A DNA stretch of 48,416 bases from SAR202 cluster bacterium AD-804-J14_MRT_500m. GTDB lineage: Bacteria > Chloroflexota > Dehalococcoidia > UBA3495 > GCA-2712585. Location: the NCBI GenBank assembly GCA_009391275.1, contig VEXF01000010.1:1-48416 (forward strand), given 5' to 3'. The translations under genes were made by a program, and so were the position numbers. The notes under the pieces are model-generated. The model was not told the DNA's origin and made no database searches. It was given only the letters and a program-made list of their open reading frames with translations. Each line of letters opens with the position of its first letter. The first letter of the stretch is position 1. Below, piece by piece: positions 1-48,416 of this stretch.

Positions 1-2
1 CT

Positions 3-137
3 GTTGAAGTTGATAAACTGGCCGATCTTATCGTGGTTGACGGGGACCCACTATCCGACATACGGGTCCTCCAGGATCCACGTAAAATTCCGCTGATAAT
101 GCAGGCTGGTTGGATCGTGAAAAATTCTCTTAGATGA
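3..137 (+). CDS. Amidohydrolase family protein, C-terminal end (partial)
   Basis: The window opens inside a gene read rightwards in the frame starting at base 3 and ending at TGA 135-137. The 44 visible residues include the stretch LADLIVVDGDPLSDI, followed by a short tail ending in VKNSLR. This is the typical C-terminal beta-sandwich of imidazolonepropionase-like amidohydrolases, where 'adlvvvdgdPl.di..L.dp..i..V...G' closes the composite domain. The metal-binding barrel lies outside the window, so substrate cannot be judged. It converges on the gluconolactonase-like gene that follows. Confidence 0.75.
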   Translation, partial: VEVDKLADLIVVDGDPLSDIRVLQDPRKIPLIMQAGWIVKNSLR

Positions 138-172
138 TCTCGCTCGTACTATAGCCGTGATCTAAGACTTTA

Positions 173-1072
173 TCAGGTAGGCACCTTTATTCCCGGATCA
201 TTTGCCCTAAACATATAAATCGAAGTTCGCGCAGTGAAGTACAGATCTCTCCAATCCGAACCTCCAAAAGCCACATTAGCAGGTACCTCTGGCATCTGGA
301 TTATCCCGATAAGAGATCCATCCGCCTCATACACCCAGCATCCTCCGGGTCCCGTGCAGTAAACCCTTCCCTTGACGTCAACTTTCATGCCATCAGGAAC
401 CCCTTCTTTATCCGAAAACAACTCAGCGAACACTCTATTGTTTGAAAGAGAACCGTCGGGCTCCACATCGAAGGCTCGTATAAGTTGATGGTTGCATACG
501 TTTCCGTTTGCTTTATTTTTTATACATTCCCCATCTAATCGGCTGATTGCAACGTACATCACGGATTCATCTGGCGAGAAAGCAAGCCCATTTGGATATT
601 CACATTCACTTGTCGCGAGTGATAAGGATCCATCTGAACTGACCATAAACACTCCAGAGAAGTCGATTTCGCGTTCATATGGGAGAACTCTGGCACCGGG
701 ATCAGTAAAATAAATATTTCCATTCGAGTGACAAACAACATCGTTTGGACGGTTAAACCGATTTCCCAGGTAAGTTTCTGCTATAGGAACCCATGAACCA
801 TGCTTTTCTTTTCGTGTTACGCGTCTATTCGCTCCTTCACAAATGATCATACGACCTTGTCCATCCATTGTCGTACCGTTACCCCCACCAGAATCCTCCC
901 GCACTACTTGGGATCCTGTATTTCTACTCCATCGAAGTTGCCGATTCGAATGTATATCGACGAAGTACAAGAATCCGTCATGAACCCAAACTGGACCTTC
1001 CGTAAAAACAAACCCGGTTGCCAGAAGCTCGGGGTAGTAAGTCTCAAGAACACTGGACATATCGAAATTCAT
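173..1072 (-). CDS. SMP-30/gluconolactonase/LRE family protein
   Basis: A 299-residue six-bladed beta-propeller of the SMP-30/gluconolactonase family, which are metal-dependent lactonases hydrolysing sugar or other lactones. The metal ligands of the family can be placed: Glu25 in FTEGPVW, Asn161 in YPNGLAFSP and Asp227 in VPDGMKVD; the substrate-loop motif NRPNDVV is at residues 107-113. Length is normal for the family, and no signal peptide is seen, so it is probably cytoplasmic. The start at 1072 has a strong AGGAGG Shine-Dalgarno sequence five to six bases upstream. Actual substrate is unknown. Confidence 0.88.
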   Translation of the reverse strand: MNFDMSSVLETYYPELLATGFVFTEGPVWVHDGFLYFVDIHSNRQLRWSRNTGSQVVREDSGGGNGTTMDGQGRMIICEGANRRVTRKEKHGSWVPIAETYLGNRFNRPNDVVCHSNGNIYFTDPGARVLPYEREIDFSGVFMVSSDGSLSLATSECEYPNGLAFSPDESVMYVAISRLDGECIKNKANGNVCNHQLIRAFDVEPDGSLSNNRVFAELFSDKEGVPDGMKVDVKGRVYCTGPGGCWVYEADGSLIGIIQMPEVPANVAFGGSDWRDLYFTARTSIYMFRANDPGIKVPT

Positions 1073-1136
1073 ACAAACCTCCTATTAGTACCCTATGGAA
1101 AGAATATGCTGGATTTCGATTAGGAGTCAATTAGCA

Positions 1137-1166
1137 TTGACCTAGATTGATCCGTCACAATAAGAT
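1137..1166 (+). promoter_or_regulatory. Candidate sigma70-type promoter for the TPR gene
   Basis: TTGACC (1137-1142) and TAAGAT (1161-1166) are separated by 18 bases, about 70 bases upstream of the ATG at 1240. The boxes are imperfect; a weaker alternative pair overlaps it. Confidence 0.35.
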
Positions 1167-1239
1167 TATATTAATGGGTTGCCATGGGAACCCCCTCGTC
1201 CGGAATTACTATTATTAGCCGGTAGATTGGAGATCACAA

Positions 1240-2577
1240 ATGCGATCGAGTTCAATTCTAAAAGATAGATATGATTTGCCGTTGAGCACTTCATCGCAGT
1301 TAGCCGCAGATTCATATATAGAAGGACTCGATCTTCTGCTTTCCAATAACTATGGCGGCTTGGATTTATTGCAATCTGCTTTGGATGTCGACCAAGAATT
1401 TTCTTTAGCCCACGCGGCTATGGCTACCAGTTTCATGTTTCGGTCGGAAATCGCCAAAGCTGAAACTTCGATCGCTCTGGCCAAAAAGTTTGCAAAAAAA
1501 GTTACCAGCCGTGAACTGGGACACATCAATGCAATACATGCTTTCGTTAAAAAACCTGGGCCGGATGCCAAAGATTTAATCCAAGAACATGTGAAAGAAT
1601 TTCCTAGGGATATGCTTCTGGTCCGCATTGCTAACCGGCTGTTTATCATGGGTTGTTACGGATCCGGAGTTCATAATGCCGCTGATGCAGAATTTGAATG
1701 GATGAAGGGATTAGCTCGATCCTATGGCAATGACTGGGCTTTTCTTGGAATGTACGCGTTTTCGTATAATGAAAAGGGTTTCCTGGATGATGCATTGGAA
1801 ATCGCACAACGATCTCTTGATATCTATCCTCGTAACTCCATGGCTTCGCATGCCGTAGCCCACGTCTTCTTTGAACGTGGCGACTCCATCGGAGGATTAG
1901 AATTCCTTGATCCCTGGATGGTTTCTTACGATAAACGTGCACCATTTTACGTGCACTTATCATGGCATCAAGCCCTTTTCGAGATGGCGTCTGGGAACGT
2001 TACAAGAGCCCATGATTTATATCGAACGGCATTGAGGCCTTCTGTCCTAGGGAAAGAGATAGAAGGCCTCGTAGATTCTGCATCACTCCTATGGCGCATA
2101 CAACTTTACTCTGGCACGCCTCCTCCGTTCAATTGGTCAGAGGTACGTGATCAAGCGCTTCCAGCAGCGGATGTTCCTGGACCGGCATTTAGAGATGCGC
2201 ACGCCGCATTGGCCTTCGCTGGGTCCGGAGATAAAGATGCGTACGATCGGCTAGTTGCTGGTCTCCACGAGTTATCTGACCAAAGGAGTAGCAACCTTAC
2301 CAATGATGTGACTCTACCGCTTGTTCTTGGCATCGGTGCATTTGCGGAAGGGCATTACGCGAAAGCTGTTGATATGATGGAGCCTGCGTATTGGCAATTG
2401 GTTAGACTGGGCGGGAGTAATGCTCAACGGGAAGTATTTGAAGATACATTGATCCAAGCTTATATCAAGGCAGAGAGATTTGAACTTGCTGGCGATTTAC
2501 TAAGGCGAAGGTTGTCCCGGCGGGCGTCGCATCGTGATGAAAACTGGTTGACCTCGACCACCAACCCGAAGGATTGA
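1240..2577 (+). CDS. Tetratricopeptide repeat protein (TTC38-like)
   Basis: A 445-residue all-helical protein built of TPR-like helix pairs. Examples are DLLQSALDVDQEFSLAHAAM near residue 45 and DDALEIAQRSLDIYPRNSMA near residue 190. The overall layout, including the segment around HAVAHVFFERGD and WHQALFEMASG, resembles the TTC38-like TPR family found across bacteria and eukaryotes. No catalytic motif, signal peptide or membrane helix is seen, so a cytoplasmic scaffold role is likely but unproved. ATG at 1240 is preceded by GGAG at a usable distance. Confidence 0.8.
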   Translation: MRSSSILKDRYDLPLSTSSQLAADSYIEGLDLLLSNNYGGLDLLQSALDVDQEFSLAHAAMATSFMFRSEIAKAETSIALAKKFAKKVTSRELGHINAIHAFVKKPGPDAKDLIQEHVKEFPRDMLLVRIANRLFIMGCYGSGVHNAADAEFEWMKGLARSYGNDWAFLGMYAFSYNEKGFLDDALEIAQRSLDIYPRNSMASHAVAHVFFERGDSIGGLEFLDPWMVSYDKRAPFYVHLSWHQALFEMASGNVTRAHDLYRTALRPSVLGKEIEGLVDSASLLWRIQLYSGTPPPFNWSEVRDQALPAADVPGPAFRDAHAALAFAGSGDKDAYDRLVAGLHELSDQRSSNLTNDVTLPLVLGIGAFAEGHYAKAVDMMEPAYWQLVRLGGSNAQREVFEDTLIQAYIKAERFELAGDLLRRRLSRRASHRDENWLTSTTNPKD

Positions 2578-2629
2578 ACCGGGCTACCATCAAATGGTTG
2601 CAAGATTCGATTCTGGGGAGCCATTAAAC

Positions 2630-3331
2630 TCACTCGGTGTAAAGGATTTTGCCACAGCTAGGACAAGGAACGATTTCTTTGCCAGATCTAGCTCGTTGTA
2701 CAAGATGCGTGGGTAAAGAGACGCCGCAAGAACGACACATACCGCGTTCCATTTTTGCTGCCACCACACCACCTTTACCGCGTTTGATGCGCTCATATAC
2801 TCGAAGTGTCTCTTCCTCCATGTGGTCTATAACGTTTTCGCGTTGGATCTCAAGATTTAGTTGATCTTGCTCTAATTCCTGTTTATCTGCAGCCAGTTTG
2901 ATCTGAGTAAGATCCCATCCTTCAAGTTCGTTTTTTAAGACTTGTTCATCCTGCTTCAAGACCTCTTGAATTTCTTCCATTGCAAGCATTGATTCCAATA
3001 CTTCTTCTTGAATACCGTTGAATCTTTTCCTTAAATGCTGAAGTTCTTTTGTCAAATCTTCTAATTCCCTAGGACTGCTAACTGACCCGCCATATAATTT
3101 AGACTCGACTTCTTCCAGTTTTGCACTTATGGACTCGGCTTCTTGCTCCAAGGTTTGGTTGTCTCGTTTAGCTACATTTAAACGCCCTTGACCTACATCT
3201 ACCTTTTCTTCTTGCAATAAGACTGCAGTCCTATCTTCAAAGGTTGCGTTGATTCCAACCAAAGATTCATTGGCTTCCATCAATTGGGAATCAATATTTT
3301 CTAGCTCGCGAATCAATCTAACAGTTGTCAT
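2630..3331 (-). CDS. Zinc-ribbon, coiled-coil protein (CT398/DUF164 type)
   Basis: About 233 residues. The first ~190 are heptad-rich and strongly charged (e.g. LRKRFNGIQEEVLESMLAME), predicting a long antiparallel coiled coil. The end is a C4 zinc ribbon: CRSCG, then about 20 residues later CPSCGKILY. This is the layout of the CT398/HP0958 family, a putative nucleic-acid-binding or chaperone-like family; HP0958 acts in flagellar and RpoN biology in Helicobacter. No flagellar gene is present here. A GTG at 3340 could extend it by three residues; ATG at 3331 is preferred because it begins the conserved TVRLIRELENID stretch. It is divergent from cysS. Confidence 0.82.
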   Translation of the reverse strand: MTTVRLIRELENIDSQLMEANESLVGINATFEDRTAVLLQEEKVDVGQGRLNVAKRDNQTLEQEAESISAKLEEVESKLYGGSVSSPRELEDLTKELQHLRKRFNGIQEEVLESMLAMEEIQEVLKQDEQVLKNELEGWDLTQIKLAADKQELEQDQLNLEIQRENVIDHMEEETLRVYERIKRGKGGVVAAKMERGMCRSCGVSLPTHLVQRARSGKEIVPCPSCGKILYTE

Positions 3332-3505
3332 ACATATCACATCCGACGTCAGCCCAGTGGATGGGATTCTATTTAGCCTAGTTCTTGGGTGTCAAGGCAT
3401 CGGAGGGTACAGCATAAAATTGATCTACTGGTTCAAGTGTAAATGAAATGCAGCCGATCCGGTCAAATGATAGAATCTACAAGGTTAACTACGTGAGGGA
3501 TCGTA

Positions 3506-5683
3506 TTGCTGCATATTTATAACACGTTGTCTAAGCAAGTCGAGGAATTTAAGACCCTTAGACCTGGCCATGTTAGTTTGTACACCTGCGGCCCTACCGT
3601 CTATAGGTTTGCTCACATCGGCAATCTCAGATCCTACCTAATGGCAGACTGGATACGTCGCACCTTGATGCATCAAGGGTTACAAGTAGAACACATAAAA
3701 AACATCACTGATGTAGGCCATATGCGGCAAGAACAACTGGAGCGCGGTGGTGATAAAGTCATCCTTGCTGCTTTGTCTGAAGGGAAAAGTCCTCAAGAAA
3801 TCGCTCAATTTTATACTGATGCTTTTCATAAAGACGAATCAAAACTAAATATAATGAGTGCTAATCACTATCCAAGGGCGACCAATTTTGTACCTCAGAT
3901 GATCGACGTCGTACAACAATTAATCGACAGAGGCTTCGCCTATGAAGCGGGCGACAATATATATTTTGATGTCAGTAAATACGCTAAATATGGGCAACTA
4001 TCGGGTAATACCGGCATAGACCTTATGGATGGCGTTAGGATGGAAGTAGATCCTCTAAAAAGCGACCCTCGAGATTTTACTCTTTGGAAACATGCTGAAC
4101 CCGGACGTCCGATGAAATGGAACAGCCCTTGGGGCGAAGGGTTCCCTGGCTGGCACATAGAATGTTCTGCAATGTCCACACATTATCTAGGAGCGGAACA
4201 AGATATCCATACGGGTGGCGTTGATAATATATTCCCTCACCATGAAGATGAAATAGCCCAAAGCGAGGGGGCTTTTGGGAAACAATACGTCCGTTATTGG
4301 GTTCATGGTCAACATTTATTAGCTGATGGCGTCAAGATGGCAAAGTCAGCTGGAAACGAGTTCATATTATCTGACCTTGAAACTCGAGGGTTTGATCCTC
4401 TTGCACTGAGATATCTATGTCTGACAGTAAGATATAGGCATAGGCTTAATTTCACGTTCTCCGCCCTAAAAGGGGCCCAACGTGCACTCACGCGTCTCCA
4501 AGACAGAATTTGGAGCTGGAGAAACAATACTTCCGTTGATAATGCGAGCGATGAAGGATTACTAGAATGGAGAATCCGGTTTTGGGATGCAGTGAACGAT
4601 GATTTAAATATGCCCCGAGCTTTGGCAATCACCTGGGACATGGTTCACTCAAGCCTATCGAAGGCACAGCGTTTGTCTTTATTGCTAGAATTCGATGAAT
4701 TGCTGGGATTAGGATTATCAAACGTGCCTGCATCGTACAAACTTGAAGACAACGTATATACGATAATAACGGATCGCGAAAACTACAGACGGCAAGCCTT
4801 ATATGATAGATCTGACCAGATTAGGACAAACCTAATCGCTGAAGGCTACCAGGTCCTAGATAGTTTTGAAGGTCCAATCGCTCGCCCGATGACCAACTTC
4901 GAACTTCAACAAGAGATGTGGCCATCTATATCTTCTCCGAGAGAGGTAGACTCTCTTATATCCGACCCGTCGAAGGTTGACTACTCAATAATAATCTCTG
5001 CCTGTAATTACCTTGACGACTTGAAACGATGCACGGACAGTATCTTAAAATTCGCGGGCAACGCGGATTTTGAACTGCTTGTAGTTGACAATGGTTCAAC
5101 AGATGGCTCCGCGCAATGGTTGGAAGAGTTCCAACGCACAAACCAGGCCATTAGGGTCATCCATTGCGACCACCAATTGGGCGATGCCCAGGCTAAAAAT
5201 ATTGGCCTTAAACAAAGCCGCGGAAGGTATGTAATTATGTTGGACACCTCAGTAGAGGTCACCGACGCTTACCTGGCACATATTAAAAACTGCTTAGAGG
5301 ACCCGGATATAGGAGTGATCGGCGCTTGGGGAATTCGCTCCGCTGATTTGCATCATTTCCATGATGAAGTCCAATCAGGTGACGTAGACGCAATGCAAGC
5401 ATATTGTTTTGCCTTCCGTCGCAATCTACTTGAAAAAGTGGGTTTAATGCGCGAATGTTTTCGGTTTTACAGGAACCTCGACCTAGATTATAGCTTTCAA
5501 TTCCGCAACCTAGGTTACCGGATCATTGCAGATGGTAGTATCCCAATAATACGGCACGAACATCGTCAATGGAGTGCTCTAGGAGATGAAGAAAGGGATC
5601 AGCTATCAAAGAAGAATTTCAAACATTTCTTTAAACGTTGGGGGCATAGAAATGACCTCCTTGTCTCTACCAGAAGAATTTAA
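3506..5683 (+). CDS. cysS: Cysteinyl-tRNA synthetase fused to a family 2 glycosyltransferase
   Basis: 725 residues, against about 460-480 for normal CysRS. Residues 1-~465 are a complete synthetase that charges tRNA-Cys. The zinc ligands Cys28 (TCGPTVY), Cys220 (WHIECSAM), His245 and Glu249 (FPHHEDE) are present. So are the HIGN signature at 37-40 and a KMSKS-type loop reading KMAKS at 277-281. After a linker, residues ~491-725 form a GT-A family 2 glycosyltransferase, with the nucleotide-binding motif VVDNGSTDGS near 527-536 and an acceptor-side GLMRECFRFYRNLDLDYSFQ stretch. The usual DxD or NPD motif is replaced by MLDTSVE. No stop or frameshift separates the parts. The start is TTG, with GAGGG seven bases upstream. 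Confidence 0.93.
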   Translation: MLHIYNTLSKQVEEFKTLRPGHVSLYTCGPTVYRFAHIGNLRSYLMADWIRRTLMHQGLQVEHIKNITDVGHMRQEQLERGGDKVILAALSEGKSPQEIAQFYTDAFHKDESKLNIMSANHYPRATNFVPQMIDVVQQLIDRGFAYEAGDNIYFDVSKYAKYGQLSGNTGIDLMDGVRMEVDPLKSDPRDFTLWKHAEPGRPMKWNSPWGEGFPGWHIECSAMSTHYLGAEQDIHTGGVDNIFPHHEDEIAQSEGAFGKQYVRYWVHGQHLLADGVKMAKSAGNEFILSDLETRGFDPLALRYLCLTVRYRHRLNFTFSALKGAQRALTRLQDRIWSWRNNTSVDNASDEGLLEWRIRFWDAVNDDLNMPRALAITWDMVHSSLSKAQRLSLLLEFDELLGLGLSNVPASYKLEDNVYTIITDRENYRRQALYDRSDQIRTNLIAEGYQVLDSFEGPIARPMTNFELQQEMWPSISSPREVDSLISDPSKVDYSIIISACNYLDDLKRCTDSILKFAGNADFELLVVDNGSTDGSAQWLEEFQRTNQAIRVIHCDHQLGDAQAKNIGLKQSRGRYVIMLDTSVEVTDAYLAHIKNCLEDPDIGVIGAWGIRSADLHHFHDEVQSGDVDAMQAYCFAFRRNLLEKVGLMRECFRFYRNLDLDYSFQFRNLGYRIIADGSIPIIRHEHRQWSALGDEERDQLSKKNFKHFFKRWGHRNDLLVSTRRI

Positions 5684-5806
5684 TCGACAACGGGCGATTA
5701 CCCATACTTACCTAGCACTGTGTCTCTGGTGCTCTACGAGGAATTCCCACGATCTTAAATGATGTACCCTAACTCTGTACTTAAAAAAAATTACTGGATA
5801 TAGGAT

Positions 5807-6532
5807 TTGGAAAACAAGGTTACCCAACACAACAAAATTCGGCAAGTACCTTTACTAGAAGGAGAAAGCCCTGTGCAGTTCTTTGCGTGCGACGCTGGCA
5901 TTCTGGAGAACCCCCCTGCTACGGGCGATTTAATGTTATTAACGACCCAAAGATTGATATTATTCCGAGATATAGATGGTCACAACGAGTCACGCATCTC
6001 CACACTAGACAGCATAAATAGTGTAGGTTTACGTCAAAATAATCAGAGTACGAAACCGCTCTACCAAGGACTATCTCTCATACTCCTCGGAGTTTTAACA
6101 TTCTTACTCCTTGGAACCATAAGTACTGGGACGATTGTTGCAGCCCTGCTGGGTGGAGCTATAATTTTGTTAGGAATGCTCATGATTTTCCGGTATATCG
6201 CATGGAAAACAAGCGGAGAAATGATATTTTATTGCGGGTCTTCAGAGATTGTTTTCCCGTTTCACAACAAGGGCATCGGATGCCAGGCCCATTGGTTTTT
6301 TTCTACCCTGTTCGACATCAAAGATAGCAAAATACGGAACGACTCGGTTACAATGTCCGGGCAATTGTTAAACGTTCAATCCCGAAGATCCATGAACGAA
6401 GACATGCCGCAAAATCCATGCGAAGACAAACTTGAGACCGTTACCCCAAATTTAAACCAGGATCCACATCTATCGATTGAGTCGAAACAAGACCACGATC
6501 GAGATGAAAATAGCCACACGCAGCAACCATAG
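5807..6532 (+). CDS. Hypothetical two-helix membrane protein (PH-like N-terminus)
   Basis: A 241-residue protein starting at TTG 5807. Residues 20-75 look like the N-terminal strand-rich part of bacterial PH-type membrane proteins (GDLMLLTTQRLILFRD resembles their 'lTnkRli' motif). Two hydrophobic helices follow at about 88-105 and 109-131, then a soluble region and a polar, Glu/Asp/Asn-rich tail. The last 92 bases overlap the 3' end of tsaD on the other strand. The tail beyond about residue 210 is low in character and may be unconserved. Function is unknown. Confidence 0.6.
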   Translation: MENKVTQHNKIRQVPLLEGESPVQFFACDAGILENPPATGDLMLLTTQRLILFRDIDGHNESRISTLDSINSVGLRQNNQSTKPLYQGLSLILLGVLTFLLLGTISTGTIVAALLGGAIILLGMLMIFRYIAWKTSGEMIFYCGSSEIVFPFHNKGIGCQAHWFFSTLFDIKDSKIRNDSVTMSGQLLNVQSRRSMNEDMPQNPCEDKLETVTPNLNQDPHLSIESKQDHDRDENSHTQQP

Positions 6533-7466
6533 CGCCGTTATCTGTGCATAATACAGGGGCTGGGATCAAGACAGGTACCGGGGACTTAGCATGCATAACA
6601 GATCGCAGCATCGCATTTGCGGTCACACCTCCGCCGAGTAAAATGCCTTTAGCTTTATATTCGATTGCTGCTTGTATCGTCTTTATCACCATCACATCGA
6701 CCACTGAGTCTTGGAACGCGGCTGCTAGATCCTTAACTCTCTCGGCTCTGAGAACGTCTTCTAATTCTCCACCTGGATATACCTGAGATCGCTGAGCGGT
6801 ATGCAATAATGCGGTTTTCACACCACTAAAGCTAAAATCATAAGTGCCTTTTAACATGGCCCTCGGTAGTTTCTGAAAGGATTTGGTACCCTGTGCTGTT
6901 TTTTGGATCTCTGGACCCCCTGGAAAACCTAATCCTAGGATTCTAGCGGCCTTATCAAAAGCTTCCCCAGCTGCGTCGTCACGAGTACGTCCTAAAAGTG
7001 TATATTGACCATGGCCCGCCATCACCAACAAATCGGTATGACCACCAGAGGCGATGAGACAAACCAATGGAAACCCCGGTATTTCTTCCGGTTTGTCCCA
7101 GTCCAACCAGGCTGCATATAAATGGCCTTCCAAATGGTTGACACCGATCAACGGAATCTCCATAGACATTGCAATTGCCTTAGCAGTGTTTACTCCTACT
7201 ATGAGAGCCCCTGCAAGCCCAGGTCCGTAGGTCACTGCAACCGCATCGATCTCTTTTAATTCGATTTTAGCCTGATCTAATGCTTCATTTATGACGGGCA
7301 TCATCTGTAAGATGTGCTGCCTAGACGCCACCTCCGGTACTACACCACCATATCGCTTGTGTATAGCTATCTGAGAGGCTATGACATTTGAGTGCAATTG
7401 TCGTCCATCTTCAACCACCGCTACAGCGGTTTCATCACAAGACGTTTCTATGCCCAAAAGTTTCAT
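6441..7466 (-). CDS. tsaD: tRNA N6-threonylcarbamoyladenosine transferase TsaD
   Basis: 341 residues, full length for TsaD (Gcp/YgjD/Kae1). With TsaB and TsaE it transfers threonylcarbamoyl from threonylcarbamoyl-AMP to A37 of ANN-decoding tRNAs. Seen: N-terminal ASKHA signature LGIETSCDETAVAVVEDG, the metal-binding HLEGH motif at 111-115, and the C-terminal nucleotide-binding segment ILLGGGVTANAMLR and LCTDNGAM. TsaB and TsaE are not in the window. The 3' end overlaps the converging membrane-protein gene by 92 bases. ATG at 7466 is the natural start of the family. Confidence 0.96.
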   Translation of the reverse strand: MKLLGIETSCDETAVAVVEDGRQLHSNVIASQIAIHKRYGGVVPEVASRQHILQMMPVINEALDQAKIELKEIDAVAVTYGPGLAGALIVGVNTAKAIAMSMEIPLIGVNHLEGHLYAAWLDWDKPEEIPGFPLVCLIASGGHTDLLVMAGHGQYTLLGRTRDDAAGEAFDKAARILGLGFPGGPEIQKTAQGTKSFQKLPRAMLKGTYDFSFSGVKTALLHTAQRSQVYPGGELEDVLRAERVKDLAAAFQDSVVDVMVIKTIQAAIEYKAKGILLGGGVTANAMLRSVMHAKSPVPVLIPAPVLCTDNGAMVAACGYFHLDRGLVSTQSIDVDPGLNLG

Positions 7467-7514
7467 GCATTCAAGTATATCCCTATATAGGTTTTTATCA
7501 AAAATTTGATGAGT

Positions 7515-7544
7515 TTACACCCAGAAGAAGGATTTGCTATGATC
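7515..7544 (+). promoter_or_regulatory. Strong sigma70-type promoter with extended -10
   Basis: TTTACA (7515-7520) and TATGAT (7539-7544) are 18 bases apart, and the -10 is preceded by TGC, giving an extended -10. Each box matches consensus at five of six positions. It lies about 35 bases upstream of the CNNM/CorC gene and probably drives the run CNNM-phosphatase-tilS. Confidence 0.55.
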
Positions 7545-7579
7545 GAGTTGGTGGCGGACGCTTTAACTACGTCCCTTGA

Positions 7580-8881
7580 TTGGAGGCGTCCCGGCAAATG
7601 GGGGATAGTGATTATATTAAAATAGGCCTGATGGCCCTATTTCTGGTTACGTCTGCTTTCTTCTCTGGTACGGAAACCGCTTTCATTGCCTTGCAACGGG
7701 TCCGACTGATCCACATGGTTAATACAGGCGTTCCCGGAGCACAGCGGGTTTTCCGAATGGCCCAGCATCCAGAACGGTTTCTCTCTACCGTGTTGCTGGG
7801 AAACAACGTCGTCAATACTGCCGCGGCCGCGCTTGGCACCGCTATAGTTATGTCGCTGATTGATAGTACTATTACCGCATTGGTTGTATCCACAGTTGGC
7901 GTTTCAGTATTAGTTCTTATCTTTAGCGAAGTGTTACCTAAATCGATTGCGGCTAGCCATGCTGAAAAAGTAGCGTTCATTACGATTCGACCGCTTTTAT
8001 TTTTAGAATGGCTCTTTTTCCCCCTGACTAAAGCGCTCAGCATTTTTAGTTCGTTAGCGGCGCGGTTTATCGGGGAAGCTAGGTCAACGACCAATATCAC
8101 TGAGCAAGAAATAAGAAGCTTAATCAACGCAGGCATGGAAACCGGCGCAGTTGATCGATCTGAAGCAGAAATGTTAGAAAAAGTATTTCATTTTGGGGAC
8201 CGCCAAGTTTCAGAGATCATGACTCCGAGACCCGAGATAATTTGGGTCGAACAGGGCACAACGTTAGAACAGCTATTATCAATTTATTCCGAACACTACC
8301 ACACTAGATTTCCAGTTTTTGCTGACTCAATAGATAATGTTTTAGGCCTTTTGTCTATGAAAGACGTATTAAAAGCGACTGCCGATACACAAATGCTATC
8401 AACACAAGTCGTAACTAATTTACTTCGCCCTGCTCATTTTGTCCCGGAGACAAAGACTGTAAGGAGCCTGTTCACCGAACTCAGGGAGAAAGGCCAATCC
8501 ATGGCTATATTAATAGATGAATTCGGTGGCGTCGCTGGACTTGCAACCATGAAACAACTTCTCATGGTTATCGTAGGACCCGTGGGTGAGGAAGGACAAC
8601 CACTAGGACAACCATTGGTAAGAATAGGACACGAGATCTATCTTTTAGACGGGGGATTAGGGATTTATGAGATAAACCATCAACTAGATATAGGTATACC
8701 TGAAGGGAGTTATCAGTCGGTTGCTGGATATATTCTAGATCAGATGGGTCGTATCCCGTCCAAAGGCGATTACCTAGATTGTGGTACCTGGCGAATCACC
8801 GTTGTAGAAATGACTGGATTGAAGGTATCCAGAGTAGAGGTGAAGCCTACTTTTCGTCTTACAGGAACTCAGTCCAAGTGA
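7580..8881 (+). CDS. CNNM/CorC-type (hemolysin C-like) membrane protein with CBS domains
   Basis: About 430 residues. The N-terminal DUF21/CNNM domain has four hydrophobic segments within residues 10-160 and the family motif SAFFSGTETAFIAL. It is followed by a CBS pair (MTPRPEIIWVEQGTTLEQLL and the block around residues 250-330) and a C-terminal CorC/HlyC transporter-associated domain. Members are linked to Mg2+/Co2+ homeostasis. The start is TTG at 7580, or ATG at 7598 six codons in; the latter begins directly before the first helix. The stop overlaps the GTG start of the next gene, so the two are translationally coupled. Confidence 0.9.
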   Translation: MEASRQMGDSDYIKIGLMALFLVTSAFFSGTETAFIALQRVRLIHMVNTGVPGAQRVFRMAQHPERFLSTVLLGNNVVNTAAAALGTAIVMSLIDSTITALVVSTVGVSVLVLIFSEVLPKSIAASHAEKVAFITIRPLLFLEWLFFPLTKALSIFSSLAARFIGEARSTTNITEQEIRSLINAGMETGAVDRSEAEMLEKVFHFGDRQVSEIMTPRPEIIWVEQGTTLEQLLSIYSEHYHTRFPVFADSIDNVLGLLSMKDVLKATADTQMLSTQVVTNLLRPAHFVPETKTVRSLFTELREKGQSMAILIDEFGGVAGLATMKQLLMVIVGPVGEEGQPLGQPLVRIGHEIYLLDGGLGIYEINHQLDIGIPEGSYQSVAGYILDQMGRIPSKGDYLDCGTWRITVVEMTGLKVSRVEVKPTFRLTGTQSK

Positions 8882-9501
8882 GGCTTCATATGGTGCGCCA
8901 TGGCCAGACAACATGGAATAAATCAGGCCGATTTCAAGGACAAAATCAGGTTTCTTTGAACGTTGAAGGTGTGGAACAGGCGCACAGTGCAGCTAGAAAA
9001 TTAAATTCTTTAAATGCTAAATTCCTTTACTCAAGTCCTTTGCCACGGGCGATGGAAACTGCGGGTATCATCGGGAGTTATTGCAGCTTGCCCACCATCC
9101 AATCGGGTCAATTAATGGAACTTAATCTAGGCGAGTTAGATGGAATCACCAGCCGAGAAATGAAAAAGGAATACCCAGATACCTATAAGTTATGGAGGAG
9201 TGATCCCTCTAAGGTCAAGATGCCGAATGGAGAATCTTTAGTGGAACTTCAGAACCGAATGTGGAGTCAAGTTATGGCATTGGGCTTACGACATCATGAA
9301 GATGAAATCATAGCGGTTTCCCATAATTTTGCTATTTCTGCCACGCTATGTCGCATGCTAAATATTCCATTGTCCAATTTCCATCGCATAGGAATAGACC
9401 TTGGATCAATTTCCACAATAGAGAAAATGGACGACAATTGGAGAATCATATCTCTAAACAAAGGATTTCAATTGACACCAATATCTTGTAATTCGAGCTA
9501 A
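8878..9501 (+). CDS. Histidine phosphatase family protein (phosphoglycerate-mutase-like)
   Basis: About 207 residues if started at GTG 8878, which overlaps the stop of the preceding gene as GTGA. The catalytic RHG motif is at the very N-terminus (HMVRHGQTTWN), the second histidine is in AVSHNFAISATLC, and SSPLPRAMETA is the usual third motif. The family covers cofactor-dependent phosphoglycerate mutases and broad-specificity phosphatases such as CobC-like enzymes. The sequence does not settle the substrate. An upstream in-frame start at 8779 would lie inside the CNNM gene and precede the catalytic strand by 30 non-homologous residues, so it was not used. Confidence 0.9.
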   Translation: MRLHMVRHGQTTWNKSGRFQGQNQVSLNVEGVEQAHSAARKLNSLNAKFLYSSPLPRAMETAGIIGSYCSLPTIQSGQLMELNLGELDGITSREMKKEYPDTYKLWRSDPSKVKMPNGESLVELQNRMWSQVMALGLRHHEDEIIAVSHNFAISATLCRMLNIPLSNFHRIGIDLGSISTIEKMDDNWRIISLNKGFQLTPISCNSS

Positions 9502-9504
9502 CAA

Positions 9505-10947
9505 ATGCCGATCCAGCGCTATTTTGAATCCGCCCTCAATCAGGCGCTAATTGACGCTTCGTTTTCGTCGTCCCCTCTACGGCTTTTAGTAGCGGTTTCT
9601 GGGGGTCCAGACTCTATGGCACTTCTTCATGGCTTAGTCAACCTTCGGTATAAGTCTGGAATCAGCATTCATGTTGCCAATTTGAATCACGAACTTAGAG
9701 GCAAAGATTCAGATTCTGACTCCCAACTCGTACACGATATATCAGCGCAATTGAAGGTAAGTTGCACCATCAAAACGCAAAGCGTTGCAACCTATCAGAA
9801 ACGATTCAAAATTTCTTCAACTGAATTGGCTGCACGAGAAATCCGGTACCATTTCCTGGCCAATTTGGCAACCCAGCAACGTTGCGATGCTATAGTGCTG
9901 GGACATACAGCAGATGACCAGGCAGAAACAATCCTTATGAACCTTATCCGGGGTTCAGGGTTGCAGGGATTGACGGGCATGGCGCTATTATCTAAGTGGT
10001 CCGGGACGTACAGGGATGGCCATTTGAAAGACCCCCAAACTACCTTGTTTCGTCCACTCCTGACAATGCGTAAATCAGATACGTTAGCCTATTGCACAAA
10101 TTTGAATATCCCGTTTCGGAAAGATTCGAGCAATGCATCTTCTACCTTTACTCGTGGCCGGATTCGCAATGACCTTTTGCCCAACCTGCGAAATTATAAC
10201 CCTCAAGCAGTAGACGCCATACTCCGGGTCTCTAGATCTGCCCAAATAGCGCTAGAATATCTCGAACGCGAAGCAGATGTTGCATGGGGACAATCTGTAA
10301 CCATGTTTAAAAATGGGGTTGCTATTGATATAAGTCAGTTTAATAACCTGCACCCTGCCCTGATGGTTATTCTTCTCCGACGGGCATACGCAGAGGCAAC
10401 TGGAGGTATCCAGGCCTTAAGTGAAACCCAGCTGCTCACGATGATTCAATTATTAGGCAAGAATTCAGTTTCTAACATAGATCTCCCTTTTGGAATTAGT
10501 TTCAAGAAAGAGGGAACCCAAGCGACACTAACGGATAGCACAGAAAATATTCCTTCCAGAATGTTTTCAGGTGAGCACAAAATAATGGTACCAGGCGTTT
10601 CGTTTTTCCCCCACTGGAGAGTCACTTCAACAGTTATAGAACGGTCTGCGCTACAGATGTCCCCGAATTCACATGAAATCGTTGTCGACGCTCATCGTTT
10701 GGGCGATAATCCGGTGGTAAGAACTCGCCGAGGTGGGGATAAGTTTTGGCCAATGGGGATGCCGAAAGAGATAAAACTTAATAGGTTTTTCATTAATTCA
10801 AAAATCCCGAGGATCTATCGGAGCGAAGTGCCATTGTTGATCACTGATATGGGAATTCAGTGGGTTGTGGGCCACCGTATTAGTGACAGAGTTAAGATCA
10901 CGTCCCAGACAAGTAAAATCATTAAGATAAAGTTTTCACTAACATGA
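9505..10947 (+). CDS. tilS: tRNA(Ile)-lysidine synthase TilS
   Basis: 480 residues. It ligates lysine to C34 of tRNA-Ile(CAU), which makes AUA decoding possible and is normally essential. The ATP pyrophosphatase P-loop SGGPDS is at residues 32-37. Further motifs are NLNHELRG, LGHTADDQAETILMNLIRGSGLQGLTGM and the RNDLLPNL element near residue 225. A C-terminal TilS substrate-binding domain ends the protein (TRRGGDKFWPMGM and VGHRISDRVKIT). It starts three bases after the phosphatase gene stops, so the three genes form an operon. Confidence 0.95.
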   Translation: MPIQRYFESALNQALIDASFSSSPLRLLVAVSGGPDSMALLHGLVNLRYKSGISIHVANLNHELRGKDSDSDSQLVHDISAQLKVSCTIKTQSVATYQKRFKISSTELAAREIRYHFLANLATQQRCDAIVLGHTADDQAETILMNLIRGSGLQGLTGMALLSKWSGTYRDGHLKDPQTTLFRPLLTMRKSDTLAYCTNLNIPFRKDSSNASSTFTRGRIRNDLLPNLRNYNPQAVDAILRVSRSAQIALEYLEREADVAWGQSVTMFKNGVAIDISQFNNLHPALMVILLRRAYAEATGGIQALSETQLLTMIQLLGKNSVSNIDLPFGISFKKEGTQATLTDSTENIPSRMFSGEHKIMVPGVSFFPHWRVTSTVIERSALQMSPNSHEIVVDAHRLGDNPVVRTRRGGDKFWPMGMPKEIKLNRFFINSKIPRIYRSEVPLLITDMGIQWVVGHRISDRVKITSQTSKIIKIKFSLT

Positions 10948-11021
10948 TACCCCTGACGGTTGTTGCTCCATTGAGATGATGCCGCTAGACCATGTACTGA
11001 GATCTTTCACGGACTTTCAAG

Positions 11022-11774
11022 TTATATCCTGTCATCCCACATGTTTGCAAAACCAGGTGGTAAAGAGGGCATGCCCCCCAAGCGGAGCCTTAATAATCCT
11101 CTAAAATCTTCCCATGCTGTTTTTACTACTTTGACACGGCTATCAGGGTCTTCTACCCATTCAACTGGGACTTCGTTGATCCGAAACCCTAAATTGCTAG
11201 CAATTAATAGCAACTCGGTATCAAAGAACCAGTTGTTGTTACGGACGAGTGGAACCAGAGCTTTAGTCGCGTGCCGACTTATTATCTTAAAGCCACATTG
11301 AACATCGTGGAATGATACGAAGAACATTCTCTGCACGATGAAATTATATATACGTGATATTAACTCCCGTTTAAAAGACCTACTAGTTTTCGCTCCTTGT
11401 ACTAGACGACTTCCGATAGCGATATCACAACCTTCTTCTATCGATTGTATTAATTTAGGTAATGCACTCAGGTTAGTAGATAAATCTACGTCCATATAAC
11501 CAACTATATCCGCGTTGCTTTCTAGCCATGTCATCCGTAACGCGCGTCCCCTTCCCCGTTGAGGTATATAGACATAGGAAACCCCTAAATACCGTTGTGC
11601 CAGCATTTCACTTACCGCACGGGTATTATCAGTAGAGCCGTTATCAGCAATTATCACCTTCCATGGATTATCAGGTAGGTTTTCTCTTAAAAATTCACTT
11701 AGGATCATGACGCATTGTGGCAGCGCCTTTTCTTCATTAAGGACTGGGATTACTATGTCTATGGTAGGTCCCAT
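11022..11774 (-). CDS. Dolichyl-phosphate-mannose-synthase-like glycosyltransferase (GT2)
   Basis: 250 residues with a GT-A fold of family 2: DIVIPVLNEE at the N-terminus, IIADNGSTDNTR at 41-52, the metal-binding DVD at 95-97 (YMDVDLST), then IGSRL and a conserved VQCGFKIISR. It has no C-terminal transmembrane helices, so it resembles the soluble DPM1/Alg5-type enzymes that charge polyprenyl phosphate with a sugar. Sugar and acceptor cannot be inferred. It stands alone between tilS and an oppositely read gene. Confidence 0.88.
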   Translation of the reverse strand: MGPTIDIVIPVLNEEKALPQCVMILSEFLRENLPDNPWKVIIADNGSTDNTRAVSEMLAQRYLGVSYVYIPQRGRGRALRMTWLESNADIVGYMDVDLSTNLSALPKLIQSIEEGCDIAIGSRLVQGAKTSRSFKRELISRIYNFIVQRMFFVSFHDVQCGFKIISRHATKALVPLVRNNNWFFDTELLLIASNLGFRINEVPVEWVEDPDSRVKVVKTAWEDFRGLLRLRLGGMPSLPPGFANMWDDRI

Positions 11775-11894
11775 AAAATTCCTTTATATTCTATACAAGC
11801 GATAACTCAACGTAAATGATAAGACCAGACCGCGTTTAAGAACTTCGCCTGCAATTTAGGACGACGGTTTGCATCAAACGCAGGAGGCTAATGC

Positions 11895-12848
11895 ATGACA
11901 TTGTTCCTCACAGATCAGGACGTAAATCGATTGATCACAATGGAAATGATGCTCAAGGCTATTGAAGAGATGCAATGTAATCAAGGTACTGGAAAAGCCT
12001 ATAATTTGCCACGAAGAGTGGTCATGACTAATAACCGTGAATTGGCAACGATGGGTGGTGGTTTATTTTATAAAGACGTGTTCGGCATAAAGACGTACAC
12101 AATAGTAGATGGAGCATACGCATTCCACGTTTCTTTGTACGACTCCGTTTCTGGTGAACTTTTAGCCTTTCTTCAGGCAAACCGTTTAGGGCAGCTTAGA
12201 ACCGGAGCCACTACCGGACTAGCAGTAAAATATCTTGCACCTGCCCAGGCCTCTACAGTTGGGATTTTGGGTTCCGGATTTCAAGCTCCTACCCAGCTCG
12301 AAGCTATTTCTTGCGTGCGCAATATCTCGCACGCTCAAGTATATAGCCCAAATGCTGAACACAGATCTGCTTTCGCGCAATCCATGACAGCATCCCTCGG
12401 AATCTCTGTGACCGCAGTTGACTATAGCAGGGCTCTAGTGCTTGATAATGAGATCACGGTTTGCATTGCTACCAACACTGACCCGATAGTTCATGGCGAA
12501 TGGCTCTTGCCCGGTGCTACGGTAATCGGCTCAGGACCCGCGAATTGGCGTTTCCCAGAATTAGACGACAGTGGAATCGTAAAAATGAACAAAATTTACG
12601 TAGATTCACTTGAGCAAGCCCAGTACGAGGCTGGCGATCTGTCAATCGCAGTAAGCAAGGGCTTAATACAATGGAATCAAATCTCCGAACTCCGACATCT
12701 CATATCGGGTTCTAGTGTTGCACGGCAGTCGGGAAAGGACCTCGTATATGCCAAACTAATGGGCACAGGTGTTGCGGACGTAGCTGCTGCAAAGCTTGTG
12801 TATGAGTCAGCTATTCAGGAGGGAGTTGGCGTAGTGATGGATTTCTAA
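11895..12848 (+). CDS. Ornithine cyclodeaminase / mu-crystallin family protein
   Basis: 317 residues. The family holds NAD(P)H-dependent ornithine cyclodeaminases, alanine dehydrogenases and ketimine reductases. Seen are the substrate-side motif LRTGATTGLAVKYL near residue 105 and the Rossmann motif GILGSGFQAPTQLEA near 125. The usual Gly-x-Gly-x-x-Ala/Gly reads GSGFQA. Typical domain order and length. The start ATG at 11895 follows AGGAGG by about five bases. Substrate cannot be assigned. It converges on carB. Confidence 0.87.
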   Translation: MTLFLTDQDVNRLITMEMMLKAIEEMQCNQGTGKAYNLPRRVVMTNNRELATMGGGLFYKDVFGIKTYTIVDGAYAFHVSLYDSVSGELLAFLQANRLGQLRTGATTGLAVKYLAPAQASTVGILGSGFQAPTQLEAISCVRNISHAQVYSPNAEHRSAFAQSMTASLGISVTAVDYSRALVLDNEITVCIATNTDPIVHGEWLLPGATVIGSGPANWRFPELDDSGIVKMNKIYVDSLEQAQYEAGDLSIAVSKGLIQWNQISELRHLISGSSVARQSGKDLVYAKLMGTGVADVAAAKLVYESAIQEGVGVVMDF

Positions 12849-12866
12849 AAAGATCCTTTTTATGTT

Positions 12867-15800
12867 TCAACGTAGAGGTTCATTTAGGTATTTATCTAGA
12901 CGTTCAATGCTGTAAGTTAGTGTCCCGATTAGGATGTTCTCTACTGCAACACGCGCAGTATCTAGCGACGTATAGCACGGAGTTCTAATTTCTGCAGCGG
13001 CTCTTCGTATATGAAAACCGTCTCTGAGGGTGGAAGCAACGTCCGAGACTGTATTAATTACGGTGGTCACCGTGCCATCGTTGATTACGTCCACTACGTT
13101 AGGACGGCCTTCGCCTAATTTTTTTGTGATCATCGTTACTTCGCCACCCATAGCCTGTATCATAGCGGCAGTCCCCTCAGTGGCATAAAGGTTGCACCCT
13201 GTTCGTAACAGGTCTTTTACCAAGTCTACCGCTTCGGCTTTATCTCTATCTGCAATGCTCAGTAAAACGGATCCGTGATCTTGCATTCCCAATTCCGCAG
13301 CTATCAAAGCCTTAGTCACAGCTGCCTTGAATTCGAAGTCCACCCCCATTACTTCACCGGTAGATTTCATTTCGGGACCTAGATACGAATCCACTCCAGT
13401 AAGTTTTGACATAGAGAAAACCGGCGCCTTGATTGCAACTAGTCTTTGTTTCGGCCAAAGTCCCTGTTTATATCCCATATCACATAGTTTTTTTCCTAGA
13501 ACAACTCGGGTGGCGAGATTTACCACAGGGGCACCCGTAACTTTAGAGATAAACGGAACTGTTCGGCTGGAACGCGGATTAACTTCTAAAACATATACTG
13601 TGGTGTCGTCATTTCTCACTTGAGGTTGGTTCGGGCTTCGGTAAGCACTTCCTCCGACGATGACAAATTGGACATTCATTAACCCCTTTACATCTAGGGC
13701 TATGCCAATTCGAGTAGTGTAATCTACGATGGCTGCCACTTCATGATCACTAAGGTTTAGTGCCGGGTATATAGCCATCGAATCGCCACTATGCACACCA
13801 GCTCTTTCGATGTGCTCGATGATTCCTGGTATTAGAACTGTCTCTCCATCACAAACCGCATCTACTTCACACTCTTTACCTTCCATGTACTGATCAACTA
13901 AGACTGGGCGTCCATTATCGAGTGATCCTGTAGCATTTAAATAGCTTATTAGTTCCCCAGCACTTCGAACTATCTCCATTGCTCGGCCACCCAATACATA
14001 GCTGGGGCGTACCACCACGGGATAACCTATGTTCTGCGCTACTTTAAGCGCATCTTCAACGGAATTTATTGCCGCACCTGGAGGTTGAGGTATGCCGAGG
14101 CGTTCCATGAATTCATCGAAGCGCTTCCTATCAGAGGCAATGTCTATGACCTCTGCGCTAGATCCTAGTATAGGCAGCCCGGCACTTTCCAAAACCTGAG
14201 AAAGATCTAGAGCTGTTTGTCCTCCGAATTGAACTACAGTAGGGGGCGGGATTCCATTTATCGTCTCATTGTCGATGATATCTCGGAGACTTTCTTCATC
14301 TAACGGTTCGAAATATAGACGATCGCTGGTATCAAAATCGGTCGAGACAGTTTCTGGGTTCGAGTTGACCAACACGCTTTTTACGGCCTCTTGTTGTAAA
14401 GCCCAGGCGGCATGGACACTGCAATAATCGAACTCGATCCCTTGCCCGATCCGAATCGGGCCGCTGCCAATGACAATTGCTTTAGCACCCTCCAAAGGTA
14501 GTGCTTCATTTTCTTGTTCGTATGTGCTGTAAAAATATGGGGTAACCGCTTCAAATTCCGCTGCGCACGTGTCAACCATCTTATAAACCGGTGTGATCCC
14601 CCATTCCTTCCGGATTTCCCTTACTCTTTCCGGCAACAAATCTGATAAAGCACCCACTTGATCATCTGAGAATCCTATGCGTTTCGCCTCTATCAGAAGA
14701 TCACGGTTGAGATCTTCCTTCAATAACCGGCGCTCCATACCCACTATTCGCTCTAATGCTGCCGTGAACCATGGGCTAATACCGCTCAATAAACTCAACT
14801 CCATAGGCTTGATACCACGGCGCAGTCCAGCCATTAATGCCCACAACCTGAGATCATTTGGGGATGACACCAAGTCTACCCCTGTAAAATTCCCGTTTTT
14901 ATTCCAGCTAGCGTCTTCCCATAGCAATGAGCGCCCCTCTACCTCCAATGATCGCACGGCTTTCTGAAGGGCAGATTCGAAGGAGTGGTCGATTGCCATC
15001 ACTTCACCAGTAGCTTTCATCTGGGTTGAAAGACCCCGATCCCCTACTGGAAATTTATCAAACGGCCAACGAGGAATTTTCACAACACAATAATCCAAAG
15101 CTGGCTCAAATGATGCCAGAGTTTTTTCTGTCACAGCATTAGGAATTTCGTCTAATCGTTTGCCTACAGCAATCTTCGCAGCAATCCTAGCTATGGGGTA
15201 TCCGGTTGCCTTACTCGCTAGCGCAGAGCTCCTGCTTACTCTCGGATTTACTTCAATTACATAATAGTCTGAATCTGAATGCCAATCTCCCTGAAAAGCT
15301 TTGGAAATCGCAGGATGCGGCCTTAAGGCAAACTGAACGTTACAGCCCCCTTCTATCCCGAGTTCCCGGATGATTTTTAGGCTTGATGATCTAAGCATTT
15401 GATATTCTTTGTCTGTCAAAGTCTGACTGGGAGCCACAACTATGCTATCCCCGGTGTGGACACCCATCGGATCAATGTTTTCCATGTTACATACGGTTAT
15501 GCAATTGTCAGCGCCATCCCGTATAACTTCGTATTCTATTTCCCGCCATCCTTCGAGCGATCGTTCGACGAGAATTTGATTAATCGGGCTTGCAGCCAGC
15601 CCATCTTGACAGATTTCCCGAAAGGTTTTTGTCGTCCGCGCCATTCCTCCTCCTGTCCCACCTAAGGTATAAGCAGGGCGCACAACAAGGGGCAATCCCA
15701 ACGTGTCGAGGGCTCGAGAAGCTTCTGTCATATTAGAAACTGTGACGCTATTTGGTTGTGGTTCACCTATGCTTATGAGCAGTTTCTTGAATTCCTCTCT

Positions 15801-16178
15801 ATCTTCTGCCTTTCTAATCGCCTTTAAAGGTGTGCCAAGTAGCCGTACGTTGTATTTTGATAGTATTCCACGTTCGGCTAACCCAACCGCCAAATTAAGT
15901 CCGGTTTGGCCACCTAATGTTGGAAGGATTCCATCCGGTTGTTCTTTCTTGATAATTCGTTCGACAACATCAACTGTTAGCGGCTCGATATAAATCGCAT
16001 CTGCTATGTCAAGATCTGTCATTATGGTGGCTGGATTCGAATTTACGAGAACAGTGATGACACCTTCTTCTCGCAGAGCCTTACAGGCTTGAGTTCCGGC
16101 GTAATCAAATTCTGCAGCTTGGCCAATAACAATCGGTCCCGAGCCCAACACAAGAACTTTCCTGGGTATATCAGCCAA
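12867..16178 (-). CDS. carB: Carbamoyl-phosphate synthase large subunit
   Basis: 1103 residues, with the internal duplication of CPSase large subunits: two ATP-grasp halves, each opening with [24 protein letters not shown] and [24 protein letters not shown] segments. Each half carries the [15 protein letters not shown] ATP-binding motif. A C-terminal MGS-like allosteric domain lies within about residues 945-1103 ([18 protein letters not shown]). The enzyme makes carbamoyl phosphate from bicarbonate, glutamine-derived ammonia and two ATP. It is the last gene of the pyr operon, separated from carA by one small unknown gene. Confidence 0.96.
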
Positions 16179-16256
16179 TCTGGGAATCTACCCATTGTGT
16201 TTCTTGGAAAATGGCGAGAACTGAATTGATAAAGTTTAGAGAATCCGGGTCTAAGC

Positions 16257-16667
16257 CTAATCGGTTGGCAATACCCCTGGAAGTTCTATGTATCCTTTGT
16301 TTTGAAATCCGTTCAATATTTGAAATACAAAACTGGCGAACAACCGAGTTTCTGCTTCCGAAGGCGGATCTGTTGCACCCTCCCAAGAAGTTCGAGGTGG
16401 GATTCTGAAACCTGTCACATCTTCTGATAATTTCTCTAACATAAGATATCCGACGGGGTAATCGATAACAGTGGAAGTCCCTAAATGCCTTGGTTTGACC
16501 ATTAATTGCCATTGGGAATTGGCTACACCTTTGCTTGAACTGACGTTATATCCATAATTACCGCATTGAAAATGTGGTAGATCTTTATCCATGAACTCCA
16601 AGACCTTACCGAATTCTGCTTGAAGCTCCAGTTCGACCCCTTGATCCAAAAGAAAATTCCCAAACAT
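16257..16667 (-). CDS. Hypothetical protein inside the pyr operon
   Basis: 136 residues, unrecognised, lying between carA and carB and read in the same direction. The sequence has protein-like composition with aromatic-rich strands (FQCGNYGYNVSS, GTSTVIDYPVGYLMLEKL) and a helical C-terminus (ETRLFASFVFQILNGFQNKGYIELPGV). No signal peptide, membrane helix or catalytic motif is evident. A rival frame at 16171-16512 is less protein-like and overlaps carB's start. Operon position suggests a link to pyrimidine or carbamoyl-phosphate metabolism, but nothing in the sequence shows it. Confidence 0.65.
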   Translation of the reverse strand: MFGNFLLDQGVELELQAEFGKVLEFMDKDLPHFQCGNYGYNVSSSKGVANSQWQLMVKPRHLGTSTVIDYPVGYLMLEKLSEDVTGFRIPPRTSWEGATDPPSEAETRLFASFVFQILNGFQNKGYIELPGVLPTD

Positions 16668-16805
16668 TGATTGCCTCCATCGGTGCAGCGAACCCGCCGC
16701 ATTATGTTTCCCCTATTTGCCGGACGACTTTGTATCCGCCCACTTACAGCAAGCGAGGAAATGTTGAGACTATTTTCTCCTTTTCTACTATCTTGGATCA
16801 AGAAT

Positions 16806-17921
16806 TCAGACTCCTCGTTTAATCAAGATTTGTTCAGATACCAAGTCTAGGAATCTATCAAATATATATTCGCTATCTCTAGGTCCAGGCGATGCTTCAG
16901 AATGATATTGAATCGTCAACAGTGGATATTCTCTGTGGCAGAGGCCTTCCACTGTCCCATCGTTCAGATTAACGTGGTTAATACTGATACTCTCCGGCAA
17001 AGTATCACCATCCACAGCATATCCATGGTTCTGTGATGTGATATAGACCCGGCCAGTCTGAATATCCTTTACCGGGTGGTTGGCTCCACGATGTCCAAAT
17101 TTTAATTTGAAAGTAGTCGCACCTAATGCTCTAGCTATTACTTGATGACCGAGGCAAATGCCTAATAAAGGTATTCGCCCTATTAAGCCAGACGTGGTTT
17201 TCACAATGTCGCTCAGTATAGACGGGTCACCAGGCCCGGGAGAAAGCAACACTCCATCTGGTTTGTAGTCTAGTATCTCCTTAGTGGTTGCTCCCGCAGG
17301 GACTACTGTAATCCTACAACCCCGTCGCTTCAACAATCTTAGAATGTTATATTTCAGACCAAAATCGTTTATTAATATATGGAAATTTTGTTCATGTATG
17401 TCACCATCATCATCCCCCTTCCACTCGTATGGCTTTACAGTGGTAACTGTAGAAACAAAATTGACATCATCGTATCGCGGTGCCATAGACAAGTTGTTTA
17501 ATGCGCCGTCCGGAGAATCTAGCTGGATTATCCCCGTCATGACACCGCGCCTGCGAATGCGACGGGTTATTGCTCGAGTATCAACTCCGTAAAGTCCCGG
17601 AACGGATCTTTGTTTCATAAAGTCATCAAGTGTCATATCGTTCATGCCATTGTTTGGGGTCAATGAATGTTCTCTTACGATGAAACCTGCCACCTGTACT
17701 TTGTTAGACTCATTGTGCTCTTCACTGATTCCATAATTACCTATAAGAGGGTATGTCATAACCACGAGTTGCCCACTATACGATGGATCGGTTAAGACTT
17801 CTTGATACCCGGTCATACCTGTATTGAACACTACTTCGCCAGACATTTGCCGTTCTGCGCCGAAGGAAAATCCAGGAAACACACTTCCATCTTCAAGTAT
17901 CAAGAACGACCTTCGCGACAC
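16806..17921 (-). CDS. carA: Carbamoyl-phosphate synthase small (glutaminase) subunit
   Basis: 371 residues. The N-terminal CPSase domain is followed by a class I glutamine amidotransferase domain with nucleophile Cys256 (LGICLGHQ) and catalytic His340/Glu342 (QYHSEASPGPRDS). It hydrolyses glutamine and channels ammonia to CarB. It starts two bases after the pyrB stop, so translational coupling is likely. Confidence 0.96.
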   Translation of the reverse strand: MSRRSFLILEDGSVFPGFSFGAERQMSGEVVFNTGMTGYQEVLTDPSYSGQLVVMTYPLIGNYGISEEHNESNKVQVAGFIVREHSLTPNNGMNDMTLDDFMKQRSVPGLYGVDTRAITRRIRRRGVMTGIIQLDSPDGALNNLSMAPRYDDVNFVSTVTTVKPYEWKGDDDGDIHEQNFHILINDFGLKYNILRLLKRRGCRITVVPAGATTKEILDYKPDGVLLSPGPGDPSILSDIVKTTSGLIGRIPLLGICLGHQVIARALGATTFKLKFGHRGANHPVKDIQTGRVYITSQNHGYAVDGDTLPESISINHVNLNDGTVEGLCHREYPLLTIQYHSEASPGPRDSEYIFDRFLDLVSEQILIKRGV

Positions 17922-17923
17922 CT

Positions 17924-19342
17924 TTAAAACCCAACTTCTTTTACTTTAGATCTATCTTTGGATTCTTCATGAGCCCTTGTTAAACCGTGGCTTTCTGCCT
18001 CTGCCCAATCGGAATAAAATCTGATTCGCGACAATTGTTCGTACGACTTTACTTCGAGTTGTTGTATGTCGTGGTAGATTTTTTTGCCTTTATACACATA
18101 AGCAGAAACATGCACTTCCCGCTCGCAATATTTACACAAAAACCAATTGGATGCACCTTGATGAACTACTATTTTACCGTCACAGTTTTGGGGTTCTTTT
18201 TGGCTAACACAGTTTAAATTGTCGCAATTCACGCCCTCTAATTGTGCGACTAGAAAACCAGATGTAAATTTTGTCGCATTGTTCGCATGGGAATCGCTCC
18301 AGGGCTTTTGTCTCAGGAGTAGTGCCAAGAGAGCCATTCGTACCGGAACGCCATTCCTGGCTTGCTCGAAGTATCGGCTTCGTGGATCCTCGTCAAGTTC
18401 GGTTGATATCTCGTCTACTCTAGGCAAAGGGTGCATGATCATTGCCTTTGAAAAGCCTTTTCTCCGGAGAGCTTGGCGAGAAACCTTGGGATATGATTTT
18501 CGAGGGCTTCCTGAATCTCGTTCTTTTTGGTGCCGAGTGAAATACAAATCCACTGAATCTTTTGAATAAGTCATATTCCTCGGGACATCTTCTTGGTAGA
18601 TAGCCAATTGATGCGGACGGGAAGGTGTCATATAAACAGCATCAATGTCAGTTCCGTCTTTTGATGGTGGTCCCCCTCCCCGAAATAGTGCACCTAAATC
18701 CAAATCAACTGGCTTAACCTTCTCAATTGGTGTGCCGTACACTGATCCTATTCGTCGTTTTATATGATCTGGTAGACCTAACCCCTCCCCTGGCACAAAG
18801 ATCAATTGAGCACCAAACCGTAGAAGTGCGAACGTAAGTGAATGGACTGTTCTGCCATTCTTAAGATCACCACACAAAACCACTCTGAGCCCATCTAATG
18901 TTCCGTGTTCTTCTCGAAGTGTGAAAAGATCGCATAACGTTTGGGTCGGATGTTCGTGCCCCCCGTCACCAGCATTTATGACTGGTACTTGTGAATAACT
19001 TTCGGCCAAATTAGACGCACCCTCCCAAGGATGTCGCATGACCATAAGGTCACAATACCCACTCCATACCCTGATAGTATCAGCAAGAGATTCTCCTTTT
19101 TCTATAGAAGACCCCCGGACATCAGAGGTTGTTATAGTTTGTCCGCCGAGACGTTTCATTGCTGATTCAAAAGACCCACGGGTTCTTGTGCTAGGTTCAA
19201 AGAACAAACTTGCCATAATATACCCGGCCAGCAAATCAGAGTACCCTCTAAGGTTTTCTCGGAAACTTTTAGCCAGATTCAGAACATCCAAAATGTCCTG
19301 GTTACTAAAATCTTCAATGGTATTGAGTCCATTTAAACGCAT
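17924..19342 (-). CDS. pyrB: Aspartate carbamoyltransferase with C-terminal PyrI-type zinc domain
   Basis: 472 residues against about 310 for ordinary PyrB. Residues 1-~345 form the catalytic chain: the carbamoyl-phosphate loop STRTR at 51-55, HPTQ at 131-134, and HPLPR at 304-308. It carries two extra loops, near 205-232 and 258-295. The C-terminus (about 365-412) matches the zinc domain of the regulatory chain PyrI: four cysteines spaced C-x4-C-x24-C-x2-C (373, 378, 403, 406), with the PyrI-like words CDNLNCVSQKEP and CKYCERE. The nucleotide-binding allosteric domain of PyrI is absent. A further ~60-residue charged tail has no known match. The gene follows pyrR by six bases and precedes carA by two. 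Confidence 0.94.
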   Translation of the reverse strand: MRLNGLNTIEDFSNQDILDVLNLAKSFRENLRGYSDLLAGYIMASLFFEPSTRTRGSFESAMKRLGGQTITTSDVRGSSIEKGESLADTIRVWSGYCDLMVMRHPWEGASNLAESYSQVPVINAGDGGHEHPTQTLCDLFTLREEHGTLDGLRVVLCGDLKNGRTVHSLTFALLRFGAQLIFVPGEGLGLPDHIKRRIGSVYGTPIEKVKPVDLDLGALFRGGGPPSKDGTDIDAVYMTPSRPHQLAIYQEDVPRNMTYSKDSVDLYFTRHQKERDSGSPRKSYPKVSRQALRRKGFSKAMIMHPLPRVDEISTELDEDPRSRYFEQARNGVPVRMALLALLLRQKPWSDSHANNATKFTSGFLVAQLEGVNCDNLNCVSQKEPQNCDGKIVVHQGASNWFLCKYCEREVHVSAYVYKGKKIYHDIQQLEVKSYEQLSRIRFYSDWAEAESHGLTRAHEESKDRSKVKEVGF

Positions 19343-19348
19343 CGTTTG

Positions 19349-19909
19349 TTAATCCTTAACTCGAAACAGCGCCACTTCATCCCTCCCATCAACCTCTTCC
19401 AACCTAACCTGTACACGCTCATCCATTGCAGTTGGCATGTTTTTGCCTACAAAATCTGCCCGAATCGGCAATTCCCTGTGACCTCGATCTATCAACACCG
19501 CGAGTTGGACTAATCTAGGTCGCCCGATATCTGTTAATGCATCTAATGCCGCTCTGGCGCTTCGGCCTGTGAATAATACGTCGTCTACTATGATTACTTT
19601 TTTATCGGTTATATTTAAGCTTAGAAATGTCGGCACTTTCCGATCGAATCTTTTCGTTTCGACATCGTCTCTATACAAGGATATATCTAGGATACCTACT
19701 CCAGGAGTCTCTCCTTCCAGATCATTTATCTTTTTTACCAAGCGATGGGCCATAGGGAATCCCCGGGTAGGTATCCCTAAGAAAACAAGATCGTTCGGGC
19801 CTTTGTGCTGTTCAAGTACCTGATGAGCCATTCTAGAAAAGGCACGACGTATATCGTCTGAGGCCATCACCACTCTGCCATTGGACATTTCCCTAGGACT
19901 TTTAACCAT
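19349..19909 (-). CDS. pyrR: Bifunctional pyr operon regulator / uracil phosphoribosyltransferase PyrR
   Basis: 186 residues from ATG 19909; a TTG directly upstream would add one codon. It has a PRTase fold with the PRPP-binding motif VIIVDDVLFTGRSARAALDAL and the PyrR-type sequences LVFLGIPTRGFPMAHRL and LAVLIDRGHRELPIRADFVGK. PyrR binds the pyr leader RNA when UMP is plentiful and causes termination. It is the first gene of the operon. Its own Shine-Dalgarno AAGGGG (bases 19917-19922) sits in the 3' arm of the upstream terminator hairpin, seven bases before the ATG. Confidence 0.95.
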   Translation of the reverse strand: MVKSPREMSNGRVVMASDDIRRAFSRMAHQVLEQHKGPNDLVFLGIPTRGFPMAHRLVKKINDLEGETPGVGILDISLYRDDVETKRFDRKVPTFLSLNITDKKVIIVDDVLFTGRSARAALDALTDIGRPRLVQLAVLIDRGHRELPIRADFVGKNMPTAMDERVQVRLEEVDGRDEVALFRVKD

Positions 19910-19910
19910 C

Positions 19911-19941
19911 AAAAAACCCCTTACCTGCTTGAGGCAAGGGG
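19911..19941 (-). terminator. Intrinsic terminator of the pyr attenuator
   Basis: On the minus strand a 10-bp stem (arms 19932-19941 and 19917-19926, one G-U pair) with a 5-base loop is followed directly by six T residues (19916-19911), just before the pyrR ATG. The 3' arm carries the pyrR ribosome-binding sequence. Confidence 0.85.
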
Positions 19942-19977
19942 CACAGGATATCCTACCAGAGCATTGTGCCGGCCAGT

Positions 19978-20010
19978 CCTTGCCAACCTCACAGGGTTGC
20001 CTTTAAAGGT
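19978..20010 (-). promoter_or_regulatory. PyrR-binding loop and antiterminator arm of the pyr leader
   Basis: The minus-strand RNA at 19984-19999 forms a hairpin CAACC-CUGUGA-GGUUG, close to the PyrR-binding consensus ARUCCNGNGAGGYU. It is immediately followed by GGCAAGG (19984-19978), which is perfectly complementary to CCUUGCC in the 5' arm of the terminator (19939-19933). Binding of PyrR would hold the anti-antiterminator, free the terminator and switch the operon off. All three alternative structures of the classical mechanism are therefore visible. Confidence 0.82.
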
Positions 20011-20071
20011 CTACTTCGGCTTTAATGTATACCTCCGTCAGTCTATCAGGTTTGATCCAGTTAACCAAACT

Positions 20072-20100
20072 CTTCTAAATGTAAATAAGCCTTCAATCAA
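20072..20100 (-). promoter_or_regulatory. Candidate promoter of the pyr operon
   Basis: TTGATT (20100-20095) and TAGAAG (20077-20072) with a 17-base spacer on the minus strand. Both boxes are imperfect. The position would give a leader of about 155 bases before pyrR, the right size for an attenuator. Confidence 0.3.
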
Positions 20101-20209
20101 TTAACGAGTTTGGAGTGGGTATGGTCCTCCTGGCATTGTTCAGGATCATTATGCACTTTCCTCAACGCTATTACCGAATCCTAATCACTGTATAAACCGA
20201 GGTGAAATC

Positions 20210-21043
20210 ATGGCGGAACCACGCCTAGTCTATCCACCAAATCGGGGGACTGCGGTCAATGTCGATATTGGAGTGTATAGCAGATTGGCTGCACAATCTA
20301 AAGACCGGCAATTGCTGAATCAATTCGAAATACCGCCACGGGATGGGAAAGCTTGGATAGTGAAGGCCGGGCAAATTTGTCGGATTGTCGCAATCCAAGG
20401 GCCACAGGTGGGGGATTTTAATGCATGGAATCTTCATAACCCTAGAGAAAGGTTTTGGTCAGCTCGTTCCAAACAACTCCATCGAACACATATTTCGACA
20501 TTCGATCGTCTTTGGTCTTGCTTACCGTATCTGAGGCCTATGATCACTATCACCGGTGATTCAATTGGCTATCAAAGAGACGCTGACGGAGCTGGATGTC
20601 ACGATATTCTTGGTACGCGTTGTGATCCATATGTTAATACCTTGTTAGGAGGAGATCCTGATGATCACACATGTCATTCCAACTTAGTGCGAGCCATATT
20701 GCCCTACCACTTAGACGAATCTGATGTCCATGATGTTCTTAACGTTTTTATGGTTACTGGAATATCTCCTGAAGGACGCTATTTCGTTAAGCCGAGCCCT
20801 GCAAACCGAGGTGATTTTCTTGAGTTCTTCGCTGAAATAGATTTATTGTGCGCATTGTCAACATGTCCTCAAGGTGACCTGTCGATTCCCCCATGGGGGC
20901 CAGATGCCGGTGATCCGTCTGGTACATGTCGCCCTTTAGGAGTAGAGATTTTTGAAACTCCACCAGAACTATTAAGAGATTGGGAACCTCCAAAACCAGT
21001 GCAATATGGTGGATCGCATGGCCTCGCCCTATCTAAAACCTAA
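20210..21043 (+). CDS. DUF1989 (urea carboxylase-associated) family protein
   Basis: 277 residues. It carries the DUF1989 features: an N-terminal cupin-like segment KAGQICRIVAIQGPQVGDFNAWNLHNPRERFWSARSK..., then DGAGCHDILGTRCDP and HTCHSNLVRAI, with conserved His and Cys residues able to bind metal. In other bacteria this family sits beside urea carboxylase or allophanate hydrolase genes. Here neither is present, but amide- and pyrimidine-related enzymes lie nearby. Reaction uncertain. The ATG follows GAGGTGAAATC. The divergent pyr operon lies upstream. Confidence 0.8.
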   Translation: MAEPRLVYPPNRGTAVNVDIGVYSRLAAQSKDRQLLNQFEIPPRDGKAWIVKAGQICRIVAIQGPQVGDFNAWNLHNPRERFWSARSKQLHRTHISTFDRLWSCLPYLRPMITITGDSIGYQRDADGAGCHDILGTRCDPYVNTLLGGDPDDHTCHSNLVRAILPYHLDESDVHDVLNVFMVTGISPEGRYFVKPSPANRGDFLEFFAEIDLLCALSTCPQGDLSIPPWGPDAGDPSGTCRPLGVEIFETPPELLRDWEPPKPVQYGGSHGLALSKT

Positions 21044-21086
21044 TAATTATCATGTATACGACGTAGCTCACAATTCGAATCCATAT

Positions 21087-21767
21087 TTACCAAGATACAA
21101 TCGATCCTGGCCCGTATACACACCAGCTTGCAGTTTTGTATACGGTAACTTTCCCTTCGCCTATTACCTTCCACCCCTTAGGTGTCATCAGGCAAGCAGA
21201 CTTTGCGTCAATCCCTAGGGCAGTTATCCCAGACGGCACTTTTGCGTCTACCCAGTCAGTTATCTTTTCAGGGTTTTGATTTTCATGGTGTGGTAAAACA
21301 ACTATGCCTTCTGCAATATCTAGCCCCCGAGCCACTTCATTATTGGAAGGCATTCGCATCCAAGATCCCATGACCATAGCCCCTGCGCTAGAACCGGCTA
21401 ATATCATACCTGCTTCCAACAACTGGTTTATTTTCTTAACAAGGATCGAACCTTTTATTGTCTCGAGAAGATATTCAGGATTTCCTCCGGTAAAATAGAG
21501 GATATCAGCAGATTCTATCCGCTGAATAATCTTTGAATCATTTGCATCATTGTTAGTCAGTACCATCAAAGAGCTGCACTTTGCGCCTAGTTCTGTAAAA
21601 TAGCGAATCCCGTGGTTGGCGGCCTGAACGGGATTAGCGTCTGCCGCCGTAGGGACAATTAGGACGCTAGCATTCTCTTGCCCAGATGATGCTAGGATTT
21701 CGCGATCCATATTCTCACAGCCGACCCTGAATTCGTCTCCGCCTGCTAATCCGATGACTCTGACCAT
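21087..21767 (-). CDS. Peptidase S51 / cyanophycinase-like protein
   Basis: 226 residues with the flavodoxin-like class I amidotransferase fold of S51 serine peptidases. The nucleophile elbow AGSSAGAMVMGS places Ser127 as the likely nucleophile. ADILYFTGGNPEYLLETIK supplies the oxyanion-side GGN motif. The family includes dipeptidase E and cyanophycinase; the length (226) is nearer to PepE-type enzymes than to full cyanophycinases (~270-290). No signal peptide. It converges on the DUF1989 gene with a 43-base gap. Confidence 0.82.
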   Translation of the reverse strand: MVRVIGLAGGDEFRVGCENMDREILASSGQENASVLIVPTAADANPVQAANHGIRYFTELGAKCSSLMVLTNNDANDSKIIQRIESADILYFTGGNPEYLLETIKGSILVKKINQLLEAGMILAGSSAGAMVMGSWMRMPSNNEVARGLDIAEGIVVLPHHENQNPEKITDWVDAKVPSGITALGIDAKSACLMTPKGWKVIGEGKVTVYKTASWCVYGPGSIVSW

Positions 21768-21827
21768 GTTTACTATCTACTTTTTCCTTTAGGGACTATT
21801 CAATGCAATCTGTCTATAATAATCTTC

Positions 21828-21856
21828 TTGACTGCTTCCGACCATCAACCTATATT
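21828..21856 (+). promoter_or_regulatory. Strong sigma70-type promoter for the DUF1800 gene
   Basis: TTGACT (21828-21833) and TATATT (21851-21856) are exactly 17 bases apart, each matching five of six consensus bases. The DUF1800 ATG lies about 130 bases downstream. Confidence 0.55.
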
Positions 21857-21989
21857 ATTAGAGTTATAATCCCAGATCATCGACGTCATATTCAAGATAA
21901 ACGAGATACGCGGTAGCGATACCTAACTAAAAATAGTTCACGGGCGAGGATTTACAATAACCCACTAGATTCATCAGAGGAGAACTAAT

Positions 21990-23408
21990 ATGGCAGACAA
22001 AAAATCTATGGCGCTTATGGCCCACCTGATGCGAAGAGCCGGCTTTGGCGCTTCTCACGACGAACTGGAGAAAGCAGTCGTTAAAGGATATGCAGCGATG
22101 GTGGAGGAACTTGTTGACCCCGGCGCCCACGGGCTACCACCGGTTGATGAAATAAGAATGGGCAGATATCACCCGGAAATCGTCTACCCGGCACTTCCAG
22201 CACAAGGTGCTTCTAACTTCATGTACCATATGTTGCACACACAGCGCCCTCTCGAAGAAAAAATGACTCTGTTTTGGCACATGATTTTCGCCACTGGGAA
22301 TTCCAAAGTCGATAACCCGACTGATATGACAACCCAAATCAGGATGTTCCGGGAAAACGGGCTAGGAAACTATAGAGAACTGCTAATCAATTTAGCAAAA
22401 GATCCAGCCATGATATTTTGGCTAGATAACAATATGAGTCATAAGGATGCTCCAAACGAAAACTGGGGCAGAGAGTTATTGGAACTTTTTTCCATGGGGC
22501 AAGGGAATTACACAGAAGACGATGTCAAAGATGTTTCCCGCGCATTTACCGGTTGGACGTTGATACCCAGACTCCCGCGTTTTCCTTATGCAAGGTTCAC
22601 CTGGGGCTTTGAATACCGCCCACAAGACCATGACAATAGCGAAAAGTCCTTCCTGGGACATACTGGCAACTTAGGTGGTGAAGATATTATAGATATCATC
22701 GTGCAAGAACCTGCTACACACCGGTTTGTTGCTCGACATCTCTACAACTTTTTTGTGTCCGATGACGTGCAAGTTCCTAGCTGGAATGATGTACCGCCGT
22801 CTGATGAAAAAGCTGTCTCGGCCATAGCTGATCAGTTCGTAAAATCTGGGTTCGACATCAAAGATACAGTGCGATTCATTTTTAATTCCGATTTCTTCAA
22901 AGATGAAGCGGTTAGATTTAGCAGAGTGAAGAATCCCGTTGAAGTAGTGGCAGGCACAACCAGATTGGTTGGTGATTTTGAAATTGAACGTGCTGGTCTT
23001 CAGGCAGTTGCTCAAGAGTGTGAATATCAAGGGCAAGAATTAATCAATCCCCCTAGCGTTGAAGGATGGCACACGGGTAGAGAGTGGATTGATAGCGGAT
23101 CTCTGATTAGACGAGTTAATTTCGTAGCCAACAAATTGGGCGACTCGGAATTACCAGGGGTCCAATCTATCATCGAACGTCTAGGGAAAAACTCAAATGT
23201 AACACCAACAGAACTAATTGATAGGTGTCTAGATCTACTTGGATATATAGAGCTTGGCGAAAATACCAGAGAAGAACTTATCGGTCACGTAGCAGCCGCC
23301 GGTGACTTAAATAGAGGATCCACCCCCACCGAACAAAAAGCGTTTGCGGAAAGGGTTACGGAAGCCCTGCAACTGATTGCAGCAACTCGCGAATATCAGT
23401 TCTGTTAA
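21990..23408 (+). CDS. DUF1800 domain-containing protein
   Basis: 472 residues, matching the DUF1800 family from near its first residue (MALMAHLMRRAGFGASHDELE). Family motifs follow: EKMTLFWHMIFATG near residue 88, DNNMSHKDAPNENWGRELLELFSMGQGNYTEDDVKDVSRAFTGWT around 150-195, and NPPSVEGWHTGREWI near 360. The biochemical role of the family is unknown. Many members are exported and paired with a DUF1501 protein; here no signal peptide is visible and the next gene is an NHL propeller instead. ATG preceded by AGAGGAG. Confidence 0.9.
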   Translation: MADKKSMALMAHLMRRAGFGASHDELEKAVVKGYAAMVEELVDPGAHGLPPVDEIRMGRYHPEIVYPALPAQGASNFMYHMLHTQRPLEEKMTLFWHMIFATGNSKVDNPTDMTTQIRMFRENGLGNYRELLINLAKDPAMIFWLDNNMSHKDAPNENWGRELLELFSMGQGNYTEDDVKDVSRAFTGWTLIPRLPRFPYARFTWGFEYRPQDHDNSEKSFLGHTGNLGGEDIIDIIVQEPATHRFVARHLYNFFVSDDVQVPSWNDVPPSDEKAVSAIADQFVKSGFDIKDTVRFIFNSDFFKDEAVRFSRVKNPVEVVAGTTRLVGDFEIERAGLQAVAQECEYQGQELINPPSVEGWHTGREWIDSGSLIRRVNFVANKLGDSELPGVQSIIERLGKNSNVTPTELIDRCLDLLGYIELGENTREELIGHVAAAGDLNRGSTPTEQKAFAERVTEALQLIAATREYQFC

Positions 23409-23462
23409 ATTTCTGTAAGCTAAAAACGACATTTTTAAATCACTAAGGTGCGAGGAACTAAA

Positions 23463-24467
23463 ATGCCCATAACACAAATGATCGCAGGCAGAACATTTAC
23501 GTACTTGGAATGTATGGGACGTAATGGAGCGGGTGAAACCGGGTTTATACATCCAGTAGGCGTTGCCCGAGGAAAGGACAACGTTATATATGTACTGAAT
23601 GCAGGGACAGAGTTCCTCCCATCAGCAAGGATCACGAAGGCAACTTTGACCCATGAATGGCTTATGGATATCGGTGGCCCGGGCAATGGGGACGGACAGT
23701 TCCTCTGGCCGGGTGGAATAGCTTTGGATAGTAAAGAAAACATTTACGTTACGGACCAGATCGATCACAAAGTAGTCAGCTTTGATAACGGTGGTACTAG
23801 CCTTGGTAAATGGGGTAGCTATGGAACCGCTAGCGACCAATTCTGCGCACCAAGTGGCATAGCGATAGATAGCCACGACAATGTTTTCGTAGTTGATTCA
23901 AGGAATGCTAGGATTCAAAAATTCACTACAGATGGCAAACATCTTGGAACATTTGGGTCTTCTGGGAAAGAGGATGGCCAGTTCACACTCCCCTGGGGTA
24001 TTACTATTGATTCAAACGGGAATATATACATCGCTGACTGGGGAAACGATAGGATTCAAAAATTTACCCATGAAGGTCAGCACCTACTGACTTTTGGGAT
24101 ACCAGGCAGCGGACCGGGGGAAATGCACAGGCCATCCGGAGTAGCAGTTGATCAGGATGGAGACATATACGTCGTAGATATGGGGAACGACCGCGTATTA
24201 GCTTTCACGCCTGAAGGAGACCATTTGACAACCTTCATCGGTGACGCACGTGAATTGTCACCCTGGGCAAGATTAACTGTAGATGTTAACCCTGACGTCA
24301 TTAAAGCCCGAGCGCGTACCAGCACCGAACCCGAAGTTGTATTCCGGGGTCCTGTAGCCGTCGACGTAGGCGATGACTTTCGAGTTACCGTCGTAGAGGC
24401 GTTCAATAATAGATTGCAATTCTACCTTAAAGATAAAGCTTACGAAGATCCGCAGTTTACCCTGTAG
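23463..24467 (+). CDS. NHL-repeat six-bladed beta-propeller protein
   Basis: 334 residues from ATG 23463, chosen because GAGGA sits eight bases upstream; a GTG at 23448 would add five residues. At least five NHL repeats are visible, each with the pattern 'PxGIAIDSxGNIYVxDxxNxRIQKFxxxGxxLxxFG'; clear copies lie near residues 115-150 and 163-245. NHL propellers bind protein, RNA or glycans, and some are peptidyl-amidating lyases; no catalytic set is evident. No signal peptide. 54 bases downstream of the DUF1800 gene, so likely cotranscribed. Confidence 0.87.
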   Translation: MPITQMIAGRTFTYLECMGRNGAGETGFIHPVGVARGKDNVIYVLNAGTEFLPSARITKATLTHEWLMDIGGPGNGDGQFLWPGGIALDSKENIYVTDQIDHKVVSFDNGGTSLGKWGSYGTASDQFCAPSGIAIDSHDNVFVVDSRNARIQKFTTDGKHLGTFGSSGKEDGQFTLPWGITIDSNGNIYIADWGNDRIQKFTHEGQHLLTFGIPGSGPGEMHRPSGVAVDQDGDIYVVDMGNDRVLAFTPEGDHLTTFIGDARELSPWARLTVDVNPDVIKARARTSTEPEVVFRGPVAVDVGDDFRVTVVEAFNNRLQFYLKDKAYEDPQFTL

Positions 24468-24800
24468 GCCAAATATCTTTTCGTAACCGGATAACTACAA
24501 ATATAAGTAGAAGCTCCATATCAACTGCTGCCCATGCTTTTTCGAACAATCGGGCACAGTACTAGAGCACCTAGCCTCTAGTTTGATTTCGAGCCAAAAT
24601 TCAGATTCGTCACATTACTGGCAGTCCATGACCAACCACTATTGAGATGCAATTCGTGTAAAATGAATTATCCCAACATATAAACACTATCGCATATTTC
24701 ATGTGAAATACCTGACAACAATTGAGCCTGCGCGACAAGGCAGATGGTATCATCGCGAAAAGACAAATAGTTATTACCAGGTGAATCTTGCGAGGGAATC
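24468..24800. other. Intergenic region of 333 bases with a weak terminator-like hairpin
   Basis: No coding frame or RNA gene is recognised. The only clear structure is a perfect 7-bp inverted repeat ACTAGAG / CTCTAGT (24561-24567 and 24576-24582, 8-base loop) followed by TTGATTT, a possible weak terminator for the DUF1800-NHL unit. A TAAAAT box near 24660 could be a -10 for the following dehydrogenase, but no convincing -35 was found. Confidence 0.4.
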
Positions 24801-25712
24801 ATGGAGACTATCGGGTTTATAGGATTGGGGAGAATAGGCACAGGTATGGCCCTCAACATCAATACAGCGGGCCATCCTATGGTGATATATGATATCGACG
24901 AAGCGGCATGCAGACCGCTTTTAGAAAAAGGGGCGACATTCGGCAGTTCTCCGGCCGAAGTCGCTGCAGCCAGTGATATCGTATTTACTTCTTTGCCTGG
25001 CCCCAAACAACTTGAAGAGGTAATCGATGGACATGATGGATTAATGGAAGGCATCAAACCGGAAACGATATATGTAGATCTCTCTACTACATATCCTTCA
25101 ATCTATCAGGATTTGGAACCCCGGTTTCGAGAGAAGGGGGTAACCTTAATGGATGGGCCAGTGTTGACCGGCCCTAAACGGGCGCTTCAGGGACAAACTA
25201 CCATAATTATAGGTGGTCCTCATGATGCCTTCGAAATCGTCCGACCTATACTGAACAGATTCGCAACAAAAACTATTTACGCAGGACCTTTAGGACACGG
25301 CACTATCTGTAAGTTGATCAGCAATATGATGATTTTTGGAGTAAATCAGATGGTTGCAGAAGGGTTAACACTCGGAGTAAAAGCTGGTCTAGACCTAAAC
25401 GTTATCTTAGAAGCCGGGAACGGGGGCCTTGGTGTTTTATCCCCAGTACGCACAGCGACATTGGCTGACAGCGCTTTTCGAGGGAATTATGATGATCCAC
25501 GATTCACACTCGCGTTGTCCTCCAAAGACATTGGCCTTGCCCTCAGCCTTGGTCAGGAACATCAAGTTCCTTTGCCTTTCGCGAGCCAAATCCAACAATT
25601 TATTATTCAAGGGATTAATCGAGGGTGGTCTGAGAAGGACTACACTATACCGTTCCTACTGCAAGAGGAACGAGCTGGAATCCAAGTTCGCGCCGATCTG
25701 CCCGGAGAATGA
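24801..25712 (+). CDS. NAD(P)-dependent beta-hydroxyacid dehydrogenase (3-hydroxyisobutyrate dehydrogenase family)
   Basis: 303 residues. N-terminal Rossmann domain with GLGRIG at 8-13, then the substrate motif DGPVLTGPKRALQG near 118-131 (equivalent to DAPVSGG in the family), and catalytic Lys171 in GTICKLISNMM. The C-terminal all-helical domain is complete. The family oxidises 3-hydroxyisobutyrate, tartronate semialdehyde, 6-phosphogluconate-like and related beta-hydroxyacids. DGPVLTGPK departs from the classical DAPVSGG, so substrate is open. It precedes the CoA-transferase block by about 110 bases. Confidence 0.88.
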   Translation: METIGFIGLGRIGTGMALNINTAGHPMVIYDIDEAACRPLLEKGATFGSSPAEVAAASDIVFTSLPGPKQLEEVIDGHDGLMEGIKPETIYVDLSTTYPSIYQDLEPRFREKGVTLMDGPVLTGPKRALQGQTTIIIGGPHDAFEIVRPILNRFATKTIYAGPLGHGTICKLISNMMIFGVNQMVAEGLTLGVKAGLDLNVILEAGNGGLGVLSPVRTATLADSAFRGNYDDPRFTLALSSKDIGLALSLGQEHQVPLPFASQIQQFIIQGINRGWSEKDYTIPFLLQEERAGIQVRADLPGE

Positions 25713-25822
25713 CTCTTTTAGATCCGGCATTTTGGAATTTGCTTCTTGAGTGGGATACAGGTATTTAGAATGAGTTATTCCTAGACTGCAATAATATAAC
25801 ACTGGAGAATCTACTATGCGGT

Positions 25823-28273
25823 GTGGGTGTCTATTCGCTAATGGCTAACGTGTTCGACGGTATCGTAGTCCTTGATTTGTCACGTGGGCAGGCCGCCTCG
25901 GTAGCAACTATGATAATGTCTGATTTTGGTGCGGATGTGATCAAAGTGGAACCACCGGGAGGAGATCCATTTCGCTCCATGCCTGGAGCAATCCAATGGA
26001 ATCGTGGCAAACGCAGCGTAATTCTCGATCTAAAGACACCTAACGGCAAGAAAAACATATTGCAGCTCGTCCAACAGTCGGATGTATTTGTGGAAAACAT
26101 GCGTCCTGGTGCGACTCAACGCCTAGGATTAGATTACGCCACACTTTCTGCTAATCGGCCAACATTAGTCTACCTATCTCACACAGGGTTTGGACCTTCT
26201 GGACCATATTCAAAATATAAGGGATATGACGCCGTCGTCGCCGCCAAAAGTGGACGGATGATGATGTTTTCCGGACAAAATCAAAGAGATGGGCCCAACT
26301 TCACCGTCGTGAAAAGTGCTAGCCATGCTGCGACAATGGCCATTGTTAGGGGCATAATAGCTGCATTGTATGTGCGCGACAGGACTGGCCAAGGTCAAAA
26401 AGTAGAGACCAGCATGTTAAAAAGTATTACGACATACGATCATTGCTCATGGATCCAGGGCCAGATGCTGCGAAAAGACCCTGTTAAATATAGTTCCGAC
26501 ATCCCCATTGGCATTAGCCGTCCAAATCCTCATGGCTATTTAGCGGCGCGGACAAAAGATGGTTATTGGATCCAATTAGCAAATATTATGGAACGTCTTT
26601 TTCGAGCTGAAATCAAAGCGCTAGGACTTGATTATATCTATAACGATCCCCGGTTCGATAATGCCCCATTTATTTCGGACGCGAATCGCAGTGCCCTGGA
26701 AGATCTGATCCTAGCACGTGTGCAACAGAAAACATTGCAGCAATGGATGGACATATTTACTACCCAAACATCTGACGTAGCAGCAGAACCTTTTATGAAC
26801 AGTTACCAAGGTCTTTCCCATTCCCAAATCATTCATAACGGCCACATCCAAACCATTACCGATACTGTTGTAGGTGAAAGTACACAGTTGGGATCGCTGG
26901 TAGTAATGTCGCAAACCCCCGGACGCACTCGAAGACCATCGCCTCTTCCGGGGGAACACACCGCAGCGGTGCTCTCCAGGCTACAACATCATAAAAACCC
27001 AGCCTACTCAAGAGTTATGACTCCATTACCAAAGTTCCCTCTTGAAGATGTTCTAGTGCTAGACCTAAGCACCGTAATAAATGGGCCTTTAAGTTGTTCA
27101 CTTATCGCCGAATTAGGAGCACGGGTTATCCGAGTGGAACCACCAGCCGGGGATTACATACGAACAACTATTCACGGCCTGGCCGCCCAACGCACAATGG
27201 CCGGAACGGAAGACATATGCTTAAACCTTAAAACCAAAGAGGGGCAGACAATAGTACGTCAGCTCGCGGCAAAGGCCGATATTCTACTTCACAGCATGCG
27301 TCCTGGTGCCCCCGAGCGCACCGGAATTGGATTCGAAGAGTTGTCTCTGATAAATCCTAATCTCGTGTACGTGTACGCAGGTGGCTACGGTTATGACGGG
27401 CCGCATTCCAATCGCCCATCCATGGCACCCATACCGGGCGCCGTATGTGGTGGGGCTATTTCCCAAATGGGCCGCGACTCACTTCCGTCTCCAGATGAAA
27501 ATATTACTGCAAAAGAGGTAAAAGAGTTATCACGAAAACTGGGTCGGGCAAACGATGGCACAACTGACCACAATTCCTCCATGGGTAATTCTGTGGCGAT
27601 GCTGCTTGGATTATACGCCCGTGAACGTACAGGCAAAGGCCAATATATTTTATCGACTATGTTGGGCAACAACGCTTATGCAAACGTAGACGATTTTTTC
27701 TGGCACGATGGCAAACCTGAAAGACTTTTGCCCGACAATGAGGGATTTGGGCTCAATGCTCTTTACAGGTTGTACCGTGCAAAAGGAGGTTGGGTATTTT
27801 TGGCTTGTTTATTTGAACCTGAATGGCATGATCTTTGCCGTGGCCTCGGTAGACGCGATCTAATCTCGGACGTTCTATTTTCCAATCCTTCTGATCGCAA
27901 ACAAAATGATGCCGTCCTGGCGCAGGAACTGTCATCTATATTCTTGTCCCACGAGCCATTATATTGGGAAAAAATGTTAGCTGATCTAGACGTTGCATGC
28001 GTTCGCGCGGAAGATCAGGGTATGTTCCATTTTTTTGATCAAGATCCACACGTGAAAGTAACAGGCATGCTCACACGGGTCGAGACAAAAAGCATAGGGC
28101 CATTTTGGCGCTATAGCCCCATCGTTTCATTCTCGCATACCGGCAGTAAGGCGGAAGCTGGACCACTTAAAGGCCAGAACTCTACGAACATCTTAGAAGA
28201 GTTAGGCTATACAAAATTACAAATAGCTGATTTCAAGGGTAGAGGTGTAATCGATTGGGATCCTGAATGTTGA
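25823..28273 (+). CDS. Tandem (two-domain) CaiB/BaiF CoA-transferase
   Basis: 816 residues made of two complete family III CoA-transferase units, about 7-395 and 402-816; ordinary members have ~400 and work as interlocked homodimers. Each unit has the N-terminal 'vLDLS..... .GA.VIkVEpP.GD' motif and the 'GYG..GP' segment. The second unit keeps the catalytic aspartate (Asp582 in TTDHNSSMGNS). In the first unit the aligned position is Ser167 (KSASHAATMA), so it appears non-catalytic. It moves CoA between carboxylic acids. The start is GTG 25823 or, six codons in, ATG 25841. It is followed directly by the thiolase. Confidence 0.9.
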   Translation: MGVYSLMANVFDGIVVLDLSRGQAASVATMIMSDFGADVIKVEPPGGDPFRSMPGAIQWNRGKRSVILDLKTPNGKKNILQLVQQSDVFVENMRPGATQRLGLDYATLSANRPTLVYLSHTGFGPSGPYSKYKGYDAVVAAKSGRMMMFSGQNQRDGPNFTVVKSASHAATMAIVRGIIAALYVRDRTGQGQKVETSMLKSITTYDHCSWIQGQMLRKDPVKYSSDIPIGISRPNPHGYLAARTKDGYWIQLANIMERLFRAEIKALGLDYIYNDPRFDNAPFISDANRSALEDLILARVQQKTLQQWMDIFTTQTSDVAAEPFMNSYQGLSHSQIIHNGHIQTITDTVVGESTQLGSLVVMSQTPGRTRRPSPLPGEHTAAVLSRLQHHKNPAYSRVMTPLPKFPLEDVLVLDLSTVINGPLSCSLIAELGARVIRVEPPAGDYIRTTIHGLAAQRTMAGTEDICLNLKTKEGQTIVRQLAAKADILLHSMRPGAPERTGIGFEELSLINPNLVYVYAGGYGYDGPHSNRPSMAPIPGAVCGGAISQMGRDSLPSPDENITAKEVKELSRKLGRANDGTTDHNSSMGNSVAMLLGLYARERTGKGQYILSTMLGNNAYANVDDFFWHDGKPERLLPDNEGFGLNALYRLYRAKGGWVFLACLFEPEWHDLCRGLGRRDLISDVLFSNPSDRKQNDAVLAQELSSIFLSHEPLYWEKMLADLDVACVRAEDQGMFHFFDQDPHVKVTGMLTRVETKSIGPFWRYSPIVSFSHTGSKAEAGPLKGQNSTNILEELGYTKLQIADFKGRGVIDWDPEC

Positions 28274-29473
28274 ACTACAATCACGAAAGCTGAAAAGGGT
28301 CCATCTATCTTTAACAACATTCGAGATAAAACTGCGATCGTAGGCATAGGTGAAACGGATTTTTCTTGGAATTCGGAACGCACCGAACTACAACTTGCCT
28401 GTGAAGCGATTAAATGTGCTTGTGACGACGCTGGCATTTCCCCTCATGATATTGACGGTCTCGTTCGTTACGGGATGGACAACAACACCGAAACCCAAAT
28501 AATTCAAGCCCTCGGTATAAAGAATCTCAGACATTGGGAATCTATATCATTCGGTGGCGGTGCAGGGAACGCCACGGTCGGCCACGCTGCAGCGGCGGTA
28601 TCTGCAGGATATTGCAAATACGCCGTATGTTTCCGTGCTGCAAACCTCAGATCGGATTTAAGACTTGGGCGTAGCAGGGATCCACAACTCATCCCTGGAG
28701 GTGCCCGGAGTTTTCATGCGCCTTGGGGATCTCTGGCCCCGGCCCATCATTTCGGAATGTTTGTCCGTCGCTATATGCACCAATATGGAGCAACAAGCCG
28801 TCATTTTGGATGGGTAGCTGTTACTTTGCGGTATCATGCTAGCCGAAATCCCCGCGCGCTACGTCAGACACCGATTACAATAAAAGACCATCAGGAGTCC
28901 CGCCTAATCGCTGATCCACTTAGACTTCTGGATTTTTGCCAAGAGAATGATGGTGCGGCGGCCATAGTAATCTCAACAGTAGATCGAGCGCGCGATCTGC
29001 GTCATGGTGACACTATTGTGTTGATAGAAGCAGCAGCTCAAGGCTCCGGACCTAGCGTCGAGGGCATTATATACAGACCTGATCTGGCCATCGCCGAATC
29101 AAGTCATACTGCCCATGATATTTGGATGCGAGCTCGGTTGACCGCACGCGACATTGATGCATTCATGTTTTATGACCATTTCACTCCCTTCTGCCTCATT
29201 GGACTGGAGGCATACGGGTTCGTCCCAGTCGGAGAAGCTAAAGACTTTGTTGAAGGGGGCCACAATCTACGATACGACGGTGTTCTTCCAACTAATACCC
29301 ATGGGGGTAATCACTCTGAAGCATACATTCATGGCCTGACGCACCCTCAAGAAGGTGTCCGTCTGATACGCGGAACTTCTACATCACAACCGCCAAATAA
29401 GTCTATCAATCGTGTGCTTTCTTGCAGCACAACTGCCCAACTCAGTGCAGCTGTGATACTTAAAAAAGGGTAG
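28274..29473 (+). CDS. Thiolase-like (lipid-transfer/SCP2-type) protein; no canonical start codon for the full frame
   Basis: The frame is open from 28274 (after TGA 28271) to the TAG at 29471 and gives up to 399 residues, the normal length for thiolase-fold proteins paired with DUF35 proteins. Homologous-looking sequence begins well before the first ATG (28475): RDKTAIVGIGETDFSW at about 28322-28369. Yet no ATG, GTG or TTG lies in frame between 28274 and 28475. An ATG at 28267 overlaps the previous stop (ATGTTGA) but is one frame off. So either a rare start (ATT 28319, ATC 28280, ACG 28283), or a one-base indel near 28280. The usual nucleophilic Cys context is not obvious (GGAGNATVGHAAAA), suggesting a condensation, retro-aldol or carrier role. 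Confidence 0.8.
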   Translation, partial: TTITKAEKGPSIFNNIRDKTAIVGIGETDFSWNSERTELQLACEAIKCACDDAGISPHDIDGLVRYGMDNNTETQIIQALGIKNLRHWESISFGGGAGNATVGHAAAAVSAGYCKYAVCFRAANLRSDLRLGRSRDPQLIPGGARSFHAPWGSLAPAHHFGMFVRRYMHQYGATSRHFGWVAVTLRYHASRNPRALRQTPITIKDHQESRLIADPLRLLDFCQENDGAAAIVISTVDRARDLRHGDTIVLIEAAAQGSGPSVEGIIYRPDLAIAESSHTAHDIWMRARLTARDIDAFMFYDHFTPFCLIGLEAYGFVPVGEAKDFVEGGHNLRYDGVLPTNTHGGNHSEAYIHGLTHPQEGVRLIRGTSTSQPPNKSINRVLSCSTTAQLSAAVILKKG

Positions 29474-29490
29474 CGGTCCCCAATTTACTA

Positions 29491-29976
29491 ATGAAAACGG
29501 ATCCACAACATCCTAATATCCACGATATGATGGCAGGGCCACTAGCTGGTCTGCCTTTACCGGATTTCCTGAACCTGCCTGATTATGAACTGGGATTCTG
29601 GCAAGCTGCACAGAGGGAAGAGCTCAGGATACAGCAATGTTCACAATGCGGATTATTCCGACACCTTCCAAGCCCTATGTGCCATAGCTGCCACTCATTT
29701 AATTACCGATGGACCGAAGTTAGCGGTCGTGGCCGAGTTTACTCGTTTGTCATCGTTCATCATCCCGTGCACACTGCTTTAAAAGTAGGACTGCAAATCC
29801 CGTATAACCTGTGCCTAATAGAGCTTCGGGAACAGGCTAATCTAAGATTACTCAGCAATGTTCTAGATATCGACAATGAAGACATTAAAATCAATATGGA
29901 CGTGAGAGTATGTTTTAAACGCGTACCTGCCACACCGGATCTCATCCTTCCATTTTTTATCCGGGATGAGGTTTGA
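29491..29976 (+). CDS. DUF35 zinc-ribbon / OB-fold protein
   Basis: 161 residues. The N-terminal helix is followed by a rubredoxin-like zinc ribbon with Cys50, Cys53, Cys64 and Cys67 (CSQCGLFRHL...CHSCHS), then an OB fold (GRGRVYSFVIVHHPVH..., DIKINMDVRVCFKRV). Proteins of this family form obligate complexes with thiolase-like partners, as in acetoacetyl-CoA thiolase/HMG-CoA synthase complexes and steroid side-chain retro-aldolases. It lies 17 bases after the thiolase, fitting that partnership. Confidence 0.92.
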   Translation: MKTDPQHPNIHDMMAGPLAGLPLPDFLNLPDYELGFWQAAQREELRIQQCSQCGLFRHLPSPMCHSCHSFNYRWTEVSGRGRVYSFVIVHHPVHTALKVGLQIPYNLCLIELREQANLRLLSNVLDIDNEDIKINMDVRVCFKRVPATPDLILPFFIRDEV

Positions 29977-30135
29977 TGTTGAGCGTTGTTCAGAAACATA
30001 CCGTTTTTAGGACGCTCAGGACCCATAGAATGTACGCCTTTCCAATTCACTTTTACAATCCATTGAAGGAAGAAACCTACGACGCCTAAAAGACGTTTGG
30101 CGAAACCAGATTTCATTCTTATGGAGGATTGATAA

Positions 30136-31281
30136 ATGACAAGTGGGTACATATCTTCAAAACGCCAAACTCTTCAAGATATCCTTGTGGTTTCTCTAGA
30201 ACAAGCTGTAGCTGCTCCGTATTGTTCATCGCGCCTTGCAGATGCCGGTGCCAGGGTGATTAAAATAGAGCGCCCCGAAGGAGATTTTGCTAGAGACTAC
30301 GACCGTGTTGTACACGGAGAAAGTGCTTATTTTGTTTGGCTCAATCGCGGAAAAGAATCAATTGCTCTAGACCTGAAAGACCAGACTGACAAAATGGTAA
30401 TGTCGCGATTAATTTCACGAGCTGATGTCTTTATACAAAATCTAGCACCAGGAGCCGCTGCAAGATTGGGATTTGGGAGTGCTGTTATTCGACAAGATAA
30501 CCCTCAGTTGATCACCTGTGATATCAGCGGATATGGTGAAGACGGACCTTATTCCGATATGAGGGCATACGATCTACTTGTACAGGCAGAAAGCGGATTA
30601 GCATCTGTAACCGGTAGGCCAGAAGGTCCTGGTCGAGTAGGGGTTTCAGTATGCGACATAGGCGCAGGGATGTATGCCTATATGGCGGTGTTAGAGGCTC
30701 TTCTAGACAGACAGCGCACAGGTATTGGAAAAGGTATTGCCGTCTCCCTTTTCGATACAATCTCAGACTGGATGACCGTCCCACTCCTACATCAGGTTTA
30801 CGGGGGGCAGGCACCCCCTAGGCTTGGCCTCAACCACCCATCTATTGCCCCATATGGGGCCTATGGGACATCTGATGGTTCAGTTGTAATAGCTGTTCAG
30901 AACGATCGGGAATGGTCACGGTTTTGCAATGAAGTGATGAAACAACCTGCTATGATTACCGATCCTAAATTTCAAGATATTCCGTCTCGCGCGAAAAATC
31001 GGTCTGCTGTGGACGCAGCTATTAACAATGTCTTCAAAACGTTGAGTCGCTCGGAGGTTATTAATCGTCTACGTACAGCCCAGATCGCCTACGGGTCTTT
31101 AAACTCAGTAGCGGACCTCGCAGATCATCCCCAACTTCGATTGACCGAAGTACAAAGCGAAACTGGACCTCTGAATCTAGTTTCTCCGCCAGGGCGCCTT
31201 TCAGATGGCTCACCTCAATTCTCCGAAATACCTACCTTGGATCAACATGGATCCCAAATACGACGGGAATTTGCTCCCTAA
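30136..31281 (+). CDS. CaiB/BaiF family CoA-transferase
   Basis: 381 residues, single-unit family III CoA-transferase with catalytic Asp174 (SVCDIGAGMYAYMAV), N-terminal DILVVSLEQAVAAPYCSSRLADAGARVIKIERPEGDFARDYD and SGYGEDGPY near 131-139. ATG at 30136 follows GGAGG. It is a separate gene from the tandem CoA-transferase upstream and differs from both halves. Together with the thiolase/DUF35 pair it suggests activation and chain-shortening of a carboxylic acid. Substrate unknown. Confidence 0.92.
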   Translation: MTSGYISSKRQTLQDILVVSLEQAVAAPYCSSRLADAGARVIKIERPEGDFARDYDRVVHGESAYFVWLNRGKESIALDLKDQTDKMVMSRLISRADVFIQNLAPGAAARLGFGSAVIRQDNPQLITCDISGYGEDGPYSDMRAYDLLVQAESGLASVTGRPEGPGRVGVSVCDIGAGMYAYMAVLEALLDRQRTGIGKGIAVSLFDTISDWMTVPLLHQVYGGQAPPRLGLNHPSIAPYGAYGTSDGSVVIAVQNDREWSRFCNEVMKQPAMITDPKFQDIPSRAKNRSAVDAAINNVFKTLSRSEVINRLRTAQIAYGSLNSVADLADHPQLRLTEVQSETGPLNLVSPPGRLSDGSPQFSEIPTLDQHGSQIRREFAP

Positions 31282-31416
31282 TATTGTTTTACGATCTTTT
31301 GCCGTTGTAATCCATGATTAAATACAAAATACACGCTCGATATAAATGGCAACTTTCGATGGTCTTAACAGCTTGCGGGTTCTATCTAAGTTAATTGCCC
31401 CAAACTGAGTCTATAT

Positions 31417-31445
31417 TTGACGAGTAAAAAGAACCCAACTAGACT
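31417..31445 (+). promoter_or_regulatory. Candidate promoter for the molybdenum hydroxylase gene
   Basis: TTGACG (31417-31422), 17-base spacer, TAGACT (31440-31445), about 58 bases upstream of the ATG at 31504. The -35 is near consensus; the -10 matches four of six. Confidence 0.4.
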
Positions 31446-31503
31446 GCGATGATTCCATGCTATCGTAGTTACACCCCCGCAAACCTACATCTCGGAGATC
31501 ATA

Positions 31504-33819
31504 ATGACGACAATCGTTGAACCAACACCAAGCAATGAACACTTCAAAGTTGTTGGTACCAGACCCATAAGACACGACGGCGTAGACAAGGTCACGGGAC
31601 GAGCACGATATGGCGCTGACGTTAACTTACCAGGCATGCTTTATGGCAAAATCTTACGCAGCCCTTACGCGCATGCCATGGTTAAATCAATTGACGCTTC
31701 TAAAGCTCTTTCCTTACCAGATGTGAAAGCGGTCGTTACTGGTGCAGACTTTCCGGAAGCTTCGGCCAACGCTATGGAACTCGCTGAAGGAGCTATGTTC
31801 AATCCTAAATTTCTCAGCAACAACGTCATGGCTAGCGAGAAAGTGTTGTATGTCGGGCATGCGGTTGCCGCCGTAGTAGCCAGCACCATGGCAGCTGCAG
31901 AAGAAGCATTGAAAATGATCCGTGTAGAATACGAACCACTGCCTTTCGTGCTAGATGGCATCGAAGCGATGAAGCCTGAAGCCCCAGTACTCCATGATAG
32001 GCTGTACCGCTCAGAAGGAAAATACATTAGGGCCGGGGGACTTGAGGACGCAGAGACGAAAGAGAAAGCGTCTAATATCGCAAGTCATTTCGTCTTCCAA
32101 ACAGGGGACCCAGATTCAGGCTTCGAACATGCTGACTATGTTGTCGAACGGGAATTCCATACAAGCCAGGTACACCAAGGTTACATCGAGCCTCATTCAG
32201 CCACCGTTTCATGGAACCAAGATGGGACAATCTCTATATGGGATAGCTCACAAGCTCATTTTTCGATGCGTGATATGACGGCACAAGTGCTCCAAATCCC
32301 TGTTTCACGAGTCAAAGTCACACCTATGGAAATAGGGGGTGGATTCGGCGGGAAACTCACTATCTATCTCGAGCCTGTCGCTGCCTTGTTGTCAAAAAAA
32401 ACCGGACATCCAGTGAAAATCACAATGAGCCGAAAGGAGGTATTCGAAGGAACCGGTCCAACTGCTGCCGCGCATATACGAGCAAAGATTGGCGCCACTA
32501 AACAAGGTAAGATCGTAGCTGCAGAAGGGGAATTAATATATGAGGCCGGTGCTTTCCCAGGCAGCCCTGTAAATCTAGGTACTCTGTACATATTTGGACC
32601 GTATGAAATACCGAATGCCCGTGTTGAAGGTTACGACGTTCTAGTAAATAAACCGAAGACAGCAGCATACAGGGCTCCAGGCGGGCCCGCAGCTGCATTT
32701 GCAGGCGAGACGCTAATAGATGAACTTGCCCAAGCATTGGACATAGATCCGTTAGAGTTCCGTTCCCTTAACGCAGCTAAAGAAGGGACTCGCCGGGTAA
32801 ATGGTCTCACATTTAGAAAAGTAGGATTCCTTGAGGTATTAGAGGCCGCCCGCAACCATCCTCATTACAAATCTAAACTAACAGGTTCCAATCGTGGACG
32901 GGGAATAGCGGCTGCAGTGAGCTTTAATATGTCCGGTGAGTCATGTGCTATCGGAAACGTTAATTCAGACGGAACCGTCAGCCTTTTGGAAGGTTCTCCA
33001 GACATCGGGGGTACACGCGCGACTGTAGCGATGCAAATGGCAGAAGTACTAGGACTTCCTGCTGAAGATATACATCCATCTATCGGAGATACTGACACTA
33101 TAGGTTTTACTGCGTATACAGCAGGAAGTAGTGTAACTTACAAGACTGGATGGGCATGTTTTGAAGCTGCACAAGACATTAAGCGCCAGATGATCGAAAG
33201 AGCAGCAGTTTTGTGGGAAGTACCAAAAGGCGACATCCGCTTTCTAAACAACACTTTAGCCCACATATCAGATCCAGAATTACGGATATCGTTTAAAGAA
33301 TTATCCGCCGTTCTTAATCAGACTGGCGGTCCCATTGTAGGCCGAGCGAACATTAACCTTGGTGGGGAGAGTCCAGGATTTACTGTGCACATAGTAGACG
33401 TAGAGATAGACCCCGAAACCGGGAAAACTCAGATCTTGCGATATACCGCTATTCAAGATGTAGGGACAGCCATCCATCCAGGTTATGTGGAAGGCCAATT
33501 GCAAGGGGCTGCCAGCCAAGGGATAGGTTGGGCGTTAAATGAAGAATATTTCCTGGATGATCAAGGTCAGATGCAGAATTCTAGCCTCCTTGATTATCGT
33601 CTCCCAACTAGCATAGACCTTCCAATGATTGATACAGTTGTGGTAGAAATCAAAGACCCTACGCATCCCTTTGGGGTAAGGGGTGTAGGAGAAGTATCAA
33701 TAATTCCGCCAGTTCCAGCCCTTGCTAATGCTATCCACAAAGCAACCGGTGTACGCATGAACAACCTACCAATGTCTCCAGCGGCGATCTTGAAAGCAAC
33801 ATGGGAGAGAGCAGTTTAA
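31504..33819 (+). CDS. Xanthine dehydrogenase/CO dehydrogenase-type molybdopterin-binding (large) subunit
   Basis: 771 residues, full length for the Mo-cofactor subunit of the xanthine oxidase family. Domain a/b hammerhead at the N-terminus (VTGRARYGADVNLPGML), then the Mo-binding core with VHQGYIEPHSATVSW, GGGFGGKL, AYRAPGGPAAAFAGE and the catalytic glutamate Glu730 in GVRGVGEVS. The family hydroxylates aldehydes, purines, N-heterocycles or CO. The usual partner subunits (FAD protein, 2Fe-2S protein) are not next to it or anywhere in the window. ATG preceded by GGAGATCATA. Conventional CODH form I active-site loop (AYxCSFR) is absent, so it is not a true CO dehydrogenase. Confidence 0.93.
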   Translation: MTTIVEPTPSNEHFKVVGTRPIRHDGVDKVTGRARYGADVNLPGMLYGKILRSPYAHAMVKSIDASKALSLPDVKAVVTGADFPEASANAMELAEGAMFNPKFLSNNVMASEKVLYVGHAVAAVVASTMAAAEEALKMIRVEYEPLPFVLDGIEAMKPEAPVLHDRLYRSEGKYIRAGGLEDAETKEKASNIASHFVFQTGDPDSGFEHADYVVEREFHTSQVHQGYIEPHSATVSWNQDGTISIWDSSQAHFSMRDMTAQVLQIPVSRVKVTPMEIGGGFGGKLTIYLEPVAALLSKKTGHPVKITMSRKEVFEGTGPTAAAHIRAKIGATKQGKIVAAEGELIYEAGAFPGSPVNLGTLYIFGPYEIPNARVEGYDVLVNKPKTAAYRAPGGPAAAFAGETLIDELAQALDIDPLEFRSLNAAKEGTRRVNGLTFRKVGFLEVLEAARNHPHYKSKLTGSNRGRGIAAAVSFNMSGESCAIGNVNSDGTVSLLEGSPDIGGTRATVAMQMAEVLGLPAEDIHPSIGDTDTIGFTAYTAGSSVTYKTGWACFEAAQDIKRQMIERAAVLWEVPKGDIRFLNNTLAHISDPELRISFKELSAVLNQTGGPIVGRANINLGGESPGFTVHIVDVEIDPETGKTQILRYTAIQDVGTAIHPGYVEGQLQGAASQGIGWALNEEYFLDDQGQMQNSSLLDYRLPTSIDLPMIDTVVVEIKDPTHPFGVRGVGEVSIIPPVPALANAIHKATGVRMNNLPMSPAAILKATWERAV

Positions 33820-33858
33820 CCAAATACCTAGCCAATCACTAAATCAATTCCTACGACG

Positions 33859-34506
33859 TCACGAAAACATTCCTGATGATACGCGTAACGGTTCACCATC
33901 CCAACGGTCATAAGCAGCCACGTTATTTAACGGCTTCCTCGTGACTGGGCCAAATCGTCCCTTCGGATAGCCTAGCGGGATACAATAAACGACCTGTGCA
34001 GTATCTGGTATTCCAAATAACCGGTGCACCCGACTTTCAACTTGCCCATGAAGCGTAGTTATAGTACCTCCGATCCCTAGAGATCGAGCTGCTAGTAACA
34101 TATTTTGCACCGATGGAATCACGGAACCCATCCCTTTCGATCCCCGAGACGTCGAACATACCATTACTATCACTGGCGCATGAGATATTGCATCGGCTAA
34201 ACCCATCGCAGATTGCATTACTAAGTTTTCTTTTGGTACGTCTTGCGGACCATTTATACCCACATCCTGCCGTTTAGCCCACCAAGCTTCCTTGTATAAA
34301 ATAGCTAATTGGGAGATCAGATCTGTATTTCGTATTACAAGAAAGCGCCAAGGTTGCTGATTTCCGCCGTTTGGCGCCTGGATAGCAGCGTTCAATATAG
34401 ACGAAATATCGCCCTCTGAAACAGGCTTATTACTAAATTTGCGTATCGCGCGAAGACTAAAAATCGCCTCGTTTAAAGGCATATTCAGACGTTCATCAAA
34501 ATTCAT
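33859..34506 (-). CDS. Nitroreductase family protein
   Basis: 215 residues with the FMN-binding nitroreductase fold. The N-terminus FSLRAIRKFSNKPVSEGDISSILNAAIQAPNGGNQQPWRFLVI contains the R-x-R-x-F...P...N-Q-Q-PW flavin-binding pattern. The C-terminal VVYCIPLGYPKGRFGPVTRKPL matches the family's 'iPlGyP' motif. Members reduce nitro compounds, quinones or enones, or act in dehalogenation. ATG 34506 has AAAGGAAAG upstream. The upstream 220 bases are shared with the divergent MBL gene. Confidence 0.9.
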   Translation of the reverse strand: MNFDERLNMPLNEAIFSLRAIRKFSNKPVSEGDISSILNAAIQAPNGGNQQPWRFLVIRNTDLISQLAILYKEAWWAKRQDVGINGPQDVPKENLVMQSAMGLADAISHAPVIVMVCSTSRGSKGMGSVIPSVQNMLLAARSLGIGGTITTLHGQVESRVHRLFGIPDTAQVVYCIPLGYPKGRFGPVTRKPLNNVAAYDRWDGEPLRVSSGMFS

Positions 34507-34790
34507 AAGACTTTCCTTTCAATACATCCCAGCACGAGATTTAAACGGGCTTTATATATGCTGTCTGATGCATGTATCTAGAACATGAGATTTACGTAAC
34601 TATAGGTAAACTCGTTACTGGCTTACATGATAGTTCCCTGAGTAAATGCGATCAACCAAACCAATTTTTATCAGAAAATATCAGGGGCATAACTAAAAAC
34701 CATTTGCACGCACGTTGAACTGGGTCTGTGTGGCAGATAGAATTAGGCTGTTCGGTCCTTCACAACTCGGAAGAGCTGGAGATCAATATA

Positions 34791-35627
34791 GTGAATAGAG
34801 ATTTAACAGTTGGAAACGTCCAAATTACAGCATTATCGGATGGAGCTTTACAATTCGATTTATGCAGTTTCTTTCCTTCGATCTCTCCCAAACAGTGGGA
34901 CCCTTATCGTGACCACCTAGTACAAGGTCCAGGTGTCCGATTTAATCTAAGTTCCTATATCATCCGATCTGAGGGGAAAGTTATTCTCATAGACACTGGG
35001 ATGGGACCAAAACCCATTGATGATCCAAATTGCTCATTTGGGCAACTGATGGATGATATGAAGGCCACCGGGATACGGCCCAGTGATATTGACATGGTGG
35101 TGATGACACATTTACATCGCGATCACATTGGATGGAATGTCCTGTCGGAGGGTGGATTTTATGCTCCAACCTTTCCAAAGGCTCGATACTGGGTAAGTGA
35201 TAAAGACTGGGACGCTTGCCATCAGCCCGACATTCAGCCTACCCGTTTCCCCAACGCCCCGGAACGTGTCTGGCCATTAGATGAACTTGATATCTGTGAA
35301 ATTTACGAAGGAGAACATGCCTTCACAAGTGAAGTTGTGTCTTTACCGACACCTGGTCACACACCGGGTCATATGAGCTTACTTATCAGTTCGCAAGGCC
35401 AACGCGCTTTGATTTTAGGTGATGTCCTTCATAATCCAGCCCAAGTAGAAGAAACCGACTGGGTATCTAGGGCAGATATGGACCCCAGGCAAACACGAAT
35501 AACTAGGAGTTCGGTTCTCCAACAAATTGAAACCGAAGGGATACTTGCGGTGGTGGGTCATTTCCCTGCACCTGGATATGGACATTTGATACGGCTGGAA
35601 GGCCGGAGATACTGGCAACCTATTTAG
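34791..35627 (+). CDS. MBL-fold metallo-hydrolase
   Basis: About 278 residues from GTG 34791, chosen because the family's opening strands (VGNVQITALSDGALQFD) follow directly; a GTG at 34728 would add 21 residues. Zinc-site motifs: THLHRDHIGWN (HxHxDH), the later His in PTPGHTPGHMSLLI, the Asp in LILGDVLHN, and the final His in VVGHFPAPGYGHL. This is the pattern of the quorum-quenching lactonase/organophosphatase-like subgroup, but substrate is unknown. It is followed 33 bases later by a dehydrogenase. Confidence 0.9.
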   Translation: MNRDLTVGNVQITALSDGALQFDLCSFFPSISPKQWDPYRDHLVQGPGVRFNLSSYIIRSEGKVILIDTGMGPKPIDDPNCSFGQLMDDMKATGIRPSDIDMVVMTHLHRDHIGWNVLSEGGFYAPTFPKARYWVSDKDWDACHQPDIQPTRFPNAPERVWPLDELDICEIYEGEHAFTSEVVSLPTPGHTPGHMSLLISSQGQRALILGDVLHNPAQVEETDWVSRADMDPRQTRITRSSVLQQIETEGILAVVGHFPAPGYGHLIRLEGRRYWQPI

Positions 35628-35675
35628 AGAAGAGACCTATAATTAGATCTATCTTAATATGTGAATGAGGCGAAT

Positions 35676-36653
35676 ATGTCTACACCCAAAATCGCTGTAA
35701 TGATTCCTGAACACCTACAAGGACGTTCCGATCACGCTCTCAATTCAGCTCCCAATGGAATGGAGGCCTACTGGGTAAATTCTGATCTGCCTGATGAAGA
35801 TCTAATTAGGTTATGTAGGGATGCTGACGCCATACTCTCCATAGTCCCTAATATCTCCGCTGAAGTCTTAAAGCACTGTCCCAATATAAAAATTCTCCAA
35901 ACCCTTAGTGCAGGATATGATCAATTAGACGTTCCAGCGATCAACGAGTTGGGAATTCCAATCGCAAACAATGGAGGTGCTAATGCAATAGCAGTTTCAG
36001 AACACACCATAGCGCTCATGATTTCTTTGAGCAAACGTCTAATGGATCAATGGCACATTGCCTCCAAACAGAGACAATGGAGAGGCGACATGGTAGCCAC
36101 CGATTTATATGAGGTGTCTCACAAAACTGTCGGAATCATTGGGTTGGGAAGAATTGGCAAACAAGTCGCAAAAAGACTCTCCGCCTTTGACACGGAAACA
36201 TTGTATTTCGATATTGTCCAAATACCGATCGAAGTACAAGAACAATACAACGTTAAGCCGGTATCTTTAGACGAGTTGTTACGAAGATCCGATATAGTGT
36301 CACTTCACGTCCCTTTGAACCAACATACCCGTGGCATGATCTCCGTAAATGAACTTGGAATGATGAAAGCTAGCGCGTTCATCGTCAGCACATGTCGCGG
36401 TCCTGTTATTGACGAAAAAGCTTTGTATTCCGCCTTAACGTCAGGGAAAATTGCAGCCGCTGGTCTAGATGTATTGGAGGAAGAACCTACACCCACGGAT
36501 AACCCTCTCTTAGACCTAAGCAACGTTGTAGTGACTCCTCACATGGCTGGCCTTACCTACGAAGCAAACATAAGGGCAGTAGAATTTGGCTATGCCAACA
36601 TCCAACGCGCTTTATCCGGGCAAACCCCAGAAAGCCTAGTAACGCCTGATTAA
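35676..36653 (+). CDS. D-2-hydroxyacid dehydrogenase family protein
   Basis: 325 residues from ATG 35676, preceded by GAGG six bases upstream; a GTG at 35661 is an alternative. NAD-binding motif VGIIGLGRIGKQVAKRL in the middle. The catalytic set is Arg in VSTCRGPVIDE, Glu in AGLDVLEEEP and His in VVTPHMAGLT. Phosphoglycerate dehydrogenase-like and glyoxylate/hydroxypyruvate reductase-like enzymes share this layout. No ACT domain is present, so it is not a regulated SerA. It lies in a same-direction run with the MBL and PIG-L genes. Confidence 0.92.
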   Translation: MSTPKIAVMIPEHLQGRSDHALNSAPNGMEAYWVNSDLPDEDLIRLCRDADAILSIVPNISAEVLKHCPNIKILQTLSAGYDQLDVPAINELGIPIANNGGANAIAVSEHTIALMISLSKRLMDQWHIASKQRQWRGDMVATDLYEVSHKTVGIIGLGRIGKQVAKRLSAFDTETLYFDIVQIPIEVQEQYNVKPVSLDELLRRSDIVSLHVPLNQHTRGMISVNELGMMKASAFIVSTCRGPVIDEKALYSALTSGKIAAAGLDVLEEEPTPTDNPLLDLSNVVVTPHMAGLTYEANIRAVEFGYANIQRALSGQTPESLVTPD

Positions 36654-36720
36654 CCTATCTTCCTGATTTGGAAATTACAAAGGCCTTTGATCATACTCAC
36701 CGAAGAGGTATAGCAGATTG

Positions 36721-37443
36721 ATGCAAAAACGGCTTTTAACACTCCCCGAAAACTGGACCAGAGCGATGGCCATCGCAGCCCATCCTGATGACATGGAATA
36801 TGGAGCTGCCAGTGCTGTAGCCCGCTGGACATCGCAAGGTAAAGAAGTGAATTACCTTCTTTTAACCAGAGGAGAAGCCGGGATAGACTCCATGTCACCA
36901 GAGCTAGTAGCTCCTCTACGAGAGCGAGAAGAAGTAGAGAGCGCTAAAGTAGTTGGAGTCCACACTGTGGAGTTCCTCGATCACTCGGATGGTGTTTTAG
37001 AATATGGACTTCCACTTCGCCTTGATATCTCCCGCGCAATACGGAAACACCGGCCTGAAGTTATCATAAACGGAAACCACCACCTTACGTTCGGTGGCGT
37101 GCGGCTTAACATGGCAGACCACCGTTGGGCATCCTTGGCGGTTCTAGATGCTGCTCGAGACGCGGGTAACCGATGGATTTTTCCTGAGCTTCTGGAAGAA
37201 GGATATGAACCGTGGGATGGTGTGAAGCTGGTATTTACTAGTGGATCTCCATCTCCTTCCCATGCTGTTGATGTTAGCGATTTCATAGATAAAGGCGTAG
37301 AGTCTTTAAGTAAACATGCCGTGTATCTCAATAATCTTTCTCAAGACGTAGACCCGGACGAAATGCTGCGATGGAACGCTTCAGTTAGTGGTGAATCGTT
37401 GGGTGTTGATTATGCTGTTGCCTTTCAAGTTATCCAAATTTAG
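36721..37443 (+). CDS. PIG-L family N-deacetylase
   Basis: 240 residues from ATG 36721. The zinc-binding motif AAHPDDMEYGAASAVARW is near residue 18 and NMADHRWASLAVLDAARDAGN supplies the distal His. The family (LmbE/MshB/BshB) removes acetyl groups from N-acetylglucosaminyl conjugates, including thiol cofactors such as mycothiol and bacillithiol. No glycosyltransferase or ligase of a thiol pathway lies nearby, so the substrate is open. Its 3' end overlaps the converging MFS gene by 14 bases. Confidence 0.92.
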   Translation: MQKRLLTLPENWTRAMAIAAHPDDMEYGAASAVARWTSQGKEVNYLLLTRGEAGIDSMSPELVAPLREREEVESAKVVGVHTVEFLDHSDGVLEYGLPLRLDISRAIRKHRPEVIINGNHHLTFGGVRLNMADHRWASLAVLDAARDAGNRWIFPELLEEGYEPWDGVKLVFTSGSPSPSHAVDVSDFIDKGVESLSKHAVYLNNLSQDVDPDEMLRWNASVSGESLGVDYAVAFQVIQI

Positions 37444-38737
37444 TTAATTGTGTTGCTTTTAGAACAGGTGGTTTAGCCCGGTAAATCATCAAACCTGCGG
37501 CCATGTATAAAGATGCCACTACAACAAATTGAACGGTAAAACCCCCGGTTAATTCGCTGAGGACTGCCGCGAGTGCAGGGCCTAGTCCAAGAGCAAACAT
37601 CTGCATTGGAGCCATAGCTCCTGTTATCGCGCCGTAGGATCCACGGCCAAAATACTGTGCAAGCAACATTTGTTCTAATACTCCCAACGCCCCAGCAAAT
37701 ATTCCCCAAATGATGCCAAACAAATAGGCTGCAGCCAACGAATCGACTCTCAGAAGAAACAGCGTAACCACAGCAGCCGCCGGGAGCGCAATTAAAAGGA
37801 GCAATCTGGGGCTTACCCTATCGGCCGCATAACCCCAGGCTATTACTGCCAAAGCAAGAAATGTGCTGAGGCTTAGTACTCCTGTGGCATGCGCCGGTGA
37901 CACACCAACACCTTCATGAAGGTATGGGACCATGCTGAAGCTTAACGTTGAAGAGGCCAGTATCCCAAACACTACAGACATCCCAACCAGCCAGAAGGCG
38001 GAAGTGCGTATGGTACTAGAAATCGACCAACTCACCTCATCCTCTAATTCGTCAGATGAAATAGTGCCATTCGATATGTTCCCACCGTTACCCACCCTAT
38101 GTTCGCCATCAGGAAACAAGCCGATGTCTTCCGGTTTACGTCTCATAATGATTGCCAAAGGTAAAATCAACGAGAAGCTTACAATACCTAAGAACCAATA
38201 GGCGCTACGCCATCCTGAAAACGATACGAACATCGAAATAATTTGAATATTAATCGCGCTGCTAACCGGACGAAATGTCGAGGTTATTGACAATGCGATA
38301 TTTCTACGTTTTCTGAAAAAATTAACTGCGGTAGTTCTAGGAACAATCCCAATCAGTGTGGTATTACTCAAACCCCTTCCCGTAACATACACAATAAAAA
38401 AAATACTAAGATTATTAATGCCAGCAATAAGTAAAAACGCCACTCCTACAAGAGCTACCCCGATCGGCATCAGCCATCTGGGGCCCACTCGGTCTGCCAA
38501 GTGCCCCATCACCGGACCGATGAGCCCTGACAACCAGGTTCCAGCTGTTACTGCCAAAGCCAGAGATCTCCGGTCCCACCCGGTGTCATCTAATATGAAA
38601 TTCTGGGCTCCCCCCAAAACTACCTGAGAGAGTCCCGTACCCGCGAACGTAGCCAATGCAGCCATTGCAAGAATCAGCCACCCGTAATAAAAGGGTACGG
38701 GCGGTCTCCAACGTATGATTTCCCGTACTCTAGCCAA
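37430..38737 (-). CDS. Major facilitator superfamily transporter
   Basis: 435 residues with about twelve hydrophobic helices. The N-terminal half opens with FYYGWLILAMAALATFAGTG, a signature common in oxalate/formate-antiporter-like (OFA) and monocarboxylate-type MFS proteins; the loop 2-3 motif reads GHLADRVGPRWLM. A polar cytoplasmic linker of about 45 residues (PEDIGLFPDGEHRVG...) separates the halves. Substrate is unknown; a carboxylate would fit the neighbouring acid-metabolising genes, but this is inference. Confidence 0.9.
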   Translation of the reverse strand: MARVREIIRWRPPVPFYYGWLILAMAALATFAGTGLSQVVLGGAQNFILDDTGWDRRSLALAVTAGTWLSGLIGPVMGHLADRVGPRWLMPIGVALVGVAFLLIAGINNLSIFFIVYVTGRGLSNTTLIGIVPRTTAVNFFRKRRNIALSITSTFRPVSSAINIQIISMFVSFSGWRSAYWFLGIVSFSLILPLAIIMRRKPEDIGLFPDGEHRVGNGGNISNGTISSDELEDEVSWSISSTIRTSAFWLVGMSVVFGILASSTLSFSMVPYLHEGVGVSPAHATGVLSLSTFLALAVIAWGYAADRVSPRLLLLIALPAAAVVTLFLLRVDSLAAAYLFGIIWGIFAGALGVLEQMLLAQYFGRGSYGAITGAMAPMQMFALGLGPALAAVLSELTGGFTVQFVVVASLYMAAGLMIYRAKPPVLKATQLTKFG

Positions 38738-38820
38738 CCATAGGCCTTAGTTCGTTTACAAATCGAGATAGTGTATTTATATAAACTTTGTGCTGTTTTT
38801 TATCCATTGCCCCTCTTGGA

Positions 38821-39318
38821 TTAGATAATTTTGGAAAGATTGGGTACCACTATCGCCCCAGAAATATTTCGTAGAACTCCGGGAGAAACTTTAATTTTAG
38901 ATGATCTACTTCCGGACCCAAGAATGACATAGGGTTCCTGCATCAATTCTTCATCAACGTAAAGAGAGATATCTCTGGGCAAATTAAATGGTGTAACTCC
39001 ACCAATTGCCATACCGGTTAGGGCTTTAGTTTCTTCGGCTGATGCAAATGACAATCTTCGGACCCCCATCAAACGTCGGACTGTTCTATTTACATCCAAT
39101 TTTCTCGATGCTTGAACTACGCACGCGGCATATTGCTTCGGATCTCTACGCGTTCCGACGATTATTGTATTTCCAGAATTCTTTAAGAGATATCCGTATT
39201 TCTCGCAAAATTGTAGTGTGTCTGCAAACTTCGGATCACAAGCCAGAATCTCGTGTACTATCCCCAACTGCTTGAGCGATGTTACGACATTTTGTGAGGC
39301 ATCATCGGATTTAATCAT
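38821..39318 (-). CDS. YbaK/EbsC (prolyl-tRNA-deacylase-like) protein
   Basis: 165 residues, single YbaK domain. Family sequences: NTIIVGTRRDPKQYAACVVQASRKLDVNRTVRRL, SFASAEETKALTGMAIGGVTPFNLP, and DEELMQEPYVILGSGSRSSKIKVSP. These hydrolyse mischarged aminoacyl-tRNAs (Cys-tRNA-Pro for YbaK) or act as free-standing editing domains. The conserved lysine usually found in the VKS segment is not clear here (IIVGTRRDPKQ). Confidence 0.85.
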   Translation of the reverse strand: MIKSDDASQNVVTSLKQLGIVHEILACDPKFADTLQFCEKYGYLLKNSGNTIIVGTRRDPKQYAACVVQASRKLDVNRTVRRLMGVRRLSFASAEETKALTGMAIGGVTPFNLPRDISLYVDEELMQEPYVILGSGSRSSKIKVSPGVLRNISGAIVVPNLSKII

Positions 39319-39361
39319 TATTTAAGCAGCTTGATTTATTGACATATTATACGAAGAATTG

Positions 39362-40768
39362 TCATGCGGATTGAGGTTTCATTTTATGCCATTGGGTATT
39401 TTGCTCATATGCATGAGCGACTCTCAATACCAAGCTATCCCCACCCGGGCATCCGCCTATTTGAAGGCCAATTGGCAATCCTGTCGCATCAAACCCACAT
39501 GGAACAGTGACAGCCGGCGCGTTGGACAAGTTGAATAAACGGGTAAGCAAAAATTGCAGGCGTCCGACGGTATCTTTACCGGTTATAGGCGGATCTTCTA
39601 CGACTGGCTGGGCCGTTTTACCTGAGGTTGGCAAAACCAAGACATCATACGTTTCCAGGGTCTCGAGAACTTGATTCCTTAAAACATTTCGTAACTGTTG
39701 TGCTTTGTAATATGCTTGAGCCGGCACAATACTCCCGGTTAACAACCCTATTCGATTATCATGACCATATTCTTTGATGTGATCTCTGACCCATTGTTTT
39801 TGGTTAATCGCTGGCTCTACTCCCAACAGCACGCCTGAAATAACGGCGGCATCATTCGAGAGAGGGATCGACACTTCCTCCACAGAAGCACCTAGATTTG
39901 TAAGTTTGTCTATGGCTGTCGAAACAACAGAACGGACTTCAGGTTCGACCAACTCATTAAATAGTTGTTCTTTAACTACCCCTACTTTGATACCTTTGAT
40001 ATCTCCGGTCAAATCAGCTTGAAAATTGGGAACAGGTCTGTCGAAACTAAATCGGTCTCGCACATCATACCCAGAGATAGCTCCCAACGTTAACGCAGCG
40101 TCTTCAACCGTCCTAGAAATTGGCCCAACCGTATCCATAGACCAGACACCTGGCATTACTCCATGTCTGCTCACCAAACCCCATGTAGGCCTATGTCCAA
40201 CTAAGCCACACCACGAAGCTGGGAATCTAATAGATCCGCCGGTGTCTTCACCCAGGGAGGTTGAACACAAATATCCAGCAGTTGCGGCTGCGGACCCGCT
40301 GCTTGACCCACCGGCATACATATTAATATTCCATGGATTTCTAGGAGTACTAAACCTGTGTGAGAAGCCTGTGATCGCAAACTCTGTCATATTGGTCTTT
40401 CCCAATATGACGGCCCCGGATTTTTTTAAGTTCGCTATTACATTAGCGTCCTCATCAGGAATGAAGTCCATCAGGATTCGTGATGCACCCGTGGTACGTA
40501 CACCTTTGGTCCAGAATTGATCTTTCACTGCAACCGGCAATCCGTGCATTGGACCCTTATATTTACCCCTAGCTATCTCTTGCTCTGCTCTCTGCGCCGC
40601 CAGCAAGGCCTCTTCGTGTGTCACGGTCAGATAGGAATTGTATTGAAAATCTAAGTTGTCAATGCGGTCTAGGTACAATTCAGTCAATTCCACAGGCGAG
40701 ATCTCTTTAGAGCGGATCAACCGTGAGAGCTCTGTTGCCGACAGATAAGCAATATCAGTTCTATTCAT
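39362..40768 (-). CDS. Amidase (amidase-signature family, GatA/AtzE-like)
   Basis: 468 residues from ATG 40768; an ATG at 40864 would add 32 residues of atypical sequence overlapping the preceding gene, and GGGGAAAGG sits before 40768. The Ser-cisSer-Lys triad is present: Lys82 (VAVKDQFW), the serine cluster at 154-156 (AGGSSSGSAAA) and nucleophile Ser178 (GEDTGGSIRFPA). The family hydrolyses amides, biurets or transfers ammonia in Asp/Glu-tRNA amidotransferase. The small AtzG/GatC-like gene upstream points to an AtzE-like hydrolase with a stabilising partner. Confidence 0.93.
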   Translation of the reverse strand: MNRTDIAYLSATELSRLIRSKEISPVELTELYLDRIDNLDFQYNSYLTVTHEEALLAAQRAEQEIARGKYKGPMHGLPVAVKDQFWTKGVRTTGASRILMDFIPDEDANVIANLKKSGAVILGKTNMTEFAITGFSHRFSTPRNPWNINMYAGGSSSGSAAATAGYLCSTSLGEDTGGSIRFPASWCGLVGHRPTWGLVSRHGVMPGVWSMDTVGPISRTVEDAALTLGAISGYDVRDRFSFDRPVPNFQADLTGDIKGIKVGVVKEQLFNELVEPEVRSVVSTAIDKLTNLGASVEEVSIPLSNDAAVISGVLLGVEPAINQKQWVRDHIKEYGHDNRIGLLTGSIVPAQAYYKAQQLRNVLRNQVLETLETYDVLVLPTSGKTAQPVVEDPPITGKDTVGRLQFLLTRLFNLSNAPAVTVPCGFDATGLPIGLQIGGCPGGDSLVLRVAHAYEQNTQWHKMKPQSA

Positions 40769-40832
40769 ACATGCCTTTCCCCTCAAGAATCCGTTTGACC
40801 AGGCGTTCGAGGTCTGGTTAGGATGCGTTATC

Positions 40833-41012
40833 CTATGGGGGCAAGATGATTGGCAATGGCTCAACAGCCTCCAACCCCGGCGGGTTTATTTTATCCAAAC
40901 CTTCCAGCATGGCATTTAAACTATGCATCACCTCAGTCAAATCTGGTTCCTGAATATCTAAACCTACCGCCCGCCCAAGAGCTTGGATTTCTTCTTGATT
41001 TAAGTCTGACAT
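40833..41012 (-). CDS. Small AtzG/GatC-like amidase partner protein
   Basis: A 59-residue protein starting MSDLNQEEIQALGRAVGLDI and ending GLEAVEPLPIILPP. The layout (helix, second helix VMHSLNAMLEGLDKI, then a Pro-rich extended tail) is that of GatC and of AtzG/DUF4089, which wrap around amidase-signature enzymes. The next gene downstream on the same strand, 64 bases on, is just such an amidase. It is short enough to be dropped by common length cut-offs, and the opposite strand carries an unrelated spurious frame. Confidence 0.8.
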   Translation of the reverse strand: MSDLNQEEIQALGRAVGLDIQEPDLTEVMHSLNAMLEGLDKINPPGLEAVEPLPIILPP

Positions 41013-41068
41013 CTAAAACTCCAGAATCAATTGTCCCCTAACATTTTTAAATCTTCTACACACAGTTT

Positions 41069-42517
41069 CTAAAAAGCGGGTTTCTGCAAGACCGATTGCT
41101 CAACTTTCCTAGAGATTAATTGACCTTGGTCAGGACCACCAACCAGTTTTCCGTTATCTATCATTAAGGTTCCCCTCAGCATAACTGTTGTCGGCCATCC
41201 TTGGATATCCCATCCTTCCCAAGCAGTGTAATCTCTGACGTGCAGATAATCATTACTCAGTTTCATTTTGACATTAGGATCAATGATAGCAATGTCAGCG
41301 TCACTCCCTACAGCGATGGCTCCTTTTCTTGGATAGAAACCTAGTAATTTTGCAGGATTTGTAGATGTCACATCCACGAACCGTTCCAGCGACATCCCTC
41401 GTTTCACTACCGCGTCAACATAATTTACGCCCATTCTTACTTCAATGCCAGAATTCCCGCCCCTCATATCGACAACGTTTCTCCCGGCGATTTTATCAAT
41501 GTAAGTTGTGAAACTACTATCCGTCGCAGTGAACGAAAGATCGCGCCGCATTAACCCTTTCCAAAGATCCTGCCTGTCTTCCTCATATTTCAAGGATGGA
41601 TATGTGTGGTATTTCATCCCATCAGGTTCTTTATAATTTTCAGCATTAAACGACAATGCCAGTGTCAAAACTTCTCCATAAATAGGCAATCCCCTGCTCC
41701 TAGCTTCCGATATGGCATTAAGGCCATCGTTCCCGGTAACATGAACAAAGTATGTTCCAGCGCCAGTCCTCTCTGCCAGATGAACAACATGCTGAAACGC
41801 TAGATGTTCTACGGTTTTTGAATGAATCAAATTGGCATTGTGCCAGTCCCATTGATCACGTTGTTTTGCCATCAGATAGTTATACATTACTAGCTCATCG
41901 TCTTCGCCATGTACTGCCAGAACTCCTCCATGACGAGCAATCTGGCACATCAGATCATGTAGACGACCGGTGTCTATTCTTCCTACCGGTGTTAATGACA
42001 ACCCCCTACCTTCGGGAGGCCTGATATTAGTAGTAAATATTTTGACACTTGGGAATCCTGCGGATACTAATTCGCCGTACCGTGCAATAGCATCAGGTGT
42101 GTTTTTGTTTGTGAAGATCGCATGTGCAGAATAATCGGTGTAAGCATTCCCTTTCCATGGCTCGAGATATTGATAAATTCCATCGGCTAAATCGCCTTCG
42201 TTAGGAGCCGGAGCGAAGTCTACGACTGTTGTAGTTCCTCCCCATATCGCGCCGATGGAGTGAACTGCCGGTCCGGCATTGGGAGTACCTGTGACCTGTT
42301 CAGGTGCGCCAGGTTGTACGTTAGCAGCAGCATGGGCATGCGCTTCAACGCCCCCTGGGACGACAATTTTACCGGTGGCATCAATTACCTTTGAACCTTG
42401 TGTTGAGAGTATCCCTCTAAGAGTTACTGCAGCGATTTTTTCGCCGGCTATTCCTATATCCCACTCACCGGCACCGGCCGGTGTAACAACTTTACCGCCT
42501 GTGATAATGGTGTCCAT
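41069..42517 (-). CDS. Dihydropyrimidinase / hydantoinase family amidohydrolase
   Basis: 482 residues. Binuclear-metal amidohydrolase: His60/His62 (VEAHAHA), carbamylated-lysine candidate Lys159 (GFPSVKIFTTN), then HGEDDELV, FVHVTGNDG and the AIVGSDADIAIIDP C-terminal sandwich. Family members open cyclic diamides such as dihydropyrimidines, hydantoins or allantoin. Lys159 and the spacing match D-hydantoinases. It is read in the same direction as the amidase pair, starting the run, and may supply N-carbamoyl products. The metal-ligand motif EAHAHA differs from the usual DVHTH. Confidence 0.9.
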   Translation of the reverse strand: MDTIITGGKVVTPAGAGEWDIGIAGEKIAAVTLRGILSTQGSKVIDATGKIVVPGGVEAHAHAAANVQPGAPEQVTGTPNAGPAVHSIGAIWGGTTTVVDFAPAPNEGDLADGIYQYLEPWKGNAYTDYSAHAIFTNKNTPDAIARYGELVSAGFPSVKIFTTNIRPPEGRGLSLTPVGRIDTGRLHDLMCQIARHGGVLAVHGEDDELVMYNYLMAKQRDQWDWHNANLIHSKTVEHLAFQHVVHLAERTGAGTYFVHVTGNDGLNAISEARSRGLPIYGEVLTLALSFNAENYKEPDGMKYHTYPSLKYEEDRQDLWKGLMRRDLSFTATDSSFTTYIDKIAGRNVVDMRGGNSGIEVRMGVNYVDAVVKRGMSLERFVDVTSTNPAKLLGFYPRKGAIAVGSDADIAIIDPNVKMKLSNDYLHVRDYTAWEGWDIQGWPTTVMLRGTLMIDNGKLVGGPDQGQLISRKVEQSVLQKPAF

Positions 42518-42870
42518 TGCTCTCTATCCCCTTGCGTCTTTTTGGTCGATGGTCAGTCGATTAACGATATGTTTGATTAACTTCACCATCACTTTTGCTA
42601 CGGTCAAAATCCAAGATTGAACATTTACCCAACCTTGCACTGCCTAGGCATGAATTCACGGACCACACTAACTCCCTCTCGTCGACGCTATCATGTCAAA
42701 AGCATCAACGGTTTAAAGCATTAGGATCAAGACTCGTTTCGACAACCATTGATGCATTCCCCTATTTTTAGCTAAATTCGTATAATCTAGCGTATTCCAT
42801 CTTCTAGTATCACCGTTGGCGGCGATCGCACGCGTGACGGCAAGATTCATTCTAGGTTTCGTCTCATACA
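42518..42870. other. Intergenic region of 353 bases
   Basis: No convincing gene. The minus-strand frame at 42713-42913 is low-complexity in character and was not accepted. A perfect TATAAT box at 42781-42786 on the plus strand, without a clear -35, could start transcription of the hypothetical gene at 42871. Confidence 0.4.
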
Positions 42871-43314
42871 GTGTCAACGAATCAACCGCTGGTTTGTCTG
42901 GCATCTTTATCACCTACGGTTGACACAGAATTAGTGATCTCCATAGACTACACAAACATATGCACGACAGGAGGATATCTGATACATTCAGATCCGGATG
43001 TCCCGGCTACATTAGGACAAATACAAGCCCTGCTACACACCCATTTCTCCGCGAACTCCTCGATTTCTTTGCTACGCGGATTTAAATTAAATTTTTCCGG
43101 AAACTCCGATTTTCATAAAGTCTATTTTTCAGTCAAATGCGACTGTGGAACTGCAGCGCTTATCTCAGTTGAGGTTTCCGCGTCAAAATCTCAAAGTGAA
43201 GTCTCAACCGCAATTCCAAACCTCATTGCCCAAGTCAAGTCTAAAGCCAAACAGTTCAACGCGATGACATGCAAAATGCATCTACAGATGCGATCGGGGA
43301 ACCTGGGAAAATAA
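42871..43314 (+). CDS. Hypothetical protein upstream of the selenoprotein pair
   Basis: 147 residues from GTG 42871; unrecognised. The body looks like a folded alpha/beta protein (LVISIDYTNICTTGGYLIH, HKVYFSVKCDCGTAALISVEV, IAQVKSKAKQFNAMTCKMH) with five cysteines, including a CDC. It has no signal peptide or membrane helix. It ends 46 bases before the FTR-like selenoprotein gene and is read in the same direction, so cotranscription is possible, though a -10-like box lies between them. Start codon uncertain. Confidence 0.6.
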   Translation: MSTNQPLVCLASLSPTVDTELVISIDYTNICTTGGYLIHSDPDVPATLGQIQALLHTHFSANSSISLLRGFKLNFSGNSDFHKVYFSVKCDCGTAALISVEVSASKSQSEVSTAIPNLIAQVKSKAKQFNAMTCKMHLQMRSGNLGK

Positions 43315-43325
43315 GTGTTATTTCG

Positions 43326-43334
43326 TGGTATGCT
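43326..43334 (+). promoter_or_regulatory. Candidate extended -10 element before the selenoprotein genes
   Basis: TGG followed by TATGCT (43329-43334) gives an extended -10 about 27 bases before the ATG at 43361. No clear -35 is seen, as is common for extended -10 promoters. Confidence 0.25.
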
Positions 43335-43360
43335 ACCATCATCGTAAGACCTAGAAAATA

Positions 43361-43798
43361 ATGGCGGGAGACAGGGAAATGAAAGGGGAACTTAGTCAAG
43401 ACGAGGCACTGAAAAGGGCTAAGCAATTTTCTGAAAAATATGTAGAGCGAAGCCCATATGCATTTTTCCCTGAGGCAGAAGTCGTTGAGCTAGTACAACA
43501 GGGATTGGGAGAAAATGAAGTCAAACATGGCTATAGATACTGCCCTTGAATGCCTCTAAGCGGCGATCCAGATGAGGATCGAAAAAAGATATGTCCCTGT
43601 GATCGGCATCATGAAGACATCAACAGGGATGGGTTTTGCATATGAATGTTTTTCGTAAGCGAAGAGTTTCTTCGTAAATATGAACAAGGCGAGGATTTAG
43701 TACAAACTATCGACGAGGTAGTACAACCAGGAGAAGGCCTTTTCGATCAAGAATACGAGACCAAGGCTCAATGGAAAGCCAAACAAAACAAGAAATAG
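43361..43798 (+). CDS. Ferredoxin-thioredoxin-reductase-type catalytic subunit, selenoprotein with two in-frame TGA (Sec63, Sec95)
   Basis: One frame runs from ATG 43361 to TAG 43796, interrupted only by TGA at 43547 (codon 63) and 43643 (codon 95). Read with Sec (U), the 145-residue product has CPU-x14-CPC-x12-CIU (Cys61, Sec63, Cys78, Cys80, Cys93, Sec95). FTR catalytic subunits have CPC-...-CPC-...-CHC; the first Cys of the first and third motifs and both of the second bind the 4Fe-4S cluster. The two remaining Cys form the redox disulfide, and exactly those two are TGA here. Sequence continues FTR-like between and after the TGAs (PLSGDPDEDRKKICPC; MFFVSEEFLRKYEQ). The enzyme would pass ferredoxin electrons to a thioredoxin or glutaredoxin. 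An ATG at 43379 is an alternative start. Confidence 0.9.
43564..43581 (+). promoter_or_regulatory. SECIS-like hairpin for Sec63 of the FTR gene
   Basis: Perfect 6-bp stem CGATCC-AGATGA-GGATCG beginning 14 bases after the TGA at 43547-43549. The 6-base loop has G at its second position and starts 20 bases after the TGA. This meets the usual bacterial SECIS criteria (short stem, G among the first two loop bases, loop 16-37 bases from UGA). Confidence 0.75.
43660..43674 (+). promoter_or_regulatory. SECIS-like hairpin for Sec95 of the FTR gene
   Basis: Stem CGAAG-AGTTT-CTTCG, 5 bp plus a flanking G-U pair, beginning 14 bases after the TGA at 43643-43645. The loop AGUUU has G second and starts 19 bases after the TGA, nearly the same geometry as the first element. 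Confidence 0.72.
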
Positions 43799-43809
43799 AG
43801 GGAGCGAAG

Positions 43810-44049
43810 TTGAGTGACATAACAGTATATACGTCAGCTGGTTGAGGCCCTTGCCACATGGTGAAAGTGTACCTTTCACGCAAAGGCATACCGTTTACGG
43901 AACGCAATGTATCAAACGAAGAAGACGCTAAAAACGATTTAATAGCGCTAGGATACCGGAGTACGCCGGTTACGGTAATAGGCGACGAGAAATTAGTCGG
44001 ATACAGTCCTCCTAAGATCGACGCTGCCTTAGCAACCGTCGGCCTTTAG
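43810..44049 (+). CDS. Glutaredoxin-like selenoprotein with TGA-Gly-Pro-Cys active site (Sec12)
   Basis: Started at TTG 43810 (GGAG five bases upstream, 11 bases after the FTR stop), the frame gives a 79-residue glutaredoxin/NrdH-like protein with TGA at 43843-43845 as codon 12: ITVYTSAG-U-GPCHMVKVYL. The CxxC active site thus reads UxxC. Downstream hallmarks are intact: KGIPFTERNVS, the cis-Pro motif GYRSTPVTVIGDEKLVGYSPPKI, and a final helix. Starting at the first later ATG (43858) would remove strand 1 and the active site, so it is rejected. The likely partner is the FTR-type subunit just upstream, which would reduce its Sec-Cys bond. Sec-containing glutaredoxins are known from marine metagenomes. 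Confidence 0.9.
43861..43879 (+). promoter_or_regulatory. SECIS-like hairpin for Sec12 of the glutaredoxin gene
   Basis: Perfect 7-bp stem GTGAAAG-TGTAC-CTTTCAC beginning 15 bases after the TGA at 43843-43845. The loop UGUAC has G at position two and starts 22 bases after the TGA. Confidence 0.76.
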
Positions 44050-44085
44050 CCCTATCAACAACAGTTCATTGGGCCTTATCTCGAT

Positions 44086-45537
44086 TTGAACAACCATTAC
44101 GACGTCGTCATCATAGGGTGTGGCGTTGCAGGCTTATCAGCAGCGATTACGGCTGCTGAAGAAGGCGCGCAAGTTGCGGTACTTGAACGCTCTCCTAAAG
44201 ACGTTAGAGGAGGGAATACACGTTACACAGATGCCTACCTTCGACTAAAAAATCCCACAGATCCTACTGATGATTTCATCGAACGATTATCCTCGACGTC
44301 GTCTGGCCTCCTAGACCCTGAATTACGAAAGGCCGCGGATCGACCATACACTGATTGGCCCCCTTTAGTTAGGGCACATGCCTTTGCTGATCCAGCTATC
44401 GTCGAAGCTTTCGCAAGTGGCGTGCCAGGATCTATGGAATGGTTGCAATCCTTTGGTGTACAAATAGTCAAGGAATATCCACCAATGCCAACGCGCGCGG
44501 CTCCCCGGATGGCCCCTGTGGGTGGTGGACTAGCAATAGTAAACAAACTAGCTCAAGGCGCCGAATCATTGGGTGTTCATTTTAGTTATACAACTACAGG
44601 TAGATCGCTTAAACAAGATGCCCGAGGTTCAGTAATAGGGGTGAATGCTTGGTCACCCCAACATGGTTTGATAGATTTTCATGGTAATGCAGTGGTACTC
44701 GCCAGTGGAGGATTTCAAGGCAATCCTGAGCTCATGACACGTTATATAGGCCCGCAAGCATATCTTATCCGTCCAGTTGCTCATGGAGGGATGTACAATA
44801 AGGGTGAAGGAATCCAAATGGCTTTATCAATAGGAGCAGCACCCGCAGGCCAGTTCGACAATTTCCATGCAGAACCAGTAGACCCGAGAACATCCAGCGT
44901 AGACCCGGTCATCTACTCGTTCTCGTACGGGATCCTCGTCAATCAATTAGGACAACGTTTCATAGATGAGGCGTCTGGCATAACCGACTTAATATATGAA
45001 GATGTTGCCAGGACTATCTGGAAACAACCGGGAGGCAAAGCCTACTTAATTTTTGATTCAAAAATAGAATCGTTGCCATCATTCAAAGATTCAATCAAAT
45101 CTGATCTAGCCCCAATCCGCTGCAAATCATTAGACGACTTGGCTCACTGTCTTGGCATCCCGATTGATCCCCTTCGGGAGACTGTTACTTTGTACAACGC
45201 AAGTGTATCGGAAATCCCTTTCGACCCGACTCGTCTAGATGGCAAAACCACTTTGGAGATCCACCCGCCTAAATCCAACTGGGCACAGCACGTAGACGGC
45301 CCTGATTATTTCTCCTATCCTCTAATATGTGCAAACGTCTTTACGTTCGGAGGCTTAAAAGTTACGCCCACTGCACGTGTCGTTAATACTGATGGCTATG
45401 AGATACCAGGGTTATATGCGGCCGGAGAGACCATAGGGTTTTACTACCGTGATTACCCGGGAAGCACGTCGGTTTTACGAGGCTTAGTCTTCGGCAGGAT
45501 AGCCGGGCATGATGCCGCTTGCTATTCCGCGAGTTAA
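44086..45537 (+). CDS. FAD-dependent oxidoreductase (tricarballylate/fumarate dehydrogenase-like flavoprotein)
   Basis: 483 residues from TTG 44086. N-terminal dinucleotide motif VVIIGCGVAGLSAAITAAEEGAQVAVLERSP binds FAD (Gly11, Gly13, Gly16). The signatures VVLASGGFQGNPELMTRYIG and the C-terminal GLYAAGETIGFYYRDYPGSTSVLRGLVFGRIAG are those of the FAD_binding_2 / TcuA-like group of succinate dehydrogenase flavoprotein relatives. It starts 36 bases after the Sec-glutaredoxin gene and reads the same way, so cotranscription is plausible. No heme or Fe-S partner subunit follows. Substrate unknown. Confidence 0.9.
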   Translation: MNNHYDVVIIGCGVAGLSAAITAAEEGAQVAVLERSPKDVRGGNTRYTDAYLRLKNPTDPTDDFIERLSSTSSGLLDPELRKAADRPYTDWPPLVRAHAFADPAIVEAFASGVPGSMEWLQSFGVQIVKEYPPMPTRAAPRMAPVGGGLAIVNKLAQGAESLGVHFSYTTTGRSLKQDARGSVIGVNAWSPQHGLIDFHGNAVVLASGGFQGNPELMTRYIGPQAYLIRPVAHGGMYNKGEGIQMALSIGAAPAGQFDNFHAEPVDPRTSSVDPVIYSFSYGILVNQLGQRFIDEASGITDLIYEDVARTIWKQPGGKAYLIFDSKIESLPSFKDSIKSDLAPIRCKSLDDLAHCLGIPIDPLRETVTLYNASVSEIPFDPTRLDGKTTLEIHPPKSNWAQHVDGPDYFSYPLICANVFTFGGLKVTPTARVVNTDGYEIPGLYAAGETIGFYYRDYPGSTSVLRGLVFGRIAGHDAACYSAS

Positions 45538-45577
45538 ATCTCAGCACCCAATTTGATAAAAATTACTGATACTTTTC

Positions 45578-46702
45578 TTATACGAAAATATCGTCCGGTA
45601 TACATGCCGACACTACATAATTAGGCACATCCACAACGTTACCAATTTTTAAGTCGGCGGCCACACTACACAAAACATAAGCTTGTTCTCGGTTCCATCC
45701 GTGCTCTTGCAACAAATTAATCAAATTCAACAAAGCGCTACGGGCTGCTAATGTCAAATCGCCGCTTTCATTAGTTCCATCCGGTCGAATTGGCATTCCC
45801 ATCGTAGATAAATACCGTCTGGGCTTATTCGAGTTATCTGCTCGTTCATTGTCTTGCCATATAAACCTCGGGCCAATAACTTTACTATTCTTGGCTTCTC
45901 CTTTTAACAATTTGAACCTGACAATTACAGTAGATCCCATTTCAGCAGCCGAGATACAAACTTCACCATCTCCCTGGGAGAAATGACCATCGCCTACCGA
46001 ATATAATCCTCCTGCAACATTAACAGTCAATATTAGTTTAGAGCCTTTGGTAAGCTGTTTAACATCAAAATTACCCCCATTCTCTCTCGGAGGTAATGTT
46101 CGTAACCCTTCGCTAGCGATCGGTTCTGTATCTGGAATAGCCCCATCTGGGCCCGGCATAAAAACCAGACCGCCTCGATCAAGTAATGACTGTTCCCGTC
46201 GGGTCCAACTACGTAACTGTTCGTGAGAAGGTGCAACTCCAGACACTCCCATAAATGGCGCGCCTGGTATCCTAACACCCGGCAACTGCGCCGATGTCGC
46301 CCAGCCATCTAATATATCCCAATGCACTAAATAGGGGATTGTGTACACATCGCTTAAAAATCCCAGACCTGGAACAATGCAAGTAAACGCCCAAGGTTGA
46401 GGCTGTATCTCCACGAATTCAATCTCTAGCAAATCCCCAATTTCCGCCCCATTTATCCATATCGGACCAGTTAGTGGATGACATGGTCCAAGTTCCAAAT
46501 TCAGCAAATCTGCGCTTGTCGATGAAGGTGATAATTGAGATCCCAATCCATCTCGGCACTCAATCAGAACCTCTTCTCCTTGGTCCACTTCCAGAATGGG
46601 TGTAACATCAGGATGCCATCTATTATGGCCTTTTTCGGGTTCGTCCTTAAGTTCCTTGGATCGATCAATCTCTATACTTTTCAAATTGACCTCATCTCCC
46701 AA
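45578..46702 (-). CDS. Acetamidase/formamidase family protein
   Basis: 374 residues of the FmdA/AmdA family, which hydrolyse formamide, acetamide or longer amides to ammonia and the acid. Motifs: HPLTGPIWINGAEIGDLLEIEFVEI near the N-terminus, GGLYSVGDGHFSQGDGEVCISAAE in the core, and AYVLCSVAADLKIGNVVDVPNYVVSACIP at the C-terminus. The start is TTG at 46702, following GATCC rather than a clear Shine-Dalgarno, so it may lie elsewhere. It converges on the flavoprotein gene and follows another hydrolase on its strand. Confidence 0.9.
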   Translation of the reverse strand: MGDEVNLKSIEIDRSKELKDEPEKGHNRWHPDVTPILEVDQGEEVLIECRDGLGSQLSPSSTSADLLNLELGPCHPLTGPIWINGAEIGDLLEIEFVEIQPQPWAFTCIVPGLGFLSDVYTIPYLVHWDILDGWATSAQLPGVRIPGAPFMGVSGVAPSHEQLRSWTRREQSLLDRGGLVFMPGPDGAIPDTEPIASEGLRTLPPRENGGNFDVKQLTKGSKLILTVNVAGGLYSVGDGHFSQGDGEVCISAAEMGSTVIVRFKLLKGEAKNSKVIGPRFIWQDNERADNSNKPRRYLSTMGMPIRPDGTNESGDLTLAARSALLNLINLLQEHGWNREQAYVLCSVAADLKIGNVVDVPNYVVSACIPDDIFV

Positions 46703-46832
46703 CGGATCTATTGCGTCTACCCATTTCCGTTCCCAATGAGAGGTTTAGTTCCTAAATTCATCGCACTAAAGAAACCTCTAACCATGTAACATGCCTTTAT
46801 GTCTGTTTAGCACTTCAAGCATAAATTTTTAT

Positions 46833-47978
46833 TCAACTAGTCGCGTTATCAATAGCAGCCAGATCGAAGTTATAAAGTTTAGCTGCATTCAAAGCCACTA
46901 TCTTGTTTCGGTCTTCATCAGGAACTCCATCGAGAATTGCATCAAGAATCTCCCTTGATTTGGGGAACGTTGATTCCGCATGTGGGTAATCTGACCCCCA
47001 CATCATATTGTCTACACCTATAACGTCTCTCACTCTTATACCCACTGGATCTTCTTGAAAACTTAGGGAAACATTGTTGTGAAAGTAGTCACTTGGCAGC
47101 AAACCATCTTTAAACCTATAAGAGGCCTCTTCTTGCCGCTCCATATATGTATAATCTATCGTTTGCACCAAATGGGCCGCCCACGCTAATTCAAATTCGA
47201 CTATCACAGCTTTCAAGTCAGGGTGCCTTTCAAAGACGCCAGAAAAAATCATGTCGCACATGGACGTCGACGGCCAAAAAACCTTGTTGGCTCTGGCACT
47301 AGCTTCTTGTATAGAGTCTCCTTCGCCTGTACGGGTCTTCACCGCCCTATTAGTAGCCGTATGCAGACTTAGAGGAATGCCAAGGTCTTCGGCAGTAGCC
47401 CAAAGCGGTTCATATTCTTTCCCATCATATCTACAATCATGTCCGGGATATTCAGGTATCATTGCGCCGACTAATCCTAGTTTGGCACAGCGTTTTAATT
47501 CAGCTACACCTTCTTGAACATCATCTAGGTTAATCATTGCAACACCTTTTAACCTATCCGGCTCAGTAGCACAGAATTCTGCTAACCAGTCGTTGTACGT
47601 CCGAAATATGGCTGACAACAAATCTGAATCTCTAATCGCATAAAAGAACAGCCCCTGAGACGGATAAAGCAATTCACCTGCTACACCATCAATCTTCATA
47701 TCGCGAATATGTTCTTCAGGTTCGTAAGCTCCTACTAGCACATCGTCAAATCTGCCTTCATGAGAGATATTTTCAGGCGCTTCAAACCTGGTACCAGCTC
47801 CCAGCACCAACCCAATACCAGAGAGTTTTTGATCGCCTTCAATCATCAAATGGTCCATCTCCCCCACTCGTTTTATGTACGGGGCTCTAGACTTGAAGTT
47901 ATCATCTATCCGTTCCGTCCAGAGATCGGGCGGTTCAAACACATGTGAATCGGATGAGATTACTAAATTTTCAGCCAT
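46833..47978 (-). CDS. Amidohydrolase family 2 (TIM-barrel metal-dependent hydrolase)
   Basis: 381 residues from ATG 47978, preferred over ATG 47990 because GGAGG lies six bases before it. Metal-site features of the ACMSD/amidohydrolase_2 family: SSDSHVFEPPDLW at the N-terminus, LSLHTATNR in the middle and MWGSDYPHAESTFP near the C-terminus. The family includes decarboxylases and hydrolases of aromatic-ring breakdown products. Its typical tail NKIVALNAAKLYNFDL is present. A second member of the family, cut by the window end, lies just upstream. Confidence 0.92.
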   Translation of the reverse strand: MAENLVISSDSHVFEPPDLWTERIDDNFKSRAPYIKRVGEMDHLMIEGDQKLSGIGLVLGAGTRFEAPENISHEGRFDDVLVGAYEPEEHIRDMKIDGVAGELLYPSQGLFFYAIRDSDLLSAIFRTYNDWLAEFCATEPDRLKGVAMINLDDVQEGVAELKRCAKLGLVGAMIPEYPGHDCRYDGKEYEPLWATAEDLGIPLSLHTATNRAVKTRTGEGDSIQEASARANKVFWPSTSMCDMIFSGVFERHPDLKAVIVEFELAWAAHLVQTIDYTYMERQEEASYRFKDGLLPSDYFHNNVSLSFQEDPVGIRVRDVIGVDNMMWGSDYPHAESTFPKSREILDAILDGVPDEDRNKIVALNAAKLYNFDLAAIDNATS

Positions 47979-48070
47979 CGTAGCCTCCATTGAATATCTA
48001 TAGATGGTTCAGAGATCAAAAGCATGGTTCTAGTGGATTCTAACTCTTCAATTGCTTATTGCAACCCTAC

Positions 48071-48271
48071 CTATGGGGATTGGAAGCATCCATTTAATTT
48101 CTGAAAAGCCCAGCCCACACTCCGACGCCCTAAAGTGTTAAGGCCTAATGGATGTGTAGTTCCATATTTTCCCTTGCGTAATACTACCTGACCGCCGACG
48201 ATGTTCAACAGGGTGGATTTGCATCTCCCGGATGGACCCATCAATGCTCCAAGTTCTCCTGGGCTCTTAAT
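48071..48271 (-). pseudogene. Remnant of an ABC transporter ATP-binding protein
   Basis: On the minus strand the frame between TGA 48272-48274 and TAG 48071-48073 encodes 66 residues beginning IKSPGELGALMGPSGRCKST and continuing LLNIVGGQ. This is the Walker A region of an ABC ATPase of the LolD/MacB kind, with the P-loop damaged (GPSGRCKST instead of GPSGCGKST). A degraded Q-loop region RRSVGWAFQKLN follows at a shortened distance, then a stop. No signature motif, Walker B or start codon remains. It is a decayed fragment between two amidohydrolase genes. Confidence 0.7.
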
Positions 48272-48320
48272 TCAGTCTAGGATGCAATCTTGTTACCATT
48301 CTCCTTCTGTTCGACACAAA

Positions 48321-48416
48321 CTAACGTGAAATCTCATCACCATAGAACCGTTCACAGTTATCCCACAGTATTTTTCGTTTTGTATTCTCCGGAAGATCCA
48401 TACCCAAAAAGGTATT
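48321..48416 (-). CDS. Amidohydrolase family 2 protein, C-terminal end (partial)
   Basis: The window end cuts a minus-strand gene that stops at TAG 48321-48323. The 31 visible residues start NTFLGMDLPENTKRKILWDN and end GDEISR. This is the conserved last helix of amidohydrolase_2 proteins ('LPeetkrKIlwdNaarlYg'), as in the gene at 46833-47978. Confidence 0.75.
   Translation of the reverse strand, partial: NTFLGMDLPENTKRKILWDNCERFYGDEISR

Follow-up and report, generated by a model that had tools for sequence, protein, structure and literature searches.

A predicted double-selenocysteine ferredoxin-dependent disulfide reductase encoded next to a UGA-containing glutaredoxin in a SAR202 bacterium

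The window, i.e., the whole stretch of DNA that was analyzed (48,416 nucleotides of contig VEXF01000010.1 from SAR202 cluster bacterium AD-804-J14_MRT_500m), contains the following features on its forward strand:

42871..43314, + strand: gene X, 147 aa, no family match, invariant CxC ... CxxH; relatives lie upstream of FTR
43361..43798, + strand: catalytic chain of the ferredoxin-thioredoxin reductase/ferredoxin-dependent disulfide reductase (FTR/FDR) type, with predicted selenocysteines Sec63 and Sec95; two in-frame TGA codons and family scores
43547..43549, + strand: TGA codon 1 (codon 63), first redox position, motif CPU
43564..43581, + strand: SECIS-like stem-loop after TGA 1; 6-bp stem CGATCC/GGATCG, loop AGATGA
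43643..43645, + strand: TGA codon 2 (codon 95), second redox position, motif CIU
43659..43675, + strand: SECIS-like stem-loop after TGA 2; 6-bp stem with outermost pair G-T, loop AGTTT
43810..44049, + strand: glutaredoxin resembling NrdH/YruB, 79 aa from a TTG start, with a UGPC motif; separated from the FTR stop by 11 bases
43843..43845, + strand: TGA codon of the glutaredoxin (UGPC)
43861..43879, + strand: SECIS-like stem-loop after the glutaredoxin TGA; GTGAAAG-TGTAC-CTTTCAC, 7 bp

When TGA was read through, the frame at 43361–43798 comprised 145 residues, ended with TAG and displayed the motifs CPU, CPC, and CIU. It matched the Pfam family FeThRed_B (PF02943) with an E-value of 4.3e-23 (81.8 bits, cut-off 22) and passed the curated cut-off of 160 of the NCBIfam model NF041072, "FtrB family double-selenoprotein", with 227.2 bits. 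All eight PDB sequence matches (E up to 0.1) were FTR/FDR entries, and in three PDB alignments codon 63 was matched to the second Cys of CPC, and codon 95 to that of CHC or CYC. When TGA was written as Cys, positions 61, 63, 78, 80, 93, and 95 were invariant among 25 sequences, so that four further cysteines are retained alongside the two TGA codons. We take codons 63 and 95 to be the positions of the FTR redox disulfide, and the other four cysteines to be the 4Fe-4S ligands. The structure model (mean pLDDT 81) had 7pwe, 4tpu, 1dj7, 2pu9, 7bzk, and 2pvd as its top structural matches, all of them FTR/FDR; 7pwe and 4tpu alone reached E 0.001 or better.

A sequence-only reading had described this frame as an FTR-type subunit with TGA at both redox cysteines and all four cluster cysteines kept, and the translation, the PDB alignments, and the invariant positions bear this out. 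Alignment to FTR family members, which it had proposed, indeed places both TGA codons in redox Cys columns, and a standard ORF listing ends at codon 62, as it had anticipated for gene callers. Its FTR-like frame of 145 codons was confirmed in length and family, but the true start is probably the ATG at 43379 (139 aa), because P0003, the closest database homologue, begins there.

For comparison with relatives, GTDB genomes were scanned by an alignment in which both TGA sites were masked, yielding 63 loci, and three loci (L064–L066) were obtained from IMG/VR; together with the window this gave 67 loci. The GTDB loci were titled Chloroflexota, Chloroflexi, Dehalococcoidia, SAR202, or Anaerolineales. 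The redox codons were TGA/TGA in 63 of the 67 loci and TGA/TGC or TGA/TGT in three, and one locus had N there; since the search patterns were derived from this FTR family, the count is uninformative on other phyla. The TGA pair is therefore not a matter of chance, as the sequence-only reading had argued from the improbability of two random stops on these codons, and its proposal to look for U at the same columns in related genomes was answered by the same count.

The protein was conserved between and beyond both TGA codons across the loci, i.e., the opposite of a true stop followed by unconserved sequence, which that reading had named as a refutation. A decayed gene, in which the TGA codons would be real stops or sequencing errors, agrees with the halt of the standard ORF listing, but in view of this conservation and the sharing of both codons it is hardly credible.

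The three IMG/VR contigs encode one identical double-Sec FTR protein and may be cellular sequence. An origin of the FTR in a phage or plasmid was considered and rejected: there was no match among phage records, and the one distant plasmid match (28.7%) was annotated without an internal stop.

Among 11 relatives in protein databases, nine (P0003–P0011) had W at both sites, and another ended at the first site. The remaining one, P0012, a metagenome fragment, has Ser at the first Sec position, which counts against selenocysteine there, and ends before the second. Taken at face value, the nine sequences would suggest that UGA encodes a different amino acid, e.g., Trp, with no selenium involved. 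Gene calls made with another genetic code do render TGA as W, and TGA is a normal stop as well: it ends 13 of the 34 long ORFs of the window, and in 14 of 66 loci it terminates the FTR gene. Homologues carry Cys at these positions, the stem-loops described below are constrained, and relatives possess SelA, SelB, SelD, and tRNA-Sec. The Trp reading was accordingly rejected as extremely improbable.

The selenocysteine machinery, which the sequence-only reading had proposed to look for, was found in the genomes of relatives. The tRNA-Sec model RF01852 matched all six whole genomes searched (those of L003, L009, L015, L017, L043, and L051) with 64–79 bits; this model is not specific alone, as it matched 14 of 14 controls, five of them above the cut-off. 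For this reason ARAGORN was added, and it reported tRNA-SeC(tca) in all four genomes given to it (four of the six best matches). SelA and SelB were above the cut-off in 7/7 genomes (the six and that of L062), and SelD, itself containing one TGA, was likewise present in all seven. Each of the six genomes had a single FTR match, in the form with two TGA codons, while G007, the genome of L062, carried one FTR with one TGA and one Cys FTR.

The three stems begin 14 or 16 nt 3′ of their TGA codons and enclose loops of 5–6 nt, with G as the second loop base in the three loops of the window and in all those listed among relatives. At the first site, the next outward pair is G-A in the window and is paired in most relatives. 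Among distinct sequences without N, excluding the three loci with a single TGA, all seven pairs formed in 41 of 56 at the first site, all six in 56 of 56 at the second, and all seven in 41 of 43 at the glutaredoxin site. The three single-TGA loci formed 6, 7, and 7 of the seven pairs at the first site, and 2, 4, and 1 of six at the second, where they encode Cys.

Folding energy was evaluated by synonymous-codon resampling (60 draws each) in 61 distinct double-TGA sequences. It was unusually low after both codons, with a mean z of −1.54 after TGA 1 and −1.43 after TGA 2; away from these two peaks, the mean z was −0.74 or weaker. The single-TGA loci, a small sample of three with an additional dip around offset −30, showed the first folding peak only.

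The codons within the stems were frozen. In counts that include some identical copies, CTT was used in 61/61 cases against 17% expected, AGC in 58/60 against 22%, TCA in 46/46 against 14%, and a further CTT in 45/45 against 18%. Compensating changes on both sides of a stem were few: the first stem had none, the second two, and the glutaredoxin stem one. The case for the stem-loops thus rests on the frozen codons and not on covariation. On these grounds, selenocysteine at both redox positions of the FTR-type enzyme is a strongly supported prediction.

The protein encoded downstream met the cut-off of the Pfam Glutaredoxin family (52.9 against 22.9). It resembles the NrdH and YruB glutaredoxins (TIGR02194 and TIGR02196; PDB 7c10 and 4hs1), but differs from them in its UGPC motif and does not reach the curated cut-offs of these families, scoring 60.8 where 85.75 is required and 72.3 where 88.55 is required. 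A UGPC glutaredoxin accompanied the FTR in 46 of the 67 loci, in 45 of them downstream on the same strand and in L009 on the other strand. By a stricter count it lay downstream in 44 of 66 loci, and in 41 of those 44 its start, as assigned by rule, was at most 123 nt from the FTR stop.

Eighteen loci had a double-Sec FTR without an adjacent UGPC glutaredoxin (L014, L025, L032, L046–L048, L050–L058, and L064–L066), although for L032 only 856 bases of sequence were available downstream of the FTR. Five genomes without an adjacent copy were searched for glutaredoxin relatives: there were none at E 1e-6 in G006 and G012, only weaker ones in G097 and G036, and a close one elsewhere in the genome in G300.

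Forty-four of the 66 other loci had a relative of gene X upstream of the FTR. It was present in 42 of the 44 loci with a downstream glutaredoxin, and among the 22 without one in L009 and L014 only; these loci are related by descent and do not represent 44 independent cases. Seven residues were invariant among 34 sequences (C90, C92, E101, K106, F129, C134, and H137). Neither Pfam nor NCBIfam yielded a match to gene X at E 0.01, and its AlphaFold model (mean pLDDT 80) matched no fold in the PDB with an E-value of 0.001 or better. Gene X might conceivably encode a target or accessory protein of the relay proposed below. The sequence-only reading, upheld as regards Sec at both sites, had mentioned neither the neighboring UGA glutaredoxin nor this conserved upstream gene.

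Of 294 genomes sampled from the class to which G001 belongs, 152 had an FTR match. The states of the redox pair were read from 42 hand-picked stretches together with the FTR loci, so the counts are not frequencies; among the 42, L072 repeats L062, and the proteins of L110–L112 are identical to those of L032, L057, and L047. Within Chloroflexota, the pair was found as CC, CU, UC, and UU. The CC state was represented by 15 sequences and CU by 14 classic-type FTRs and eight FTR-rubredoxin fusions; UC comprised FTR-glutaredoxin fusions (four including the repeat), and two rows were not scored. The UC loci were titled Anaerolineales or Chloroflexota and may lie outside the class of G001, so the phylum is the safe scope for the four states.

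In L061–L063, the FTR has TGA at its first site alone and is followed by a C-terminal glutaredoxin-like domain; the domain scan was run on L072, which repeats the gene of L062. In loci L073–L092, L108, and L109, only the second redox position is TGA; the classic type reads CHU, and the FTR-rubredoxin fusions read CYU.

A quick tree was computed from 61 of 99 distinct rows, with UU thinned to 21; it is based on few columns and its deep forks are weak. In this tree, the UU group formed one branch (support 96), which the UC group joined with support 82; CU fell into two far-apart groups. By this sequence comparison, the CU forms likely had separate origins.

The PDB entries closest to the FTR of the window contain Cys at both aligned redox positions. 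The best PDB sequence match (E 4.5e-14) was 4tpu from Methanosarcina acetivorans, titled ferredoxin-dependent disulfide reductase with rubredoxin as the molecule name; because of this name, 4tpu is probably a rubredoxin fusion like the FTR-rubredoxin fusions of Chloroflexota. The second best, 7pwe, a Grx/FDR fusion of Desulfotalea psychrophila, also ranked first in the structural comparison with the FTR model (E 5.5e-5). It likewise pairs a glutaredoxin with an FDR, but as a single polypeptide.

Plant and cyanobacterial FTR (1dj7, 2pu9, and 7bzk) belong to the same catalytic-chain family, with 7bzk showing a CPC/CPC/CHC layout and Cys at both redox sites where Sec is predicted in the window. 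These plant and cyanobacterial enzymes have an alpha chain. In contrast, the FTR alpha family (PF02941) had no match in any of the seven genomes of relatives, and a control search matched Synechococcus only; this absence fits the alpha-less FDR type.

The frame at 43361–43798 thus probably encodes a double-Sec ferredoxin-dependent disulfide reductase, as predicted above, that likely passes electrons to the adjacent UGA glutaredoxin. The glutaredoxin is proposed as partner because of the gene order, the FTR-glutaredoxin fusions L061–L063, and the Cys-type fusion 7pwe. In such a relay, reduced ferredoxin would reduce the 4Fe-4S cluster by one electron per step, and the cluster together with Sec95 would open a diselenide or selenenylsulfide. 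Sec63 would then attack the oxidized UGPC site of the glutaredoxin, which in turn would reduce targets in the cell.

The main partner could instead be an ordinary thioredoxin or another target, with the glutaredoxin merely co-regulated. Classic FTRs reduce thioredoxin, as stated in PMC2398784, and thioredoxin may be a partner here because thioredoxin-reductase-like proteins occur in six of the seven genomes of relatives, in three of them above the cut-off. The 18 loci without an adjacent glutaredoxin point in the same direction, and six of seven such loci in the tree branch deeper than those bearing one.

In G006, the genome of L051 and one of the two without a glutaredoxin match at E 1e-6, a search for thioredoxin reductase (TIGR01292) was also negative at E 1e-20, and the double-Sec FTR may therefore serve there as the principal disulfide reductase. 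Set against thioredoxin as main partner are the recurrence of the FTR-glutaredoxin pair in 46/67 loci, the fusion of a related Sec-FTR to a glutaredoxin-like domain, and the identity of the best structural match as a Grx/FDR fusion. This alternative was considered rather unlikely, and the adjacent glutaredoxin remained the preferred electron acceptor.

The double-Sec FTR is not new as a kind. It was predicted in 2008 by Zhang and Gladyshev, who placed the two Sec of their sequence exactly at the positions of the redox-active Cys pair (PMC2398784). FTR is listed as a selenoprotein in a 2022 review (PMC9312934), and a 2026 review lists FTR with two Sec (PMC13188914). The protein of PMC2398784 and the model NF041072 represent the same family with the same two Sec positions as the FTR of the window. 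The copy in the window differs in adjoining a UGPC glutaredoxin and gene X, no neighbor or partner being described in the passages of that paper that were consulted. The claim of the sequence-only reading that no characterized example is known fits the literature found, but its view of the enzyme as novel must be qualified by the 2008 prediction and the dedicated NCBIfam model.

The pair of FTR and selenoglutaredoxin, gene X, and the four-state series were not found in the open-access literature searched, and the operon section of PMC13188914 makes no mention of the pair. On balance, we lean towards a relay of three selenium atoms, leading from a diselenide 4Fe-4S reductase to a dedicated UGPC selenoglutaredoxin, in which gene X would be the third partner, in a phylum where the reductase pair would have shifted between sulfur and selenium one position at a time (CC, CU, UC, UU).

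A diselenide beside a 4Fe-4S cluster, if true, would be unusual redox chemistry, and the set of CC, CU, UC, and UU enzymes offers a ready-made series for asking what selenium does at each redox residue. The linked glutaredoxin gives the FTR a named, testable partner. This selenoglutaredoxin is hidden in public data: of the 156 database relatives found, 120 were listed, and 116 of these start downstream of the UGPC motif and thus past the active site (114 by rule and two by eye); WGPC was present in four, and CGPC in none. Another glutaredoxin-like frame, distinct from the UGPC glutaredoxin and containing TGA within the motif NPGUFSC, was observed on the minus strand at L002:4814–5038, L003:3239–3454, L008:4787–5011, and L010:2744–2968.
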